DNA from: Pseudonocardia sulfidoxydans NBRC 16205
GTDB lineage: Bacteria; Actinomycetota; Actinomycetes; Mycobacteriales; Pseudonocardiaceae
Assembly (NCBI RefSeq): GCF_007989085.1
Contig: NZ_BJVJ01000002.1
Location: 1-64,000 of the forward strand
Direction: 5' to 3'
DNA: 64,000 nt
In this document: one piece after another, positions 1-64,000 of the stretch
How positions within the stretch are numbered: the first letter of the stretch is position 1
How the letters are laid out: every line of letters starts with the position of its first letter
The notes under the pieces: model-generated
The model's database searches: none
What the model saw: only the letters and a program-made list of their open reading frames with translations
Told to the model about the DNA's origin: nothing
Program-made: the position numbers and the translations under genes

Positions 1-38
1 GGGAGGGGAGGGGAAGGAGCGGGGCGGGGCGGGAGGGG
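1..38. other. G-rich tract, possible G-quadruplex
   Basis: The first 38 bases of the plus strand consist almost entirely of G-runs of three or four separated by one to seven bases, which fits the usual G-quadruplex pattern (at least four G-runs of three or more). It lies directly downstream of the stop codon of the minus-strand gene that follows. It may be part of a longer feature cut by the window edge. A role in transcription termination is only inference. Confidence 0.45.
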
Positions 39-836
39 TCAGACCGCGGGGCTGGTGGCCAGCACCCGGACCGCTTCGGCGACGGCGGCGCGGCGGGCGA
101 CGCGGACCGCGGTCTCGATGGGGCGCAACGCATCACGGCGTGCGGAGGCGGCCGAGGCCGACAACGCGCCACCCGGCTCGTCGACCGACGCGGCGGCGAG
201 GATGGCGTCGACCTCGTCGGCGTGCTGCAGCACCCGCAGCGAGGTGGGGGGCATGCCGTCGGGCCACATCGACCGCGGCCGCGAGCGCAGCGCCGCCGCG
301 ATCTCCTCGCGCACACCCGGGCGGTGCCGGGCCACGCCCAGCGAGGTCAGGACGGAGGCCGACTGCCGGACCTGGTCGCGCAGGTCGAACTCGGCGTGGT
401 TGAGCGGCACGTAGTCGGGCGGCGGGAGCTGGTCGCGCACGACGTGGACGGTCCAGCGCAGCACCCCGTCGGCGACGATGCCGGGCACGGCGCCGAGGCC
501 GGCGTCGGGGAACAGGATGCCCTCCCCGGCGGCGAGCGCGGCGTCGGAGAAGGCGCCGGGGCCGGGCAGGCCGCGGATGTCGCCGGCGACGGGCAGCACG
601 AGCCGGGCCTGGCCGCGGGGTGCGGCCCGGCGCAGCGCGGCGAGTAGGAACGTCAGCGACGACGGGGGCCGTGTCGGGAGGGGGAGGTCCGTCGCGTCGG
701 CGGCGGCGTCGTCGACGGCGACGACGTCGTGGGCGTCGGCCCAGGGCGCGAGGGCGTCGAGGACGTCGTCGGGTGCCGCGGCACCGGCCAGCCAGGCCGA
801 GGCCCACACCGTCAGGGTCGCGGAGGGACGAGACAC
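39..836 (-). CDS. Hypothetical protein, conserved actinobacterial type
   Basis: This 265-residue protein is not assigned to a family. It is alanine- and arginine-rich with no membrane segment or signal peptide. The body has a recognisable ordered region around LVLPVAGDIRGLPG and ILFPDAGLGAVPGI, which suggests a soluble alpha/beta protein. I chose the GTG at 836 because a TAGCCT -10-like box ends 7 nt upstream and no Shine-Dalgarno sequence is present, which fits a leaderless transcript. The frame stays open further upstream but reads low-complexity arginine/proline there. It is divergent from the DUF3097 gene. It is probably a real gene from codon bias; its function is unknown. Confidence 0.65.
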   Translation of the reverse strand: MSRPSATLTVWASAWLAGAAAPDDVLDALAPWADAHDVVAVDDAAADATDLPLPTRPPSSLTFLLAALRRAAPRGQARLVLPVAGDIRGLPGPGAFSDAALAAGEGILFPDAGLGAVPGIVADGVLRWTVHVVRDQLPPPDYVPLNHAEFDLRDQVRQSASVLTSLGVARHRPGVREEIAAALRSRPRSMWPDGMPPTSLRVLQHADEVDAILAAASVDEPGGALSASAASARRDALRPIETAVRVARRAAVAEAVRVLATSPAV

Positions 837-1012
837 GCGAGTCAGGCTACGCAACACCGGCGGGCGACGGCATGACCTCCGTGTGGGTGAGGGTTGAACA
901 CGAGGTGTGACGGATCGGTTTCCGCCGGTCACGGCCGGTCGGCTCCGCACGGGTGGTGTCGCACACGGCGTGTCGCCCGGATCGGGTTGTCGGCGCGGGG
1001 TAGAACGCTGCG

Positions 1013-1834
1013 GTGTCAGTGCGCTCCCACGACTACCGCGGCAGTTTCGGCGACGACGGCGTGCGCCGTCGGACGCGACGGACGGTGCCGGAGGTGGCGG
1101 CCGAGGCGGGGCTCGTCGTCGAGGACCCGGCGAGCGGGTTCTGCGGGGCGGTGGTGAAGGTCGACGTCCGCGAGGTGACGTTGGAGGACCGCCACGGCGC
1201 GCGCCGGGTGTTCCCGCTGCGGCCCGCGGCGTTCCTGTTCGAGGGCGCCCCGGCGACGCTGGTCGTGCCGAGGGCGGCGCCGAGGGGGCCGGGGCGGTCG
1301 GCGTCCGGGTCGGTCCATGTCGCGAACCTGAAGGCGCGCACCGCCCGGGCCAGCCGCATCTGGGTGGAGGGCATCCACGACGCGGCGCTCGTCGAGACGG
1401 TGTGGGGCCACGACCTGAGGGTGGAGGGGATCGTGGTGGAGCCGATGCACGGCATGGACGACCTCGCCGCCGCCGTCGCGGACTTCGGACCGGCCCCGCA
1501 CCGCCGCCTGGGCATCCTCGTCGACCACCTCGTCGCCGGGTCGAAGGAGACCCGCGCCGCGCACGCCGTCGCCGGACCGGACGTGCTGGTCACCGGGCAC
1601 CCGTTCGTCGACGTGTGGCAGGCGGTGAAGCCGTCGGTCGTCGGGATCCGGCAGTGGCCGGTGGTCCCGCGCGGGACCGACTGGAAGACCGGGGTGTGCG
1701 ACGCGTTGCGCTGGGGTGAGCCGGCCGACGGGGCGCGGCGCGTCCTGGGTGCGGTGCGCAGCTTCCGGGACCTGGAGTCCGACCTGATCGGGGCCGTGGA
1801 GCACCTGATCGATTTCGTGACGGTCACCGACTGA
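1013..1834 (+). CDS. DUF3097 family protein
   Basis: A 273-residue protein with the features of the actinobacterial DUF3097 family: an N-terminal basic segment, a beta-rich domain near residues 40-90, and the conserved block VHVANLKARTARASRIWVEG followed by HDAALVETVWG near residues 102-132. The string WVEGIHDAALVE resembles the glutamate motif of Toprim domains, and later acidic motifs (LGILVDHL) could supply further metal ligands; this is inference. The GTG at 1013 follows a TAGAAC box with 6 nt spacing, so the start looks leaderless. The NfeD gene follows 19 bp downstream. No biochemical role is known to me. Confidence 0.8.
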   Translation: MSVRSHDYRGSFGDDGVRRRTRRTVPEVAAEAGLVVEDPASGFCGAVVKVDVREVTLEDRHGARRVFPLRPAAFLFEGAPATLVVPRAAPRGPGRSASGSVHVANLKARTARASRIWVEGIHDAALVETVWGHDLRVEGIVVEPMHGMDDLAAAVADFGPAPHRRLGILVDHLVAGSKETRAAHAVAGPDVLVTGHPFVDVWQAVKPSVVGIRQWPVVPRGTDWKTGVCDALRWGEPADGARRVLGAVRSFRDLESDLIGAVEHLIDFVTVTD

Positions 1835-1853
1835 GGTCTGGCAGGATCGTGGC

Positions 1854-2291
1854 ATGGGCGCACTGATCTGGCTGATCGCCGGGGTGGCGCTGATCGCCGC
1901 GGAGGTGCTCAGCGGCGAGTTCTTCCTGTTGATGCTCGGCGCGGGTGCCCTGGCCGCCGCCGGTGGTTCGCTGCTGGGGCTGTCGGTGCTGCCGGCGACG
2001 CTGGTGTTCGCGGCCGTGTCGGTGCTGCTGATCTTCGCGGTGCGCCCGGCGCTGCGGCGCCGCCTCGACAGGGCGATCGAGCACCACACGACGAACACCG
2101 AGGCGTTGGTGGGCAGGCACGGCACGGTCGTCGCGGAGGTCCGGGGCGACCACACCGGTGGCCGTGTGAAGATCGGCGGCGACGTGTGGTCGGCGCAGGC
2201 CTACGACCACGAGCAGACCATCGAGAGCGGCACCCGCGTGCGGATCATCGAGATCTCCGGCGCGACGGCCATGGTGCTCGCCGAGGACTGA
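1854..2291 (+). CDS. NfeD family membrane protein
   Basis: A 145-residue protein with an N-terminal hydrophobic region (about residues 1-65, two or three membrane segments separated by a short glycine-rich loop), followed by a soluble C-terminal beta-barrel (about 80-145) of the NfeD OB-fold type, with the pattern LVGRHGTVVAEVRG and later WSAQAYDHEQTIESGTRVRI. NfeD proteins pair with SPFH/stomatin proteins in membrane microdomain organisation, and the next gene is such a protein, so the two probably act together. It is the short form, lacking the ClpP-like protease domain. No operator or riboswitch is visible. Confidence 0.88.
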   Translation: MGALIWLIAGVALIAAEVLSGEFFLLMLGAGALAAAGGSLLGLSVLPATLVFAAVSVLLIFAVRPALRRRLDRAIEHHTTNTEALVGRHGTVVAEVRGDHTGGRVKIGGDVWSAQAYDHEQTIESGTRVRIIEISGATAMVLAED

Positions 2292-2352
2292 TCGGCGGGC
2301 GATACGGTGCGGCCCTTCAGGGTCGGGCGATCTTCAGCGAGGAGGGATCGGG

Positions 2353-3747
2353 GTGGACGGCACGGTGACGCTCATCGTCGTACTGGTGATCGTGGTGCTG
2401 GTGGCGGTGACGCTGATCAGGGCTGTCCAGATCATCCCGCAGGCCACGGCCGCGGTGATCGAGCGGCTGGGCCGCTACAAGGCGACGCAGCCGCCGGGGC
2501 TGACGTTCCTGGTGCCGTTCGTCGACCGCATCCGGGAGCGGATCGACCTGCGCGAGCAGGTGGTGTCGTTCCCGCCGCAGCCGGTGATCACGCAGGACAA
2601 CCTGACCGTCAACATCGACACGGTCGTGTACTTCCAGGTCACCGACCCGCGGTCGGCGGTCTACGAGATCTCCGACTACATCGTCGGCGTGGAGCAGATC
2701 ACGACGACGACGCTGCGCAACGTGGTGGGCGGCATGACGTTGGAGGAGACGCTGACCTCCCGCGACCAGATCAACACCCAGCTGCGTGGCGAGCTCGACG
2801 AGGCGACCGGTCGGTGGGGCATCCGGGTGGCCCGGGTGGAGATCAAGGCCATCGACCCGCCGCCGTCGATCCAGGAGTCGATGGAGCGCCAGATGAAGGC
2901 CGACCGCGAGAAGCGGGCCATGATCCTCACCGCGGAGGGTGAGCGGGAGTCGGCGATCCGTAGCGCGGAGGGTCAGAAGCAGTCGCAGATCCTCACCGCG
3001 GAGGGCGCGAAGCAGGCGGCGATCCTCAACGCGGAGGCCGACCGGCAGTCGCGCATCCTGCGCGCGCAGGGTGACCGCGCGGCCCGTTACCTGCAGGCAC
3101 AGGGCCAGGCGAAGGCCATCGAGAAGGTGTTCGCGGCGATCAAGGCGGGCAAGCCGACGCCGGAGCTGTTGGCCTACCAGTACCTGCAGACGTTGCCGCA
3201 GATGGCGCAGGGTGATGCCAACAAGGTGTGGCTGGTGCCGTCCGACTTCGGCAAGGCGCTGGAGGGCTTCACCCGGATGCTGGGCGCCCCCGGCGACGAC
3301 GGGGTGTTCCGCTACGAGCCCAGCCCCGACGACGGTGCGGGACAGTCGGTCCGGCCCGAGGACGACGACCCGGGCCTCGAGGGCTGGTTCGACACCCGCA
3401 CCAACCCGGAGATCGCCGCGGTCGTGGCCAACGCCGAGGCGCAGGCGCGCCAGGAGGTCCCGCCGCTGGGTGCGGAGCTTCCCGCCATCCCGGGTGCTCC
3501 GGGCGGCGTCGGCCACCAGCAGGGGCAGCACCAGCGGCAGACGCCGCCGTCGCCGGCGCCGCGGCGCGAGGCACCGAGTCCTGAGGCACCGCGGGAGATC
3601 GAGCAGGGCGACTGGGACGACCAGGGCCAGAGCTCGGTGCCGACGCCGCCGCGCGGCACCCCGGCCCAGGGCGGTGAGCAGCCGGGTCGTGACGACGAGG
3701 GCGGCAGCGGCCTGCCCGGCTACCCAGCACCCCCGCCTGCCCGCTGA
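2353..3747 (+). CDS. SPFH/band 7 (stomatin-like) membrane protein
   Basis: A 464-residue protein with one N-terminal membrane segment (residues 5-25), a band-7/SPFH domain (about 28-190, including TQDNLTVNIDTVVYFQVTD), and a long helical region (about 190-265) built of near 11-residue repeats such as ILTAEGERESA and ILTAEGAKQAA that is typical of stomatin/QmcA oligomerisation. The last 160 residues are proline/glutamine-rich and probably disordered, which is longer than the family core. The GTG start is supported by a GGAGG box about 8 nt upstream. It follows the NfeD gene by about 60 bp; membrane scaffold or quality-control function is inferred from the family. Confidence 0.9.
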   Translation: MDGTVTLIVVLVIVVLVAVTLIRAVQIIPQATAAVIERLGRYKATQPPGLTFLVPFVDRIRERIDLREQVVSFPPQPVITQDNLTVNIDTVVYFQVTDPRSAVYEISDYIVGVEQITTTTLRNVVGGMTLEETLTSRDQINTQLRGELDEATGRWGIRVARVEIKAIDPPPSIQESMERQMKADREKRAMILTAEGERESAIRSAEGQKQSQILTAEGAKQAAILNAEADRQSRILRAQGDRAARYLQAQGQAKAIEKVFAAIKAGKPTPELLAYQYLQTLPQMAQGDANKVWLVPSDFGKALEGFTRMLGAPGDDGVFRYEPSPDDGAGQSVRPEDDDPGLEGWFDTRTNPEIAAVVANAEAQARQEVPPLGAELPAIPGAPGGVGHQQGQHQRQTPPSPAPRREAPSPEAPREIEQGDWDDQGQSSVPTPPRGTPAQGGEQPGRDDEGGSGLPGYPAPPPAR

Positions 3748-3776
3748 CCCGACACCACTCCGCCGAGTTCGTGGGG

Positions 3777-4556
3777 TCAGGCGAGGGTGAATCCGAACGG
3801 TAGCTCGAGGCGGTGCGCGCGCAGCATCTCGGTGTCGGCCAGCAGTTCCCGGGTCGGCCCGTCGGCCACGACCCGGCCCCCGTCGACGACGACGCTGCGC
3901 GGGCACAGCTGCAGGGCGTAGGGCAGGTCGTGGGTGACCATCAGCAGCGTGCGGTCGAGCCCGAGGAGCACCTCGGCGAGTTCGCGGCGGGCGACGGGGT
4001 CGAGGTTGGACGACGGCTCGTCGAGCACCAGGATCTCGGGGTCGCACGACAGGACGGTCGCGAGGGCGACCCGGCGGCGCTGCCCACCGGACAGGTGCAG
4101 GGGTGAGCGGTCGGCGTGCTCGGCCATCCCGACGGCGTCGAGCGCACCGGTGACGCGGGCGGTGAGCTCGTCGCCACGGACCCCGAAGTTGGCGGGCCCG
4201 AACGCGACGTCCTCGCGGACCGTCGGCATGAACAGCTGGTCGTCGGGGTCCTGGAAGACGATCCCGACGCGGCGCCGCACTTCCTGCAGGTGCGGTTTGG
4301 CCACGGGCAGCCCGCCGACGGCCACCGAACCCTCGGTGGGGGCGAGGATCCCGTTGAGCTGCAGGACCAGCGTCGTCTTCCCGGCGCCGTTGGGGCCCAG
4401 CAGGGCGACGCGCTCGCCGGGCTCGATGCGCAGGTCGACCCCGTGCAGGGCCGGGGTGCCGTCGGGGTAGGCGAAGTCGAGGCCACGGACGTCCAGCGAC
4501 GGCGTTTCGTCGCCGGCTCCTGTGAGCGACGAAGTGGGCTCGGTGTCGGCACTCAC
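3777..4556 (-). CDS. cbiO: Energy-coupling factor ABC transporter ATPase CbiO
   Basis: A 259-residue ATPase that powers cobalt (or nickel) uptake together with CbiQ and CbiM. It has Walker A GPNGAGKT at residues 54-61, a Q-loop in VFQDPDDQLFMPTVREDVAF (typical ECF ATPase wording), the signature LSGGQRRR, Walker B ILVLDEPSSNLDP, and the switch His in LMVTHDLPYA. The GTG start at 4556 overlaps the cbiQ stop by 4 bp (GTGA), so translation is coupled. It is the last gene of a four-gene minus-strand operon and is convergent with the SPFH gene. Confidence 0.94.
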   Translation of the reverse strand: MSADTEPTSSLTGAGDETPSLDVRGLDFAYPDGTPALHGVDLRIEPGERVALLGPNGAGKTTLVLQLNGILAPTEGSVAVGGLPVAKPHLQEVRRRVGIVFQDPDDQLFMPTVREDVAFGPANFGVRGDELTARVTGALDAVGMAEHADRSPLHLSGGQRRRVALATVLSCDPEILVLDEPSSNLDPVARRELAEVLLGLDRTLLMVTHDLPYALQLCPRSVVVDGGRVVADGPTRELLADTEMLRAHRLELPFGFTLA

Positions 4557-5317
4557 GTCGTCATCATTCCTGCCACGGCGAGGGCGGCGGCGACCGCGGG
4601 CACGGCCAGCGCCGCGATCCACTGGGCGCGTGCGGCGGCCGGGGCGCCGGTCGTCGGCATGGTCCCGGTCCAGCCGCGGGAGAGCATCGCGAGGTGGACG
4701 CGTTCGCCGCGTTCGTAGGAGCGGACGAACAGGCTGCCGATGCCCCGCGCGGTCGCCCCGGCCTGCCACAGGAACCGGGGGTCGTGGCCGCGGGCGATGC
4801 GCGCCAACCGCATCCGCCGCGCCTCGCCCGCGATGACGTCGGCGTAGCGCAGCATCAGCGTCGCGATGGTGAGGACGAGCGCGGGGGCGCGCAGCCGCTG
4901 CAGGCCGAGCAGCAGGTCCCGCATCGGGGTGGTGGCGGCGAGGGTGAGCGAGGTGAGCACGCCGAGGGTGCCTTTGGCGAGGATGTTCCACGCCCCGAGG
5001 ACACCGGTGTGCGACAGCGACATGCCGGCCCAGTCGAAGCGCGGGTCGGGCCCGGTGAACGGCAGCAGGATCGCCAGGACGACGAACGGTGCCTCGATGA
5101 GGGCGCGCCGCGCCATCCAGCCCGGCGGGATGCGGGCGGCGACCCAGACCGCGGCGAGCAGCAGCAGGTAGCCGCCGAAGGCCCAGAACGCCTCGCGGGG
5201 TGTCGCGACGACGCAGAGCACGGTGAGGAACGCTGCGACGATCTTGACCTCGGCCGGGAGCCGGTGGACCACCGACACGCCCGGCAGGTACAGCGGGTGC
5301 GAGTGCCCGGCGCCCAT
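4553..5317 (-). CDS. cbiQ: ECF transporter transmembrane subunit CbiQ
   Basis: A 254-residue membrane protein with five or six predicted hydrophobic segments (the first near residues 26-55) and the two cytoplasmic Ala-Arg-Gly-type coupling helices of the T-component, seen as RIARGHDPRF and MLSRGW. In ECF systems these helices seat in the grooves of the CbiO dimer. The ATG start shares one base with the stop of the upstream PDGLE gene (TGATG), and its own stop overlaps cbiO, so it belongs to one translationally coupled operon. Substrate is cobalt or nickel by analogy with CbiMNQO/NikMNQO; the sequence does not decide which. Confidence 0.93.
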   Translation of the reverse strand: MGAGHSHPLYLPGVSVVHRLPAEVKIVAAFLTVLCVVATPREAFWAFGGYLLLLAAVWVAARIPPGWMARRALIEAPFVVLAILLPFTGPDPRFDWAGMSLSHTGVLGAWNILAKGTLGVLTSLTLAATTPMRDLLLGLQRLRAPALVLTIATLMLRYADVIAGEARRMRLARIARGHDPRFLWQAGATARGIGSLFVRSYERGERVHLAMLSRGWTGTMPTTGAPAAARAQWIAALAVPAVAAALAVAGMMTT

Positions 5318-5691
5318 CAGTCGTCGTCGGATGGCGCGGGTTCCGGCTTGGTCCGGCCGCGCAGCAGCCAGAACAGCCCGCCCGCGACGAGCACCGTGAC
5401 GATCACGCCGAGGATGCCCGCGATGCCGACGGAGTGCTCGGCCCCGCCGACGGAGTAGTCGGCCAGCGGACCGGACGCCGTCGCGTGGTCGGTGGCGTTC
5501 TGCGCGATGCAGGTGCCGTCGAGTTGCTCCCCGTCGGATGTCTCGGTGACCTCGCAGCCGTGCAGGGTGACCGAGTCGAGGCCGTCGGGGGAGGAGCTGG
5601 CGAGGTAGGAGACCCCGCCGGCGACGAGGAGGGCGACGAGCAGGAACCCGAGCAGGAACCGGGAGCGGCGGCGGGTGTCGGGCGCGGTCAT
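5317..5691 (-). CDS. PDGLE-domain (CbiN/NikN-like) accessory membrane protein
   Basis: A 124-residue protein with an N-terminal membrane segment (about 12-33), the diagnostic PDGL motif directly after it (SSSPDGLDSV), an extracytoplasmic loop with two cysteines that could form a disulfide, and a second membrane segment (about 90-112). PDGLE proteins are the small accessory subunits of metal ECF transporters and are needed for full metal uptake in characterised relatives. Its start overlaps the cbiM stop by 4 bp (ATGA) and its stop abuts the cbiQ start, which fixes its place in the operon. Confidence 0.9.
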   Translation of the reverse strand: MTAPDTRRRSRFLLGFLLVALLVAGGVSYLASSSPDGLDSVTLHGCEVTETSDGEQLDGTCIAQNATDHATASGPLADYSVGGAEHSVGIAGILGVIVTVLVAGGLFWLLRGRTKPEPAPSDDD

Positions 5692-6404
5692 GCGGAGCTC
5701 CCCTCGCCGCGGACGGCGGTGGCAGGCGCGTCGCGGGGTGCGGTGCGCAGCAGGTGGACGAGGTCGGGGCGGACGGCGGCGACGGCGCCGACGGTGGCGG
5801 CGGTGATGACGCCCTCGCCGATGCCGATGAGGGCGTGGAAGCCGACCATCAGCGCGAACACGGTGCCGGTGGTGGCGCCGGCCGCGCCGCCGATCGCGTA
5901 TTGGAGGACGAATCCGAGGGAGGCGACGACGGTGTTGACGAACGCGGCGACGAACGCGGTGGCGAGCAGCCTGCCGCGGCTGCGCCGGGCGAGGCCGCGC
6001 AGGGCGCGGGCGACGCCCCACCCGACGAACACCCCGATGATCGCCATGTTGAACACGTTGGTGCCCAGCGCGGTGAGGCCGCCGTCGGCGAACAGCAGGG
6101 CCTGCACGACGAGGACGATCGTGATGCACAGGGTGCCGACCCACGGGCCGACGAGGATCGCGACGAGCGCGCCGCCGAGCAGGTGGCCGCTGGCGCCGGG
6201 CAGGATCGGGAAGTTGATCATCTGGACGGCGAAGACGAACGCCGTGACGAGGCCGGCCATGGGGGCGGTGCGGTCGTCGAGGTCGGCGCGGGCGCGCACG
6301 GCCGCGTAGCCGACGATCACGATGGAGATCACGCCGAAGATCAGCGACGTCGGCGCGTTCACGATGCCGTCGCTCATGTGCATCGCGACGTCTGTGGTGG
6401 TCAC
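5688..6404 (-). CDS. cbiM: Cobalt/nickel ECF transporter substrate-binding subunit CbiM
   Basis: A 238-residue, six- or seven-segment membrane protein. The conserved MHMSDGIVNAP stretch near the N terminus and later HLLGGALVAILVGPW match CbiM/NikM, where an N-terminal Met-His plus an internal His bind the metal. The GTG at 6404 has a GAGGAG box at good spacing, but it places the Met-His at residues 8-9 rather than 1-2. Either the start is the ATG at 6383 or the first residues are trimmed. It is the first gene of the cbiM-PDGLE-cbiQ-cbiO operon. The 258-bp divergent spacer to the acyl-CoA dehydrogenase gene shows no clear riboswitch. Confidence 0.92.
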   Translation of the reverse strand: MTTTDVAMHMSDGIVNAPTSLIFGVISIVIVGYAAVRARADLDDRTAPMAGLVTAFVFAVQMINFPILPGASGHLLGGALVAILVGPWVGTLCITIVLVVQALLFADGGLTALGTNVFNMAIIGVFVGWGVARALRGLARRSRGRLLATAFVAAFVNTVVASLGFVLQYAIGGAAGATTGTVFALMVGFHALIGIGEGVITAATVGAVAAVRPDLVHLLRTAPRDAPATAVRGEGSSA

Positions 6405-6662
6405 CTGCGCTCCTCACCGGTCCCGCGGCACGGGTCCTTCGCGGCCGTCAGCACAACACACCCGGTGGCCTTCCTGCCAGTCATGTGCGAGAACACTCGA
6501 TCTGCGGTTGCGTGGAAGTGGCGGCGGGGCGGCGTGACCTGCGGTGATGGCGGTCGGCAGCCGGGGGCGGGCGGTTCCGGTCACGACGGTCGGGTGGCCC
6601 ACCAACCGGAGGGGCGGCGCACGTCACATGCCGATCCGGGCGGGGTCGTCCACGATGGGGCG

Positions 6663-7841
6663 GTGACGCAGACCCTGTCGCGGCTGCCGGCACTGACGCC
6701 GCCCGCCGCCGAGCTCCCCGCGAGGGCCGAGGCGCTGCGCGCCGAGGTCCGGGAGTTCCTCTCCGACGAACGCGCCGCCGGCGCCTGGACACCCCGATCC
6801 GACGTGTGGTTGTCGGGTTGGGACGAGGACTTCACCCGCCGCCTCGCCGCCCGCGGCTGGCTGGGCATGACGATCCCGACGGAGTACGGCGGGCACGGTG
6901 CCTCCCCGCTCGACCGCTACGTCGTCACCGAGGAGCTGCTCGCGGCGGGCGCACCCGTTGCGGCGCACTGGGTCGCCGACCGCCAGATCGGGCCGTCCCT
7001 GCTGCGCCACGGCACCGAGGCGCAGCGGCGGAAGTACCTGCCGGGCATCGCCGCGGGCGAGGTGTACTTCGGCATCGGCATGTCCGAGCCCGACTCGGGC
7101 TCCGACCTCGCGTCGGTGCGCAGCCGGGCGACGAAGGTCGACGGCGGCTGGTCGCTGTCGGGCACGAAGGTGTGGACGTCGGGCGGGCACCACGCGCACG
7201 CGTTCTTCGCCCTGGTCCGCACCTCGCCGCCGGAGGAGGGCAAGCGGCACTCCGGGCTGTCGCAGCTGATCGTCGACCTGCGCGCGGACGGTGTCACGAT
7301 CCGCCCCATCCCGCTGCTCACGGGCGCGCACCACTTCAACGAGGTCGTGTTCGACGACGCGTTCGTGCCCGACGACATGGTCCTCGGCGAGGTCGGCTCC
7401 GGCTGGGGGCAGGTCACCGGGGAGCTGGCGTTCGAACGGTCGGGCCCCGAGCGGTTCCTGTCGACGTTCCCGCTGCTGGCCGCGCTCGTCGGGGAGCTCT
7501 CGGGTGCCGACCTCGGGCCGGCGGGGCGCCGGGAGCTGGGCTCGCTGGTCGCGCGGCTGTGGGCGTTGCGGCGGATGTCGCTGGCGGTGGCCGGGTCGTT
7601 GGCGTCGGGACAGGCGCCGGAGCTGGCGGCGGCCGTCGTGAAGGACCTGGGCACCCGCTTCGAGAACGAGATCATCGACGCCGCCCGGTTGCTGGTGTCG
7701 GTGCCGCCCGACCCGGGAGCCGAGGGCGGCTACGCCCGCCTGCTCGCCGACGCCGTGCTGCACGCCCCCGGCTTCACGCTGCGCGGGGGGACCAACGAGG
7801 TGCTGCGCGGCATCGTCGCGCGCGGACTGGGGCTCCGATGA
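6663..7841 (+). CDS. Acyl-CoA dehydrogenase, first subunit
   Basis: A 392-residue acyl-CoA dehydrogenase (FAD-dependent alpha,beta-desaturation of an acyl-CoA). The family pattern is clear: ARGWLGMTIPTEYGGHG near residue 60, GMSEPDSGSDLASVRSRA for flavin and substrate contacts near 140, TKVWTSGG, and the C-terminal GGTNEVLRGIVARGLGLR that closes the FAD site. I chose the GTG at 6663 because the preceding in-frame DNA does not read as protein. Its stop overlaps the next gene by 4 bp (ATGA). The pair resembles FadE pairs that form alpha2beta2 enzymes for branched or ring-containing acyl-CoAs; the substrate is unknown. Confidence 0.92.
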   Translation: MTQTLSRLPALTPPAAELPARAEALRAEVREFLSDERAAGAWTPRSDVWLSGWDEDFTRRLAARGWLGMTIPTEYGGHGASPLDRYVVTEELLAAGAPVAAHWVADRQIGPSLLRHGTEAQRRKYLPGIAAGEVYFGIGMSEPDSGSDLASVRSRATKVDGGWSLSGTKVWTSGGHHAHAFFALVRTSPPEEGKRHSGLSQLIVDLRADGVTIRPIPLLTGAHHFNEVVFDDAFVPDDMVLGEVGSGWGQVTGELAFERSGPERFLSTFPLLAALVGELSGADLGPAGRRELGSLVARLWALRRMSLAVAGSLASGQAPELAAAVVKDLGTRFENEIIDAARLLVSVPPDPGAEGGYARLLADAVLHAPGFTLRGGTNEVLRGIVARGLGLR

Positions 7842-8836
7842 CCGTTCCTGTTGTCGATCCGGACCTCGTCGAGCTGGCCGCGTCGGTGTTCGCCGACGCC
7901 ACCGACGACAACCTCTGGGACACCCTCGAGCAGACCGGGCTCGCCCGCCTCGCCGTGGCCGAGGACGCGGGCGGCAGCGGCGGGTCGCTGCTCGACCTGG
8001 CCGCGGTCCTCGTCGAGGCCGGTGCGGCCGCCGCGTGGGCACCGCTGGCGGAGACCGACCTCGCGTGCAGGCTCGCCGCAACAGCCGGCCTCGAGGTCCC
8101 GGCGGGGCCGCTGACGTTCGCGCTCGACGCGCCGTTGAGCGTCGACAGGGACACGGTGTCCGGGACGCTCGCCCGCGTCCCGTGGGGTCGTTCCGCCGCC
8201 GCGGTCGTCGCGCTCGGCGGCGGTTCGGTCGTGGTGCTCGACCCGGCGACGGCGACGGTCGTCGAGGGCACCAACGTCGCCGAGGAGCCACGCGACACGC
8301 TGACCTGGTCTTCGGCCGCGGCCACCGTCGCGGCGGCGCCCGACGGCGCGGCCGCCGAGTTCGCCCTCCGGGCGGCGCTGTCGCGGTCGCTGCTGCTGGC
8401 CGGCGCGGCCCGCGGCGCCTTGACCAGGGCCGTCGGCTACGCGGGGGAGCGGGAGCAGTTCGGCCGCCCCATCGGCCGGTTCCAGGCGATCCAGCAGCAG
8501 CTCGCCCTCGCCGCGGCCGAGGTCGCCGCGGGTGGGGCGGCGGCGGAGTCGGCAGCGCGGGTGGTCGTCCGCGATGGCATCACCGCGCCGACGGCCGAGC
8601 TGGCCGTCGCCGCGGCGAAGGTCCGCACCGGCCAGGCGGCCACCGAAGTCGCCCGCGTCGCTCATCAGGTCCACGGCGCCATCGGGTTCACCCGCGAGCA
8701 CGACCTGCGCCTCACGACGACGCGCCTCTGGGCGTGGCGCGACGAGGACGGCACCGACGGCGACTGGGCACAGCGCATCGGCGACCTCACCCTCGCCGCG
8801 GGCGCCGACGGCCTCTGGCCCCTGGTGACCGCCTGA
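7838..8836 (+). CDS. Acyl-CoA dehydrogenase, second subunit
   Basis: A 332-residue protein with a degenerate N-terminal half and a well-conserved C-terminal helical domain of the acyl-CoA dehydrogenase fold (GYAGEREQFGRPIGRFQAIQ near residue 205, HQVHGAIGFTREHDL near 280). It is shorter than a full ACAD and lacks the clear central flavin-contact motifs seen in its neighbour, typical of the partner subunit in heteromeric enzymes. ATGA overlap with the upstream gene shows translational coupling. Its stop codon lies at the edge of a long palindrome. Confidence 0.9.
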   Translation: MTVPVVDPDLVELAASVFADATDDNLWDTLEQTGLARLAVAEDAGGSGGSLLDLAAVLVEAGAAAAWAPLAETDLACRLAATAGLEVPAGPLTFALDAPLSVDRDTVSGTLARVPWGRSAAAVVALGGGSVVVLDPATATVVEGTNVAEEPRDTLTWSSAAATVAAAPDGAAAEFALRAALSRSLLLAGAARGALTRAVGYAGEREQFGRPIGRFQAIQQQLALAAAEVAAGGAAAESAARVVVRDGITAPTAELAVAAAKVRTGQAATEVARVAHQVHGAIGFTREHDLRLTTTRLWAWRDEDGTDGDWAQRIGDLTLAAGADGLWPLVTA

Positions 8837-8889
8837 CCGGTCGTGAGTGGCGGTATTGGCCATGGCCAATACCGCCACTCACGACCGGT
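8836..8889. repeat. Palindromic repeat P1, copy 1 (27-bp arms)
   Basis: A perfect 54-bp palindrome centred between 8862 and 8863. Its inner 40 bp (8843-8882) correspond to the P1 family, starting GTGAGTGGC and ending GCCACTCAC. The central sequence differs from other copies (GGTATTGGCC instead of GATAGTCGC), yet both arms differ in a matching way. It sits between convergent genes and overlaps the last base of the upstream stop codon, so it may act as a bidirectional terminator. Confidence 0.9.
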
Positions 8890-8890
8890 G

Positions 8891-9364
8891 TCAGCGCTGC
8901 CGGTCGGTCGGGAGCTTCCGGAAGTCCCAGCTCGTGATCTTCTCCGGGCGCAGCCGCAGCCAGGCGTGGCGGCCGTCGTGGTGGACCTTCCCGCCGTGGT
9001 AGCGGTCGGCCATGAGCTGCTCGGGGCCGTCGAGCTCCGGGCAGGGCTCGCCGGTCCGCGGGACCTCGCCGACGACCTCCACCCGGCCGCGGAGCTCCAC
9101 GCCGCGCAGCTCGTTGTAGTCGTGGCCCGCGTCGATCACGGCCGCGATCCGCGGGTCGGCCGTCAGGTCGGCCCAGCGCTGGCTGCGCGACAACGACGTC
9201 AGCCACAGCGCCCCGCCGTGCCAGGCGTACCAGAGCGGGGTGGCGTGGGGGCCGTTCGTGCCGTTGGTGGCGACACGGCAGGTGCGCTCCTGCGCGAGGA
9301 ACGCGTCGATCTCGTCGGGGGTCATGGCGATGGCGCGGGCACGGCGTTGCGGCTTCACGATCAC
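8891..9364 (-). CDS. PPOX-class flavin/F420-dependent oxidoreductase
   Basis: A 157-residue split beta-barrel protein of the pyridoxamine-phosphate-oxidase-like class. Typical elements are the N-terminal helix DEIDAFLAQERTCRVATNG, then HATPLWYAWHGGALWLTSLS, a basic QRWADLTADPRIAAVIDAG segment for cofactor phosphate, and a C-terminal WLRLRPEKITSWDFRKL. Such proteins bind FMN or F420 and often reduce or oxidise small molecules; the cofactor here cannot be decided. The start is uncertain: the GTG at 9364, a GTG two codons later, or the Met at residue 14. It is divergent from the decarboxylase gene with only 24 bp between starts. Confidence 0.85.
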   Translation of the reverse strand: MIVKPQRRARAIAMTPDEIDAFLAQERTCRVATNGTNGPHATPLWYAWHGGALWLTSLSRSQRWADLTADPRIAAVIDAGHDYNELRGVELRGRVEVVGEVPRTGEPCPELDGPEQLMADRYHGGKVHHDGRHAWLRLRPEKITSWDFRKLPTDRQR

Positions 9365-9388
9365 CGACGCTAGACGAAGCTGTGTGGC

Positions 9389-10510
9389 GTGCAGTCAGCG
9401 CTCGAGGCTTTCCTCTCCGACCGGAACCGTCCGACGCCGTTCCTCGTGCTCGACCCGGCCGTCGTGGCGCGCCGGTACGCCGAGCTGACACAGGCGTTCC
9501 CGGGCGCGGAGATCCTGTACGCGGTCAAGGCGTGCCCGCACCCCGCCGTGCTGCGGGTCCTCGTCGACGCCGGCGCAGGGTTCGACGCTGCGAGCCCCGC
9601 GGAGGTCGCGTCGTGCGTCGAGGCGGGCGCCGATCCCGCCCGGATCTGCGCGGGCAACCCTGTCCGCGGTGCCGCCGCGACGGCTGCCTGCCACGCCGCC
9701 GGGGTGCGACGGTTCGTCACCGACAGCGTCGAGGACCTCGACGAGCTCGCCGTCCACGCGCCGGGCGCGGAGGTCCTGGTCCGGGTGCTGGTCGACGACA
9801 CCGGGTCGGCGACACCGTTCTTCGGCAAGTTCGGCGCCACCCCCGCGGTGGCGACGGAGCTGTTGCGCGGCTGCGGCTCCCGGGGCCTCGTCGCGACGGG
9901 GGTGACGTTCCACGCCGGGTCGCAGCAGACCCGTCCCGCGACCTACTCCGCCGGTGCGGCCACCGCGGTGGCCGTCGCGACGGAGGCCGGCGTGCAGCGT
10001 CCGGTGCTCGACATCGGTGGGGGGCTGCCCGTGGCCTACCGGTCGGCCGTTCCCGCGTGGGCCGAGTTCGCCGCCGCGGTCGCCGGACATGACGTGCGGC
10101 TCGTCGTCGAACCCGGCCGCGCTCTCGTCGCCGAGGCCGGGGTGCTGCGCACGAGCGTGCTGCGGGTGTCGCGACGCCCGGGCGTCGACCACCGGCGCTG
10201 GGTGTACCTCGACGCCGGCCGCTACCAGGGTCTCGCCGAGACCGAGAACGAGGCGATCGACTACCCGGTGCGGGTCGCGGGCCGCGACGGGCCCACCGGG
10301 CCGGTCGTCATCGCGGGCCCGACCTGCGACGGTGACGACGTCCTCTACCGGCGCACCCCGTACGCGCTGCCGCTGTCGTTGCGGGCGGGCGATCACGTCG
10401 ACCTTCTGCACGCCGGCGCCTACACGGCCTCGTACGCGTCGGTGGGGTTCAACGGGTTCGCGCCGCTGCCGGTCCACGTGGCGCCGCAGCCGAGCTCCCG
10501 CGCAACCTGA
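9389..10510 (+). CDS. Type III PLP-dependent ornithine/lysine-type decarboxylase
   Basis: A 373-residue alanine-racemase-fold decarboxylase that would make a diamine from ornithine or lysine (or a related amino acid). Lys47 in YAVKACPHP is the PLP lysine. The motifs HAGSQ, DIGGGLP and EPGR bind PLP, and Cys313-Asp in GPTCDGDDVL matches the catalytic pair of eukaryotic-type ornithine decarboxylases. The C terminus carries the YTASYASVGFNGFAPLP block. The next gene is a fused AdoMet decarboxylase-spermidine synthase, which supports a polyamine role. A TAGACG box precedes the GTG start by 12 nt. Substrate specificity is not readable from sequence. Confidence 0.88.
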   Translation: MQSALEAFLSDRNRPTPFLVLDPAVVARRYAELTQAFPGAEILYAVKACPHPAVLRVLVDAGAGFDAASPAEVASCVEAGADPARICAGNPVRGAAATAACHAAGVRRFVTDSVEDLDELAVHAPGAEVLVRVLVDDTGSATPFFGKFGATPAVATELLRGCGSRGLVATGVTFHAGSQQTRPATYSAGAATAVAVATEAGVQRPVLDIGGGLPVAYRSAVPAWAEFAAAVAGHDVRLVVEPGRALVAEAGVLRTSVLRVSRRPGVDHRRWVYLDAGRYQGLAETENEAIDYPVRVAGRDGPTGPVVIAGPTCDGDDVLYRRTPYALPLSLRAGDHVDLLHAGAYTASYASVGFNGFAPLPVHVAPQPSSRAT

Positions 10511-10549
10511 CGGTTGGCCCGCCGGCCGCGGACAGCAGTGAGGTTGCGC
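10500..10549. repeat. IR2 hairpin repeat, copy 1
   Basis: An inverted repeat with left arm GCGCAACCTGAC (10500-10511) and right arm GTGAGGTTGCGC (10538-10549), separated by 26 nt. It belongs to a family whose other copies lie at 37573, 37741, 55409 and 55471. The left arm contains the stop codon of the decarboxylase gene. There is one mismatch in the stem. Confidence 0.75.
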
Positions 10550-10631
10550 GCGGTCACCGCACTGCTGCGCAGCGACCCCGAGACGCACCCGGGGCAGGCG
10601 GAGGACGGGGCGGCGCCTAGATTTCGACGTC

Positions 10632-11816
10632 GTGACCCAGCCGCCCGCGCCCGTCGGCCGCCACGTCCTCGCCGACCTCGAGGACGTCGACGCCGCCGTC
10701 CTCGACGACGTCGCGGGGCTCCGGGCCGCCCTCGCCGACGCGCTCACCGGCGCCGGGGCCACCGTTCGGCAGCTGGTCGCGGAGGCGTTCGAGCCGCACG
10801 GGGTCACCGTCGTCGCGCTGCTGGCGGAGTCGCACGCGTCGGTGCACACCTGGCCCGAGCACGGCCGGGCCCTCGTCGACGTGTTCACCTGCGGCGACGC
10901 GGCCGACCCCCACCGGGCGGTGGCGCTGCTCGCGGGCGCGCTCGGCGCGACACTGCGCGAGGTCCGGACCGAACCACGCGGCGGGGAACCGGGCCGCGTC
11001 GTCGAGCCGATCTCCCCCGGCCTCACCAGGACCTGGGCGCTCGGGCGAATCCACCACCGCGAGTCGACGGAGTTCCAGGACATCCTGATCGCCGACACCG
11101 CGCACGGCGTCACCCTGTTCTGCGACGACGAGCGGCAGAGCGCCGAGTCGACGCAGCTGATCTACCACGAGGCGCTGTTCGTCCCGGCCGCGTTGTCGGC
11201 GCGCCGCCGGGAGCGGGTGCTCGTGGTGGGTTCGAGCGAGGGCGTCGTCAGCGAGCTCGCGGTCGCGTGCGGCGCGACGCTCGTCGACCACGTCGACGTC
11301 GACGACGCCGCGGTGCGGGCGTGCGCGGCGCACCTGCCCTACGGCTACACCCCCGAGACCCTGGCGGCGGCCGAACGCGGCGACGGGCCGGTGCGGGTGC
11401 ACTACGCCGACGGCCTGAGATGGGTCCGCGGTGACGGCCCGCGCTACGACGTGATCGTCGTCGACCTCCCCGACGAGCGTCCCGACGACGCCGAGAACCA
11501 GCTCAACCGGCTGTACACGCACCGTTTCCTGGCCGACTGCCGCGCCCGGCTCACCGACGGCGGGGTCGTCGTGTCGCAGGCCGGCAGCGCCGCGGCGTGG
11601 CGGGACGCGACGCTGCGCGCGGCGTGGGACCGGTTCCACGACGTGTTCGCCCAGGTCCGCTACGTCGGTAGCGACGAGCACGAGTGGTCGTTCCTGATCG
11701 GCGGGGAGGATCTGGCCGATCTCGATCTCGCGGTGCTGCCGTACGCGCCGGTGAGCATCGACGCCGACTTCCTGCGCGCCCGCACGGTCGCGCCTGCCAC
11801 GCTGCGGAACCGCTGA
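10632..11816 (+). CDS. Fused S-adenosylmethionine decarboxylase and spermidine synthase
   Basis: A 394-residue two-domain protein. Residues about 10-125 are a prokaryotic pyruvoyl AdoMet decarboxylase: E66|S67 in AESHASVHTWPEHG is the self-cleavage site and pyruvoyl precursor, His72 and Cys87 (DVFTCG) keep the spacing of the catalytic residues in SpeH. Residues about 135-375 are a spermidine-synthase-like Rossmann methyltransferase fold (LIYHEALFVPAAL, RVLVVGSSEGVVSELA, DVIVVDLPDE). The nucleotide loop is GSSEG instead of the usual GGGDG, so the transferase half is divergent. With the upstream decarboxylase it can form a complete diamine-to-triamine pathway, with both aminopropyl donor synthesis and transfer in one chain. 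Confidence 0.87.
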   Translation: MTQPPAPVGRHVLADLEDVDAAVLDDVAGLRAALADALTGAGATVRQLVAEAFEPHGVTVVALLAESHASVHTWPEHGRALVDVFTCGDAADPHRAVALLAGALGATLREVRTEPRGGEPGRVVEPISPGLTRTWALGRIHHRESTEFQDILIADTAHGVTLFCDDERQSAESTQLIYHEALFVPAALSARRRERVLVVGSSEGVVSELAVACGATLVDHVDVDDAAVRACAAHLPYGYTPETLAAAERGDGPVRVHYADGLRWVRGDGPRYDVIVVDLPDERPDDAENQLNRLYTHRFLADCRARLTDGGVVVSQAGSAAAWRDATLRAAWDRFHDVFAQVRYVGSDEHEWSFLIGGEDLADLDLAVLPYAPVSIDADFLRARTVAPATLRNR

Positions 11817-11918
11817 ACCGCAATCAGTCGTCGGGGTGCTTCCGCCCCGGGGTGCGGTGCGCCATCCTCGGGAGGTCCGGCCCGCTGGGGGCCGCAGTGC
11901 CCCCGGAAGGATGATCGC

Positions 11919-12842
11919 GTGCCGGCTGCTCGGATGTGGAGGGCGGCCGCCTCGGTCGTCGTGGCGCTCGCGACAGGGGTGCTGGTCGCCTCGCCCGCGT
12001 CGGCCCAGGAGCAGGCCCAGGACAAGGCGCAGCAACCGGCGCCGGTCGGCCGCTACGTCGCGATGGGCGACTCCTACACCGCCGGCCCGCTCGTCCCGAT
12101 CCAGACCGGTAAGCCCGTCGGCTGCCTGCGGTCGACGAACAACTACCCCGCCCTCGTCGCGAAGGGTCTCGCCGTGACCACGGCGCAGGACGTCAGCTGC
12201 AGCGGCGCCACCACCGCGAACCTGGCCGGCCCGCAGCGGACGGGCCTGGGCACCAACGCCGCGCAGCTCGACGCGCTGGGCCCCGACGTGTCGCTGGTGA
12301 CGCTCGGCATCGGCGGCAACGACATCGGGTTCGTCTCGATCGTCGCCGAGTGTGCGACCCGGTCGCCGCTGAAGCCGACCGGTGCGGCATGCCGCGACCA
12401 TTACACCGGGACCGGCAGCGACGAGCTGGCCACCCGCATCGACGCGACCGCCCCGAGGATCGCCGCCGCGCTGGCGGCCGTCACGGCCCGAGCGCCGCAG
12501 GCGCACGTGCTGCTGGTCGGCTACCCGGCGCTGCTGCCCGACACCGGCGACGGCTGCTTCCCGTTCGTCCCGTTCAGCGCCGGCGATGTCGACTACCTGC
12601 GCGGGGTGGAGCAGAAGCTCAACACGATGCTCGCCGACCAGGCCGCGGCCGCGGGCGTGGACTACGTCGACACCTACACCCCGAGCATCGGGCACGACAT
12701 GTGCGCCGACCACGGCGTCCGCTGGATCGAGGGCCTGATCCCGACCTCACCCGCCGCACCGGCGCACCCCAACGCCGCGGGCATGCGCGGCATGGCCGAC
12801 GCCGTGCTGGGCGCGCTGGCGCCGTCGTCGAACGTCGCCTGA
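11919..12842 (+). CDS. Secreted SGNH/GDSL hydrolase
   Basis: A 307-residue secreted lipase/esterase-like protein. A signal peptide (residues 1-30, ending ASPASAQ) is followed by the SGNH blocks: GDSYTAG (nucleophile Ser) near residue 50, an oxyanion-hole Gly, GIGGNDIGF near 130, and the catalytic Asp/His pair in HPNAAGM near the C terminus. Six cysteines suggest disulfides, as in the Streptomyces lipase/phospholipase SGNH group. The GTG start has GGAAGG upstream. It is convergent with the polymerase gene, 4 bp apart. Substrate is unknown. Confidence 0.9.
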   Translation: MPAARMWRAAASVVVALATGVLVASPASAQEQAQDKAQQPAPVGRYVAMGDSYTAGPLVPIQTGKPVGCLRSTNNYPALVAKGLAVTTAQDVSCSGATTANLAGPQRTGLGTNAAQLDALGPDVSLVTLGIGGNDIGFVSIVAECATRSPLKPTGAACRDHYTGTGSDELATRIDATAPRIAAALAAVTARAPQAHVLLVGYPALLPDTGDGCFPFVPFSAGDVDYLRGVEQKLNTMLADQAAAAGVDYVDTYTPSIGHDMCADHGVRWIEGLIPTSPAAPAHPNAAGMRGMADAVLGALAPSSNVA

Positions 12843-12846
12843 TCCG

Positions 12847-14448
12847 TCACTTCTCCGCGTAGGACGTCACGACGCGCCCCGGGACGGGGATCCGGACCGG
12901 GGTGTCGCCGAAGAGCCGCCGGGTCGCGGTGTCGGCGGCGTCCTGCACCAGCCGCGCGGCCTCGGCAGCGCCCTCGGCCGGGCCGTGCAGCAGTACCTCG
13001 TCGTGCTGGAAGAACACCAGCCGGGCCGGGTCGCCCGCGGCGTGCAGCGCCGCCCGCAGCTCCGCGAGCAGCACCAACGCCCACTCCGCGGCGGTGGCCT
13101 GCACGACGAAGTTGCGGGTGAACCGGCCGCGGGCCCGGGCGCGGGACGGTTGTTCGTCGCCGGGCTGCGCCGGCGGCGAGGTGCGGCCGAGCCAGGAGCG
13201 GACGATGCGGCCGTCCTCCCCGGCCCGCGCGGCGGCCTCGACGACCTCGACCGCGGCGGGGAACCGGCGGCGCAGCAGCGCCAGGTGTCTGCCGGCGTCG
13301 CCGGACGTCTGACCGTAGATCGCCGACAGCACCGCGAGCTTCGCCTTGGCCCGCCCGTCGGTGGCGGCCGCGCCGAACAGCTCGTGCGCGAGTCCGGCGT
13401 AGAGGTCGGAGTCGCGTTCGCGGCCGCCGGCGCGGGCCAGCGCGTCGTCGCCGGCCATCGCGGCGAGGATGCGCGGTTCGAGCTGGGCGGCGTCGGCGAC
13501 GACGAGCCGGTTGCCGGGGTCGGCCCGCACCGCGGCGCGCACGGCCTTCGGGATCTGCAGCGCCCCACCGCCGCGGGTCGCCCAGCGCCCGGACACCACC
13601 CCACCGACGACGTACTCGGGCCGGAACCGGCCGTCGCGCACCCAGGTGGACAGCCACGCCCAGCCGTGCGCGGTGTGCAGCCGGGCCAGCTCCTTGTAGG
13701 CGAGCAGCGGCGCGACCGCGGGATGGTCGACGCGCTCGATCACCCAGGAACGGGTGCTCGGCAGCTCGATCCCGACCCGGGCGAAGGCGCGCAGCACCTC
13801 GGCGGGGGAGTCTGGGTTGACGGCGCGGCCGAAGGCGGCGTCGATCTCGTCGGCGAGCGCCGCGAGGCGGGCCGGGCGGGCGTACCCGCCCGGCCGCGGG
13901 CCCAGCGCGTCGGTGAGCAGCGCGTCGTGCACGGCGGCGTCCCAGGGCAGTCCGTCGGCGCGCATCTCCTCGGCGACGATCCCGCCCGCCGACTCCGCCG
14001 TGGCCAGCAGCGACAGCCGGGGATCGGCTGCCAGTGACCGGTGTTGTGCCGCATGGACCGCGACCAGCGCGGCGAGGGTCTCCGGACCCGCGGGGGCGGC
14101 GCTGCGGAACAGTCCGGGCGGCTCGTCGTCGGCCTCCGGTGGCGGGTCGGGCAGCTCGGGGAGCCCGGCCAGCCGCGCCCTCGCCGCGGCGAGGCCGTGC
14201 GGGGCGCCGAACCGGCCCGCGGCCGCCACCAGCAGCCGCTCGACCAGCTCGACGTCGTGGGCGCGCGCGACCCGGACCCCGGCGGCGAGCAACGCGCGGT
14301 AGGTCCGGGGGTTGCGCCACACCCAGCGCGGCGCGTCGCGGTCGAGTGCGGACAGCTCCGCCGGGCCGACCGTCGCGACGGGCCCGAGCGGTGCGTCGGT
14401 CCCGTCGAGCCGCTGGATCAGCAGCGGACCGTCGGGGTCGGCGTGCAC
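12847..14448 (-). CDS. Bifunctional 3'-5' exonuclease/DNA polymerase-type protein (family A)
   Basis: A 533-residue DNA polymerase I-like protein without the 5' nuclease domain. Motif A is VVADAAQLEPRIL (Asp319 and Glu324 match the catalytic Asp and steric-gate Glu, but DAAQ replaces DYSQ). Motif B is RAKAKLAVLSAIYGQTSG (Arg, Lys and Tyr-Gly retained, Phe replaced) and motif C is FFQHDEVLLHG (HDE retained). The first 200 residues occupy the place of the exonuclease domain but show no clear DEDD motif. It resembles the second, shorter PolA-like protein of actinobacteria, thought to act in repair. Start choice (GTG) is moderately sure. Confidence 0.88.
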   Translation of the reverse strand: MHADPDGPLLIQRLDGTDAPLGPVATVGPAELSALDRDAPRWVWRNPRTYRALLAAGVRVARAHDVELVERLLVAAAGRFGAPHGLAAARARLAGLPELPDPPPEADDEPPGLFRSAAPAGPETLAALVAVHAAQHRSLAADPRLSLLATAESAGGIVAEEMRADGLPWDAAVHDALLTDALGPRPGGYARPARLAALADEIDAAFGRAVNPDSPAEVLRAFARVGIELPSTRSWVIERVDHPAVAPLLAYKELARLHTAHGWAWLSTWVRDGRFRPEYVVGGVVSGRWATRGGGALQIPKAVRAAVRADPGNRLVVADAAQLEPRILAAMAGDDALARAGGRERDSDLYAGLAHELFGAAATDGRAKAKLAVLSAIYGQTSGDAGRHLALLRRRFPAAVEVVEAAARAGEDGRIVRSWLGRTSPPAQPGDEQPSRARARGRFTRNFVVQATAAEWALVLLAELRAALHAAGDPARLVFFQHDEVLLHGPAEGAAEAARLVQDAADTATRRLFGDTPVRIPVPGRVVTSYAEK

Positions 14449-14512
14449 GGCGATACGAGGAGAGATGCGCGGAAGGATGCGGCGACCCTAACGACCGGCA
14501 CCGACAGACCTC

Positions 14513-14552
14513 GTGAGTGGCGATAGTCGCTATAGCGACTATCGCCACTCAC
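14513..14552. repeat. Palindromic repeat P1, copy 2
   Basis: A perfect 40-bp palindrome with centre CTATAG (14530-14535). It is the form closest to the family consensus: GTGAGTGGCGATAGTCGC in the left arm and its exact complement on the right. It covers the stop codon of the downstream-reading minus-strand flavoprotein gene (14549-14551) and lies upstream of the polymerase gene on the same strand. Confidence 0.9.
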
Positions 14553-16111
14553 AGGGGCCGTTGCCCGATCGCCCGGTGCCGAGCCCGCGACGGCAGACCG
14601 GCCAGCAGCCCCCGCTGCGGCACGCCGTACACGTCGACACCGGTCGCGCCGACCTCGGCGAGGACGTCGGCCGCGGCCAGCACCCCGGTGACGGCGGCGC
14701 GTTCCATCAGCCCGCACACCAGCGGCGCCTCGACGAAGTCCCCGGCGACGCGTACGCCGCGGGCGTCGGTGCGCACCCCGGGGCGGGTGCCGGCGCTGCC
14801 GGGCGGGAACGCGGGCGCGGTGGCGTCGCTCCGGTCGACGCGGTGCACGTGCGCGACGCCGGCGGTCTCGGGCCACAGCGCCGCGAGCTCGGCGACCATC
14901 CGGTCGGCGGCGCCGTCGGGTTCGGTGCACGCGTAGGAGTGCAGCTCCAGCACGCAGCCGCCGGTCTCACGGGCCCACCGCGCCGACGGCTCCTCCAGCC
15001 GCGAGTACACCGTCACCGAGTCGAGCGTGGCCTCCCCGCTGACGGCGCTGAACACCGCCCGGGAGGCGTCGACGTCGGCACCCAGCCACAGCCTGGTGAC
15101 GACGAACGGCGGCGCCGTGGTCAGCGCCGCGGCCTGGCCGGCCAGCCGCGGCGCCACCGAAGCCAGCTCCGGGGAGGCGGCGGCGACGTCGCGCAGCGCG
15201 CCCGGGTCGAGGGCGAGGACGACGTGGCGGCTGGTGAGCGTCGCGCCGTCGCCGAGCTCCAGCGCCCAGCCCGGGCCGTCGGGGCGCAGCGACCGCAGCG
15301 CGCAGCCGGTGCGGATCGTTGCGCCCCGGGCCCGCAGGTACTCCGCGAGCGGCGCCCAGATGGCGTGCAGGTGGTCGGTGCGGGGCGCGTCGAACCCGAT
15401 GCCCTCGGGGTTGGCGAGGAAGTAGAAGTGGAACATCGCGACCAGCTCGGCTGCCGAGAGCCCCTGCGGGTCGCAGAAGAACGACCGCGCGAACGCCTCG
15501 AACAGCATCTCCCGCGCCCGGTCCGACACCCGCAGCCCGGCGAGGAAGTCCCCGGCGCTCATGGTGTCGAGCAGTGTCGTGGTCCGGTGCCGGTCGAAGG
15601 TCAGCAGCTCGGTACCGAGCGCCACGTCGGCACCGGCGAGGTCGCGCAGCGTCAGGCTCGCCGAGCGCGCGAACAGCGCCAGCAGGTTCAGTGGGGGAGC
15701 CGCGGGCAGCCCGCCCAGATCCTCGGGCGGGAAGCGGCGCGAGATCACCGGGTAGCCCTCGACCGGGCGCAGGAACCCGAGGCCGGGGTCGATGCGGCGC
15801 AACACGTCCCGCCACGTGTAGTACTGCCGGAAGAACGCGTGGAAGCCGTGCTCGACGACCTGCTCCGACCCGTCGGGCAGCGTGACGGGCCACGCCCCGA
15901 GCCGTCCCCCCAAGGTCGCGGCGGCCTCGACGAGCGTCACCGCCACACCACGTTCGGCCAGCACCGTGGCCGCACTCACACCGGCCACACCGGCCCCGAC
16001 CACGATCGCCTCGGTGCCGGGCGGGGCCTGCCGTGGCAGGCTGGGGTCGGCGGCCACGAGAAGCCGCGGCCGCATTCGCAGAGGGGCGGCGCGACCGCCG
16101 GGGGAGCCCAC
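14549..16111 (-). CDS. FAD-dependent oxidoreductase, carotenoid-desaturase-like
   Basis: A 520-residue flavoprotein. A dinucleotide-binding motif (VVGAGVAGVSAATVLAERG, about residues 37-55) is followed by ARG-type GGRLGAWP and the block EHGFHAFFRQYYTWRDVLRR, which recalls CrtU-type (isorenieratene synthase) and phytoene-desaturase-like proteins. The C-terminal FAD segment is GVRVAGDFVEAPLVCGLMERA. It has no membrane segment. I chose the GTG at 16111, 6 nt below a TACGCT box (leaderless); ATG at 16075 is an alternative. No other carotenoid gene is nearby, so the substrate is open. It is divergent from the LLM oxidoreductase. Confidence 0.82.
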   Translation of the reverse strand: MGSPGGRAAPLRMRPRLLVAADPSLPRQAPPGTEAIVVGAGVAGVSAATVLAERGVAVTLVEAAATLGGRLGAWPVTLPDGSEQVVEHGFHAFFRQYYTWRDVLRRIDPGLGFLRPVEGYPVISRRFPPEDLGGLPAAPPLNLLALFARSASLTLRDLAGADVALGTELLTFDRHRTTTLLDTMSAGDFLAGLRVSDRAREMLFEAFARSFFCDPQGLSAAELVAMFHFYFLANPEGIGFDAPRTDHLHAIWAPLAEYLRARGATIRTGCALRSLRPDGPGWALELGDGATLTSRHVVLALDPGALRDVAAASPELASVAPRLAGQAAALTTAPPFVVTRLWLGADVDASRAVFSAVSGEATLDSVTVYSRLEEPSARWARETGGCVLELHSYACTEPDGAADRMVAELAALWPETAGVAHVHRVDRSDATAPAFPPGSAGTRPGVRTDARGVRVAGDFVEAPLVCGLMERAAVTGVLAAADVLAEVGATGVDVYGVPQRGLLAGLPSRARHRAIGQRPL

Positions 16112-16185
16112 GCGTCGAGCGTAGAGCGAGCCTGTCCGCGCCGCTCCTGCAGACACCGGCGACGGCCGGTCGAGGAGGAACGTCG

Positions 16186-17019
16186 ATGACGGTGCAGGTC
16201 GGGCGCTACGGCGTGTGGCGCCGGGGGCGCGAGCTCGACGGCGCGCTCGCGGCGCGCATCGAGGAGCTCGGGTACGGCGCGATCTGGATCGGTGGCTCCC
16301 CGCCCGCCGAGCTCGGCATCGTCGAGGAACTGCTGTCCGCCACCGACGCGATCGCGGTCGGCACGAGCATCGTGAACATGTGGAACAGCCCGGCCGACGA
16401 GGTCGCGCGCTCCTACCACCGGATCGAGAAGGCGTTCCCCGGCCGGTTCCTGCTCGGTGTCGGTGTCGGCCACCCGGAGGCCACGACGCAGTACGCGAAG
16501 CCGTTCGACACGATCGTCGGCTACCTCGACGCGCTCGACGCCGCCGGCGTCCCCGTCGAGGGGAGGGCGCTGGCCGCGTTGGGGCCCAAGGTGCTGCGGG
16601 TTTCCGCCGAGCGGACCGCGGGTGCGCTGCCGTACCTGACGACGCCCGAGCACACCCGTGAGGCGCGGGAGATCCTGGGCGACGGGCGGCTGCTGGTGGC
16701 CGAGCACAAGGTCGTCCTCGACACCGACCCGCAGCGGGCCCGCGACCTGGGCCGCCCGGCCGTCGTCAGCCCCTACCTGGGCCTGGTGAACTACCGGCGC
16801 AACCTGATGCGGCTCGGCTTCACCGCCCGCCAGCTCGACGACGCCGCTGACGAGGTGATCGACGCCGTCGTCGCGCACGGCGACGCCGCCGCCGTCGCGG
16901 CCCGGCTGAACGAGCACCTCGCCGCGGGCGCCGACCACGTCTGCGCGCAGCTGCTCGTGCCCGGCTCCGATGACCCCGTCCCCGGGCTCACTGAACTCGC
17001 AGGGGCGCTAGGGCTCTGA
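16186..17019 (+). CDS. LLM-class, probably F420-dependent, oxidoreductase
   Basis: A 277-residue TIM-barrel protein of the luciferase-like monooxygenase class. Supporting blocks are ELGYGAIWIGG at the N terminus, AIAVGTSIVNMW, the nucleotide-binding RFLLGVGVGHPE near residue 90 and GPKVLRVSAER near 130. It resembles the TIGR03620 group of mycobacterial F420-dependent enzymes. The ATG at 16186 has a GAGGAGG box about 8 nt upstream. Its last 12 bp overlap the end of the convergent exporter gene. Substrate is unknown. Confidence 0.88.
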   Translation: MTVQVGRYGVWRRGRELDGALAARIEELGYGAIWIGGSPPAELGIVEELLSATDAIAVGTSIVNMWNSPADEVARSYHRIEKAFPGRFLLGVGVGHPEATTQYAKPFDTIVGYLDALDAAGVPVEGRALAALGPKVLRVSAERTAGALPYLTTPEHTREAREILGDGRLLVAEHKVVLDTDPQRARDLGRPAVVSPYLGLVNYRRNLMRLGFTARQLDDAADEVIDAVVAHGDAAAVAARLNEHLAAGADHVCAQLLVPGSDDPVPGLTELAGALGL

Positions 17020-18525
17020 GCGGTCCGCCGGGGCCACCTGCGGGCCGTTGATCCCGCAGTGCGGGCAGCGTTCGAGGGCGAACCGGTCGCCCCCGGGCGC
17101 CGCCCCGCCCCCTGCCGACAGGTCCGGTGTGGCGGTGCGGCCGGTCCGCACGAACACGAACGACACGACCGCGGCCGCCACCAGCAGCGCCGCGCCGATC
17201 CACATCGTGACCCGGTAGCCCGCGGCGAACACCACCGGGTCGGTGTAGGCGTCCCCGGTGATCCCCGCGACGCCGGGGACCACGGCGACGGCCAGCAGCC
17301 CGGCGGCGCGCGCGACGGCGTTGTTCACCCCGGACGCCGCGCCCGCGTGCCGGTCCGACGCCGCGTCGAGGACCGTCGACGTCAACGGTGCGACGGTCAG
17401 CGACAGCCCCACACCGAACACGACGACCGCCGGCAGCACGTCGGCCGGCCACGACGCGTCCGCCCCGATACGGCCCATCAGCACGAGCCCACCCGCGGAG
17501 ACCAGAGGGCCGACCGTCATCGGGATGCGCGCCCCGATCCGCTGCGCCAGCGCGCCCGCGCGCGAGGAGAACAGCAGCATGATCACCGTGACCGGCAGCA
17601 GCGCCGTCCCGGCCTGCAGCGGGCTGAACCCCGACACCACCTGCAGGAACAGCACCAGCATCACGAACACGGTGCCGAGGGCCGCGTAGATGAACAGGGT
17701 CGCGACGTTCGCCGCGGTGAACACGCGGTCGGCGAACAGGCCCGGCGGCACGAGGGGATGCGACGAGCGTCGTTCGGCGACGACGAACCCCGCCAGCGCG
17801 AGGACGCCGACGACCAGGCCGACGACCAGCGCGGGGGAGGTGCCCGACCCGAGCCCGGTCAGCGACCACGTCAGCGCGCCGAGCCCGAGCGTGGCCAGCA
17901 CCGTCCCGGTCACGTCGAGGTGCGGTGCCGCCGACGGGTCGCGGGTCTCCGGGACGTGCCGGACCGCGACGACGACGATCAGCACCGCCAGCGGCAGGTT
18001 GATCCAGAACACCAGCCGCCAGTCGATGCCGACGAGCCAGCCGCCCAGGAACGGGCCGACCGCCCCGGCGATGCCGCCCAGTCCCGACCAGGCACCGATG
18101 GCGGCGCCCCGGTCGCGGCCGTGGAACGACGCCGAGATGATCGCCAGGCTGCCGGGGGTGAGCAGCGCCCCGCCGATGCCCTGCAGCGCGCGGGCAGCGA
18201 TCAGCGTCTCGATGTTCGGGGCCAGCCCGCACACCGCCGAGGCGACCGCGAACCAGACGACGCCGATGACGAAGACGCGGCGTCGGCCGAACCGGTCGCC
18301 CAGCGAACCGCCCAGCAGGATCAGCGACGCGAGGGTGAGCGTGTAGGCGTTGACCGTCCACTGCAGGCCGGTGAACCCGGCACCGAACTCGTGCCCGATG
18401 CGTTCGAGCGCGACGTTGACGACCGTCCCGTCGAGCATCGCCATGCCCGAGCCGAGGACCGTCGTGAGGAGCACCCAGCGTCCCGCGGGGGTGCGCAGTT
18501 GCAGCTCGCCGGCCGCATCGCCCAT
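17008..18525 (-). CDS. DHA2-family MFS drug exporter
   Basis: A 505-residue major facilitator protein with about 14 membrane segments. The DHA2 signatures are visible: MAMLDGTVVNVALERIG (motif D1) in segment 1, GGSLGDRFGRRRVFVIG (motif A), and ALQGIGGALLTPGSLAII with GIAGAVGPFLGGWLVG (motif C) of proton antiporters. The last residues form a cytoplasmic tail with a CPHCG knuckle (near residue 489), which is unusual for the family. ATG start is 8 nt below TAGGCT on the minus strand, so leaderless. Substrate is unknown; multidrug export is the family role. Confidence 0.92.
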   Translation of the reverse strand: MGDAAGELQLRTPAGRWVLLTTVLGSGMAMLDGTVVNVALERIGHEFGAGFTGLQWTVNAYTLTLASLILLGGSLGDRFGRRRVFVIGVVWFAVASAVCGLAPNIETLIAARALQGIGGALLTPGSLAIISASFHGRDRGAAIGAWSGLGGIAGAVGPFLGGWLVGIDWRLVFWINLPLAVLIVVVAVRHVPETRDPSAAPHLDVTGTVLATLGLGALTWSLTGLGSGTSPALVVGLVVGVLALAGFVVAERRSSHPLVPPGLFADRVFTAANVATLFIYAALGTVFVMLVLFLQVVSGFSPLQAGTALLPVTVIMLLFSSRAGALAQRIGARIPMTVGPLVSAGGLVLMGRIGADASWPADVLPAVVVFGVGLSLTVAPLTSTVLDAASDRHAGAASGVNNAVARAAGLLAVAVVPGVAGITGDAYTDPVVFAAGYRVTMWIGAALLVAAAVVSFVFVRTGRTATPDLSAGGGAAPGGDRFALERCPHCGINGPQVAPADRSEP

Positions 18526-18795
18526 GGCCGCCGAGCCTAGACACCCCCGGCGGTCGCCGCCGCGCGCGCGGGTGTGTGGCGGCGGGACGCCTGGAGGTTG
18601 CGTCGATCATGATCAGCAGACCGGGTGGCTTCGCCGACCTGCGGTCACGCTCCGTGCTCGCTTTCCTGCGGTGTTCGTGAGGGGGATACCGACTCGCCGG
18701 GTGAACGGGCCCGTGTGGAACAGTCGGTGACCAGGTCGTCACCGGGTGACGTGACGGTCGTTGGCCGAGGTGGACGGAACGGGAGGTAGCCGACG
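18526..18795. other. Intergenic region, promoter space
   Basis: This 270-bp divergent spacer contains the TAGGCT -10 box of the exporter (18534-18539, minus strand) and, near its right end, a GGGAGG ribosome-binding box ahead of the transpeptidase ATG. A short perfect palindrome GATCATGATC lies near 18607-18616; its role is unknown. I see no coding potential or RNA element in it. Confidence 0.5.
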
Positions 18796-19548
18796 ATGGG
18801 CGCACACAGGTGGCGCAGGGTGACGTCGCGACCCGTCCGCACGCGCCGGGCGCTGGTGGCCGCCGCGCTCGTCGCGATCACCGGCCTCGCCGGCACGGGT
18901 GTCGCCCTCGCGGCGCCCGCGGGCCCCCCGCCCGCCGAGCCGCCCCCTACCGCCTCGGGTCTCGACCCGGTCCGTGCCGACCTCCCGGTCCTCGGCACCG
19001 CGCCGCGCACCGCGACCACCGACGCGCCGCCGTCGAGCACCGCCCAGCGTTCGACAGCCCCGCCTTCGACAACCCCGCCTTCGACAGCCCCGCCTTCGAC
19101 GACCACCACCACCACGGCCCCGACGACCCGTGCCACCGCGCAGCACAGCACCACCCCCCGCACGACGACGGCTCCTGCCGCCCGCCCCGACGGTGTCGCC
19201 GGCACGCCGTGCACCGCGACCGCCCGCGCCTGCGTCGACCTGGCCACCCGCACCGCCTGGCTGCTCGACGGCGACCAGGTCGTCCGCGGGCCGGTCGCGA
19301 TGCAGCACGGCGGCTCCGAGTACCCGACGCCGACCGGGACGTTCGCGGTGCAGTGGAAGGCTGAGCAGTACACCAGCCGCGAGTTCGGCACCCCGATGCC
19401 GTACTCGGTCTTCTTCGCTCCCGGCGGGGTCGCGTTCCACGAGGGCCGGCAGGACACCCCGTCGGCGGGCTGCGTGAAGCTCGTCCACGACGACGCGAAG
19501 GCGTGGTTCTCCTACCTCCAGGTCGGCGACGAGGTCCAGGTTCATTAG
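18796..19548 (+). CDS. Secreted L,D-transpeptidase (YkuD fold)
   Basis: A 250-residue exported protein. Residues 1-40 form an arginine-rich signal peptide, residues 41-130 a proline/threonine/serine linker, and residues 135-250 a YkuD catalytic domain with a conserved His215 (VAFHEG) and Cys226 in SAGCVKL. Such enzymes make 3-3 peptidoglycan cross-links or attach proteins. The linker contains four 15-bp DNA repeats giving STAPP/STTPP units. It is smaller than the Ig-domain Ldt proteins of mycobacteria. A good GGGAGG ribosome-binding box precedes the ATG. Confidence 0.88.
   Translation: MGAHRWRRVTSRPVRTRRALVAAALVAITGLAGTGVALAAPAGPPPAEPPPTASGLDPVRADLPVLGTAPRTATTDAPPSSTAQRSTAPPSTTPPSTAPPSTTTTTTAPTTRATAQHSTTPRTTTAPAARPDGVAGTPCTATARACVDLATRTAWLLDGDQVVRGPVAMQHGGSEYPTPTGTFAVQWKAEQYTSREFGTPMPYSVFFAPGGVAFHEGRQDTPSAGCVKLVHDDAKAWFSYLQVGDEVQVH
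19050..19103 (+). repeat. 15-bp tandem repeat inside the transpeptidase linker
   Basis: Three full copies of TTCGACAGCCCCGCC (the middle copy has AAC for AGC) start at 19050, 19065 and 19080, with a partial fourth at 19095. The unit is a multiple of three and adds Ser-Thr-Ala/Thr-Pro-Pro, so copy-number change would lengthen or shorten the wall-spanning linker without a frameshift. Confidence 0.85.
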
Positions 19549-19612
19549 GAGGACCGTTCGGACGGGCAGGGTCTCCAGCGGCGAACACCCCGTCCGGACG
19601 CACCGAATTCAC

Positions 19613-19630
19613 TTCTACGCGGGGTAGAAT
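19613..19630 (+). promoter_or_regulatory. BlaI-type operator overlapping the -10 box
   Basis: A perfect inverted repeat TTCTAC-GCGGG-GTAGAA (19613-19629) overlaps a TAGAAT -10 hexamer (19625-19630), which lies 7 nt upstream of the GTG of the BlaI-like gene. BlaI/MecI dimers bind short dyads of this kind over their own promoter, so autorepression is likely. It is inferred from position and symmetry only. Confidence 0.65.
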
Positions 19631-19637
19631 CGACCTC

Positions 19638-19979
19638 GTGCCGAGTCTGGGTGAGTTGGAGCGTGCCGTCATGGAGGTCCTGTGGGCCGCCGACGGGCCG
19701 CAGACCGCGCGAGAGGTCCAGGAGGCCCTTGCCGACCGTGACCTGGCGACGACGACCGTGCTGACGGTCCTCGGTAGGCTGGAACGCAAACAGCTGGTGA
19801 CCCGCACCCGCGACGGGCGGGCGCACCACTACCAGCCGGTGGCCAGCCGGGAGGACCATGTGGCCGAGCTGATGCGCGACGCACTCGACGCCGCCCCCGA
19901 CCGTGGGGCCGCGCTCGCGCGTTTCCTGGGCTCGATCCCCGACGACGAACGCGCCGCCCTGCGCGACCTGCTGGGCTGA
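19638..19979 (+). CDS. BlaI/MecI/CopY-family winged-helix repressor
   Basis: A 113-residue repressor. The N-terminal winged helix has the family wording LGELERAVMEVLWAADGPQT, TTTVLTVLGRLERKQLV and RTRDGRAHHYQPV; the C-terminal part is the dimerisation helix region (AELMRDALDAAPDRGAALARF). The GTG at 19638 is leaderless with a dyad over the promoter. The following gene encodes an M56 membrane metallopeptidase, the usual partner that inactivates such repressors. No beta-lactamase gene is present, so the regulated targets are unknown. Confidence 0.9.
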   Translation: MPSLGELERAVMEVLWAADGPQTAREVQEALADRDLATTTVLTVLGRLERKQLVTRTRDGRAHHYQPVASREDHVAELMRDALDAAPDRGAALARFLGSIPDDERAALRDLLG

Positions 19980-20012
19980 CGGTCCCGCCGTCGTGCGTGT
20001 CCGGCGTCATCG

Positions 20013-20918
20013 ATGGAGCTGACCGCCCTCGGCCTGCTCGTCCTCGGCCTGCTCCTCGCGGAGCCGGTCAGCCGCACCCTGGCCGCGGCGCACTGGCCCG
20101 CGCGCGACCCGGTGGGTGCGCTGCTGATGTGGCAGGCCGTGGGGCTCGCGGGCGGGCTGTCGCTGCTGGGCGCGGGCATCGTCTACGGGCTGGCCCCGTT
20201 CGGGCCGACGCTGATCCCCGCGGTCGGCGGCTTCTCCCGCGCGGTCGGTGAGGGCCGGGTGCTCGACGACCTCGGCGCGGGCAACACCGTCGCCCTGGTC
20301 GCGACCCTGCTGCTGGGGGCGCGGCTGTTCTTCGTGCTCGCGTCGGTCACGGTGCGCACGTTGCGGGCCCGAGCCCGCCACCGGGACCTGCTCGACGTGC
20401 TCGCCACGCCGTGGCCCGCGGTGCCGGGCACCCGGGTGCTCGACCATCCGATCCCGGTCGCCTACTGCCTGCCGGGGCGCAGCTCGCGGCTGGTGGTGTC
20501 GGCGGGGGTCCTCGAACGTCTTGCGCCCGAGGGGGTGCGGGCCGTCCTCGCCCACGAGCGCGCGCACCTGACCGAACGTCACGACCTGGTCGTCCTGCCG
20601 TTCGTGGCGTGGGGGGCGACGGCGCCGTTCGTGCGGGGGATGGTGCGTGCGCAGCTCGCGGTCGCGGCGTTGATCGAGATGCGCGCCGACGACGTGGCCG
20701 CGTCGCGGTCGACGCAGCGGGAGCTGGCAGGGGCGCTGCGTACCGTCGGCGGGTCGGCGCCGACGGCGGCGTTGTCGTCGTTCACCTCGGCGGTCGACGC
20801 CCGGATCGCCCGGATCGCCGCCCCACCCCCGCCGCCGTCGACGGCGTTCCGGGTGTCGGTGCGGCTGGCGGCGGTGGCGCTGGTCGCCGTCCCGACGGTA
20901 TTGCTGCTGCACTTCTGA
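20013..20918 (+). CDS. M56-family (BlaR1/MecR1-like) membrane metallopeptidase
   Basis: A 301-residue protein with four predicted membrane segments and a zinc-protease motif HERAH (residues 181-185) followed by the downstream acidic ligand in EMRADDVAASRS. It lies 33 bp after the BlaI-like gene. It lacks the C-terminal penicillin-binding sensor domain of BlaR1, so if it senses a signal it must do so in another way, as in mycobacterial short BlaR-like proteins. Cleavage of the neighbouring repressor is the expected role but is inference. Confidence 0.88.
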   Translation: MELTALGLLVLGLLLAEPVSRTLAAAHWPARDPVGALLMWQAVGLAGGLSLLGAGIVYGLAPFGPTLIPAVGGFSRAVGEGRVLDDLGAGNTVALVATLLLGARLFFVLASVTVRTLRARARHRDLLDVLATPWPAVPGTRVLDHPIPVAYCLPGRSSRLVVSAGVLERLAPEGVRAVLAHERAHLTERHDLVVLPFVAWGATAPFVRGMVRAQLAVAALIEMRADDVAASRSTQRELAGALRTVGGSAPTAALSSFTSAVDARIARIAAPPPPPSTAFRVSVRLAAVALVAVPTVLLLHF

Positions 20919-20938
20919 GGAGCAGCACCGCGGGGGTC

Positions 20939-20978
20939 GTGAGTGGCGATGGTCGCCATGGCGACCATCGCCACTCAC
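20939..20978. repeat. Palindromic repeat P1, copy 3
   Basis: A perfect 40-bp palindrome centred at GCCATGGC. Compared with copy 2 it reads GATGGTCGCC in the left arm with the matching change in the right arm. It lies in the 66-bp gap between the convergent M56 and DinB genes. Confidence 0.9.
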
Positions 20979-20984
20979 AGGGGC

Positions 20985-21509
20985 TCATCCCATCGACTTC
21001 GCGCCGTCGATCGCCTCGCGGATGATGTCGGCGTGCCCGCAGTGCTGCGCGGTCTCGGCGACGATGTGGAGCAGCACGCGGCGCGCCGACCAGCGCGCGC
21101 CCGGCTCGAACCACGGGGCCTCGGGCAGCGGGTGCGAGTCGTCGAGGTCGGGCAGGCTCCCCAGCAGCGCGGTGGTGCGGGCGGCGACGCGGTCGTACTC
21201 GGCGAGCACCCCGGCGACGGTCTCGCCCGGCAGCAGCCGGAACGAGTTGGCGTGGCCCTCGTAGTCGGGTTCGCCCTCGTGGGTGGGGGCGCCGTTCTCG
21301 ATGAAGTCGAGCCAGCTGTCCTCGGTGGCGGCGACGTGCTTGACCAGCCCGGCCAGGCACAGCTCGGAGACGGTGGGCGTCGCCACGACCTGCTCGTCGC
21401 TGAGCCCGCGCAGCGTGTTGACCAGGAAGAACCGCTGCTTGACCAGGGCCTCCTGCAGGTCGGCGCGCTCACCGGTGAGGGTCTGGGGGGCGTCCTGGGT
21501 GTCGATCAT
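20985..21509 (-). CDS. DinB/DUF664-family protein
   Basis: A 174-residue four-helix-bundle protein of the DinB-like thiol-transferase superfamily. The metal-ligand histidines are placed as expected: LVKHVAATEDSWLDF near residue 58 and HIVAETAQHCGHADIIREA near residues 147-155. In actinobacteria several relatives use mycothiol, and mshC lies 5 kb away, but the substrate is not known. A GGAGGACGAC ribosome-binding region precedes the ATG. It is transcribed divergently from the MoxR gene. Confidence 0.88.
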   Translation of the reverse strand: MIDTQDAPQTLTGERADLQEALVKQRFFLVNTLRGLSDEQVVATPTVSELCLAGLVKHVAATEDSWLDFIENGAPTHEGEPDYEGHANSFRLLPGETVAGVLAEYDRVAARTTALLGSLPDLDDSHPLPEAPWFEPGARWSARRVLLHIVAETAQHCGHADIIREAIDGAKSMG

Positions 21510-21635
21510 GTCGTCCTCCGGGTGGTCTGGCGTTTCCGACGAGGAGAACGTTACGAAGCGTTGTGGTCAGATCCTGACCGCAAGCGGCCACGATTTTCGG
21601 CGATCGTCCCGACGCCCGCGGCGTAGCGTGAGGAC

Positions 21636-23036
21636 GTGCCCGTCACACTCCCTTCCGATCTTCCCGACACCCTCGGCGCGCTGCGCGCCTCCGGTCACAC
21701 GCAGCGCGACGTCAAGTCCGAACTCCGCGACAACCTGCTCGCCGCCCTGCGCGAGGGCCGCGACCCCTGGCCCGGCATCGTCGGCTTCGAGTCGACCGTG
21801 CTGCCCCAGCTCGAGCGCGCCCTGCTCGCCGGCCACGACCTCGTCCTGCTGGGCGAGCGCGGCCAGGGCAAGACCCGGCTGCTCCGCTCCCTCGTCGGCC
21901 TGCTCGACGAGTGGACCCCCGTCATCGCGGGCTCCGAACTGGGCGAACACCCCTACGAGCCGATCACCCCCGCCTCGATCCGTCGCGCCGCCGAGCTGGG
22001 CGACGCGCTGCCCGTGGCGTGGCGGCACCGCTCCGAGCGCTACACCGAGAAGCTGGCGACGCCCGACACCGCGGTCGCCGACCTCATCGGGGACGTCGAC
22101 CCGGTCAAGGTCGCCGAGGGCCGCTCGCTGGGCGACCCGGAGACCATCCACTTCGGGCTGGTCCCGCGCGCGCACCGCGGCGTCGTCGCGATCAACGAGC
22201 TGCCCGACCTCGCCGAGCGCATCCAGGTCGCGCTGCTCAACGTCATGGAGGAGCGCGACATCCAGGTCCGCGGCTACACGCTGCGGCTGCCGCTGGACGT
22301 GCTGCTCGTCGCGAGCGCCAACCCGGAGGACTACACCAACCGCGGGCGGATCATCACCCCGCTCAAGGACCGCTTCGGCGCGGAGGTCCGCACCCACTAC
22401 CCGCTCGAGGTGCGCGACGAGATCGCGCTGGTCGAGCAGGAGGCCGAGCTCGTCGCCGACGTGCCGCGGCACCTGATCGAGGTCGTCGCCCGGTTCACCC
22501 GGCACCTGCGCGAGGCGACCGCGATCGACCAGTCGTCGGGCGTCTCGGCCCGGTTCGCGGTGGCCGCCGCGGAGACCGTCGCGGCCGCGGCGCTGCGGCG
22601 GGCGGCGATCACGGGGGAGGCCCGTGCCGTCGCCCGGCCCGTCGACCTCGACTCGGTGCCCGCGGTGCTGCGCGGGAAGCTGGAGTTCGCCTCCGGTGAG
22701 GAAGGCCGCGAGGAGGAGATCCTCGAGCACCTGCTGCGCCGGGCCACGGCCGACACCGCCCGGTTCGCCCTGCGCGGCGTCGACCTCTCCGAGCTGACCG
22801 ACGCCGTCGGCACCCGCCCGGTCCGCACCGGCGAACGTGTCCCCGCCGCCGAGGTCGTCGCGGCGTTGCCGCAGGTCCCGGCGCTCACCGAGGTCGCGAC
22901 CCGGCTCGGGGCGTCCGGTACCGAGGACCCGGGCCCGATGGCGTCGGCCGCGGAGCTGGCGCTGGAGTACCTGTTCCTCACGCGCAAGCTCGCCAAGGAC
23001 TCCTCCGACGACGGAGACACGGTCAGCTATGGCTGA
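21636..23036 (+). CDS. MoxR-like AAA+ ATPase (magnesium-chelatase-like)
   Basis: A 466-residue AAA+ protein with Walker A GERGQGKT (residues 73-80), Walker B region GVVAINELPDL, a sensor block VLLVASANPEDYTNRGR, and an arginine-containing C-terminal lid. It belongs to the ChlI/MoxR-like class that works with a von Willebrand A partner, here encoded by the next gene with an 8-bp overlap. The GTG start is 6 nt below TAGCGT. The client protein or metal complex is unknown; no chelatase pathway genes are near. Confidence 0.88.
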   Translation: MPVTLPSDLPDTLGALRASGHTQRDVKSELRDNLLAALREGRDPWPGIVGFESTVLPQLERALLAGHDLVLLGERGQGKTRLLRSLVGLLDEWTPVIAGSELGEHPYEPITPASIRRAAELGDALPVAWRHRSERYTEKLATPDTAVADLIGDVDPVKVAEGRSLGDPETIHFGLVPRAHRGVVAINELPDLAERIQVALLNVMEERDIQVRGYTLRLPLDVLLVASANPEDYTNRGRIITPLKDRFGAEVRTHYPLEVRDEIALVEQEAELVADVPRHLIEVVARFTRHLREATAIDQSSGVSARFAVAAAETVAAAALRRAAITGEARAVARPVDLDSVPAVLRGKLEFASGEEGREEEILEHLLRRATADTARFALRGVDLSELTDAVGTRPVRTGERVPAAEVVAALPQVPALTEVATRLGASGTEDPGPMASAAELALEYLFLTRKLAKDSSDDGDTVSYG

Positions 23037-24987
23037 TCCGCGCCGGCGCCGGCGCAGGTACGCCTACGGCCCCTACGCCGGCGGGCCCGACCCGCTGGCG
23101 CCACCGTTCGACATCCGCTCGGCCATGGACCAGATCGGCCGCGACGTCATGGACGGCAGCTCCCCGCGGCAGGCGCTGCAGGAGCTGCTGCGCCGCGGAT
23201 TGGAGGGCCGTCGCGGTCTCGACGAGCTGTCGCGGCAGGTGTGGCAGCGCCGTCGCGACCTCCAACGCGACAACCGGCTCGACGGCACCCTGCAGCAGGT
23301 CCGTGAGCTGCTGGAACGCGCGATGAACGCCGAGCGCGACGCACTCGCCAACGAGCACTCCGATGACGCCCGGTTCCGCGAGATGCAGCTCGACGCCCTC
23401 CCGAACGACACCGGCGGCGCGGTGCGGGAGCTGTCGGAGTACGACTGGCGCTCCTCCGACGCCCGTGAGGCCTACGAGGAGATCCGCGACCTGCTCGGCC
23501 GGGAGATGCTCGACCAGCGCTTCCAGGGCATGAAGGAGGCGATGCAGAACGCGACGCCGCAGGACGTCGAGGCCATCCGCGAGATGCTCGACGACCTCAA
23601 CTCGCTCCTGCAGAACCACGCCGCCGGCCAGGACACCACACAGCAGTTCTCCGAGTTCATGGCCGAACACGGCGAGTTCTTCCCGGAGAACCCGCAGAAC
23701 ACCGACGAGCTCGCCGACCTGCTCGCCGCCCGCGCCGCCGCCGCGCAGCGGATGATGAACTCGATGTCGGCCGAGCAGCGGGCCGAGCTCATGGAGCTGT
23801 CGCAGCAGGCGTTCGGTGACCCGCGGCTCGCCCAGGCGCTCTCGCAGCTCGACGCCAACCTGCAGGGCCTGCGCCCCGGCGAGGACTGGCAGGGCTCCGG
23901 CCGGTTCCGCGGCGACAACCCCATGGGGATGGGTGAGGCCACCCGCGCCCTGGAGGAGCTGGGGCAGCTCGACGCGCTCGCCGAGCAGCTCGCCCAGAGC
24001 TACCCCGGCGCGCGGCTGGAGGACATCGACCTCGACGCCGTCGCCGACCTGCTCGGCGACGAGGCCCGTGTCGACGCCCGCGCCCTGGCCGACCTGGAGC
24101 GTGAGCTGGCCCGCCAGGGCCTGTTCGAACGCGCCCCCGACGGTTCGCTGCTGTTGTCGCCCAAGGCGTTGCGCCGCCTCGGGGAGTCGGCGCTGCGCGA
24201 CGTCGTCGACAAGATGGGGTCGCGGCGCGGGGAACGCGAGACCCGCCGCTCCGGCGCCGCCGGCGAGGCGACCGGCGCGACCCGGCCGTGGGCGTTCGGC
24301 GACACCGAGGCCTGGTCGGTGCCCCGCACCCTGCTCAACGCCCAGCTGCGCCGGGCCGGGGGCGACACCCGCACCCTCGACGTCAGCGACGTCGAGATCG
24401 TCGAGACCGAGCAGCGGACCCGCGCCGCGGTGGCGCTGCTCGTCGACACCTCGTGGTCGATGGTGGCCGAGGGCCGGTGGGTGCCGATGAAGCGCACGGC
24501 GCTGGCGCTGCACCAGCTGATCTCCACCCGGTTCCGCGGCGACGACCTCGCGCTGATCACGTTCGGGCGCCACGCCCGCACCGTGGAGCTGGGGGAGCTC
24601 GTCGGGCTCGACGGGGTGTACGCGCAGGGCACCAACCTGCACCACGCGATGCTGCTCGCCGGGCAGCACCTGCGCCGCCACCCGGACGCGATGCCCGTCG
24701 TGCTGGTGGTGACCGACGGGGAGCCGACCGCCCACCTCGAACCCGACGGTGAGGCCTACTTCGACTACCCGCCGAGCCCGCACACGTTGCGCGCCACCGT
24801 GGCCGAGCTCGACCGGCTCACCGCACTGAACGCGGCGTTCACGTTCTTCGTGCTCGGTGACGACCCCCGGCTGGCCGCCTTCATGGACGACGTCGCCCGC
24901 CGCTGCGGGGGCCGCGTCGTGGCCCCCTCGCTCGACGGGCTGGGCGCCGAAGTGGTGTCGGACTACCTGCGCACGCGGCGCCGCTGA
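23029..24987 (+). CDS. VWA-domain protein, partner of the MoxR-like ATPase
   Basis: A 652-residue protein. The long N-terminal part (1-460) is rich in charged helices; residues about 465-640 form a von Willebrand A domain with a complete MIDAS: DTSWS at residue 473, the Thr in GTNLHHAM, and TDGEPT. The ATG at 23029 overlaps the ATPase stop by 8 bp. MoxR-VWA pairs act as chaperones for assembly or metal insertion in other systems. Repeated QQ/LEEL segments suggest coiled coils in the N-terminal half. Confidence 0.87.
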   Translation: MADPRRRRRRYAYGPYAGGPDPLAPPFDIRSAMDQIGRDVMDGSSPRQALQELLRRGLEGRRGLDELSRQVWQRRRDLQRDNRLDGTLQQVRELLERAMNAERDALANEHSDDARFREMQLDALPNDTGGAVRELSEYDWRSSDAREAYEEIRDLLGREMLDQRFQGMKEAMQNATPQDVEAIREMLDDLNSLLQNHAAGQDTTQQFSEFMAEHGEFFPENPQNTDELADLLAARAAAAQRMMNSMSAEQRAELMELSQQAFGDPRLAQALSQLDANLQGLRPGEDWQGSGRFRGDNPMGMGEATRALEELGQLDALAEQLAQSYPGARLEDIDLDAVADLLGDEARVDARALADLERELARQGLFERAPDGSLLLSPKALRRLGESALRDVVDKMGSRRGERETRRSGAAGEATGATRPWAFGDTEAWSVPRTLLNAQLRRAGGDTRTLDVSDVEIVETEQRTRAAVALLVDTSWSMVAEGRWVPMKRTALALHQLISTRFRGDDLALITFGRHARTVELGELVGLDGVYAQGTNLHHAMLLAGQHLRRHPDAMPVVLVVTDGEPTAHLEPDGEAYFDYPPSPHTLRATVAELDRLTALNAAFTFFVLGDDPRLAAFMDDVARRCGGRVVAPSLDGLGAEVVSDYLRTRRR

Positions 24988-25045
24988 CCCGCACCGGTAC
25001 CCGGCGGCGCTGCGAACCCGTGCGCCGTCGGGTACAGGTGGGCCG

Positions 25046-26233
25046 GTGGTGGTTCCCGTGTCCGTTCCCCGCCGCGCCCGGCTCGCCGTCGCGCTGACCT
25101 TCGCCGCCAACGGATCCGTGTTCGGGTCGTGGGCGCCGCGGGTGCCGGAGGTGAAGGCCGCGCTCGACCTGTCCGACGGCATGCTCGGTCTGGCGCTGCT
25201 GGCGCCCGGCGCCGGGTCGTTGCTGACGTTGCCGCTGGCGGGTGGGATCGCGGCCCGGTGGGGGAGCGGGCGCACGACGCGGTGGGCGCTGGTGGCGTTC
25301 TTCCTGTCGTCGCTGCCGATCGCGTGGGCGGCGGCCTCCGGCGGCGGGGTGGCGGCGCTGTTCGGGGCGCTGCTGCTGTTCGGCGCCGCGATGGGCGCCC
25401 TCGACGTCCTGATGAACGCGCAGGGGATCACCGTCGAGCAGTCCTACGGGCGGTCGGTGCTGTCGTCGTTCCACGCGGTGTTCAGTCTGGGCGCGTTGGG
25501 CGGCACAGTGGTCGGGAGCCTCGCCGCGGCGCATCACGTGCCGCTGCTGTGGCAGTTCGTCGTGCTGGGCGCGTCCTGGCTGGTGGTGGTGCTGCCGCTG
25601 TCGGCGGCGTTCCTGCCCGACCCGCCGGTCCCCGACGACACGCCCCGCCCACCGGTGTTCGCGGTGCCCCGCGGGCCGCTGATCCCGCTGGCGGTCGCCG
25701 CGTTCGCGGTGCTGCTGGCGGAGGGGTCGACGGCGGACTGGTCGGCGGTGCTGTTGCGCGACTCCCTCGGCGCCGGGCCGGCCGCGGCGGGGGCGGCGTT
25801 CGCGGCGTTCTCCGCGACGATGACGTTGGGGCGCCTCGTCGGCGACCGCGTCCTGACCCGGCTCGGGCGGCGCCGGGCGGTGCGGTGGTTCGCCGGGTTC
25901 GGCGGCGCCGGGCTGGCGGCGGGGCTGCTCGTCGCCGAGTCGGCCGGGCCACCCGTCGCGGTCCCCGCGGCCGTCGTCGGGTTCCTGCTGCTGGGCGCCG
26001 GCATCTCGATCACGTTCCCCGCGTTGCTCGCCGAGGCCGGGGTGACCGGGCCGCGCGCGGCCCCCGCGATCGCCGCGGTGTCCTCGGGCGGCTACTTCGG
26101 CTTCCTCGTCGGGCCGACCGTCATCGGTGGGCTCGCCGAGCTGACGTCGCTGGACGTGGCGATCTGGTTCGTCGTGGTCATGGCGATGCTGCCGGTGCTG
26201 CTGGTGCGTCACCGGGCGCCGACGGCAGGGTGA
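25046..26233 (+). CDS. MFS transporter
   Basis: A 395-residue major facilitator protein with about 12 membrane segments. It has the N-terminal FAANGSVFGSWAPRVPEVKAAL typical of the YbjJ-like subgroup, a GRLVGDRVLTRLGRRRAVRW loop in the second half, and a STADWSAVLLRDSLG stretch. I chose the GTG at 25046, 7 nt below TACAGG, because the upstream frame reads through the end of the VWA gene. Substrate unknown. The small zinc-ribbon gene begins 4 bp after its stop, so the two are probably co-transcribed. Confidence 0.87.
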   Translation: MVVPVSVPRRARLAVALTFAANGSVFGSWAPRVPEVKAALDLSDGMLGLALLAPGAGSLLTLPLAGGIAARWGSGRTTRWALVAFFLSSLPIAWAAASGGGVAALFGALLLFGAAMGALDVLMNAQGITVEQSYGRSVLSSFHAVFSLGALGGTVVGSLAAAHHVPLLWQFVVLGASWLVVVLPLSAAFLPDPPVPDDTPRPPVFAVPRGPLIPLAVAAFAVLLAEGSTADWSAVLLRDSLGAGPAAAGAAFAAFSATMTLGRLVGDRVLTRLGRRRAVRWFAGFGGAGLAAGLLVAESAGPPVAVPAAVVGFLLLGAGISITFPALLAEAGVTGPRAAPAIAAVSSGGYFGFLVGPTVIGGLAELTSLDVAIWFVVVMAMLPVLLVRHRAPTAG

Positions 26234-26237
26234 ACAC

Positions 26238-26420
26238 GTGAGCGAGGTCTGCGGGGAGTGCGGCACCGGGCGCGACACCGACGACCCGGCGACCGCGCTG
26301 TCGTGGTCGCGCGAACGCGAACCGGGGGACGACGGCCCCGGCCGGCTGCTGTGCCCGGCGTGCGTGCGGGCCCACACCCGCGACATCGAGGCCCGGCTGC
26401 CGCCTGCCTGGTGGTCGTGA
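26238..26420 (+). CDS. Small zinc-ribbon protein
   Basis: A 60-residue protein with two CxxC knuckles (CGEC at residues 5-8 and CPAC near 39-42) spaced as in a small zinc ribbon, and a C-terminal helix TRDIEARLPPAWW. It starts with GTG 4 bp after the MFS gene and ends 45 bp before mshC. The function is not known; conserved cysteine pairs and codon usage support a real gene. Confidence 0.72.
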   Translation: MSEVCGECGTGRDTDDPATALSWSREREPGDDGPGRLLCPACVRAHTRDIEARLPPAWWS

Positions 26421-26465
26421 TCGCCGGACGCCGGTTCTCGCGGCGTCACCGCGTAAGTTGTCCTC

Positions 26466-27704
26466 ATGCAATCCTGGGCTCCGGTCGACGTTCCCCGGCT
26501 CGAGGGCAGCGGGCCGCCGCTGCGCCTGTACGACACCTCCACCGGCCGTGTCCGCCCGACGGCGCCCGGCCCCGAGGCCACGATGTACGTCTGCGGCATC
26601 ACCCCCTACGACGCCACCCACCTCGGTCACGCCGCCACCTACCTGGCGTTCGACCTGGTCAACCGGTACTGGCGCGACCTGGGGCACGACGTCCACTACG
26701 TGCAGAACGTCACCGACATCGACGAGCCGCTGCTCGAGCGCGCCGCGCGTGACCAGGACGACTGGGTCGTGCTGGGGATGCGGGAGACCGCCCTGTTCCG
26801 CGAGGACATGGCCGCGCTGCGTGTGCTGCCGCCGCGGCACTACATCGGCGCGGTCGAGGCGATGGGGGAGATCTCGGAGTTCGTCGCGAAGCTGCTGGCG
26901 GGCGGCAGCGCCTACCGCATCGACGATGCCGAGTTCCCCGACGTCTACTTCGACATCACCGCCACCGGCCACTTCGGCTACGAGTCGAACTACGACGAGC
27001 AGACCATGCTGCAGCTCTCGCGGGAGCGCGGTGGCGACCCCGACCGGCCCGGCAAGCGCAACCCGACCGACGCGCTGCTGTGGCGGATGGCGCGCGAGGG
27101 CGAGCCGTCGTGGGAGTCGGAGCTGGGCGCGGGGCGTCCGGGCTGGCACGTCGAGTGCGCCGCGATCGCGCTCAACCGTCTCGGCGAGCAGATCGACCTC
27201 AACGGCGGCGGCTCCGACCTGATCTTCCCCCACCACGAGTTCGGCGCCGCCCACGCCGAGGCGCTCACCGGCGCCCATCCCTTCGCCAGGCACTACGTGC
27301 ACTCGGGGATGATCGGCCTCGACGGCGAGAAGATGTCGAAGTCGCGCGGGAACCTGGTGTTCGTCTCCAAGCTGCGCTCGGCCGACGTCGATCCCAGCGC
27401 GATCCGGCTGGCCCTGCTCTCGGGGCACTACCGCGACGACCGGCCCTGGACCGACGACCTGCTCGCGCAGGCGCACCGGCGGCTGGACCGCTGGCGGGAG
27501 GCCGTGGCGCTGAAGGCCGGCCCGGATGCCGGCCAGACGATCACCGACCTGCGCACCCACCTGGCCGACGACCTCGACACCCCGCGCGCCCTGGCCGCGG
27601 TCGACGCGTGGGCCGACGCGGCGCTGGAGCGGCGCGGCACCGACACCGCCGCGCCCGGCCGGGTCCGAGACGCTGTCGACGCCCTGCTGGGTGTCCGCCT
27701 CTGA
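26466..27704 (+). CDS. mshC: L-cysteine:1D-myo-inositol 2-amino-2-deoxy-alpha-D-glucopyranoside ligase
   Basis: A 412-residue ligase that adds cysteine to GlcN-Ins in mycothiol biosynthesis, forming a cysteinyl-adenylate. It is a cysteinyl-tRNA-synthetase paralogue: Cys43 (zinc ligand), HLGH at 52-55 (HIGH motif) and KMSKS at 289-293. It lacks the anticodon-binding C-terminal domain and carries the MshC-specific N terminus ([13 protein letters not shown]). A TAAGTT box lies 6 nt before the ATG, so leaderless. It stands in the usual actinobacterial position next to the PAC2 and metH genes. Confidence 0.95.
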
Positions 27705-27780
27705 GGCCACCCACGCCCGGACCCTGGAGTGGGTCGACCTCGCCGACCTGCGGGCGCACGCCGCGACCTGAGCAGCGTCC

Positions 27781-28929
27781 TCACGCCTTCGCCCCGTCCT
27801 CCGCACCTGTGCTCTCCTCGCGGCGGGGCAGCGTCGGTGGGCCCACGAGCAGCAGCAACGCCGCCGGCGCGAGGAACGCCAGCGCCGCGTCGGCGTGGTA
27901 GAGCGGCGTGATCACGACGGGCGCGAGCGCGGCGAAGGTGAACCGGAACGACTGCACCACCGACGTCGACCCGGCCATGTTGGCCCCCGACGTGCGCAGC
28001 ACCAGCGCGTTCACCCCGACCAAGACGAGCTGGCTCGACACCCCGCCGAAGGCCCACAGCAGACCGATCGCCCACACCGCCGGGACCAGCCCGACACCCG
28101 CGACGACCAGGGCGCCCAGGACGACACCGGTCAGGATGCAGCGACGCGGCCCCACCCGGTCGACGGCCGACCCGATCAGCCGGGCGGTGAGGATCCCGGC
28201 GACGCCCAGCACGGTGAGCAGCAGCCCGCGCTGCGCGGCCCCGAGACCGAACGCGTCCTCCAGCCGCAGCGCGACGAGGAAGTTCAGGCCCGCGACACAG
28301 CCCCAGCCGAGCCCGCCGACGAGCCCGATCCGCAGCACGTGCACCCGCCACGCGCTGCGCAGCCGCGGTCTCGCGCGCGTCGCGGGCCGCGGCGAGGGCG
28401 GGAGCCCGACGGCGGCGAGGATGCCGGCGGCGACGGCGACGCCCAGGAACGCGTAGCGCCAGTCGACCTCGGCGGCGAGACCACCCAGCAGCGGCGCCGA
28501 CGTCTGCCCCGCCGCCTGCAGCGACCCGAACCAGCCCAGCGAGCGCCCCAGCGAGCCCGCCTTCACCGACCCGGCGACCACAGCCAGCAGCAGCGGCGTC
28601 GTGAACGCGTTCGCCGCACCCTGCAGCACCCGCATCGCCAGGAACAGCGGCAGCCACGTCGCGAAGAACGCGATCAGCGACGACACCACGTACACCAGGT
28701 AGGCGGTGATGACGGCGCGGCGGCGCCCCCAACGCTCACCGAGGGTGCCCGACACGAGCATCAGCGCCGCGAACGGCACCAGATAGGCGGTGACCGACAG
28801 CGACGCCGTGCCCGCCGAGATGCCGAAGCCCGCGCCGAGCTCCGGCAGCATCGACACCGTGATGCCGCCGCCGAAGGGGCCCATGAAGGCCCCCGCGAAG
28901 ATCGCGGCGCGGGTGACGCGGGACCGCAA
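27781..28929 (-). CDS. MFS transporter
   Basis: A membrane protein of about 382 residues with roughly 12 segments. Segment 1 carries AAIFAGAFMGPFGGG; the loop GTLGERWGRRRAVITAYLVY is motif A, and AVDRVGPRRCILTGVVLG is its second-half copy. The start is uncertain: no ATG or GTG lies in a good place, so I used the TTG at 28929, which gives a five-residue cytoplasmic N terminus before segment 1. Longer versions would overlap the PAC2 gene. Substrate unknown. It follows the PAC2 gene on the same strand. Confidence 0.82.
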   Translation of the reverse strand: MRSRVTRAAIFAGAFMGPFGGGITVSMLPELGAGFGISAGTASLSVTAYLVPFAALMLVSGTLGERWGRRRAVITAYLVYVVSSLIAFFATWLPLFLAMRVLQGAANAFTTPLLLAVVAGSVKAGSLGRSLGWFGSLQAAGQTSAPLLGGLAAEVDWRYAFLGVAVAAGILAAVGLPPSPRPATRARPRLRSAWRVHVLRIGLVGGLGWGCVAGLNFLVALRLEDAFGLGAAQRGLLLTVLGVAGILTARLIGSAVDRVGPRRCILTGVVLGALVVAGVGLVPAVWAIGLLWAFGGVSSQLVLVGVNALVLRTSGANMAGSTSVVQSFRFTFAALAPVVITPLYHADAALAFLAPAALLLLVGPPTLPRREESTGAEDGAKA

Positions 28930-28991
28930 ACCCGGTGACCGTCCCGCCGGCGGCTGCTCCCGGCGGGACCTCGACTCACACGGCGTGTCCG

Positions 28992-29888
28992 TCAGGAGCC
29001 CGAACCACCCGATCCGCGACGGCGCAGGTAGCGCTCGAAGTCGGCGGCGAGCTCGTCGCCGCTGGCCTCCTTGAGCTCCGACGCGGCGGCGCGCTCCTCC
29101 TCGGTGGCCTGCTCCTCGAGCTGGCGGACGTACTCGCGGACCTCGTCGTCGGCCTCGGCCATCTCCGAGACCGTGCGCTCCCACTCCTCGGCCTGCTCGG
29201 GCAGCCCACCGAGGGGCACCTCGACGTCGAGGACCTCCTCGACGCGGTGCAGCAGCGCCACCGCCGCCTTGGGCACCCGGGCCTGCGACACGTAGTGCGG
29301 CACCGACGCCCAGAACGACAGCGCCGGTACACCCGCCTCCACGCACGCCTGGTGGAACACCCCGACGATCCCCGTCGGGCCCTGGTAGGTCGACGGCTCG
29401 ACGCGCAGCTCACCCGCCGAGTCGCGGTCCCACGAGAATCCCGTGACGGGGGTGGGCCGGGTGTGTGGCGTCTCGGTCTGCATCGCCCCGAGCGTGATGA
29501 CCTTCGTCACTCCCAGCACGTCGACGTAGTCGAGCAGCTCGCCGCAGAACGACCGCCACCGCAGGTTCGGCTCGATGCCGTTGACGAGCACCACGTGGCG
29601 ACCCGTCCCCGGCAGCTCGGCCACCGACAGCCGTGTGGTCTGCCACTCCACCCGCCTGCTCACCCCGTCGGCGAGCCGCACCAGAGGCCGTGTGACCTGG
29701 AAGTCGTAATAGTCCTCGGGATCGATCGAGTCCAACGGCGTGGCATCCCAGCTGAGCTCCAGGTGTTCCAGCGCCGTGCTGGCCGCCTCACCTGCGTCGT
29801 TCCAGCCCTCGAACGCAGCGATCATCACCGGCTCGGAGAGCTCGGGGAGATCGGGCCGTGGCCCGTCGTCCGGCACGCGATCGGTCAT
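28992..29888 (-). CDS. PAC2-family (proteasome assembly chaperone-like) protein
   Basis: A 298-residue PAC2 protein. Diagnostic blocks are VMIAAFEGWNDAGEAAS at residues 21-37, VVLVNGIEPNLRWRSF near 100, ITLGAMQTETPHTRP near 132 and GPTGIVGVFHQACVEAGVPA near 170. The C-terminal 80 residues are a charged helical tail. The family is named after eukaryotic proteasome assembly factors, but no such function is shown in bacteria. The ATG is 6 nt below TAGGCT (leaderless), with metH divergent. It sits in the conserved mshC-PAC2-metH neighbourhood. Confidence 0.93.
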   Translation of the reverse strand: MTDRVPDDGPRPDLPELSEPVMIAAFEGWNDAGEAASTALEHLELSWDATPLDSIDPEDYYDFQVTRPLVRLADGVSRRVEWQTTRLSVAELPGTGRHVVLVNGIEPNLRWRSFCGELLDYVDVLGVTKVITLGAMQTETPHTRPTPVTGFSWDRDSAGELRVEPSTYQGPTGIVGVFHQACVEAGVPALSFWASVPHYVSQARVPKAAVALLHRVEEVLDVEVPLGGLPEQAEEWERTVSEMAEADDEVREYVRQLEEQATEEERAAASELKEASGDELAADFERYLRRRGSGGSGS

Positions 29889-29894
29889 CGCGCC

Positions 29895-29936
29895 AGCCTA
29901 CGGCGGACCGGCCCGCGGCGACGGCCCGGCTAACCT
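29895..29936. promoter_or_regulatory. Divergent leaderless promoters of the PAC2 gene and metH
   Basis: TAGGCT (29895-29900, minus strand) lies 6 nt from the PAC2 ATG, and TAACCT (29931-29936, plus strand) lies 7 nt from the metH GTG. The 55-bp gap between the starts has no Shine-Dalgarno sequence on either side and no room for a cobalamin or SAM riboswitch ahead of metH. Confidence 0.6.
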
Positions 29937-29943
29937 TGTCGGC

Positions 29944-33528
<3,585 letters not shown>

Positions 33529-33541
33529 GTCACCCGCGGCC

Positions 33542-34243
33542 GTGTCGTCCGGGCGGCCCGCCGCCGTCCTGTTCGACATGGACGGCACGCTCGTCGACTC
33601 CGAGAAGCTCTGGGACCGCTCACTCGTCGACACCCTCACCTGGCTCGGTGGGGGACCGCTGACCGACGAGGCCCGCCGCGAGACCGTCGGCGGCAACCTC
33701 GCGTTCAGCATCGGTGTGCTGCTGCGGGAGGCAGGCGTCCCGGCGACCCCCGCGAGGGTCGCCGAGACCGCCGAGCACCTGCACGCCCGCACCGAGGAAC
33801 TGTTCCTGCGCGGGCTGCCCTGGCGACCCGGCGCCCAGGAGCTGCTCGCCTCGATCCGCGACGCCGCCATCCCCGCCGCCCTCGTCACCAACACCGGGCG
33901 GCGGCTCACCGACCTCGCGCTGCGCACCATCGGCACCCACTGGTTCACCGCGACCGTGTGCGGCGACGAGGTCGAGCACGGCAAACCCGCGCCCGACGTC
34001 TACCTGCGCGCCGCCGAACTGCTCGGCGTCCCCGCGCACGAGTGCCTCGCCGTCGAGGACTCCCCGACAGGTGCCGCGGCCGCCGACGCCGCCGGGGCGG
34101 TCGTGCTCGTCGTCCCGTGCGAGGTCCCCGTCCTCGACGGGCCACGCCGGGCCCGCCGCGACACCCTCGCCGGCCTCGACGTCGCCGGCCTGTCCGCGCT
34201 GTACACCGACGTGCGGGAACGCACGAGCAGCCCCCTCCGCTGA
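33542..34243 (+). CDS. HAD-superfamily phosphatase (beta-phosphoglucomutase-like)
   Basis: A 233-residue HAD hydrolase: motif I LFDMDGTLVDSE at residues 10-21, motif II Thr in ALVTNTGRRLTDL, motif III Lys in GKPAPDVYLRAAELLG, and motif IV VEDSPTGAAAADAAG. A helical cap follows motif I. It lies 13 bp after metH and before hisE, a conserved actinobacterial order, so co-transcription is likely. The substrate is unknown; sugar phosphates are typical for the subfamily. Confidence 0.92.
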   Translation: MSSGRPAAVLFDMDGTLVDSEKLWDRSLVDTLTWLGGGPLTDEARRETVGGNLAFSIGVLLREAGVPATPARVAETAEHLHARTEELFLRGLPWRPGAQELLASIRDAAIPAALVTNTGRRLTDLALRTIGTHWFTATVCGDEVEHGKPAPDVYLRAAELLGVPAHECLAVEDSPTGAAAADAAGAVVLVVPCEVPVLDGPRRARRDTLAGLDVAGLSALYTDVRERTSSPLR

Positions 34244-34413
34244 GCCCCCGCTGCACGTACCGTTCGCCGCGACCCGCCCGGTCGATACCCTCCTGACCTG
34301 GGGCGGGCGCGCCACCCGGCGCACGACGGCCCCCGGTGGAAGCACGAGGGTCCCGCCGATTTCGTGGCCACCACGACGAACGACGACACTGAGCACGGAA
34401 GGAGATACGCCAC

Positions 34414-34677
34414 GTGAAGACTTTCGACGGGCTCTACGCCGAGCTCAGTGACAAGGCCGCGACGCGCCCCGAGGGATCCGGCACGGTCGCCGCCCTCGAC
34501 GCCGGCGTCCACGCCCAGGGCAAGAAGCTGCTCGAGGAGGCCGGCGAGGTCTGGCTGGCCGCCGAGCACGAGTCCGACGACGCACTGGCCGAGGAGATCT
34601 CCCAGCTGCTCTACCGTGCACAGGTGATCATGATCGGGCGCGGGATCACGCTCGACCACGTCTACAAGTACCTCTGA
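34414..34677 (+). CDS. hisE: Phosphoribosyl-ATP pyrophosphatase
   Basis: An 87-residue enzyme for step 2 of histidine biosynthesis (phosphoribosyl-ATP to phosphoribosyl-AMP). The all-alpha MazG-like fold is clear: [18 protein letters not shown] contains the magnesium-binding EEAxE motif and [14 protein letters not shown] the second helix. The GTG start has a strong AAGGAG box. hisG follows 37 bp downstream on the same strand, so the two form a small operon; the other his genes are not in the window. Confidence 0.96.
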
Positions 34678-34714
34678 CCGCCCGACCCCACGCCGTTCGA
34701 AAGTAGGCACCCCG

Positions 34715-35599
34715 ATGCTCCGCGTCGCGCTCCCGAACAAGGGCACTCTCGCCGAGCCCGCCAGCACCATGATGCGGGAGGCCGGCTACCGGCAGCGGTC
34801 CGACTCCCGCGATCTCAGCATGGTCGACGAGGAGAACCAGATCGAGTTCTTCTACCTGCGGCCCAAGGACATCGCCACCTACGTGGGGTCCGGGGACCTG
34901 CAGCTGGGCATCACGGGGCACGACCTCATGGAGGAGTCCGGCAGCCAGGTGCAGCCGGTGCTCCCGCTCGGGTTCGGCGCGTCGAAGTTCCGCTTCGCCG
35001 TCCCCGCCGACGAGAACTGGGCCCTCGAGGACCTCGACGGCAAGACGATCGCGACGTCCTACCCCCGGCTCGTCCGCTCCCACCTGAGCGGCAAACGCAT
35101 CGGCGCCAACATCATCAAGCTCGACGGCGCCGTCGAGATCTCGGTACAGCTCGGCCTGGCCGACGCCATCGCCGACGTCGTGTCCTCGGGCCGCACGCTG
35201 CGCCAGCACGGCCTCAAGGTCATCGGCGACCCGATCGCCGAGTCGGAGGCCACCCTCATCGAGCGCGAGCCCCGGCTCGACCGCCACGAGGCCGACGACG
35301 TCAAGGCCGCCAAGCGGATCTTCACCGAGCGGCTGCGCGGCGTCGTCTACGCCCGCAAGTACCTGATGCTCGACTACGACTGCCCCAAGGACGTGCTGTC
35401 CCAGGCCACCGCCATCACACCGGGCCTGCAGTCGCCGACCATCGCGCCGCTGGAGCGCGACGGCTGGGTCGCGGTCCGCTCGATGGTCACCAAGAGCGAG
35501 TCCAACGCCGTCATGGACAAGCTGGCCGCCGTCGGCGCCCGCGCGATCCTGACCTCGGAGATCCGCTCCTGCCGCGCGGTCACCGCCGGCGAGGACTGA
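34715..35599 (+). CDS. hisG: ATP phosphoribosyltransferase, long form
   Basis: A 294-residue enzyme for the first, feedback-regulated step of histidine biosynthesis. Catalytic domain motifs: [13 protein letters not shown] at the N terminus, [20 protein letters not shown], and the phosphoribosyl-binding loop [18 protein letters not shown]. Residues from about 215 form the C-terminal ACT-like regulatory domain of the long form (HisG_L), so it works without HisZ and is expected to be inhibited by histidine. It follows hisE. Confidence 0.96.
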
Positions 35600-35629
35600 G
35601 CCCGTCCCACCGAGACCGCGGGCGGGGCC

Positions 35630-35680
35630 TGACCGTCACCGCCGTCTGACCGTCACCGCCGTCTGACCGTCACCGCCGTC
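35630..35680. repeat. Three tandem 17-bp repeats at the 3' end of the thioesterase gene
   Basis: The unit TGACCGTCACCGCCGTC occurs at 35630-35646, 35647-35663 and 35664-35680 without change. On the minus strand the first unit read contains the last codons and TGA stop of the thioesterase gene; the two others are extra copies of this gene end in the spacer between convergent genes. The unit is not a multiple of three, so it would not be tolerated inside the frame. Confidence 0.9.
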
Positions 35681-36470
35681 TGACCGTGAGGGCCTGCGTG
35701 GCGCGGCCGGTGTGCCCGGCCGCGTCGTGCAGCACCGCCGACACCGTCCCCGCACCCGACGGGCCGATCACCGTCGCCGCGTCCACACCCGTCCACTCGC
35801 CGACCGGCGCGCGGTGCAGGTGCAGGCTCAGCTCGGTGTTCACGAACAGCCAGGACCGCAGATCCAGCGGCGCCGCGATCCCGTTCGCCGAGTCCGCCGC
35901 CACCACCAGCCGCTGCAGCGGCGACGGCTCCTCGCCCTCGACCAGCGGCACCCGCTGACGCACCCACGCCCGCCCCGGGCCCGGCTCACCCAGCGCACCG
36001 CTGAGCCAACGCCACTCGATCATGTCCATGAACCCGGGCAGCCAGCCCTGCGGGCGGGCCTGCTGCGGCACGGCGTCCTCCGGACCCGCGATCACCGGCG
36101 CCGTCCCCACCACGACCTCCGCGGTGTCGGCCGGCGCGAACCGCCAGCCCCGGGCCTGCAGCACCATCCGGCCACCGGCCAGCATCTCCGCCTGCAACAG
36201 CTCGATCCGCCGCCCCGGGCGCAGCACCTGCGCCCGCACCTCGACGTCCCCCGCCGGGATCGGGCCCAGCACCTCGAGCGTCACCCTCGCCAACGACAAC
36301 GCCACCGCCGGGTCGGGCTGCGGCCACTGCTCCAACGCCCGCACCAGCAGCGCCGACGGCGGCCCCGCGTGCTGGGCGTCGGCGAACCACGGGCCCGTCG
36401 TCGAGTACGTCGCGTGGTACAGACCCTTGTCCGGGTCACGGGGCAGGTAGAACGGCTCCGGTTCGCTCAC
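35670..36470 (-). CDS. Acyl-CoA thioesterase (TesB-like double hotdog)
   Basis: A 266-residue protein with two hotdog halves. The first has TTGPWFADAQHAGPPSALLVRALE with the conserved HAGP; the second has DLRSWLFVNTELSLHLHRAPVGEWTGVDA, typical of actinobacterial thioesterase-family proteins, which hydrolyse acyl-CoA. The GTG at 36470 is 7 bp after the stop of the RecB-like gene on the same strand, so the two form a transcription unit. Its stop codon lies in a triplicated 17-bp repeat. Physiological substrate unknown. Confidence 0.85.
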   Translation of the reverse strand: MSEPEPFYLPRDPDKGLYHATYSTTGPWFADAQHAGPPSALLVRALEQWPQPDPAVALSLARVTLEVLGPIPAGDVEVRAQVLRPGRRIELLQAEMLAGGRMVLQARGWRFAPADTAEVVVGTAPVIAGPEDAVPQQARPQGWLPGFMDMIEWRWLSGALGEPGPGRAWVRQRVPLVEGEEPSPLQRLVVAADSANGIAAPLDLRSWLFVNTELSLHLHRAPVGEWTGVDAATVIGPSGAGTVSAVLHDAAGHTGRATQALTVRRR

Positions 36471-36477
36471 ACCCCGA

Positions 36478-37437
36478 TCATGCGCCGTCGGCGGCGAGGT
36501 CCGTACCCGGGTCGGCCTCCGGCCAGCCCGGGTACGGCGGCGGTGTCCCACCCCACTCCGGGCAGATCGCCTTGTGCGCACAGAAGCGGCACGCCGACCC
36601 CCGCCGGGGCAGGAACTCACCCGTCCGGCCCGCCTCCCGGATCGCGTCCCACAGCGCCGCCAGGACGCGGGTGAACCGCTCCAGCTCCCCACGGTCGGGG
36701 GAGTAGCTCAACCACTCGCCCGAGCGCAGGTACAACAACCGCAGCTCACCCGGCACCGCGCCACGCTCGTGCAGCAGCGCCAGCGCGTAGAACTTCAGCT
36801 GGAACATCGCCGACGCCTCGCCGAACTCGTGCGGTGCCCGGCCCGTCTTGTAGTCGACCACCCGCAGCCCGCCGTCGGGCAGCACGTCGACCCTGTCGAC
36901 GACCCCGCGCAGCATCAGGCCCTCGCCCAGGTCGGACTCGACGAGCAGCTCCACCGCGTCGGCCGTGACCGCCCGCGGGTCCTCCACCGTGAAGTAGGCC
37001 GCCACCAGCTCGTGGGCCGAGGCGAGCCAGTCGGCGAACCCGAACGTCTCCTCCTCGACGTCGCGGGGGCCGAACAGGGCGTCGGCGATCCCGGGCCACC
37101 CGATCACGAGGTCGACCCACGCCGGGCCGACCAGTGCCGCCGCCGCGGCGGGGGTGCGGTCGAGCGGCGGCAGGGCGAAGAGCCGCTCCAGCACCGCGTG
37201 CACGAGCGTGCCCCGCAGCTGGGCGTGGCTCGGGTGCTCCGGGAGCTTGTCGACGGCCCGGTACCGGTAGAGCAGCGGGCAGGTCCGGAAGTCGCCCGCC
37301 CGCGACGGCGACAGCGCCGGCCGCCGCCGCACCCGCCCGCCGTCCTCCCGCGGGGGATCGACCGGCGGGGCGGGAGCGGGGATCAGCGCTGGACGCGGCT
37401 CCGCCGCGTCGACGGTGCGCACTCCCGGCTCGGTCAC
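36478..37437 (-). CDS. RecB-like PD-(D/E)XK nuclease with Fe-S cysteines
   Basis: A 319-residue single-domain nuclease. The N-terminal block ALSPSRAGDFRTCPLLYRYR supplies the first cysteine and the C-terminal CRFCAHKAICPEW supplies three more, the pattern of an AddB/Cas4-like iron-sulfur clamp. The nuclease core has GTLVHAVLERLF and the PD-(D/E)XK lysine in LRVVDYKTG. No helicase part is present. It is the homologue of the gene found upstream of trmI in mycobacteria. The GTG start is 6 nt below TACGGT on the minus strand. Confidence 0.9.
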   Translation of the reverse strand: MTEPGVRTVDAAEPRPALIPAPAPPVDPPREDGGRVRRRPALSPSRAGDFRTCPLLYRYRAVDKLPEHPSHAQLRGTLVHAVLERLFALPPLDRTPAAAAALVGPAWVDLVIGWPGIADALFGPRDVEEETFGFADWLASAHELVAAYFTVEDPRAVTADAVELLVESDLGEGLMLRGVVDRVDVLPDGGLRVVDYKTGRAPHEFGEASAMFQLKFYALALLHERGAVPGELRLLYLRSGEWLSYSPDRGELERFTRVLAALWDAIREAGRTGEFLPRRGSACRFCAHKAICPEWGGTPPPYPGWPEADPGTDLAADGA

Positions 37438-37478
37438 GGGGCCACCGTATGCGGTCGTCCCGACACTCCCGGCACCCT

Positions 37479-37518
37479 GTGAGCGGCAATAGTCGCTATA
37501 GCGACTATTGCCGCTCAC
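37479..37518. repeat. Palindromic repeat P1, copy 4
   Basis: A perfect 40-bp palindrome centred at CTATAG. Relative to copy 2 it has GAGCGGCAAT in place of GAGTGGCGAT in the left arm, with both changes matched in the right arm, so pairing is kept. Unlike the other copies it lies upstream of genes on both sides, between divergent starts. Confidence 0.9.
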
Positions 37519-37572
37519 GACCGCGCGTCGCCTGAAGGGGCCGCCGCACCGCGGCGCACAGCCACACCCGGC

Positions 37573-37622
37573 GCGCAACCTGACTGCTGTCCGCGGCCCG
37601 CTCGGGAGCAGTGGGGTTGCGC
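37573..37622. repeat. IR2 hairpin repeat, copy 2
   Basis: Left arm GCGCAACCTGACTGCT (37573-37588) and right arm AGCAGTGGGGTTGCGC (37607-37622), 16 nt each with two mismatches, separated by 18 nt. It is followed directly by the 52-bp tandem repeat. Confidence 0.85.
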
Positions 37623-37740
37623 GCGGTCCTCGGGCGGCGAGCCCCGGCGGGCCCCGCCGTGCCGCACCCGGCACGCGGTCCTCGGGCGGCGAGCCCCGGC
37701 GCGCGCCGCCGTGCCGCACCCGGCACGCGGTCCTCCGGCC
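37623..37740. repeat. 52-bp tandem direct repeat, 2.2 copies
   Basis: Units start at 37623, 37675 and 37727 (partial). Each begins GCGGTCCTCGGGCGGCGAGC and ends in CCGCACCCGGCAC; the two full units differ at only a few central bases. The array joins two IR2 hairpins, and the first bases of each unit match the sequence that follows the IR2 right arm, which suggests duplication of a flank. Confidence 0.85.
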
Positions 37741-37786
37741 GCAACCTCACTGCTGTGAATCCGCCCGTTGAGAGCAGTGGGGTTGC
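37741..37786. repeat. IR2 hairpin repeat, copy 3
   Basis: Left arm GCAACCTCACTGCT (37741-37754) and right arm AGCAGTGGGGTTGC (37773-37786) with one G-T-type mismatch and an 18-nt loop. Confidence 0.85.
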
Positions 37787-37816
37787 GCTCGGGTGGTGGG
37801 GAGCTCGCGGACCTGA

Positions 37817-38839
<1,023 letters not shown>

Positions 38840-39002
38840 CGACGGACGGCGCAACGCCCGTCGACGGGCCGGTCACTGCGCAAGGACATCGGCGTGACGT
38901 CAAGCTGCCGTCCGGCTGAGTGAGGGATCACCGATTCGACGCAACACGCATCTCCCGCACCACCAGGTACCGTATGGAAACGGAACACGGAGGGAGGATG
39001 CC

Positions 39003-40817
39003 GTGAACCCCTACGACGGTCCCGGCAGGCACGGTGCGGGTGATCCGGGGGGCTTGACCCCCGCAGAGGCTGCCGCGCAGATCCGCTTCCTGGAGGAAGA
39101 GGTCGCGCTGCTGCGCCGCAAGCTCACCGAGTCCCCGCGACAGGCCCGCGTGCTCGAGCAGCGGTTGGCCGAGTCGGCCAGCCAGCTCTCCCAGCTCAGC
39201 GCGCGCAACGAGAAGCTGCAGGAGACCCTGCGCGAGGCCCGCACACAGCTGGTCGCGCTCCGCGAGGAGGTCGAACGGCTGGCGCAGCCGCCGAGCGGCT
39301 ACGGCGTCTTCCTGACCCGGTTCCCCGACGAGACGGTCGACGTCTTCACCTCGGGTCGCCGCATGCGTGTCGCGGTGTCCCCGGCGGTGGAGACGGGCGA
39401 GCTGCGGGCGGGGCAGACCGTGCGGCTCAACGAGGCGCTCACCGTCGTCGAGGCCGGCGACTTCGAGCGGGTCGGCGAGGTGTGCGCGCTGCGCGAGGTG
39501 CTGTCCGGCCCCACCGAGGACGGGCTGGCCGGCCGGGCGCTGATCTCGGGCAACACCGACGAGGAGCGTGTCGTCTGGCTGGCGGCGCCGTTGACGCTGG
39601 AGACCGACGATCCCGACTTCGTGCCGCTGAAGCCGGGTGACTCGCTGCTGGTCGACACCAAGGCCGGGTACGCCTACGAGCGGGTGCCCAAGGCGGAGGT
39701 CGAGGACCTGGTGCTGGAGGAGGTGCCCGACGTCTCCTACGAGGACATCGGTGGCCTGTTCCGGCAGATCGAGATGATCCGCGACGCGGTGGAGCTGCCG
39801 TTCCTGCACGCGGAGCTGTTCCGCGAGTACGAGCTGCGTCCCCCCAAGGGTGTGCTGCTCTACGGTCCCCCCGGCTGTGGCAAGACGCTGATCGCGAAGG
39901 CGGTCGCGAACTCGCTGGCCAAGAAGATCGCTGCGGCGCGCGGTGACGACCCGAACGAGGCGCGGTCGTTCTTCCTGAACATCAAGGGCCCGGAGCTGCT
40001 CAACAAGTTCGTCGGCGAGACCGAGCGGCACATCCGGCTGATCTTCCAGCGGGCCCGGGAGAAGGCGTCCGAGGGCACCCCGGTGATCGTGTTCTTCGAC
40101 GAGATGGACTCGATCTTCCGGACACGTGGTTCGGGTGTGTCCTCCGACGTCGAGACGACGATCGTGCCGCAGCTGCTGGCGGAGATCGACGGCGTCGAGG
40201 GCCTGGAGAACGTCATCGTCATCGGTGCCTCGAACCGTGAGGACATGATCGACCCGGCGATCCTGCGGCCGGGCCGGCTCGACGTGAAGATCAAGGTCGA
40301 GCGTCCCGACGCCGAGGCGGCCAAGGACATCTTCTCCAAGTACCTGACCGACACGCTGCCGATCCACGTCGACGACGTGGCGGAGTTCGCCGGCAGCCGC
40401 AAGGCCGCGGTGGACGCGATGATCCAGCGCGTCGTGGAGCGGATGTACGACGAGTCGGAGGAGAACCGCTTCCTCGAGGTCACCTACGCCAACGGTGACA
40501 AGGAGACCTTGTACTTCAAGGACTTCAACTCGGGCGCGATGATCCAGAACATCGTGGACAGGTCGAAGAAGTCGGCGATCAAGTCGGTGCTGGAGACGAG
40601 CCAGCCGGGTCTGCGGGTCCAGCACCTGCTCGACGCGATCGTCGACGAGTTCGCCGAGAACGAGGACCTGCCGAACACGACCAACCCCGACGACTGGGCC
40701 CGGATCTCGGGCAAGAAGGGCGAGCGGATCGTCTACATCCGCACGCTGGTCACGGGGAAGAACACGGAGACGAGCCGGGCGATCGACACGGCGTCGAACA
40801 CCGGTCAGTACCTGTAG
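39003..40817 (+). CDS. arc: Proteasomal AAA+ ATPase ARC/Mpa
   Basis: A 604-residue ATPase that unfolds pupylated proteins and feeds them to the 20S proteasome. Residues 22-95 form the coiled coil that binds Pup; tandem OB domains follow (about 98-245); then the AAA+ domain with Walker A GPPGCGKT near residue 288 and Walker [13 protein letters not shown]. The C terminus ends NTGQYL, the activation tail that docks on the proteasome alpha ring. The GTG start has a GGAGGGAGG box. It is separated from dop-pup-prcBA by about 9 kb, farther than in mycobacteria. Confidence 0.97.
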
Positions 40818-40826
40818 CCGCTGCGC

Positions 40827-40869
40827 GCACGAGGGGCCCGCCGGATCCGTTCCGGCGGGCTCCTCGTGC
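40827..40869. terminator. Bidirectional hairpin terminator after arc
   Basis: Two 19-nt arms (40827-40845 and 40851-40869) pair with a single mismatch around a 5-nt loop, giving a very stable GC-rich hairpin in the gap between the convergent arc and YceI genes. No clear T tract follows, as is common in high-GC actinobacteria. Confidence 0.8.
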
Positions 40870-40877
40870 GTCCGGGG

Positions 40878-41456
40878 TCAGGTCCGCAGCAGGGTGAGGG
40901 ACACGTCGACGTCGACGTGGCGGCCGATGAGGCCGGGGCCGCGCCGGACGCCGGCGGCGACGCGGTCGACGGTGAGCCGGGCGGTGACGGTGACGACGGT
41001 CGGGCCGGCGTCGACGGTGACGATCTCGACGGCGACGACCTCCGCGGCGACGGGTGCGTCGGTGTCGCGCACCCGCAGGGTCCCCGCGGCGATGCCGGTG
41101 CCGTCGGCCAGCTCGCCCGCCCAGCTCAGGACCGGGAAGCGGACGGCGTCGAGGAACCGGGGGCCGCGCACGTCGACGTCGCGGCGGCGCTTGGCGGTGG
41201 TGAACGACGCCGCGTCGAGGTCGACCCGGACCCGGGCGCGGCCTGCGGCGACGTCGACGTCGCCCTCGGTGACGGCGAACGTGCCGTCGACGACGAGGAA
41301 CCCGAGCGAGGTGACGCGGAACGCGACGGTGCTGCGGGTCGGGGCGATGCGGTAGTGGCCCGGTGCGACGCCGCGCACCCCGGACCCACCCCGCGCGGCG
41401 TGCGGCACGGGAACACCGGGTGCCGCGAGCGGCGCCGCAGCGTTTCGGGAGGTCAC
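40878..41456 (-). CDS. YceI-family lipid-binding-like protein
   Basis: A 192-residue YceI-like protein: HYRIAPTRSTVAFRVTSLGF opens the lipocalin-like barrel and RRRDVDVRGPRFLDAVRFPV matches the strand region before the second half. It has no signal peptide, so it is probably cytoplasmic. The N-terminal 35 residues are an extra low-complexity stretch. The GTG start overlaps the stop of the upstream hypothetical gene by 4 bp (GTGA). Isoprenoid or other lipid binding is the family property; the role here is unknown. Confidence 0.82.
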   Translation of the reverse strand: MTSRNAAAPLAAPGVPVPHAARGGSGVRGVAPGHYRIAPTRSTVAFRVTSLGFLVVDGTFAVTEGDVDVAAGRARVRVDLDAASFTTAKRRRDVDVRGPRFLDAVRFPVLSWAGELADGTGIAAGTLRVRDTDAPVAAEVVAVEIVTVDAGPTVVTVTARLTVDRVAAGVRRGPGLIGRHVDVDVSLTLLRT

Positions 41457-41944
41457 GACGTCACCGCCGTGACCTCGAAGATCTCGACGTGGTCGGGTCC
41501 GGGCAGCAGGGCCGGGTCCTCGCCGGGCAGCAGCTCCAGCGCCTCGATGGTGCGGAACCCGTCGTGCAGCGTGGGCTGGTCGACGGCGAAAACGACGACG
41601 ACCTTGCGCTGCTGGTCCTCCTGCCACAGCCGCAGCACGCGGCCGGTGCTGGTGGCGCGGGCGGCCATGGCGGGGCCGATGCGGTCGTGGTCGGCGCGGT
41701 CGGCGGCCTCCCGCACGGCGGGCGGCATCGGACCGGAGAAGGTGACGACGGCGGCGACGGCCGTCTTCGCCCCGGGCGGGCCCAGCGGGCTGTCGGTCTC
41801 GACGATCCAGCGGTCGGTGCCGGTGGGGTCGCCGTCGTGCAGGCGCAGGACGACGTCGCGCGGGCCGGCGATCTGGCGCAGCGTGAACTCCTCGGTCGCG
41901 GCGGCGGGTGGTGCCGCGTCGGTGGGGAGGATCGTGGCGTACAT
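41453..41944 (-). CDS. Hypothetical protein, co-transcribed with YceI gene
   Basis: A 163-residue soluble protein that I do not recognise. It has an N-terminal beta-strand pattern (MYATILPTD, FTLRQIAGPRDVVLRLHDGD) and a repeat of similar character in the second half (RVLRLWQEDQQRKVVVVFAVD), which could be two ferredoxin-like halves. A GGAGG box precedes the ATG by 8 nt. It overlaps the YceI gene by 4 bp and lies downstream of the large LuxR regulator on the same strand. Confidence 0.7.
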   Translation of the reverse strand: MYATILPTDAAPPAAATEEFTLRQIAGPRDVVLRLHDGDPTGTDRWIVETDSPLGPPGAKTAVAAVVTFSGPMPPAVREAADRADHDRIGPAMAARATSTGRVLRLWQEDQQRKVVVVFAVDQPTLHDGFRTIEALELLPGEDPALLPGPDHVEIFEVTAVTS

Positions 41945-42044
41945 GGGCGGACCTCCGGGTGCGTGTCGGGGCGGCGGCCCCGTTGTCGTGCACCCACGGT
42001 CGCCCGCCGGGGGTGCCGGGGGATCCGTGTTGGTACGTATCCGG

Positions 42045-44897
42045 CTACCGAAGGGGTCCGTGTTCGGCCACCCAGCCGGCCACCTGGGCGCGCCGGGCCA
42101 GGCCGAGCTTTCCGAGGACGTTGGCGACGTGGGTCTCGACGGTCCGCTCGGACAGGACGAGCCGGGTGGCGATGTCGCGGTTGGTGCGGCCCTCGGCGAG
42201 CATCGCGGCGATCTCGCGTTCGCGCGGGGTGAGGCCGGTTCGTTCGCTGCGGGCCCGGGTGATGGCGGTGAGGGCGGCGTCGGCGCGCCGCAGCGCGTCG
42301 GGCATGCCGATGCGGCGGGCGGTGGCGGCGGCACGGGTGGCGTGGGCGGCGGCGGTGTCGAGGTCGGGGCTACCGCTGCGGTCGGCGAGCAGCAGCTCGG
42401 CGAGACGCAGCTCGGACAGGGTGCGGTAGGGCAGCGCCCCGGCGCGGTCCTCGGCGGCGAGGGCGTCGGCGAAGTGGCGCCGCGCGGCGTCGGCCAGGCC
42501 GGCCGCGTCGGCGGCGTGCCCGAGGGCTCGTGACACCGAGCCGTCGCAGCGCACCGATCCGGACCCGCCGGCGACGAAGTAGCCGGCGTAGGGGGTGAGC
42601 GCCTCGTGGCACCACTGTCCGACGTCGGCGTCGCCGAGTCCGGCGGCGAGCTCGGCGGAGTCGCAGACGGTCGGGAGCCAGCGGCCGTCGCGGGGCAGGC
42701 CGGTGAGGACGGCGGCGATCTGGGCGAGCCGGGACCGGGCGGCGGGTTCGTCGCCGACGGCGAGCTGGGTCACCCCGACCGCGGACCAGAAGATCGGCAG
42801 CGCCTCCGCGGCGGGTGAGGCGGCGAAGACGGGCAGCATCTCCGGCGAACGGCCCTGCAGCCGGCGCAGCTCGGCACGCAGTGCGCCGTCGATGGCGATG
42901 GCGCTGACGTCCTCGGTGCGCCGGGCCAGGTCGAGCGCGACGTCGGCCTGGTGCTCGCACTCCTGCAAGCGGCCCCGCAGCAGGGCGATGGCGGCGGCCA
43001 TGCGGTGGTGGTGCCAGTGGGCCAACGGCCAGCCGAGGCGGTCGGCGACGACGGCCAGGCGCGCGAGCTCGGTCTCGGCGACGGTGATGCGCCCCAGCTG
43101 GAAGGCGGCATCGATCCGCCACAGGGTGCCCCACAGCGCGGCGTCCGGCGGGCGGGGCAGTTCGGCCATGCGGCGGGCGATGTCGAGACGTTCGGCGACG
43201 CCGTCGGGGCCGCTGGCGGCGTGCTGGCGGGCGCGCAGTGCGTCGAAGAGGGCGAGCGGGTCCCCGGAGCGTTCGGCGAGGCGGAACGCCTCGGCGGGGT
43301 CGTCGCCGAGCTCGTCGAAGCCGATGGCCTCGGCGGCGGCGAGGGTGTGCTGGGCCAGGACGCGGGCGCGGGTCGCGTCGTCGTCGGGGGCGTGCGCGGC
43401 GAGCCGGCGCAGCGCCCGGCGGGCCAGGTCGAGGACGGTGGTGTTGACCGGTCCGCCGAGCCCCCGGACGACGAGGCTCGCGCGGGCGAGGGCGTCGGCA
43501 CGTCCTGGGCCGTCGAGGCCGGTGCCGTCGGCGGGGTCGGGGCCGTCGGCGGGGTCGGGGCCGTCGGCGAGGTCGGCGACGGCGGTGCAGCGGGCCAGGG
43601 CCGCCTCGGCGAGCCCGGCGGCGAACTCGGCCTCGGCGGCGGCCAGCTGCAGTGCGCACCGGTCGGCGACGGGCACCCCGGGCAGGGCGAGCGCGGCGTC
43701 GAGGACGGCGACGGCCCGGTCGGGGGTGGCGCGCGCCGCGGCGGCCGCGGCGAGGCAGGCGTGGACCGCGGCGGCGCGGCTCGGGGCGTCGGTCGCGCAG
43801 GCGAGCAGGTGGGTGACGGCCTCGCCACCCATTGCGCCGGACGCGACGGCGGCCGCGGCGGCGCGGTGCCCGGCGACGCGGCGTGCGGCGGGCAGCCCGG
43901 CGTGGACGGCGTCGCGCAGCAGGGCGTGGGGGAAGGCGTGCCGGTCCGGGGCGGGTCCGGTGGCGACGAGGAGCCCGGCGGCGGCGGCCTCGTCGAGGGC
44001 GGCGAGGGCGGTGTCGGTGTCGAGGTCGCAGAGCACGGCGAGCTCGGCGCACCCGGCTTCGCCGCCGGCGATCGCGGTGGCGCCGACGGCGTCGCGGGCG
44101 GCGGGGGAGAGCCGGTCGAGCCGGTCGGCGGTGATGTCGGCGAGGCTCGCGGGCACGCCGAGGGGCCAGCCGGGCCCTGGCGGCGGGTCGGCGGCGACCC
44201 CGGCGGCGCGCAGGGTCGCGGCGAGCTCGCGGACGTGCAGCGGCACCCCGCCGGAGGTGCGCAGCAGGACGGGGTGCCAGCCGGGGTGGACGTCGGCGGC
44301 GACGGCCGCGACCTCGGTGCCGGTCCAGGCGGTGAGGTCGATCCGCCGGGCGCCTGCCCGGTCGAGCGCGACGAGCCCGCTGCGCAGCGCGGGGGGACGT
44401 TCGGTGCTGCGGTAGGTGCCGACGGCCAGCACGCCCGGCCGGCCGGTGAGGTGCGCGAGGAGCGCGAGGGTGGCCTCGTCGGCCCAGTGCAGGTCCTCCA
44501 GGACGACGAGCGTCCCGCCGGGCCGGTCGGCGAGGCCGCGGGCGACGGCCTCGAAGGCCCGCAGGCGGTGTCCGAGCAGGGCGGCGGCGTCGCCGTCGGC
44601 GGCGGGCAGGGCGGCGAGGACGCCGTGTTCGGGGCGCCCGTGCAGGGCCTGCCACCACGGCCACAGCGGCGGGGTGCCGACCTCGGGGTCGGCGCGGCCG
44701 GTGAGCACGGGCACGTCGGTCTCGCGGGCGAGCGTGGCGAGGGCGGCGGCGAGGGTCGTCTTCCCGATGCCGGGTTCGCCCGCGAGCAGCACGGTCGCGC
44801 CGGTGCCGCCGCGCACCGCGTCGAGGTCCGCGGTGAGTGCGGTGATCTCGGCGGTGCGGCCCACGAGCAGGTCCACGTGCGGCATGCCGGGAAGCAT
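42045..44897 (-). CDS. Large ATP-binding LuxR-family (LAL) regulator
   Basis: A 950-residue regulator. The AAA/STAND ATPase region at the N terminus has Walker A GEPGIGKT (residues 40-47) and Walker B TLVVLEDLHWAD; the central 500 residues are alanine-rich helical repeats of TPR type; the last 65 residues hold a LuxR/GerE helix-turn-helix (LTPREREIAAMLAEGRTNRD, LSERTVETHVANVLGKLG). A small repeat DGPDPADGPDPADG interrupts the helical part (about 43525-43570). M1 at 44897 or M5 at 44885 may be the start. It may control the YceI/hypothetical genes next to it; that is inference. Confidence 0.9.
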   Translation of the reverse strand: MLPGMPHVDLLVGRTAEITALTADLDAVRGGTGATVLLAGEPGIGKTTLAAALATLARETDVPVLTGRADPEVGTPPLWPWWQALHGRPEHGVLAALPAADGDAAALLGHRLRAFEAVARGLADRPGGTLVVLEDLHWADEATLALLAHLTGRPGVLAVGTYRSTERPPALRSGLVALDRAGARRIDLTAWTGTEVAAVAADVHPGWHPVLLRTSGGVPLHVRELAATLRAAGVAADPPPGPGWPLGVPASLADITADRLDRLSPAARDAVGATAIAGGEAGCAELAVLCDLDTDTALAALDEAAAAGLLVATGPAPDRHAFPHALLRDAVHAGLPAARRVAGHRAAAAAVASGAMGGEAVTHLLACATDAPSRAAAVHACLAAAAAARATPDRAVAVLDAALALPGVPVADRCALQLAAAEAEFAAGLAEAALARCTAVADLADGPDPADGPDPADGTGLDGPGRADALARASLVVRGLGGPVNTTVLDLARRALRRLAAHAPDDDATRARVLAQHTLAAAEAIGFDELGDDPAEAFRLAERSGDPLALFDALRARQHAASGPDGVAERLDIARRMAELPRPPDAALWGTLWRIDAAFQLGRITVAETELARLAVVADRLGWPLAHWHHHRMAAAIALLRGRLQECEHQADVALDLARRTEDVSAIAIDGALRAELRRLQGRSPEMLPVFAASPAAEALPIFWSAVGVTQLAVGDEPAARSRLAQIAAVLTGLPRDGRWLPTVCDSAELAAGLGDADVGQWCHEALTPYAGYFVAGGSGSVRCDGSVSRALGHAADAAGLADAARRHFADALAAEDRAGALPYRTLSELRLAELLLADRSGSPDLDTAAAHATRAAATARRIGMPDALRRADAALTAITRARSERTGLTPREREIAAMLAEGRTNRDIATRLVLSERTVETHVANVLGKLGLARRAQVAGWVAEHGPLR

Positions 44898-44955
44898 GGC
44901 AGGTGTCCGATCCGTTCACGACGGTCCGGCCGGGCAGCGCCTACCGTGTCCGGCC

Positions 44956-45372
44956 ATGAGCATTTCCGCACGTCTGGACGTCATCGGCATCATCACCGCG
45001 GACATGGCCGCGGCTCTCGCGTTCTACCGGATGCTGGGTGTCGACGTCCCTGCCGGCGCCGACGGGGAGCCGCACGTGGAGGCGTCGCTGCCCGGTGGGC
45101 TGCGGTTGGCGTTCGACACCGAGGCGACGATCGGCTCGTTCGTCCCCGGGTTCACCCCGCCCGCGCCGGGTGGCCGGATCGGTCTGGCGTTCCTGCTGGA
45201 CGACCCGGCCGCGGTCGACGCCGCCTACGCCGAGCTGACTGCGGCGGGCCACCACGGCGAGCTGGCGCCGTTCGACGCGTTCTGGGGGCAGCGGTACGCG
45301 ACGGTGCAGGACCCGGACGGCAACGGCGTCGACCTGTTCGCGCCCCTGCCCGCCGAGGCCCGCACACCCTGA
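44956..45372 (+). CDS. VOC-family (glyoxalase-like) protein
   Basis: A 138-residue protein with two beta-alpha-beta-beta-beta modules: IGIITADMAAALAFYRMLGV at the start, and QRYATVQDPDGNGVDLFAPL at the end, the usual VOC signature. Metal ligands are not obvious at all positions. TACCGT lies 8 nt before the ATG, so leaderless. It is divergent from the LAL regulator. Substrate unknown. Confidence 0.85.
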   Translation: MSISARLDVIGIITADMAAALAFYRMLGVDVPAGADGEPHVEASLPGGLRLAFDTEATIGSFVPGFTPPAPGGRIGLAFLLDDPAAVDAAYAELTAAGHHGELAPFDAFWGQRYATVQDPDGNGVDLFAPLPAEARTP

Positions 45373-45390
45373 CCCCGGCCCGCCCGGTGA

Positions 45391-46149
45391 TCACTCGTCG
45401 CTCCCCTGACCGCCGGGGTCACCACGGGACCCCAGGTCGCCGCGCGATCCGGGGTCGCCGCGCGATCCGGGGTCGCCGCGCGATCCGGGGTCACCGCGCG
45501 AGCCGGGGGCACCGCGGGGGCGGTGCTCACCGCCGGGCGGGCCCGGGGCGTTCAGGTGGAACACGACACCGAGCATCCGCACCGTGAAGCACACCGCGGC
45601 CGCGCCCAGCGCCGCTGCGGGCCCGTAGATGTCGGCGCGGACCGCGACAGCGGTCAACGCGGCCGCGATCAGCGCCGGGATCGCGTACAGGTCCGAGTGC
45701 AGCACCGACGGGATCTGGCGGACCAGGACGTCGCGGATCGTGCCGCCACCCACCGCGGTGACCGCCCCCAACAGGATCGCCGGGCCGACGTCGAGCCCGA
45801 ACGCCGACGCCTTCGCGGCGCCGATCACCGCGAACACGCTCAGGCCGACGGCGTCGAGCACGACGATCGGCAGCTCCAGCCGCTGCAGCCGACGACTCAG
45901 CGCGAACGCGACCAGGCCACCACCGAGCCCCAGCACGAGGTAACGCCAGTCCTCGAAGGCGGCCGGTGGGACCGCGCCGATCAGCACGTCCCTGACGACG
46001 CCCCCGCCGACCGCGGTGATGACCGCGAGGGCGAGCACCCCGACCACGTCGAGCCGGGCCGTCCGCACCGCGGTCAGCGCGCCGTTGAGGCCGAACACGA
46101 ACGTGCCGACCAGGTCCAGCACGACCAGAAACGGTGCCTCGACTGTCAC
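45391..46149 (-). CDS. TRIC/UPF0126-family cation channel with collagen-like tail
   Basis: A 252-residue membrane protein with about seven segments in two repeated halves, each with the TRIC glycine motif: VITAVGGGVVRDVLIG and VTAVGGGTIRDVLVR. TRIC proteins form trimeric potassium-type channels. After residue 205 the protein continues as Gly-X-Y triplets with repeated GSRGDP units, a collagen-like tail that normal TRIC proteins lack. This tail is encoded by five 18-bp direct repeats. It is convergent with the VOC gene. Confidence 0.88.
   Translation of the reverse strand: MTVEAPFLVVLDLVGTFVFGLNGALTAVRTARLDVVGVLALAVITAVGGGVVRDVLIGAVPPAAFEDWRYLVLGLGGGLVAFALSRRLQRLELPIVVLDAVGLSVFAVIGAAKASAFGLDVGPAILLGAVTAVGGGTIRDVLVRQIPSVLHSDLYAIPALIAAALTAVAVRADIYGPAAALGAAAVCFTVRMLGVVFHLNAPGPPGGEHRPRGAPGSRGDPGSRGDPGSRGDPGSRGDLGSRGDPGGQGSDE
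45427..45516 (-). repeat. Five 18-bp repeats encoding the collagen-like tail
   Basis: Units start at 45427, 45445, 45463, 45481 and 45499. The three central units read CGATCCGGGGTCGCCGCG with at most one change; the outer two are diverged. On the minus strand each encodes six residues (Gly-Ser-Arg-Gly-Asp-Pro type), keeping a Gly in every third position. Confidence 0.88.
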
Positions 46150-46158
46150 CCCGCGTTC

Positions 46159-46932
46159 CTAGCAGCCCTCACCTGCGGGTCCGGTCTCGCGTGGCCACCG
46201 GTGTCCGCCTCGGCGAGCGCGCTCCTGATGAGGCCGCAGCGCGCTCACGGTGACGCCGGCGAGGTCGCGGACCTCGCGGCTGAGGTGGGGTTGGTCGGCG
46301 TAGCCGGCGTGGGCGGCGACGTCGGCCGGGGCCCGCCCGGCGGCGAGCAGCGCGACGGCGACGCGGAAGCGCAGCACCCGGCGCAGGGTGGTGGGGCCGT
46401 AGCCGAACGCGGCGCCGGCGCGGCGGTGCAGGGTGCGGACGGTCCAGCCCATCGCGTCGGCGGTGTCGGCGACGCTGCGGCCTGCCGCGATGTGGCGGGC
46501 GGCGAGGCGCACGGCCGGGTCGGGGGCACCGTTCTCGGCGCGCAGTGAGCGGGCGAGGTCGGCGAGGGCGGCGAGCGGGTCGCGGCCGTCGTCGACCGAC
46601 TGTGCCGTGCGCCGGGCCGCGGCGGGCGCGATCTCGGCCAGGGGGACCCGCTGGTCGCGCAGCGCGGTGGCGGGGACACCGAGCAGAGCGGGTGCGGCGC
46701 CGGGGTGCAGCCGCAGGCCGTGGGCGAGGCTGCCGGGGGAGCGGTGCACGGGGTGGGCCGTGGTGTCCGGGCCGGCGACGACGACGCGGCCGTCGATCCA
46801 CATGAGGTCCATGCAGCCGTCGGGCAGGACGCTGCCGTCGGCGGGGGCGGCGTCGGGGGCGCTCACGCGCCAGCCGCACTCGACCTCGACACGCAGCGAC
46901 GGCGGTGCCGGGAGCTCGCGGTATCCGGTCAC
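46159..46932 (-). CDS. AraC-family transcriptional regulator
   Basis: A 257-residue regulator. The N-terminal domain contains PDGCMDLMWIDGRVVVAGPDT, typical of the DUF6597-type sensor domain; the C-terminal domain has the two AraC helix-turn-helix motifs (AADTADAMGWTVRTLHRRAG-like region near residue 160, and ADVAAHAGYADQPHLSREVR near 210). No ligand can be named. It is transcribed in the same direction as the TRIC gene 9 bp downstream. Confidence 0.87.
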   Translation of the reverse strand: MTGYRELPAPPSLRVEVECGWRVSAPDAAPADGSVLPDGCMDLMWIDGRVVVAGPDTTAHPVHRSPGSLAHGLRLHPGAAPALLGVPATALRDQRVPLAEIAPAAARRTAQSVDDGRDPLAALADLARSLRAENGAPDPAVRLAARHIAAGRSVADTADAMGWTVRTLHRRAGAAFGYGPTTLRRVLRFRVAVALLAAGRAPADVAAHAGYADQPHLSREVRDLAGVTVSALRPHQERARRGGHRWPRETGPAGEGC

Positions 46933-47004
46933 AGGGGTGACCGTAGCCGTGCTCCCGGCACCGCCGGAGCGCTGCGGGGAGGACGAGGTCTTACCGGGGA
47001 GCGA

Positions 47005-47565
47005 TCAGGCGGTCCGGAGGACGGCCTCGACCTCGAGGCCGATCTGCACCTTCTCGCCGACGACGACGCCGCCGCCGTCGAGGGGCATGGCGATGTCGAC
47101 GCCGAAGTCGTTGCGGTTGATGCTGATGGTGGCGCTGAAGCCGACGCGGGTGCCGCCGTAGGCGTCGGGGCCGAAGCCGCCGACCTCGACGTCGAGGGCG
47201 ACGGGCCTGGTGACGCCCTTGATGGTCAGTTCACCGTCGACGATGAGGCCGTCGCCGCCCGCGCGGACCGCGGTGGAGCGGAAGGTCCACTGGGGGTGGG
47301 CCTCGGTCTCGAAGAAGTCGGCGGAGCGGATGTGCGCGTCGCGCTGCTCCTGGTTGGTGTCGATCGAGTTGGCGTCGATGGTGACCTCGACGCTGGAGGC
47401 CTCGACGGTCTCACCCGTTGTGATGACACCGCTGAAGGTGCGGAAGCGGCCCTTCACCTTGCTGACCATCATGTGGCGGACACTGAAGGAGATGTCCGAG
47501 TGCGACGCGTCGATGTCCCAGACACCGGCGATGTAGCCGGGGATCTGTGTGGTGGCGGCAGTCAT
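47005..47565 (-). CDS. YceI-family protein
   Basis: A 186-residue canonical YceI protein: GVWDIDASHSDISFSVRHMM, the central NQEQRDAHIRSADFFETEAH and PQWTFRSTAVRAGGDGLIVDG are textbook family blocks. It has no signal peptide. A GGAGGACGAC ribosome-binding region precedes the ATG. It is divergent from a MarR-type gene with several short dyads between them, so repression by that protein is likely. Confidence 0.93.
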   Translation of the reverse strand: MTAATTQIPGYIAGVWDIDASHSDISFSVRHMMVSKVKGRFRTFSGVITTGETVEASSVEVTIDANSIDTNQEQRDAHIRSADFFETEAHPQWTFRSTAVRAGGDGLIVDGELTIKGVTRPVALDVEVGGFGPDAYGGTRVGFSATISINRNDFGVDIAMPLDGGGVVVGEKVQIGLEVEAVLRTA

Positions 47566-47585
47566 GTCGTCCTCCGTACGTTTTG

Positions 47586-47638
47586 TTGAGCGCTCATCTG
47601 TTGAGAGCTACGCTAGACCCGTGCACTTGACGGTTCAA
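47586..47638. promoter_or_regulatory. Operator region between yceI-type and marR-type genes
   Basis: Two dyads are visible: TGAGCGCTCA (47587-47596, perfect) and TTGACGGTTCAA (47627-47638, TTGA/TCAA arms). The half-site TTGAGNGCT also occurs twice in direct orientation (47586 and 47601). A TACGCT -10-like box for the MarR gene lies between them (47609-47614). The pattern fits autoregulation plus control of the divergent YceI gene. Confidence 0.5.
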
Positions 47639-47654
47639 CCATGAGGAGAGTGGC

Positions 47655-48164
47655 GTGGACCACACGCGGTGGCTCGACGAGGACGAGCAGAAGACCTGGC
47701 GGGCGTTCCTCGCCGCGACCCGGCTCGTCTTCGACCGGGTCGAGCGGCAGATGTCGCAGGACTCCGGCATCCCGCAGACCTACTACGAGCTGCTCGTCCG
47801 GCTTTCCGAGGCACCCGACCGCACCCTGCGCATGAGCGCGCTCGCCGACAACGCCCTGTCCTCACGCAGCAGGCTCTCCCACGCCGTGGCCCGGCTGGAG
47901 GAGACCGGCTGGGTCGAGCGCAGCGCCTGCCTCACCGACCGCCGCGGCTCCTTCGCCCGCCTCACCGACGAGGGCATGGCCGCCCTGGAGGCCGCCGCAC
48001 CCGGGCACGTCGAGACCGTGCGCACCGCCGTGTTCGACCCGCTCACCCGCGAACAGCAGGCCGCGCTGCGCGACGCCGCGGAGACGATCGTCGCCGCCCT
48101 CGCCGACGGCGCGCACCCCCTCGGCGTCGGTGCCCCCGCCGCCGACGCGGACCGGAACGGCTGA
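47655..48164 (+). CDS. MarR-family transcriptional regulator
   Basis: A 169-residue winged-helix regulator: WRAFLAATRLVFDRVERQM dimer helix, QTYYELLVRLSEAPDRTLRM, recognition region SSRSRLSHAVARLEETGWVE and wing CLTDRRGSFARLTDEGMAAL. GTG start with a GAGGAG box. It probably represses the divergent YceI gene and itself through the dyads in the 89-bp spacer. The inducing ligand is unknown. Confidence 0.92.
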   Translation: MDHTRWLDEDEQKTWRAFLAATRLVFDRVERQMSQDSGIPQTYYELLVRLSEAPDRTLRMSALADNALSSRSRLSHAVARLEETGWVERSACLTDRRGSFARLTDEGMAALEAAAPGHVETVRTAVFDPLTREQQAALRDAAETIVAALADGAHPLGVGAPAADADRNG

Positions 48165-48225
48165 GCGCACGCGGCACTGGTCACCGCAGCCCACCCTCGT
48201 CGCGACACCGTCCTAGGCTGGAGGC

Positions 48226-49635
48226 ATGGCAGACACGCACGTCGACGTCCTCGTCCTCGGAGCCGGTCCCGGCGGCTACGTGGCCGCGATCCGCGCCGCC
48301 CAGCTCGGGCGCAGCGTCGCGGTCGTCGAGGACAAGTACTGGGGAGGGGTCTGTCTCAACGTGGGCTGCATCCCCTCGAAGGCGTTGCTGCGCAACGCCG
48401 AGCTGGCCCACATCTTCACCCACGAGAAGAAGACGTTCGGCATCTCCGGCGAGGCCACCTTCGACTACGGCGCCGCGTTCGACCGCTCCCGCGTCGTCGC
48501 CGACGGCCGGGTCAAGGGCGTCCACTTCCTGATGAAGAAGAACAAGATCGCCGAGATCGACGGCCGCGGCACGTTCGTCGACGCCCACACCGTCGAGGTG
48601 GCGCGCAACGACGGCGGCACGCAGACCGTCACCTTCGACGACGTCGTCATCGCCGTCGGCACCGAAACCCGGCTGCTGCCCGGCACCTCGCTGTCCGAGC
48701 GCGTCGTCACCTACGAGGAGCACATCGTCACGCGCGACCTGCCGCGCAGCGTGATCATCGCCGGGGCCGGCGCGATCGGCGTCGAGTTCGCCTACGTGAT
48801 GGCCAACTACGGCGTCGACGTGACGATCGTCGAGTACCTCGACCGGCTCCTCCCGCTCGAGGACGCCGAGGTGTCCAAGGAGCTGGCCAAGCACTACCGC
48901 AAGCTCGGCGTCACCGTCCTGACCTCCACGAAGGTCGAGTCGATCGACGACAGCGGCGACCAGGTCACCGTCCGGGTCTCCGACGCCGAGGGCGAGCGCG
49001 AGCTCGTCGCCGACAAGGTCGTGCAGGCCATCGGGTTCAAGCCCCGCACCGAGGGCTACGGCCTGGACAAGATCGGCGTGGAGCTCACCGAGCGCGGCGC
49101 CATCGCCATCGACGACCACATGCGTACGAACGTGGCGAACGTGTACGCGATCGGTGACGTCACGGCCAAGCTGATGCTCGCCCACGTCGCCGAGGCCCAG
49201 GGCGTCGTCGCCGCCGAGACCATCGCGGGCGCGGAGACCGTCGAGCTCGAGTACGTGATGATGCCGCGCGCCACGTTCTGCCAGCCGCAGGTCGCGAGCT
49301 TCGGCTACACCGAGGCGCAGGCCCGCGAGCTGGCCGACGAGAAGGGCTGGAAGATCGTCGTCGCCAAGTTCCCGTTCACCGCGAACGGCAAGGCCCAGGG
49401 CCTCGGCGACGCGTCGGGCTTCGTCAAGCTCATCGCCGACGAGACCTACGGCGAGCTGCTGGGCGGGCACCTGGTGGGCCCGGAGGTGACCGAGCTGCTG
49501 CCCGAGCTGACGCTGGCGCAGAAGTGGGACCTGACCTCGCACGAGCTGGCGCGCAACGTGCACGCGCACCCGACGCTGTCGGAGGCACTGCAGGAGGCGA
49601 TCCACGGCCTGACCGGCCACATGATCAACTTCTGA
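48226..49635 (+). CDS. lpdA: Dihydrolipoyl dehydrogenase
   Basis: A 469-residue flavoenzyme (E3) that reoxidises dihydrolipoamide of 2-oxoacid dehydrogenase complexes with NAD+. FAD motif [15 protein letters not shown] at residues 8-22, redox disulfide [13 protein letters not shown] at about 40-52, NAD motif [15 protein letters not shown] near 180, and the C-terminal dimer interface with the catalytic His-Glu pair in [20 protein letters not shown] lies 6 nt before the ATG. Closest in wording to mycobacterial LpdC. No E1/E2 genes are in the window. Confidence 0.96.
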
Positions 49636-49732
49636 CCGCGCGGCGGCGCACGGACGGGCCGGCCACGCAGTCGCGCACGCCGGACCCGTCTCACGCCGCC
49701 CCCGCGGCGACACCGCGGGATAGGGTCGGGTC

Positions 49733-49768
49733 ATGCACTTCGACGTCGCCGCCGAGGCCGGTTCGTGA
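49733..49768 (+). CDS. Putative 11-residue leader ORF overlapping dop
   Basis: An ATG at 49733, 6 nt below a TAGGGT box, opens an 11-codon frame ([11 protein letters not shown]) whose TGA overlaps the GTG start of dop by 4 bp. The dop GTG has only a weak GAGG upstream, so translation of dop could depend on termination-reinitiation from this leader. The leader is in a different frame from dop. It is a prediction from arrangement only. Confidence 0.45.
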
Positions 49769-51282
49769 CCGCCCGCCGCATCATGGGCACCGAGGTCGAG
49801 TACGGGATCTCCGTCCCGGGCGACCCGACGGCCAACCCGGTCATCACCTCCACCCAGATCGTCCTCGCCTACGCCGCCGCGCAGGAGATCCCGCGCTCGC
49901 GGCGGGCCCGGTGGGACTACGAGGTGGAGTCCCCGCTGCGCGACGCCCGCGGTTTCGACCTGTCGGCGCCCACGCTGAGCCCGCAGAACGACTCCGAGCT
50001 CGACGACCTGGGCGCCGCCAACGTCATCCTCACCAACGGCGCCCGGCTCTACGTCGACCACGCCCACCCCGAGTTCTCCACGCCCGAGGTCACCACGCCG
50101 CGTGACGTCGTGGCCTGGGACAAGGCGGGGGAGCGGATCATGGAGGAGGCCGCGATGCGTGCGGCCACCGTTCCGGGCGCGCCACGGATCCAGCTGTACA
50201 AGAACAACATCGACGGCAAGGGCGCCAGCTACGGCACCCACGAGAACTACCTGATGTCGCGGCAGACGACGTTCCCGTCGATCGTCAGCGGCCTCACCCC
50301 GTTCTTCGTGTCGCGCCAGGTCGTGACCGGGTCGGGGCGGGTCGGGATCGGCCCGTCGAGCGACGAGGTCGGCTACCAGCTCTCCCAGCGCGCCGACTAC
50401 ATCGAGGTCGAGGTCGGCCTGGAGACCACGCTCAAGCGCGGCATCATCAACACCCGCGACGAGCCGCACGCCGACGCCGACAAGTACCGCCGCCTGCACG
50501 TCATCATCGGTGACGCCAACATGAGCGAGTACTCGACGCTGCTCAAGGTCGGCACCACCGCGCTCGTCCTGGACATGATCGAGAAGGGCATCCGGTTCGA
50601 CGACCTGCGCCTGGCCGAGCCGGTCAAGTCCGTGCACCGGATCAGCCACGACCCCACCCTGAAGACCACGGTCGAGCTGCTCGACGGCCGGACGATGACC
50701 GGGCTCGACCTGCAGCGCGTCTACTTCGACAAGGCCCGCGCGCACGTCGAGAACACGCAGGGATCCGACGTCGACCCGGCCACCGCCGAGGTCCTCACCC
50801 TGTGGGGCGAGATCCTCGACGACCTCGAGCGCGACCCGATGAGCACCGCCGACCGGCTCGACTGGACGGCGAAGCTGCGGCTGCTGGAGGGCTACCGCGA
50901 GCGCGACGGGCTGAACTGGAACGCCGGCCGCCTCGCCCTGGTCGACCTGCAGTACTCCGACGTCCGGATGGGCAAGGGCCTCTACAACCGGCTCGCCACC
51001 CGCGGCTCGATCAAGCGGCTGATCAGCGAGGACGAGGTCGCCACCGCGGTGCAGTCCCCGCCCGACGACACCCGTGCCTACTTCCGCGGCCGCTGCCTGG
51101 AGCGCTACCCCGCCGAGGTGGCCGCCGCGTCGTGGGACTCGGTCATCTTCGACCTCGGCCGCGAGTCGCTGGTGCGGATCCCGACGCTGGAGCCGCTGCG
51201 CGGGACCCGCCGCCACGTCGGCGAGCTGATCGACGGTTCACGGACCGCCGAGGAGCTCGTCGAGGCCCTCACCCGGGGCTGA
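49765..51282 (+). CDS. dop: Pup deamidase/depupylase Dop
   Basis: A 505-residue enzyme of the glutamine-synthetase-like carboxylate-amine ligase fold that removes Pup from substrates. ATP/magnesium motifs: [20 protein letters not shown] at the N terminus, [19 protein letters not shown], and [20 protein letters not shown]. It has the Dop-specific loop after residue 40 ([17 protein letters not shown]) that PafA lacks. Since the Pup gene in this window encodes a terminal Glu, the deamidase step is not needed and depupylation is the likely role. First gene of dop-pup-prcB-prcA. Confidence 0.95.
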
Positions 51283-51471
51283 CCTGCGCACCCCCGCCCC
51301 TCCCGGGGGCGGGATCCGGTACGGACGCGCCGACGACACCGACGTCGATCACGGGCGTGTCGGCTTTCCGGTCGGTATCCTGACGGGACCGGACCTCGGC
51401 CCGGCGCCCCTGTGCGGGGGTGTCGGCCGGGACCCAGCCCCGAACTCGGGGTGAGCGAGGAGGAGACGGCC

Positions 51472-51669
51472 ATGTCGCAGGAGCAGACCAAACGTCAGGG
51501 CGGTGGCGGCGGGGACGACGAGGACGGCTCCGGCGCCGAGGCCGCGGGTCAGGAGCGTCGGGAGAAGCTCGGCGAGGACGTGGACACGATCCTCGACGAG
51601 ATCGACGACGTCCTCGAGGAGAACGCGGAGGAGTTCGTCCGCGCCTACGTCCAGAAGGGCGGCGAGTAG
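51472..51669 (+). CDS. pup: Prokaryotic ubiquitin-like protein Pup (Glu-terminated)
   Basis: A 65-residue, mostly disordered protein that is ligated to lysines of proteins to mark them for the proteasome. [19 protein letters not shown] at the N terminus and the ARC-binding helix [20 protein letters not shown] match Pup. It ends with KGGE, not KGGQ: the last codon is GAG, so it is ready for PafA without deamidation. ATG chosen because GGAGGAG lies 8 nt upstream. Confidence 0.97.
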
Positions 51670-51866
51670 CCACCCGACCGACCGTGGCCGGCGTGCGCCG
51701 GCCCGGTCGTCCGCAGTACCGTGCCGCCCGGTGGGTCCGGTCCACGAGACCGGCCCCGCCGGGCGGTGTGACGCCGACACCGGGTGTCCCACGAGACGTC
51801 ACGACAGGGACCGGCCCGCCCCCCCGGGGCGAGCCGGCCGAACGAGGGAGAGGTACGCACCCGACC

Positions 51867-52730
51867 ATGGACCACCGGTCGCCGCTCGACGCACGACACC
51901 CCGGCCCGCTCGACCCGTTCACCGCTCCGGCGACCGCGTCGTTCACCGACTACGTCGCCGCCACCGCCCCCCACCTGCTGCCCGGCCGCGCCACCGCGGC
52001 CCAGGCGGCTGCGCACTCCGCCGCGGGCCTCGACGTGCCCCACGGCACCACGATCGTCGCGCTCGTCTGCGCCGACGGCGTGATCATCGCGGGCGACCGG
52101 CGCGCCACCTCGGGCAACGTCATCGCCCAGCGCGACATCGAGAAGGTCTTCGTGACCGACTCCTACTCCGCGGTCGGCATCGCCGGCTCCGCGGGCATCG
52201 CCCTGGAGATGGTGCGGCTGTTCACCGTCGACCTCGAGCACTACGAGAAGATCGAGGGCGTCCCCCTCTCCCTGGACGGCAAGGCCAACAAGCTCGCCGG
52301 GATGGTCCGGCAGAACCTCGGCGCCGCCATGCAGGGCTTCGTCGTCGTCCCGCTGTTCGTCGGCTACGACACCGACGCGGCCGACGCCTCGAAGGCCGGC
52401 CGCATCGTCACCTACGACCCCACCGGTGGCCGTTACGACGAGTGGCTCGGCTACCACTCGGTCGGCTCCGGCTCGGTGTTCGCGAAGTCGTCGATGAAGA
52501 AGCTGCACGACCCCACGAACGACCTGGCGCGCACGATCCGCACCGCCGTCGAGGCGCTCTACGACGCCGCCGACGACGACACCGCCACCGGTGGGCCCGA
52601 CACCGTGCGCCGCATCTACCCGATCGTCGTCAGCATCACCGCCGAGGGCGCCGTGCGGCGTTCCGAGGAGGAGATCGCGGCCGTCGTCGACCAGGTGATC
52701 GCCGGGCGCACGGAGAAGCCGGGCGGCTGA
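51867..52730 (+). CDS. prcB: 20S proteasome beta subunit
   Basis: A 287-residue catalytic subunit with a 60-residue propeptide; autocleavage at Gly60 exposes Thr61 ([20 protein letters not shown]). The Lys in the IEKVFVTD region and the following [11 protein letters not shown] block complete the active site. The ATG is preceded by GAGGGAGAGG at somewhat long spacing. It lies 198 bp after pup and 58 bp before prcA, within the proteasome operon. Confidence 0.96.
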
Positions 52731-52788
52731 CCGTGCGCCTTTCGCCGACCGCCGCCCCGCACGACCTCACGACCCTGGAGCGCTCCCC

Positions 52789-53580
52789 GTGACGATGCCG
52801 TTCTACTCCTCAGTCGACCAGCTGCTGCGCGACCGCTCGGAGCTGGCGCGCAAGGGGATCGCCCGCGGGCGCAGCGTCGTGGTGCTCACCTACGCAGGCG
52901 GCGTCCTGTTCGTCGCGGAGAACCACTCGACGGCCCTGCACAAGGTCTCCGAGATCTACGACCGCATCGGCTTCGCCGCCGTCGGCCGCTACAACGAGTT
53001 CGAGAACCTGCGCACCGGCGGCATCCGCGCCGCCGACGTCCGCGGCTACTCCTACGACCGTCGCGACGTCACCGGCCGCTGGCTGGCCAACGTCTACGCC
53101 CAGACCCTCGGCTCCATCTTCATCGACCAGCAGAAGCCGTTCGAGGTCGAGGTGTGCGTCGCCGAGGTCGGGGAGACCGCCGAGGCCGACCAGCTCTACC
53201 GCATCACCTACGACGGCTCCATCACCGACGAGCCGAAGTTCGTCGTGATGGGCGGGCAGACCGAGCCCATCAGCGCGAAGCTCGGTGAGACGTTCGAGCC
53301 CGGCCAGGAGCTCGCCGACGTGATCGCCGTCGCCGTCGGCGGGCTGCAGGCCGGTGGCGCCCCCGGCAACGGCGCCGCGACCGAGGAACGGATCCTCGGG
53401 GTGAGCGCCCTGGAGGTCGCCGTCCTCGAACGCGGCCGGCCGCGCCGGTCGTTCCGCCGCATCACCGGTGCCGCGCTGCGTGAGCTGCTGCCCGCCGCGA
53501 ACCGCGGTGCCGACGACGCCGAGCCCGAGGTCGGCGGGGACGACGCCCCGGCCGCGAGCGGCGCCGAGCCCGAGGCCTGA
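52789..53580 (+). CDS. prcA: 20S proteasome alpha subunit
   Basis: A 263-residue structural subunit of the outer heptameric ring that gates substrate entry and receives the ATPase tail. The gating N terminus is [20 protein letters not shown], followed by [20 protein letters not shown]; the H0 helix and proteasome fold are complete, and the C terminus is an acidic tail as in mycobacteria. Start could be GTG 52789 or ATG 52795. A strong hairpin follows 12 bp after the stop. Confidence 0.96.
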
Positions 53581-53592
53581 TCCATCGACGTC

Positions 53593-53638
53593 CCACCGTG
53601 CTCCCTTGACCTGAACCCGGGTCGAGGGAGCACGGTGG
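53593..53638. terminator. Stem-loop after the proteasome operon
   Basis: Left arm CCACCGTGCTCCCTTGACC (53593-53611) pairs with right arm 53620-53638 over 19 positions with one T-G pair and an 8-nt loop. It starts 12 bp after the prcA stop and ends 5 bp before the ATG of the next gene. No T tract. It may terminate the dop-pup-prcBA transcript or block the ribosome site of the VOC gene on read-through RNA. Confidence 0.65.
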
Positions 53639-53642
53639 TGTC

Positions 53643-54005
53643 ATGGCCGTCGAGCTGAACCACACGATCGTCAACTCCACCGACGCGGACGCCGAGGCGC
53701 GGTTCGTCGCGGATGTCCTCGGGCTCCCCGAACCCACACGGTTCGGCCCGTTCACGGTGGTCGAGGTCGCCAACGGCGTGAGCCTCGACTTCATGACCGC
53801 CGCCTCGCCGGCCTCGCAGCACTACGCCTTCCTGATCAGCGAGGCGGAGTTCGACGGCGTCGCCGCCCGGCTCGCAGGCCGTGACACCTGGGCCGACCCT
53901 GGCCACCGCACCCCGGGGCAGAACGCCCACAACGGCGGTCGCGGCATGTACTTCGACTCCCCGAGCGGCCACAACCTCGAGGTCCTGACGACCCCGTACG
54001 CGTGA
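53643..54005 (+). CDS. VOC-family (glyoxalase-like) protein
   Basis: A 120-residue VOC protein: LNHTIVNSTDADAEARFVAD at the N terminus, FGPFTVVEVANGVSLDFM, and GRGMYFDSPSGHNLEVLTTP at the C terminus with conserved metal-type Glu. It starts 5 bp after a long stem-loop and has only a weak GGTGG ribosome site. Substrate unknown. It is convergent with another VOC gene; a P1 palindrome lies between. Confidence 0.87.
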   Translation: MAVELNHTIVNSTDADAEARFVADVLGLPEPTRFGPFTVVEVANGVSLDFMTAASPASQHYAFLISEAEFDGVAARLAGRDTWADPGHRTPGQNAHNGGRGMYFDSPSGHNLEVLTTPYA

Positions 54006-54030
54006 ACCCTGTGTGTGGCGATTGAACCCT

Positions 54031-54070
54031 GTGAGTGGCGATAGTCGCTATAGCGACGATCGCCACTCAC
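54031..54070. repeat. Palindromic repeat P1, copy 5, with adjacent half copy
   Basis: A 40-bp palindrome with a single A-G mismatch (54043 against 54058), otherwise identical to copy 2. Directly upstream, 54003-54030 holds a second, truncated left end (TGAACCCTGTGTGTGGCGAT) duplicating the sequence that leads into the full copy. It lies between two convergent VOC genes. Confidence 0.88.
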
Positions 54071-54112
54071 GAGGTCGGGGACGGCGCCGCCGAACGCCAG
54101 GCCCGCACCCGA

Positions 54113-54475
54113 TCACGGGTAGCTGCGCAGCTCCACACCGTTGCCGTCGGGGTCGCGCAGGTAGATGCCCCGACCCTGGCCGCGGGCACCGAACAGCGAC
54201 CGCGGCGCGGCGACGCCGTGCTCGGCGGCGAGCGCCGCCAGGTCGGCGCCCTCGACGACGAGCGCCATGTGGCCCATGTTCTCCCCGTCGCGCACGCCGC
54301 GCTGGACGTCGACGATCGTGTCGGCGCTGACCCGCAGGGACGCGAACGGCACCTCCCCGCGGCGCCACTGTTCCAGCCGCAGCACCTCCAGCCCGAGTAC
54401 CTGGCCGTACCAGGCGATGAGCCGTTCCGGGTCGGCGGAGACCAGGACGACGTGGTCGAGCGCGGTCACCTTCAC
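54113..54475 (-). CDS. VOC-family (glyoxalase-like) protein
   Basis: A 120-residue protein of the glyoxalase/bleomycin-resistance fold: [20 protein letters not shown], a metal His in [11 protein letters not shown], and [20 protein letters not shown], which includes the terminal metal Glu. The GTG start overlaps the fdhD stop by 4 bp (GTGA), so it is co-transcribed with fdhD; a link to formate metabolism is not evident. Substrate unknown. Confidence 0.87.
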
Positions 54476-55299
54476 CGGTCGACCCGTTCCGGGTGCGCGT
54501 ACACGTTCATGGTGTCCCCGCGCAGGAACCCGACCAGCGTCATCCCGGCCTCGGCGGCCAGCTCCACCGCGAGCGACGACGGTGCCGACACCGCTGTCAG
54601 CACCGGCACCCCGGCCATGACGGCCTTCTGCACCAGCTCGAACGACGCCCGCCCCGACACCATCAGTACGGTGCCCGCGGCGGGGACGCGTCCGCCGAGC
54701 AGGCAGTGCCCCAGCACCTTGTCGACGGCGTTGTGCCGGCCCACGTCCTCGCGGGCGACGATCAGCTCGCCGTCGGCGGTGAACAGGGCGGCCCCGTGCA
54801 GCCCCCCGGTGGCGGAGAACACCTTCTGCGCCTCGCGCAGCGCGTCGGGCAGCCCGACGATCGTGCGGTAGTGCACCTGGACCGGGTCGGCGGCGGGGGA
54901 GAAGCGGGACTTGAGCTTCACCGCGTCCAGCGACGCCTTGCCGCACACCCCGCACGACGACGTCGTGTAGAAGTTGCGCTCCAGCGACGTGTCGGGCGGC
55001 TCGACACCGGGGGCCAACGTGATGTCGAGGACGTTGTAGGTGTTGCGGCCCTCGTCGTCGAGGGAGTCGCAGTAGCGCGCCGACAGCAGGTCCTCGGGGG
55101 CGCCGATGACGCCCTCGGTGAGCAGGAAGCCGTGGGCGAGCTCGACGTCGTGGCCCGGGGTGCGCATCGTGACCGACAGGGGCGTGCCGCCGACGCGGAT
55201 CTCCAGCGGCTCCTCGGCCGCGAGCGCGTCGGGGCGCCGGAGTTCCTGCCCGTCGGGCCCGAGCCGCAGCACCGGTCGTCGCACCGTGACCCGGCCCAT
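54472..55299 (-). CDS. fdhD: Formate dehydrogenase sulfurtransferase FdhD
   Basis: A 275-residue protein that delivers sulfur from a cysteine desulfurase to the molybdenum cofactor of formate dehydrogenase. The CxxC motif in [12 protein letters not shown] (near residue 113) accepts sulfur; [15 protein letters not shown] and [14 protein letters not shown] are conserved family blocks. The ATG has GGAG upstream. It is divergent from the mobA-like and formate dehydrogenase genes, which fits a dedicated maturation role. Confidence 0.95.
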
Positions 55300-55408
55300 G
55301 TCCACTCCTGTCCGGCGTGATCGCTGTCGGTGTGATCGCTGTCGGTCGCGCCCGAGCTCCAGAGTAGGAGCCGCCACCCGGGGTTGTCGCCCGGCCGCCA
55401 CACCCCGC

Positions 55409-55458
55409 GCGCAACCTCAGCGCTGCGACACCGCCCGCCGACGACCGTGAGGTTGCGC
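55409..55458. repeat. IR2 hairpin repeat, copy 4
   Basis: Left arm GCGCAACCTCAG (55409-55420), right arm GTGAGGTTGCGC (55447-55458), separated by 26 nt; the outer ten positions pair. Confidence 0.75.
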
Positions 55459-55470
55459 CCGACCATTCGC

Positions 55471-55520
55471 GCGCAACCTCACGGTCCTCCCGGGGCGCCA
55501 GAACGACCGTGGGGTTGCGC
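55471..55520. repeat. IR2 hairpin repeat, copy 5
   Basis: Left arm GCGCAACCTCACGGTC (55471-55486) and right arm GACCGTGGGGTTGCGC (55505-55520), 16 nt with one mismatch and an 18-nt loop. The inner arm is CACGGTC/GACCGTG instead of CACTGCT/AGCAGTG in copy 3, a paired change. Confidence 0.85.
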
Positions 55521-55547
55521 GCGGGTCTGCAGCTCGGGCCCCTTCGA

Positions 55548-55603
55548 CCAGATGCACCTCAGGGTCGCCGGGACGCCGGAGGACCGCGCGCAGGTGCATC
55601 TGG
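55548..55603. repeat. Unrelated 12-bp-stem hairpin
   Basis: CCAGATGCACCT (55548-55559) and its exact complement AGGTGCATCTGG (55592-55603) flank a 32-nt GC-rich loop. It has the same general layout as the IR2 units but a different stem sequence, and occurs once in the window. Confidence 0.75.
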
Positions 55604-55642
55604 GCGGGCGGTCGTCGGTGGGCGGTCGTAGCATCGCCGGCC

Positions 55643-56503
55643 ATGAGGAACGGGCCGGCGCAGGCCGCCGGGATCGTGCTGGCCGGCGGCCGGTCGTCGC
55701 GGATGGGAACGGCGAAGGCCGCCCTGGACTGGTTCGGGGTGCCGTTGCTGGCCCGGGTCGCCGGGCTGGTCGGGCGGGCCGTCGACGGGCCGGTCGTGGT
55801 CGTGCGCGCCCCCGGGCAGAGCCTGCCGCCGCTGCCGGCGCGGGTCGAGGTGGTCGACGACCCCGTCGAAGGGCGAGGTCCGTTGCAGGGCATCGCGGTC
55901 GGGCTCGACGCCGTCGCGGGCCGGGCCGGGGCGGCGTTCGTCACCGCGACGGACCTGCCGCTGCTGCACCCCGCTTACGTGCGCCGGGTGCTGGCGTTGC
56001 TGGACGACGAGCACGACGTCGTCGTCCCGCAGGTCCACGGCTTCCCGCAGCCGCTCGCGGCCGCCTACCGGGTGTCGCTCGCCCCGCTGGTCACGAGCCT
56101 GGTGGGCGACGGGGTGCGCCGCCCGCCGGACCTGTTCACGCGGTGCCGGGTGGTGCGTCCCGACGAGCAGGCGCTGCTGGCGGGCTCGGCGCTGGCCCGG
56201 GTGGACCCGGCGATCGACTCGCTGCTCAACATCAACACCCCCGAGGAGCTCGCGACGGTACTGGCCCGGCCGGCGCCGCGTGTCACCGTCGCCGAGGGCC
56301 CGCCGGTGGCCGCGCGCACCCTCGGTGAGGCCGCCGCGCAGCTGGCCTTCCGGCACGGCCCGGCGGCACGGATCGTGCTGGCCGGGGCCGTCGAGGTCGA
56401 CGATCCCGCCACGCCGCTCGTGCCCGGTGACGTCCTCGCCGTGCGGGTGAGCCCGGGCCCCACCGGGGTGGTCGCGGGACACGCGGCGTCCCGCCGGACC
56501 TGA
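55643..56503 (+). CDS. MobA-like molybdenum cofactor nucleotidyltransferase with C-terminal extension
   Basis: A 286-residue protein. Residues 8-200 form the MobA nucleotidyltransferase fold: GIVLAGGRSSRMGTAKAAL (GTP loop and Lys), ATDLPLLHPAYV (metal Asp) and a closing SLLNINTPEEL. It would attach GMP to molybdopterin to give the (bis-MGD) cofactor for the adjacent formate dehydrogenase. The last 75 residues are extra and read like a beta-grasp (MoaD/ThiS-type) domain (DDPATPLVPGDVLAVRVSPG) without the C-terminal Gly-Gly. TAGCAT is 8 nt before the ATG. Confidence 0.85.
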   Translation: MRNGPAQAAGIVLAGGRSSRMGTAKAALDWFGVPLLARVAGLVGRAVDGPVVVVRAPGQSLPPLPARVEVVDDPVEGRGPLQGIAVGLDAVAGRAGAAFVTATDLPLLHPAYVRRVLALLDDEHDVVVPQVHGFPQPLAAAYRVSLAPLVTSLVGDGVRRPPDLFTRCRVVRPDEQALLAGSALARVDPAIDSLLNINTPEELATVLARPAPRVTVAEGPPVAARTLGEAAAQLAFRHGPAARIVLAGAVEVDDPATPLVPGDVLAVRVSPGPTGVVAGHAASRRT

Positions 56504-56564
56504 CGCACGACGCGCAGCGGGCATATCGTTGGCGTGTCGACGTCGACCGACCCGTGGAGGAGAC

Positions 56565-58490
56565 ATGCCCCGCCGCCCGCGGCACGTGAGGATCACCGAG
56601 CCGCTCGTCCGTGAGAACGGTGTGCTGCGGCCCGCGAGCTGGGACGAGGCCCTCGACCGCGCGGCGGCCGGGTTCCGCGGCCGCAGCGGCGACGAGTTCG
56701 GCATGTTCAGCTGTTCGAAGGCCACGAACGAGATGAACTACGCCGCCCAGAAGTTCGCCCGGGTGGTGATGGGGAGCAACAACGTCGACTCCTGCAACAG
56801 GACTTGACACGCTCCCAGCGTCGTCGGTCTGACGGCAGTGTTCGGTGCCGGCGGCGGCACCTCCGCCTATGTCGAGGCGGAAGACGCCGACCTCCTCGTC
56901 CTGTGGGGCTCCAACGCGCGTGAGACCCACCCGATCTTCTTCCACCACGTCCTGCAGGGGCTGCGCAAGGGCACGCGCATGTACTCCGTCGACCCGCGGC
57001 GCACCTCCACGGCCCGCTGGGCCGACGGCTGGCTGGGCCTCGACGTCGGTACCGACATCGCGCTGGCCAACGCCATCGGCCGGGAGATCATCCACGCCGA
57101 CCTGGTGAACCACGCGTTCGTCGACCGCGCGACGACGGGTTTCGCCGACTATGCGGAGTCCGTGGAGCCGTACACGCTGGAGCGGGCGGCGCAAATCACC
57201 GGTGTCGACGCCGCGCTGATCGAGGAGCTGGCGCACGCCTACGCCCGCGCCGACCGCGCCCAGATCTGCTGGACGCTGGGCATCACCGAGCACCACAACG
57301 CCGCCGACTACGTGTTCGCGCTGATCAACCTGGCGCTGTTGACGGGGCACGTCGGCCGGTACGGGTCGGGGCTGGTGCCGCTTCGCGGGCAGAACAACGT
57401 GCAGGGCGGCGGCGACATGGGCTCGATCCCGGCCAAGCTGCCCGGCGGCTACGACCTCGGTGACGACGAGGCCCGCGCCCGTTTCGAGGCGACGTGGGGC
57501 GCGCCGATCTCGCCGAAGGCGGGGATGCACCTGTCGCAGATGTTCGAGGCGATGGAGGCGGGCACGCTGAAGGCGCTGTACTGCATCGGGGAGAACCCGG
57601 CGGAGTCGGAGGCCAACGCGGCGCACGCCCGGCACCTGCTGGAGGGCCTCGACCACCTGGTGGTGCAGGACATCTTCCGGACCGCGACGGCCGAGCTGGC
57701 CGACGTGGTGCTGCCCGCGGCCGCGGACTGGTGCGAGTACGAGGGCACCGTCACCAACAGCGAGCGGCGGGTGCAGCGCGTCCGCAAGGCCATCGAGCCA
57801 CCGGGCCAGGCGCGACCGGACACGCACATCATCTGCGCGGTCGCCGACCGTCTCGGCCACGACTGGGGCGAGCCGACGGCCGAGCAGGTGTGGGACGAGC
57901 TGCGGTCGCTGTCGCTGGACTGGCACCACGGCATGAGCTACGCCCGGCTCGAGGAGCACGGGGGCCTGCAGTGGCCGTGCCCGACCGAGGACCATCCGGG
58001 GACGCCGCTGATGCACGCCCGGCTGTGGGCCGAGGACCCCGCCGAGATCGGGACCCCGGCACCGTTCACCCCGGTCGAGCACGTCCCGCCCGTCGACGTG
58101 CTCGACGAGGACTTCCCGATCCGGCTGACCACGGTCCGCCTGCTCGACGCCTACAACTCCGGCGTCCAGAGCGGCGGGTACTCCTCGCCGATGCGGCGTC
58201 GGGAGTCGCTGCGGATGGACCGTGACGACGCCGCACGGCTGGGCATCGCCGACGGCGAGCGGGTGCGGGTGGTGTCGCGGCGTGGTGCGGTCGAGGCACC
58301 GGTGGCGCTGGACCCGTCGCTGCGGCCGGGGCTGGCGTCGTTCACCCCGCACTTCTCCGAGGAGGTCGACACGAACGTGCTGACCAACGACGCCTGGGAC
58401 CCGAAGTCGGGCACGTCGGAGTTCAAGGCGACCGCGATCCGGATCGAGAAGCTGGCCGACGCACCTCGGCTGGCGACGGCCGGGGACTGA
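56565..58490 (+). CDS. fdhA: Selenocysteine-containing formate dehydrogenase catalytic subunit (lacking its N-terminal Fe-S domain)
   Basis: A 641-residue molybdopterin oxidoreductase when the in-frame TGA at 56805-56807 is read as selenocysteine (residue 81). The context NNVDSCNRT-Sec-HAPSVVGL is the formate dehydrogenase active site, where Sec binds molybdenum and the next His assists. Downstream motifs include LWGSNARETHP, GQNNVQGGGDMG and the C-terminal molydopterin-dinucleotide domain. The protein begins at RHVRITEPLVRENG, which in ordinary FdhA follows the [4Fe-4S] domain; that domain is encoded at the end of the operon (61170-61314). ATG start with GGAGGAG. A GGUCU hairpin lies 12 nt after the TGA. 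Confidence 0.93.
56805..56836 (+). promoter_or_regulatory. Selenocysteine codon and bacterial SECIS-like hairpin
   Basis: The TGA is followed by a 6-bp stem GTCGTC (56820-56825) / GACGGC (56831-56836) with a GGTCT apical loop (56826-56830). The loop begins exactly 18 nt after the TGA, the same distance and the same GGU-CUG codon register as in the Escherichia coli fdhF SECIS. This is strong evidence for SelB-dependent decoding rather than termination. Confidence 0.85.
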
Positions 58491-58498
58491 GAGGGCAC

Positions 58499-60366
<1,868 letters not shown>

Positions 60367-60382
<16 letters not shown>

Positions 60383-61314
60383 TGCTGGGCGCGATCACCC
60401 GGATGGTGACGCTGACCGTCGACGGCCGCGACGTCCGCGTCCCCGAGGGCTCGACGATCCTGCAGGCCCTCCACGAGGAAGGCACCGCGCAGCAGGCCGA
60501 CACCCCGACGCTGTGCTGGGCGCCCAACCTCGCACCGGTCAACGCCTGCCGGGTGTGCGTCGTCGAGGTCGAGGGCTCGCGGGTCCTGGTGCCGTCGTGC
60601 GCGCGCACGGTCGAGGACGGCATGGTGGTGCGCACCGACTCGGAGAAGGTCCGGCACTCCCGCAGGATGGTGCTGGAGCTGCTGGCGTCGTCGGTCGACA
60701 TGAGCCAGGCCGGCGACGACGTGGCCCGCTGGATGACCGAGTACGGGGTCGACGCCGACCGGTACGGCCCGCCCGCACCGCCCGCCGCCGCGGGGGAGCG
60801 CGACCGCCGCCGCGCCGGGCACCACCACGCCCCCGACGGGTCGCACGCCGAGACCGTCGCCCAGCCCGTCAAGATCGACAACGACCTCTACGTGCGCGAC
60901 TACTCGCGCTGCATCCTCTGCTACAAGTGCGTCAACGCCTGCGGCACCGACGCCCAGTTCACCTTCGCCATCGCCGCCGCCGGCCGCGGGTTCGACGCCC
61001 GCATCGCCACCGAGTACGACGCCGAGCTGCCCGACTCGGCGTGCGTCTACTGCGGCAACTGCATCGGGGTGTGCCCGACGGGAGCGCTCAAGTCCGTGCG
61101 CGAGCACGAGCTGCGCGAGAACGACGACTGGCACCCCGAGGACGAGACGGTCACGACGACGATCTGCTCGTTCTGCGGTGTCGGCTGCAACCTGGAGCTG
61201 CACGTGCAGAACAACTCCATCGTCAACGTCACCTCGCCGTCGGACCACTCGGTGACCCACGGCCACCTGTGCGTGAAGGGGCGTTTCGGGTTCCAGCACG
61301 TCCAGAACCTCTAG
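60367..61314 (+). CDS. NuoG-like Fe-S subunit fused to the N-terminal [4Fe-4S] domain of formate dehydrogenase
   Basis: A 315-residue electron-transfer protein. In order: [2Fe-2S] ferredoxin domain ([21 protein letters not shown], residues about 50-80), His/Cys [4Fe-4S] region (about 100-120), two [4Fe-4S] clusters ([14 protein letters not shown] near 180; [16 protein letters not shown] near 220), then the molybdoenzyme cluster domain ([16 protein letters not shown] and [14 protein letters not shown], residues 268-315). It ends with a TAG exactly where fdhA sequence would continue, so the catalytic chain is split in two and the halves are in reversed order. Confidence 0.93.
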
Positions 61315-61324
61315 GAGGAGCTAC

Positions 61325-62905
61325 CTACCCGAGGTAGGGGCGGTCGCGGCCCGACCACTGCTCCTCGTCGCGGCGGTACACCGGGATCGGCTTCTCCGCG
61401 ACGCGGAACGTGTAGCGCCCGGCCTCCTCGACGACCTCACCGTCGGTGGCGAGCATCCCGGGCTCGCGCAGCTCGACGTCGAGGTGGTCGACCTCGCGCT
61501 GGGCGTAGACCCTGCTGTGCCCCAACGCCCCCAGCATCAGCGCCAGGAACGCGCGGAGCCGGGAGAACCGGATGTCGGCGCGCAGCCAGCGGACGTCGAG
61601 CAGCCCGGAGTCCAGCGTCGGCCGCCACGCCGGGACCATGCCCCGCGGGTGGTAGGGGCCGTTGCCGACGAACAGGAACCACACCGTGTGCCAGTGGCCT
61701 TCGATCTTCACCTCGACCCGCTCGGACTTGCGCAGCACCGCCAGGAGCGCCGCCAGGAACGCCGGCCACTTGCCCCAGCGGGGCTGCCACTGCTCCCGCA
61801 GCCGCACCAGCTCCGGGTAGGAGCCGATGCTGGCGGTGTTGAGGAAGTGCCAGGTGCGGGTGACCTCGTCGCTGACCGGGTCCGCGCCCTGGCCCGGGTG
61901 GGCCTCCACGAGCGCCAGGTCGACCGCGACGGCCTCCCCGGCCTGCGACGCGTCGACGGCCTCCTGCAGGTCGTAGACGCCGACGTCGCGGGCGAAGTGG
62001 TTGAGCGTGCCCGCGGGGACGAGCACCAGCGGCAGCCCACGCCGGTTCGCGACGGCCGCGACCGCGCCGACCGTGCCGTCGCCACCGGCCACGCCGACCG
62101 CCCGCACCCACCCGTCGGCCTGCGCCAGCGCCGCCTCCAGCTGCTCCCCGACGTCGAGTCCCCGCTCGGTGCGCAGCACCCGCGCCCGCGGCAGGGCGGC
62201 CGCGATGTCGTCGCCCGGGTCGACGCCCTCCTCCCCGGACAGCGGGTTGACGATCATCACCAGGCCCTCGCCGTCGGGCAGCGGTTCGACGCTGTCCACG
62301 GGCCGGGCCCGCGCCTCGTCGGTGCCCCGCACGGGCCACCAGCGCCGCGTCAGCAGCGCGACACCCGACCCGAGGGCCGCACCGGCCACCACGTCGGACG
62401 TCCAGTGCACGCCGACGTGGATCCGCGAGTAGGCCACGGCCGCGGCCAGCGGCGCCACGACCAGGCCGCGCCTGGGGCTCTCCAGCGCGACGGCCGTGGC
62501 GAACGCAGCCGCCGACGCCGCATGCCCCGACGGGAACGACGACGACGTCGGCGGGTCGTCGATGGTCTGGTAGGCGGGCAGCTCACGCGCCGCGGGCCGC
62601 CGCCGCGGCAGCAGCGGCTTGAGGACCGCGTTGGCCGTGAGGCTGGCCCCGGCGATGCTGAGCACCCCGCGCTGGGCCGCCTTGCGGCCCGCGCCCTTGC
62701 GCGCCCCCAGGACCCCCGCGACGACGAACCACAGCACCCCGTGGTTCGCGGCGGGGGACAGCGTCTTCATCACCGCGTCCAGCGCACCCGGCGGCCGGGC
62801 CGCTATCCGACGCGACATCTCGCGGTCCCACACGTCGACCCGCCGCAGCGGCCGAGTGCCCGCGACCTTCACCCGCGGGTCGACGCGCCGCAACCTGTCC
62901 CACAC
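61325..62905 (-). CDS. Fused PAP2 phosphatase and diacylglycerol/sphingosine kinase-like protein
   Basis: A 526-residue fusion. Residues about 30-200 form a PAP2 lipid phosphatase with motifs [23 protein letters not shown] and [16 protein letters not shown] and several hydrophobic helices; residues about 235-510 form a DagK/LCB5-type kinase ([43 protein letters not shown]). The two activities suggest a role in phosphatidic acid/diacylglycerol or polyprenyl phosphate turnover. The GTG at 62905 is 7 nt below TAGGGT. It is divergent from pafA and convergent with the formate dehydrogenase operon. Confidence 0.9.
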
Positions 62906-62912
62906 AGACGTG

Positions 62913-62940
62913 ACCCTAGAGGCGGTTCTCCGCTTACGCT
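62913..62940. promoter_or_regulatory. Divergent leaderless promoters of pafA and the PAP2-kinase gene
   Basis: TAGGGT on the minus strand (62913-62918) lies 7 nt from the PAP2-kinase GTG, and TACGCT on the plus strand (62935-62940) lies 7 nt from the pafA ATG. Only 42 bp separate the two start codons, so the promoters must overlap back to back. Confidence 0.6.
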
Positions 62941-62947
62941 GAAGGGC

Positions 62948-64000
62948 ATGCAGCGTCGGATCTACGGTGTGGAGACCGAGTTCGGGGTCACCTGCACCTT
63001 CCACGGCCAACGCCGGCTCTCACCGGACGAGGTGGCCCGCTACCTGTTCCGGCGAGTCGTGTCCTGGGGCCGGTCGTCCAACGTCTTCCTCCGCAACGGA
63101 GCACGCCTCTACCTCGACGTCGGGTCCCACCCCGAGTACGCCACCGCCGAGTGCGACTCCCTCAGCCAGCTCGTGGCCCACGACAAGGCGGGCGAACGCA
63201 TCCTCGAGGACCTCCTCGTCGACGCCGAACGCCGGCTCGTCGACGAGGGCATCGGCGGCGACATCTACCTGTTCAAGAACAACACCGACTCCGCCGGCAA
63301 CTCCTACGGCTGCCACGAGAACTACCTCGTCGCCCGCCAGGGCGAGTTCTCCCGTATCGCCGACGTCCTGCTCCCGTTCCTGGTGACGCGCCAGCTCATC
63401 TGCGGTGCCGGGAAGGTGCTGCAGACCCCGCGGGGCGCGGTGTACTGCCTGTCGCAGCGCGCCGAGCACATCTGGGAAGGCGTCTCCAGCGCCACCACCC
63501 GCTCGCGGCCCATCATCAACACCCGCGACGAGCCGCACGCCGACGCCGAACGCTACCGCCGGCTCCACGTCATCGTGGGCGACTCGAACATGTCCGAGGT
63601 CACCACCCTGCTCAAGGTGGGCTCGGCGACGCTGGTGCTGGAGATGATCGAGGCGGGCGTCCAGTTCCGCGACTTCACCCTCGACAACCCGATCCGCGCC
63701 ATCCGCGAGATCAGCCACGACCTCACCGGCCGGCGCACCGTGCGCCTCGCCGGCGGCCGCGAGGCCAGCGCCCTGGACATCCAGCGCGAGTACCACGCCC
63801 GCGCCGTCGAGCACATGCGCAACCGCGAGGGCGACGACAAGGCGATGGAGCGCGTCGTCGAGCTGTGGGGGCGGGTGCTCGACGCCGTCGAGTCCCAGAA
63901 CCTCTCGCTCATCGACCGCGAGATCGACTGGGCCATCAAGCACCGGCTCGTCGAGCGCTACCAGGAGCGCAACAACCTCGACCTCGCCCACGCCCGCATC
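62948..64000 (+). CDS. pafA: Pup-protein ligase PafA (partial, right edge)
   Basis: The first 351 codons of PafA, which attaches Pup to lysines of target proteins via a gamma-glutamyl phosphate; the family length is about 450, so some 100 residues lie beyond the window. [20 protein letters not shown] carries the conserved metal-binding Glu pair, and [20 protein letters not shown] and [20 protein letters not shown] are nucleotide-binding blocks shared with Dop. It lacks the Dop-specific loop. The ATG is 7 nt below TACGCT with no Shine-Dalgarno. Confidence 0.96.

Follow-up and report, generated by a model that had tools for sequence, protein, structure and literature searches.

A predicted two-gene polyamine pathway in Pseudonocardia: an ornithine decarboxylase beside an in-frame fusion of AdoMet decarboxylase and aminopropyltransferase

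Which reactions are encoded by two neighbouring genes of the soil bacterium Pseudonocardia sulfidoxydans NBRC 16205, one of which combines an AdoMet decarboxylase (AdoMetDC) with an aminopropyltransferase (APT), and how new is such an arrangement? We have addressed this question in a window of 64,000 nucleotides, the whole stretch of DNA that was analysed (contig NZ_BJVJ01000002.1, positions 1 to 64,000), with the relevant features collected in Table 1; papers cited by PMC number are drawn on in excerpt. Our main reading, to which we assign a probability of roughly 0.87, is that the two-gene unit turns ornithine into spermidine or a closely related polyamine via an ornithine decarboxylase (ODC) and the AdoMetDC-APT fusion. 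The two genes would be co-transcribed, and the upstream PLP enzyme would make putrescine from L-ornithine and perhaps also cadaverine from L-lysine. The fusion would cleave itself before Ser67, which would become a pyruvoyl group, the pyruvoyl domain would decarboxylate AdoMet to dcAdoMet, and the C-terminal domain would move the aminopropyl group from dcAdoMet onto the diamine as presumed acceptor, the predicted products being methylthioadenosine and spermidine or a near relative among the tri- and tetraamines. The observations on which we build are domain identity, conservation of catalytic and ligand-site residues, the predicted fold, and the conserved gene pairing; an altered GSSEG loop and APT scores far below the speE equivalog cut-offs count against the pathway.

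Table 1. Features of the locus and of related loci, with positions in the window where given
Feature	Position	Strand	Details
Odc2-type L-ornithine(/L-lysine) decarboxylase (ODC), PLP-dependent, alanine-racemase fold	9389..10510	+	373 aa, PF02784 + PF00278
AdoMetDC-APT fusion gene	10632..11816	+	394 aa, GTG start 10632, stop 11816
Domain 1, class 1b AdoMet decarboxylase, residues 1-122	10632..10997	+	PF02675; TIGR03330; T. maritima 1vr7 fold
Domain 2, aminopropyltransferase, residues about 119-394	10986..11813	+	PF01564; P. horikoshii spermidine synthase fold
Ser67 codon, predicted self-cleavage site and pyruvoyl precursor by homology	10830..10832	+	T. maritima AdoMetDC alignment
Tyr178-His179-Glu180, His as in plant thermospermine synthase	11163..11171	+	alignment to MtTSPS 6bq2
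GSSEG loop (residues 200-204), altered dcAdoMet-binding loop, elsewhere GGG(D/E)G	11229..11243	+	clade alignment
Asp278...Asp281 (DLPD), catalytic aspartates by homology	11463..11474	+	alignment to D-L-A-D of MtTSPS
Genus g8 ODC-APT fusion loci	L221-L227, L241-L245, L253-L264		about 640 aa or more

Both domains of the fusion sit in one uninterrupted frame, as judged from the open reading frame and from Pfam, in which AdoMet_dc (PF02675) matches residues 11-117 with 113.1 bits (cut-off 25) and Spermine_synth (PF01564) residues 176-340 with 41.7 bits (cut-off 22.9). Taken together, the profiles place the AdoMetDC at about residues 8-117 and the spermine/spermidine synthase at about 138-344, and NCBIfam TIGR03330 scores 112.5 bits, above its cut-off of 75.65. 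An AlphaFold2 model computed from 34 input sequences reached a mean pLDDT of 92.0 and a pTM of 0.82; its first Foldseek match was human spermine synthase (3c6k), aligned across the two domains at an overall rmsd of about 15 Å, suggesting a different placement of the domains. The profiles and the model matches bear out the initial annotation, which had proposed an AdoMetDC fused to a spermidine-synthase fold, and at the level of sequence the in-frame union of the two domains can be regarded as confirmed.

Residues 5-121 superimpose on the T. maritima AdoMetDC (1vr7) with a VIA-align Z of 20.1 and 1.8 Å over 117 residues, and in the alignment Ser67, His72 and Cys87 pair with T. maritima Ser63, His68 and Cys83, so that the complete catalytic triad claimed at the outset stands. 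The motif ESHxSxHx(W/Y)P...C is complete in 73 of the 74 distinct AdoMetDC stretches of the clade, the exception (L181) being a frameshifted copy whose matched stretch stops short of the Cys. According to the excerpted text of PMC10407285, a Pro distinguishes AdoMetDC from the SpeD-derived arginine decarboxylase; we read Pro75, present in the window fusion within HTWP, as this discriminating residue. By its triad, Pro75, and a profile score above the curated cut-off, domain 1 is thus predicted to be a class 1b AdoMetDC.

The decarboxylase gene lies on the same strand, 121 bases in front of the fusion. Among PDB entries, its product most resembles lysine/ornithine decarboxylases. With S. meliloti Odc2, for which the annotated sequence of strain Ak57 was used, it shares 40.5% identity, the specificity-helix stretch GLAETxxEAI, the PLP lysine (Lys47), and Cys313-Asp314. 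At the position that we take to be Asp332 of eukaryotic ODC, the window protein has Ala and its relatives Val, Cys, or Ile; the idea that it is no ODC on this account was discarded, as S. meliloti Odc2 has Ile there together with the same helix. S. meliloti Odc2 is a reported ODC/LDC, and a review, as excerpted, puts its ornithine activity ten-fold above that on lysine (PMC10385936). We therefore assign the gene, on homology, as an Odc2-type ornithine(/lysine) decarboxylase, and its two Pfam domains and Odc2 likeness agree with the earlier claim of a diamine-forming type III decarboxylase next door. A PF02675 profile search found one AdoMetDC in the window's genome, and a protein search one additional partial match of 20 bits that contains a stop. 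The same genome has two PF02784 proteins, this ODC and another that we infer to be LysA-like, and no match to the agmatinase/arginase family (PF00491); putrescine for the APT therefore most plausibly comes from the adjacent gene. The compact polyamine pathway that had been proposed is likewise supported.

The C-terminal domain (residues 119-394) superimposes on P. horikoshii spermidine synthase with a Z of 34.1 and 1.9 Å over 267 residues. The match to M. truncatula thermospermine synthase (MtTSPS) is nearly as good, with a Z of 32.7, and speE-type models match below their cut-offs (TIGR00417 and NF002010, 75.3 vs 249.55 and 101.1 vs 260 bits). In the alignment to MtTSPS (6bq2), His179, Glu203, Asp222, and Leu279 correspond to His85, Glu109, Asp129, and Leu179, and Tyr178, Asp260, Asp278, and Asp281 are also kept; the dcAdoMet- and substrate-site residues are those named in the excerpts of PMC6514230 and PMC11107197. 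Hence the polar residues for the aminopropyl, ribose, and adenine parts of dcAdoMet and the catalytic Asp are present (H179, E203, D222, D260, D278, D281), and together with L279 they occur in 32 of 32 Pseudonocardia rows of the clade alignment. Across the clade, residues 178-180 read YHE and position 278 is Asp in all 103 aligned rows, and Asp281 is found in 102 of them, the paralogue L232 having Gly. The predicted site carries a thermospermine-synthase-type His/Glu/Asp signature, which can occur in spermidine synthases too (PMC11107197, in excerpt). The three substitutions that gave a spermidine synthase N-methyltransferase activity, Asp103Ile, Gln79Thr, and Val106Thr in the excerpt of PMC3725402, are not present in the fusion, which has Glu203, His179, and Val206 at those positions. 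We thus read domain 2 as a probable aminopropyltransferase, not a METHYLTRANSFERASE; a plain methyltransferase appears unlikely because the polar dcAdoMet-site residues are retained. Of the two outcomes named at the start as overturning the annotation, a lack of pyruvoyl formation and a plain methyltransferase, neither is indicated at the level of sequence.

The exception is the glycine loop. Canonical spermidine, spermine, and thermospermine synthases show hhhhGGG(D/E)G(G/A) in the alignment excerpted from PMC11107197, and the window protein has GSSEG instead. Throughout the Mycobacteriales clade GS(S/G)EG takes the place of GGG(D/E)G, with Ser201 in each of the 103 aligned rows (98 distinct sequences) and position 202 being Ser in Pseudonocardiaceae and Gly in genera g20 and g8; outside the clade GGG(D/E)G is found in 44 of 45 tblastn rows (39 distinct places), the remaining one, L160, reading GAGDG. 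The clade count leaves out L179 and the divergent paralogue L236, each with a stop in the matched stretch (in L236 the match reaches its own stop), and the broken, unlabelled copies L176, L181, and L265.

Within Pseudonocardia, a one-frame match over about residues 8-392 occurs by our count in 30 of 59 other genomes, so that an intact full-length fusion is present in 31 of 60 with the window's own included; the recurrence in 30 other genomes rules out a chance or assembly effect. An AdoMetDC was found in 36 of 62 genomes of the genus, and its lack in the other 26 indicates that the pathway is dispensable. In all 29 fusion-bearing loci that were selected as best matches (L003-L031), the ODC precedes the fusion on the same strand; the contig of L018 has only the 3′ part of the ODC gene. 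The neighbouring PPOX, GDSL, and polA-like genes are common, wholly or partly, to the nearest relatives (L032-L035) and some others, and are not shared by L036, L038, L182, or the g20 stretch L174, which marks the two-gene unit as the conserved core. Pseudonocardia dioxanivorans CB1190 (L034) is among the strains that carry the pair. One locus (G034, L010/L036) had looked like a triple ODC-AdoMetDC-APT fusion of 818 aa, an idea dropped once a stop codon was found at the end of the ODC. No plasmid or phage record in two collections covered 80% of the fusion at E <= 1e-5.

Broken, cut, or rearranged copies of the fusion were seen in five Pseudonocardia genomes. In G046 (L176, about 3346-7656) the gene is split near residues 175-176 by about 4.3 kb containing ORFs that we take to be transposase-like, homology in G028 (L180) ends after residue 171, near the G046 break point, and in G051 (L181) the AdoMetDC part is scattered over three frames. 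In G022 (L177) an APT-only gene comes directly after the ODC, and no AdoMetDC is detectable. Its sister G029 (L178) also has an APT-only gene, together with a broken ODC and, close by on the opposite strand, a free AdoMetDC of divergent sequence.

Elsewhere in the window, positions 12847-14448 encode a PRK14975-type 3′-5′ exonuclease/DNA polymerase homologue (651.8 bits, cut-off 389). Four 36-base palindromes (8845-8880, 14515-14550, 20941-20976, and 54033-54068) have the common arms GAGTGGCG...CGCCACTC and differing centres, three being perfect and that at 54033-54068 having one mismatched pair; the one at 8845-8880 lies between an ORF ending at 8836 and the ORF 8891-9364.

The wider distribution bears on how unusual the locus is. 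AdoMetDC was found in 37 of 396 Actinomycetota genomes, the window's own included, and 90 of 397 genomes of an order-wide sample match the fusion query at E <= 1e-20. By our count, 73 of the 79 family genomes listed match at this threshold and 6 do not, 287 additional non-matching genomes of the order-wide sample ranking after nearer kin and thus outside this count; since the sample holds only three Pseudonocardia genomes, all gene-bearing, presence may be overstated relative to the 36 of 62 of the fuller search. The initial annotation had spoken of an organism group not noted for spermidine, which holds in so far as AdoMetDC is uncommon in Actinomycetota, and fails as a mark of novelty given how many of the listed family genomes match and that such fusions are already published. 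In other Pseudonocardiaceae genera, 14 distinct stretches contain all three parts, and the ODC always comes first; 12 of them have AdoMetDC and APT as separate neighbouring genes and two (L229, L230) as a fusion. Two members of the family, G643 (L236) and G784 (L232), have second, divergent APT paralogues with no ODC or AdoMetDC in the fetched stretch, L236 showing FHE for YHE and GCSEG for GSSEG. In L179 (G082, family f11), a free AdoMetDC is followed by an APT with a stop codon at the Tyr178 position, which is either a pseudogene or a sequencing error.

Genus g20 matches the fusion query in 97 of 98 genomes at E <= 1e-3 (our count), of which 85 have a full-length one-frame fusion, 47-54% identical to that of the window, and 10 a free AdoMetDC without such a fusion; of the remaining two, G561 matches in two pieces and G521 weakly. 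The ODC is upstream in all 20 distinct g20 loci checked; at L175 (G079), a free AdoMetDC has no ODC or APT of the fusion kind beside it. Regular expressions had suggested that some g20 decarboxylases lack the PLP lysine (6 of 21) or the helix (3 of 21), an impression set aside after seven were aligned and both were present, the misses being Phe for Tyr and Met for Leu. Eight loci of other phyla (L039-L046), where tblastn alignments ran across both parts, were likewise rejected as fusions, all having stop codons between the domains; L047 has none there.

In a tree of the APT domain, a very long branch separates the clade from three outgroup APTs, and labels of taxon and architecture need 14 changes for 11 groups, vs 49.4 when shuffled. 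Fused forms lie scattered among separate ones, with one fused/separate sister pair at 99/92, so that fusion or fission occurred more than once, several basal forks being open. This agrees with the independent origins reportedly described by Green et al. 2011.

The most puzzling relatives come from genus g8. In all 24 loci read there (23 distinct), a single frame runs without a stop from the ODC into an APT that forms the C-terminal part of the protein. Among 297 sampled g8 genomes, 38 have a full-length ODC-APT and seven an AdoMetDC-APT, six of the latter with an ODC in front. A search of 55 g8 genomes for AdoMetDC covered the PF02675 family, absence meaning none above its cut-off. It was found in 7 of 7 genomes with AdoMetDC-APT, whereas 38 of 39 with full-length ODC-APT had none above the cut-off; the one exception, G1022, has a distant copy elsewhere (45 bits), and G1099 a match below the cut-off (15.7 bits). 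A looser AdoMetDC search gave none above the cut-off in seven ODC-APT genomes, with a 15-bit match in G743. PF02675 was likewise absent from the one genome with a broken ODC-APT and from all eight without any ODC-APT match; absence of AdoMetDC is therefore usual in g8, and the retention of the APT is the remarkable part. The ODC-APT form looks like an ODC plus AdoMetDC-APT minus the AdoMetDC segment, a single origin not being resolved by the tree.

These transferases show no sign of having changed. No position separates ODC-APT from AdoMetDC-bearing APTs at thresholds of at least 85% consensus in the 24 ODC-APT rows and at least 75% in the 76 AdoMetDC-bearing rows, save one gap column, and there the seven g8 AdoMetDC-APTs have a gap as well. 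Wherever at least 99% of the 100 other rows agree, which is the case at 71 positions, the G022 APT has the clade residue too. Rough dN/dS values, from a simple Nei-Gojobori calculation on GC-rich genes, have a low median of 0.18 for the ODC-APT transferase domains, on a par with 0.17 and 0.18 for AdoMetDC-bearing relatives in g8 and g20, and, less trustworthy owing to base composition, 0.36 for other Pseudonocardiaceae and 0.54 for Pseudonocardia. On these comparisons the APT seems to do the same thing with and without AdoMetDC. One mycobacterium, M. smegmatis, is reported to have no detectable polyamines (PMC8503589, in excerpt), and no description of an ODC-APT fusion was found by titles and abstract starts in one open-licence literature collection. 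One speculation, to which we give rather little credence, is that APTs of the clade with the GS(S/G)EG loop need no classical AdoMetDC, that ODC-APT is a self-contained ornithine-to-product enzyme using AdoMet or an unrecognised source of dcAdoMet, and that the AdoMetDC half of the window fusion is dispensable. Confirmation by assay would mean that an APT homologue uses a new donor, or that there is an AdoMet decarboxylase of a kind not yet known.

How far do these observations leave room for other readings of the window protein? Relatives that keep the same APT without detectable AdoMetDC fit badly with strict dependence on dcAdoMet. The C-terminal domain might use a donor other than dcAdoMet, for instance AdoMet in a methyl or aminocarboxypropyl transfer, the AdoMetDC domain being an optional extra; the contrast between the two g8 architectures in AdoMetDC content, the ODC and APT of G022 in a Pseudonocardia, and a dcAdoMet loop altered throughout the clade would agree with this. 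We nevertheless hold it to be improbable, as APTs with and without an AdoMetDC have identical polar residues for binding the aminopropyl amine, the positions substituted in N-methyltransferases (PMC3725402, in excerpt) are unaltered in that sense, and AdoMetDC stands in the same frame or operon in 76 of the 103 clade rows (25 have none, one has it elsewhere, and one is a paralogue). A milder departure is that domain 2 acts successively and makes mainly thermospermine, another tetraamine, or a nor-polyamine, not spermidine, which we consider possible, if clearly the weaker supposition. His179, Glu203, Asp222, and Leu279 match four features that, in the excerpts of PMC6514230 and PMC11107197, set MtTSPS apart from plant spermidine synthase, and the Pelagibacter fusions yield spermidine and spermine/thermospermine (PMC11107197); yet according to the same excerpt the loop motif does not set spermidine synthases apart from the others, and spermidine synthases give the best fold matches, with MtTSPS close behind. 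Moreover, a protein search found no second APT of the clade in the window's genome, so the window APT must make at least a triamine.

Two further readings concern the gene as a whole and its first half. Broken copies in G046, G051, and G028 might suggest that the fusion is a decayed gene without function, which is very improbable for the window copy, intact like those of 30 other genomes of the genus and with invariant catalytic residues. SpeD-derived decarboxylases exist, Actinomycetota included (PMC10407285, in excerpt), so that the pyruvoyl domain could in principle be a neofunctionalised SpeD acting on ornithine or arginine; with Pro75 present, a score above the AdoMetDC equivalog cut-off, an APT fused to it, an ODC already upstream, and no second PF02675 SpeD in the genome, we find this scarcely credible. 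The route from ornithine to spermidine or a close relative thus remains our preferred reading, and the initial annotation is partly supported: it appears right in mechanism, as far as can be told from sequence, and overstated in novelty.

What the locus adds is a well-conserved gene pair to the known class of fused polyamine enzymes, with genes that are usual in sampled Pseudonocardiaceae though uncommon across Actinomycetota, and a testable puzzle, an unchanged transferase joined to ODC and not to AdoMetDC where no AdoMetDC is found. A title search of one open-licence literature collection gave no paper on Pseudonocardia polyamines. Green et al. 2011 reportedly described AdoMetDC-APT fusions that are active and of independent origins, one of them actinobacterial, with Nocardia farcinica included; like these, the window fusion has AdoMetDC and then APT in one chain. 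The Pelagibacter fusions, in which both domains are reported to be active and which make spermidine and spermine/thermospermine (PMC11107197), resemble it by description in combining a class 1b AdoMetDC with an APT, although they belong to a different phylum. The excerpt of PMC12803844 reports AdoMetDC and spermine synthase activity for fusions of a delta-proteobacterium and a Krumholzibacterium, and proposes a bacterial AdoMetDC-SpmSyn fusion as the ancestor of animal spermine synthase. Human spermine synthase (3c6k) has the same two-domain order as the window fusion, but its animal N-domain has lost AdoMetDC function (PMC12803844), whereas the triad of the window protein is intact. In motifs 2 and 3 the window APT has Glu and Asp, respectively, where the bacterial spermine synthases in the excerpt of PMC11107197 have Asp and Glu. 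Since AdoMetDC-APT fusions with proven activities are already published, the window protein belongs to a known class, within which it falls in a distinct sequence clade.
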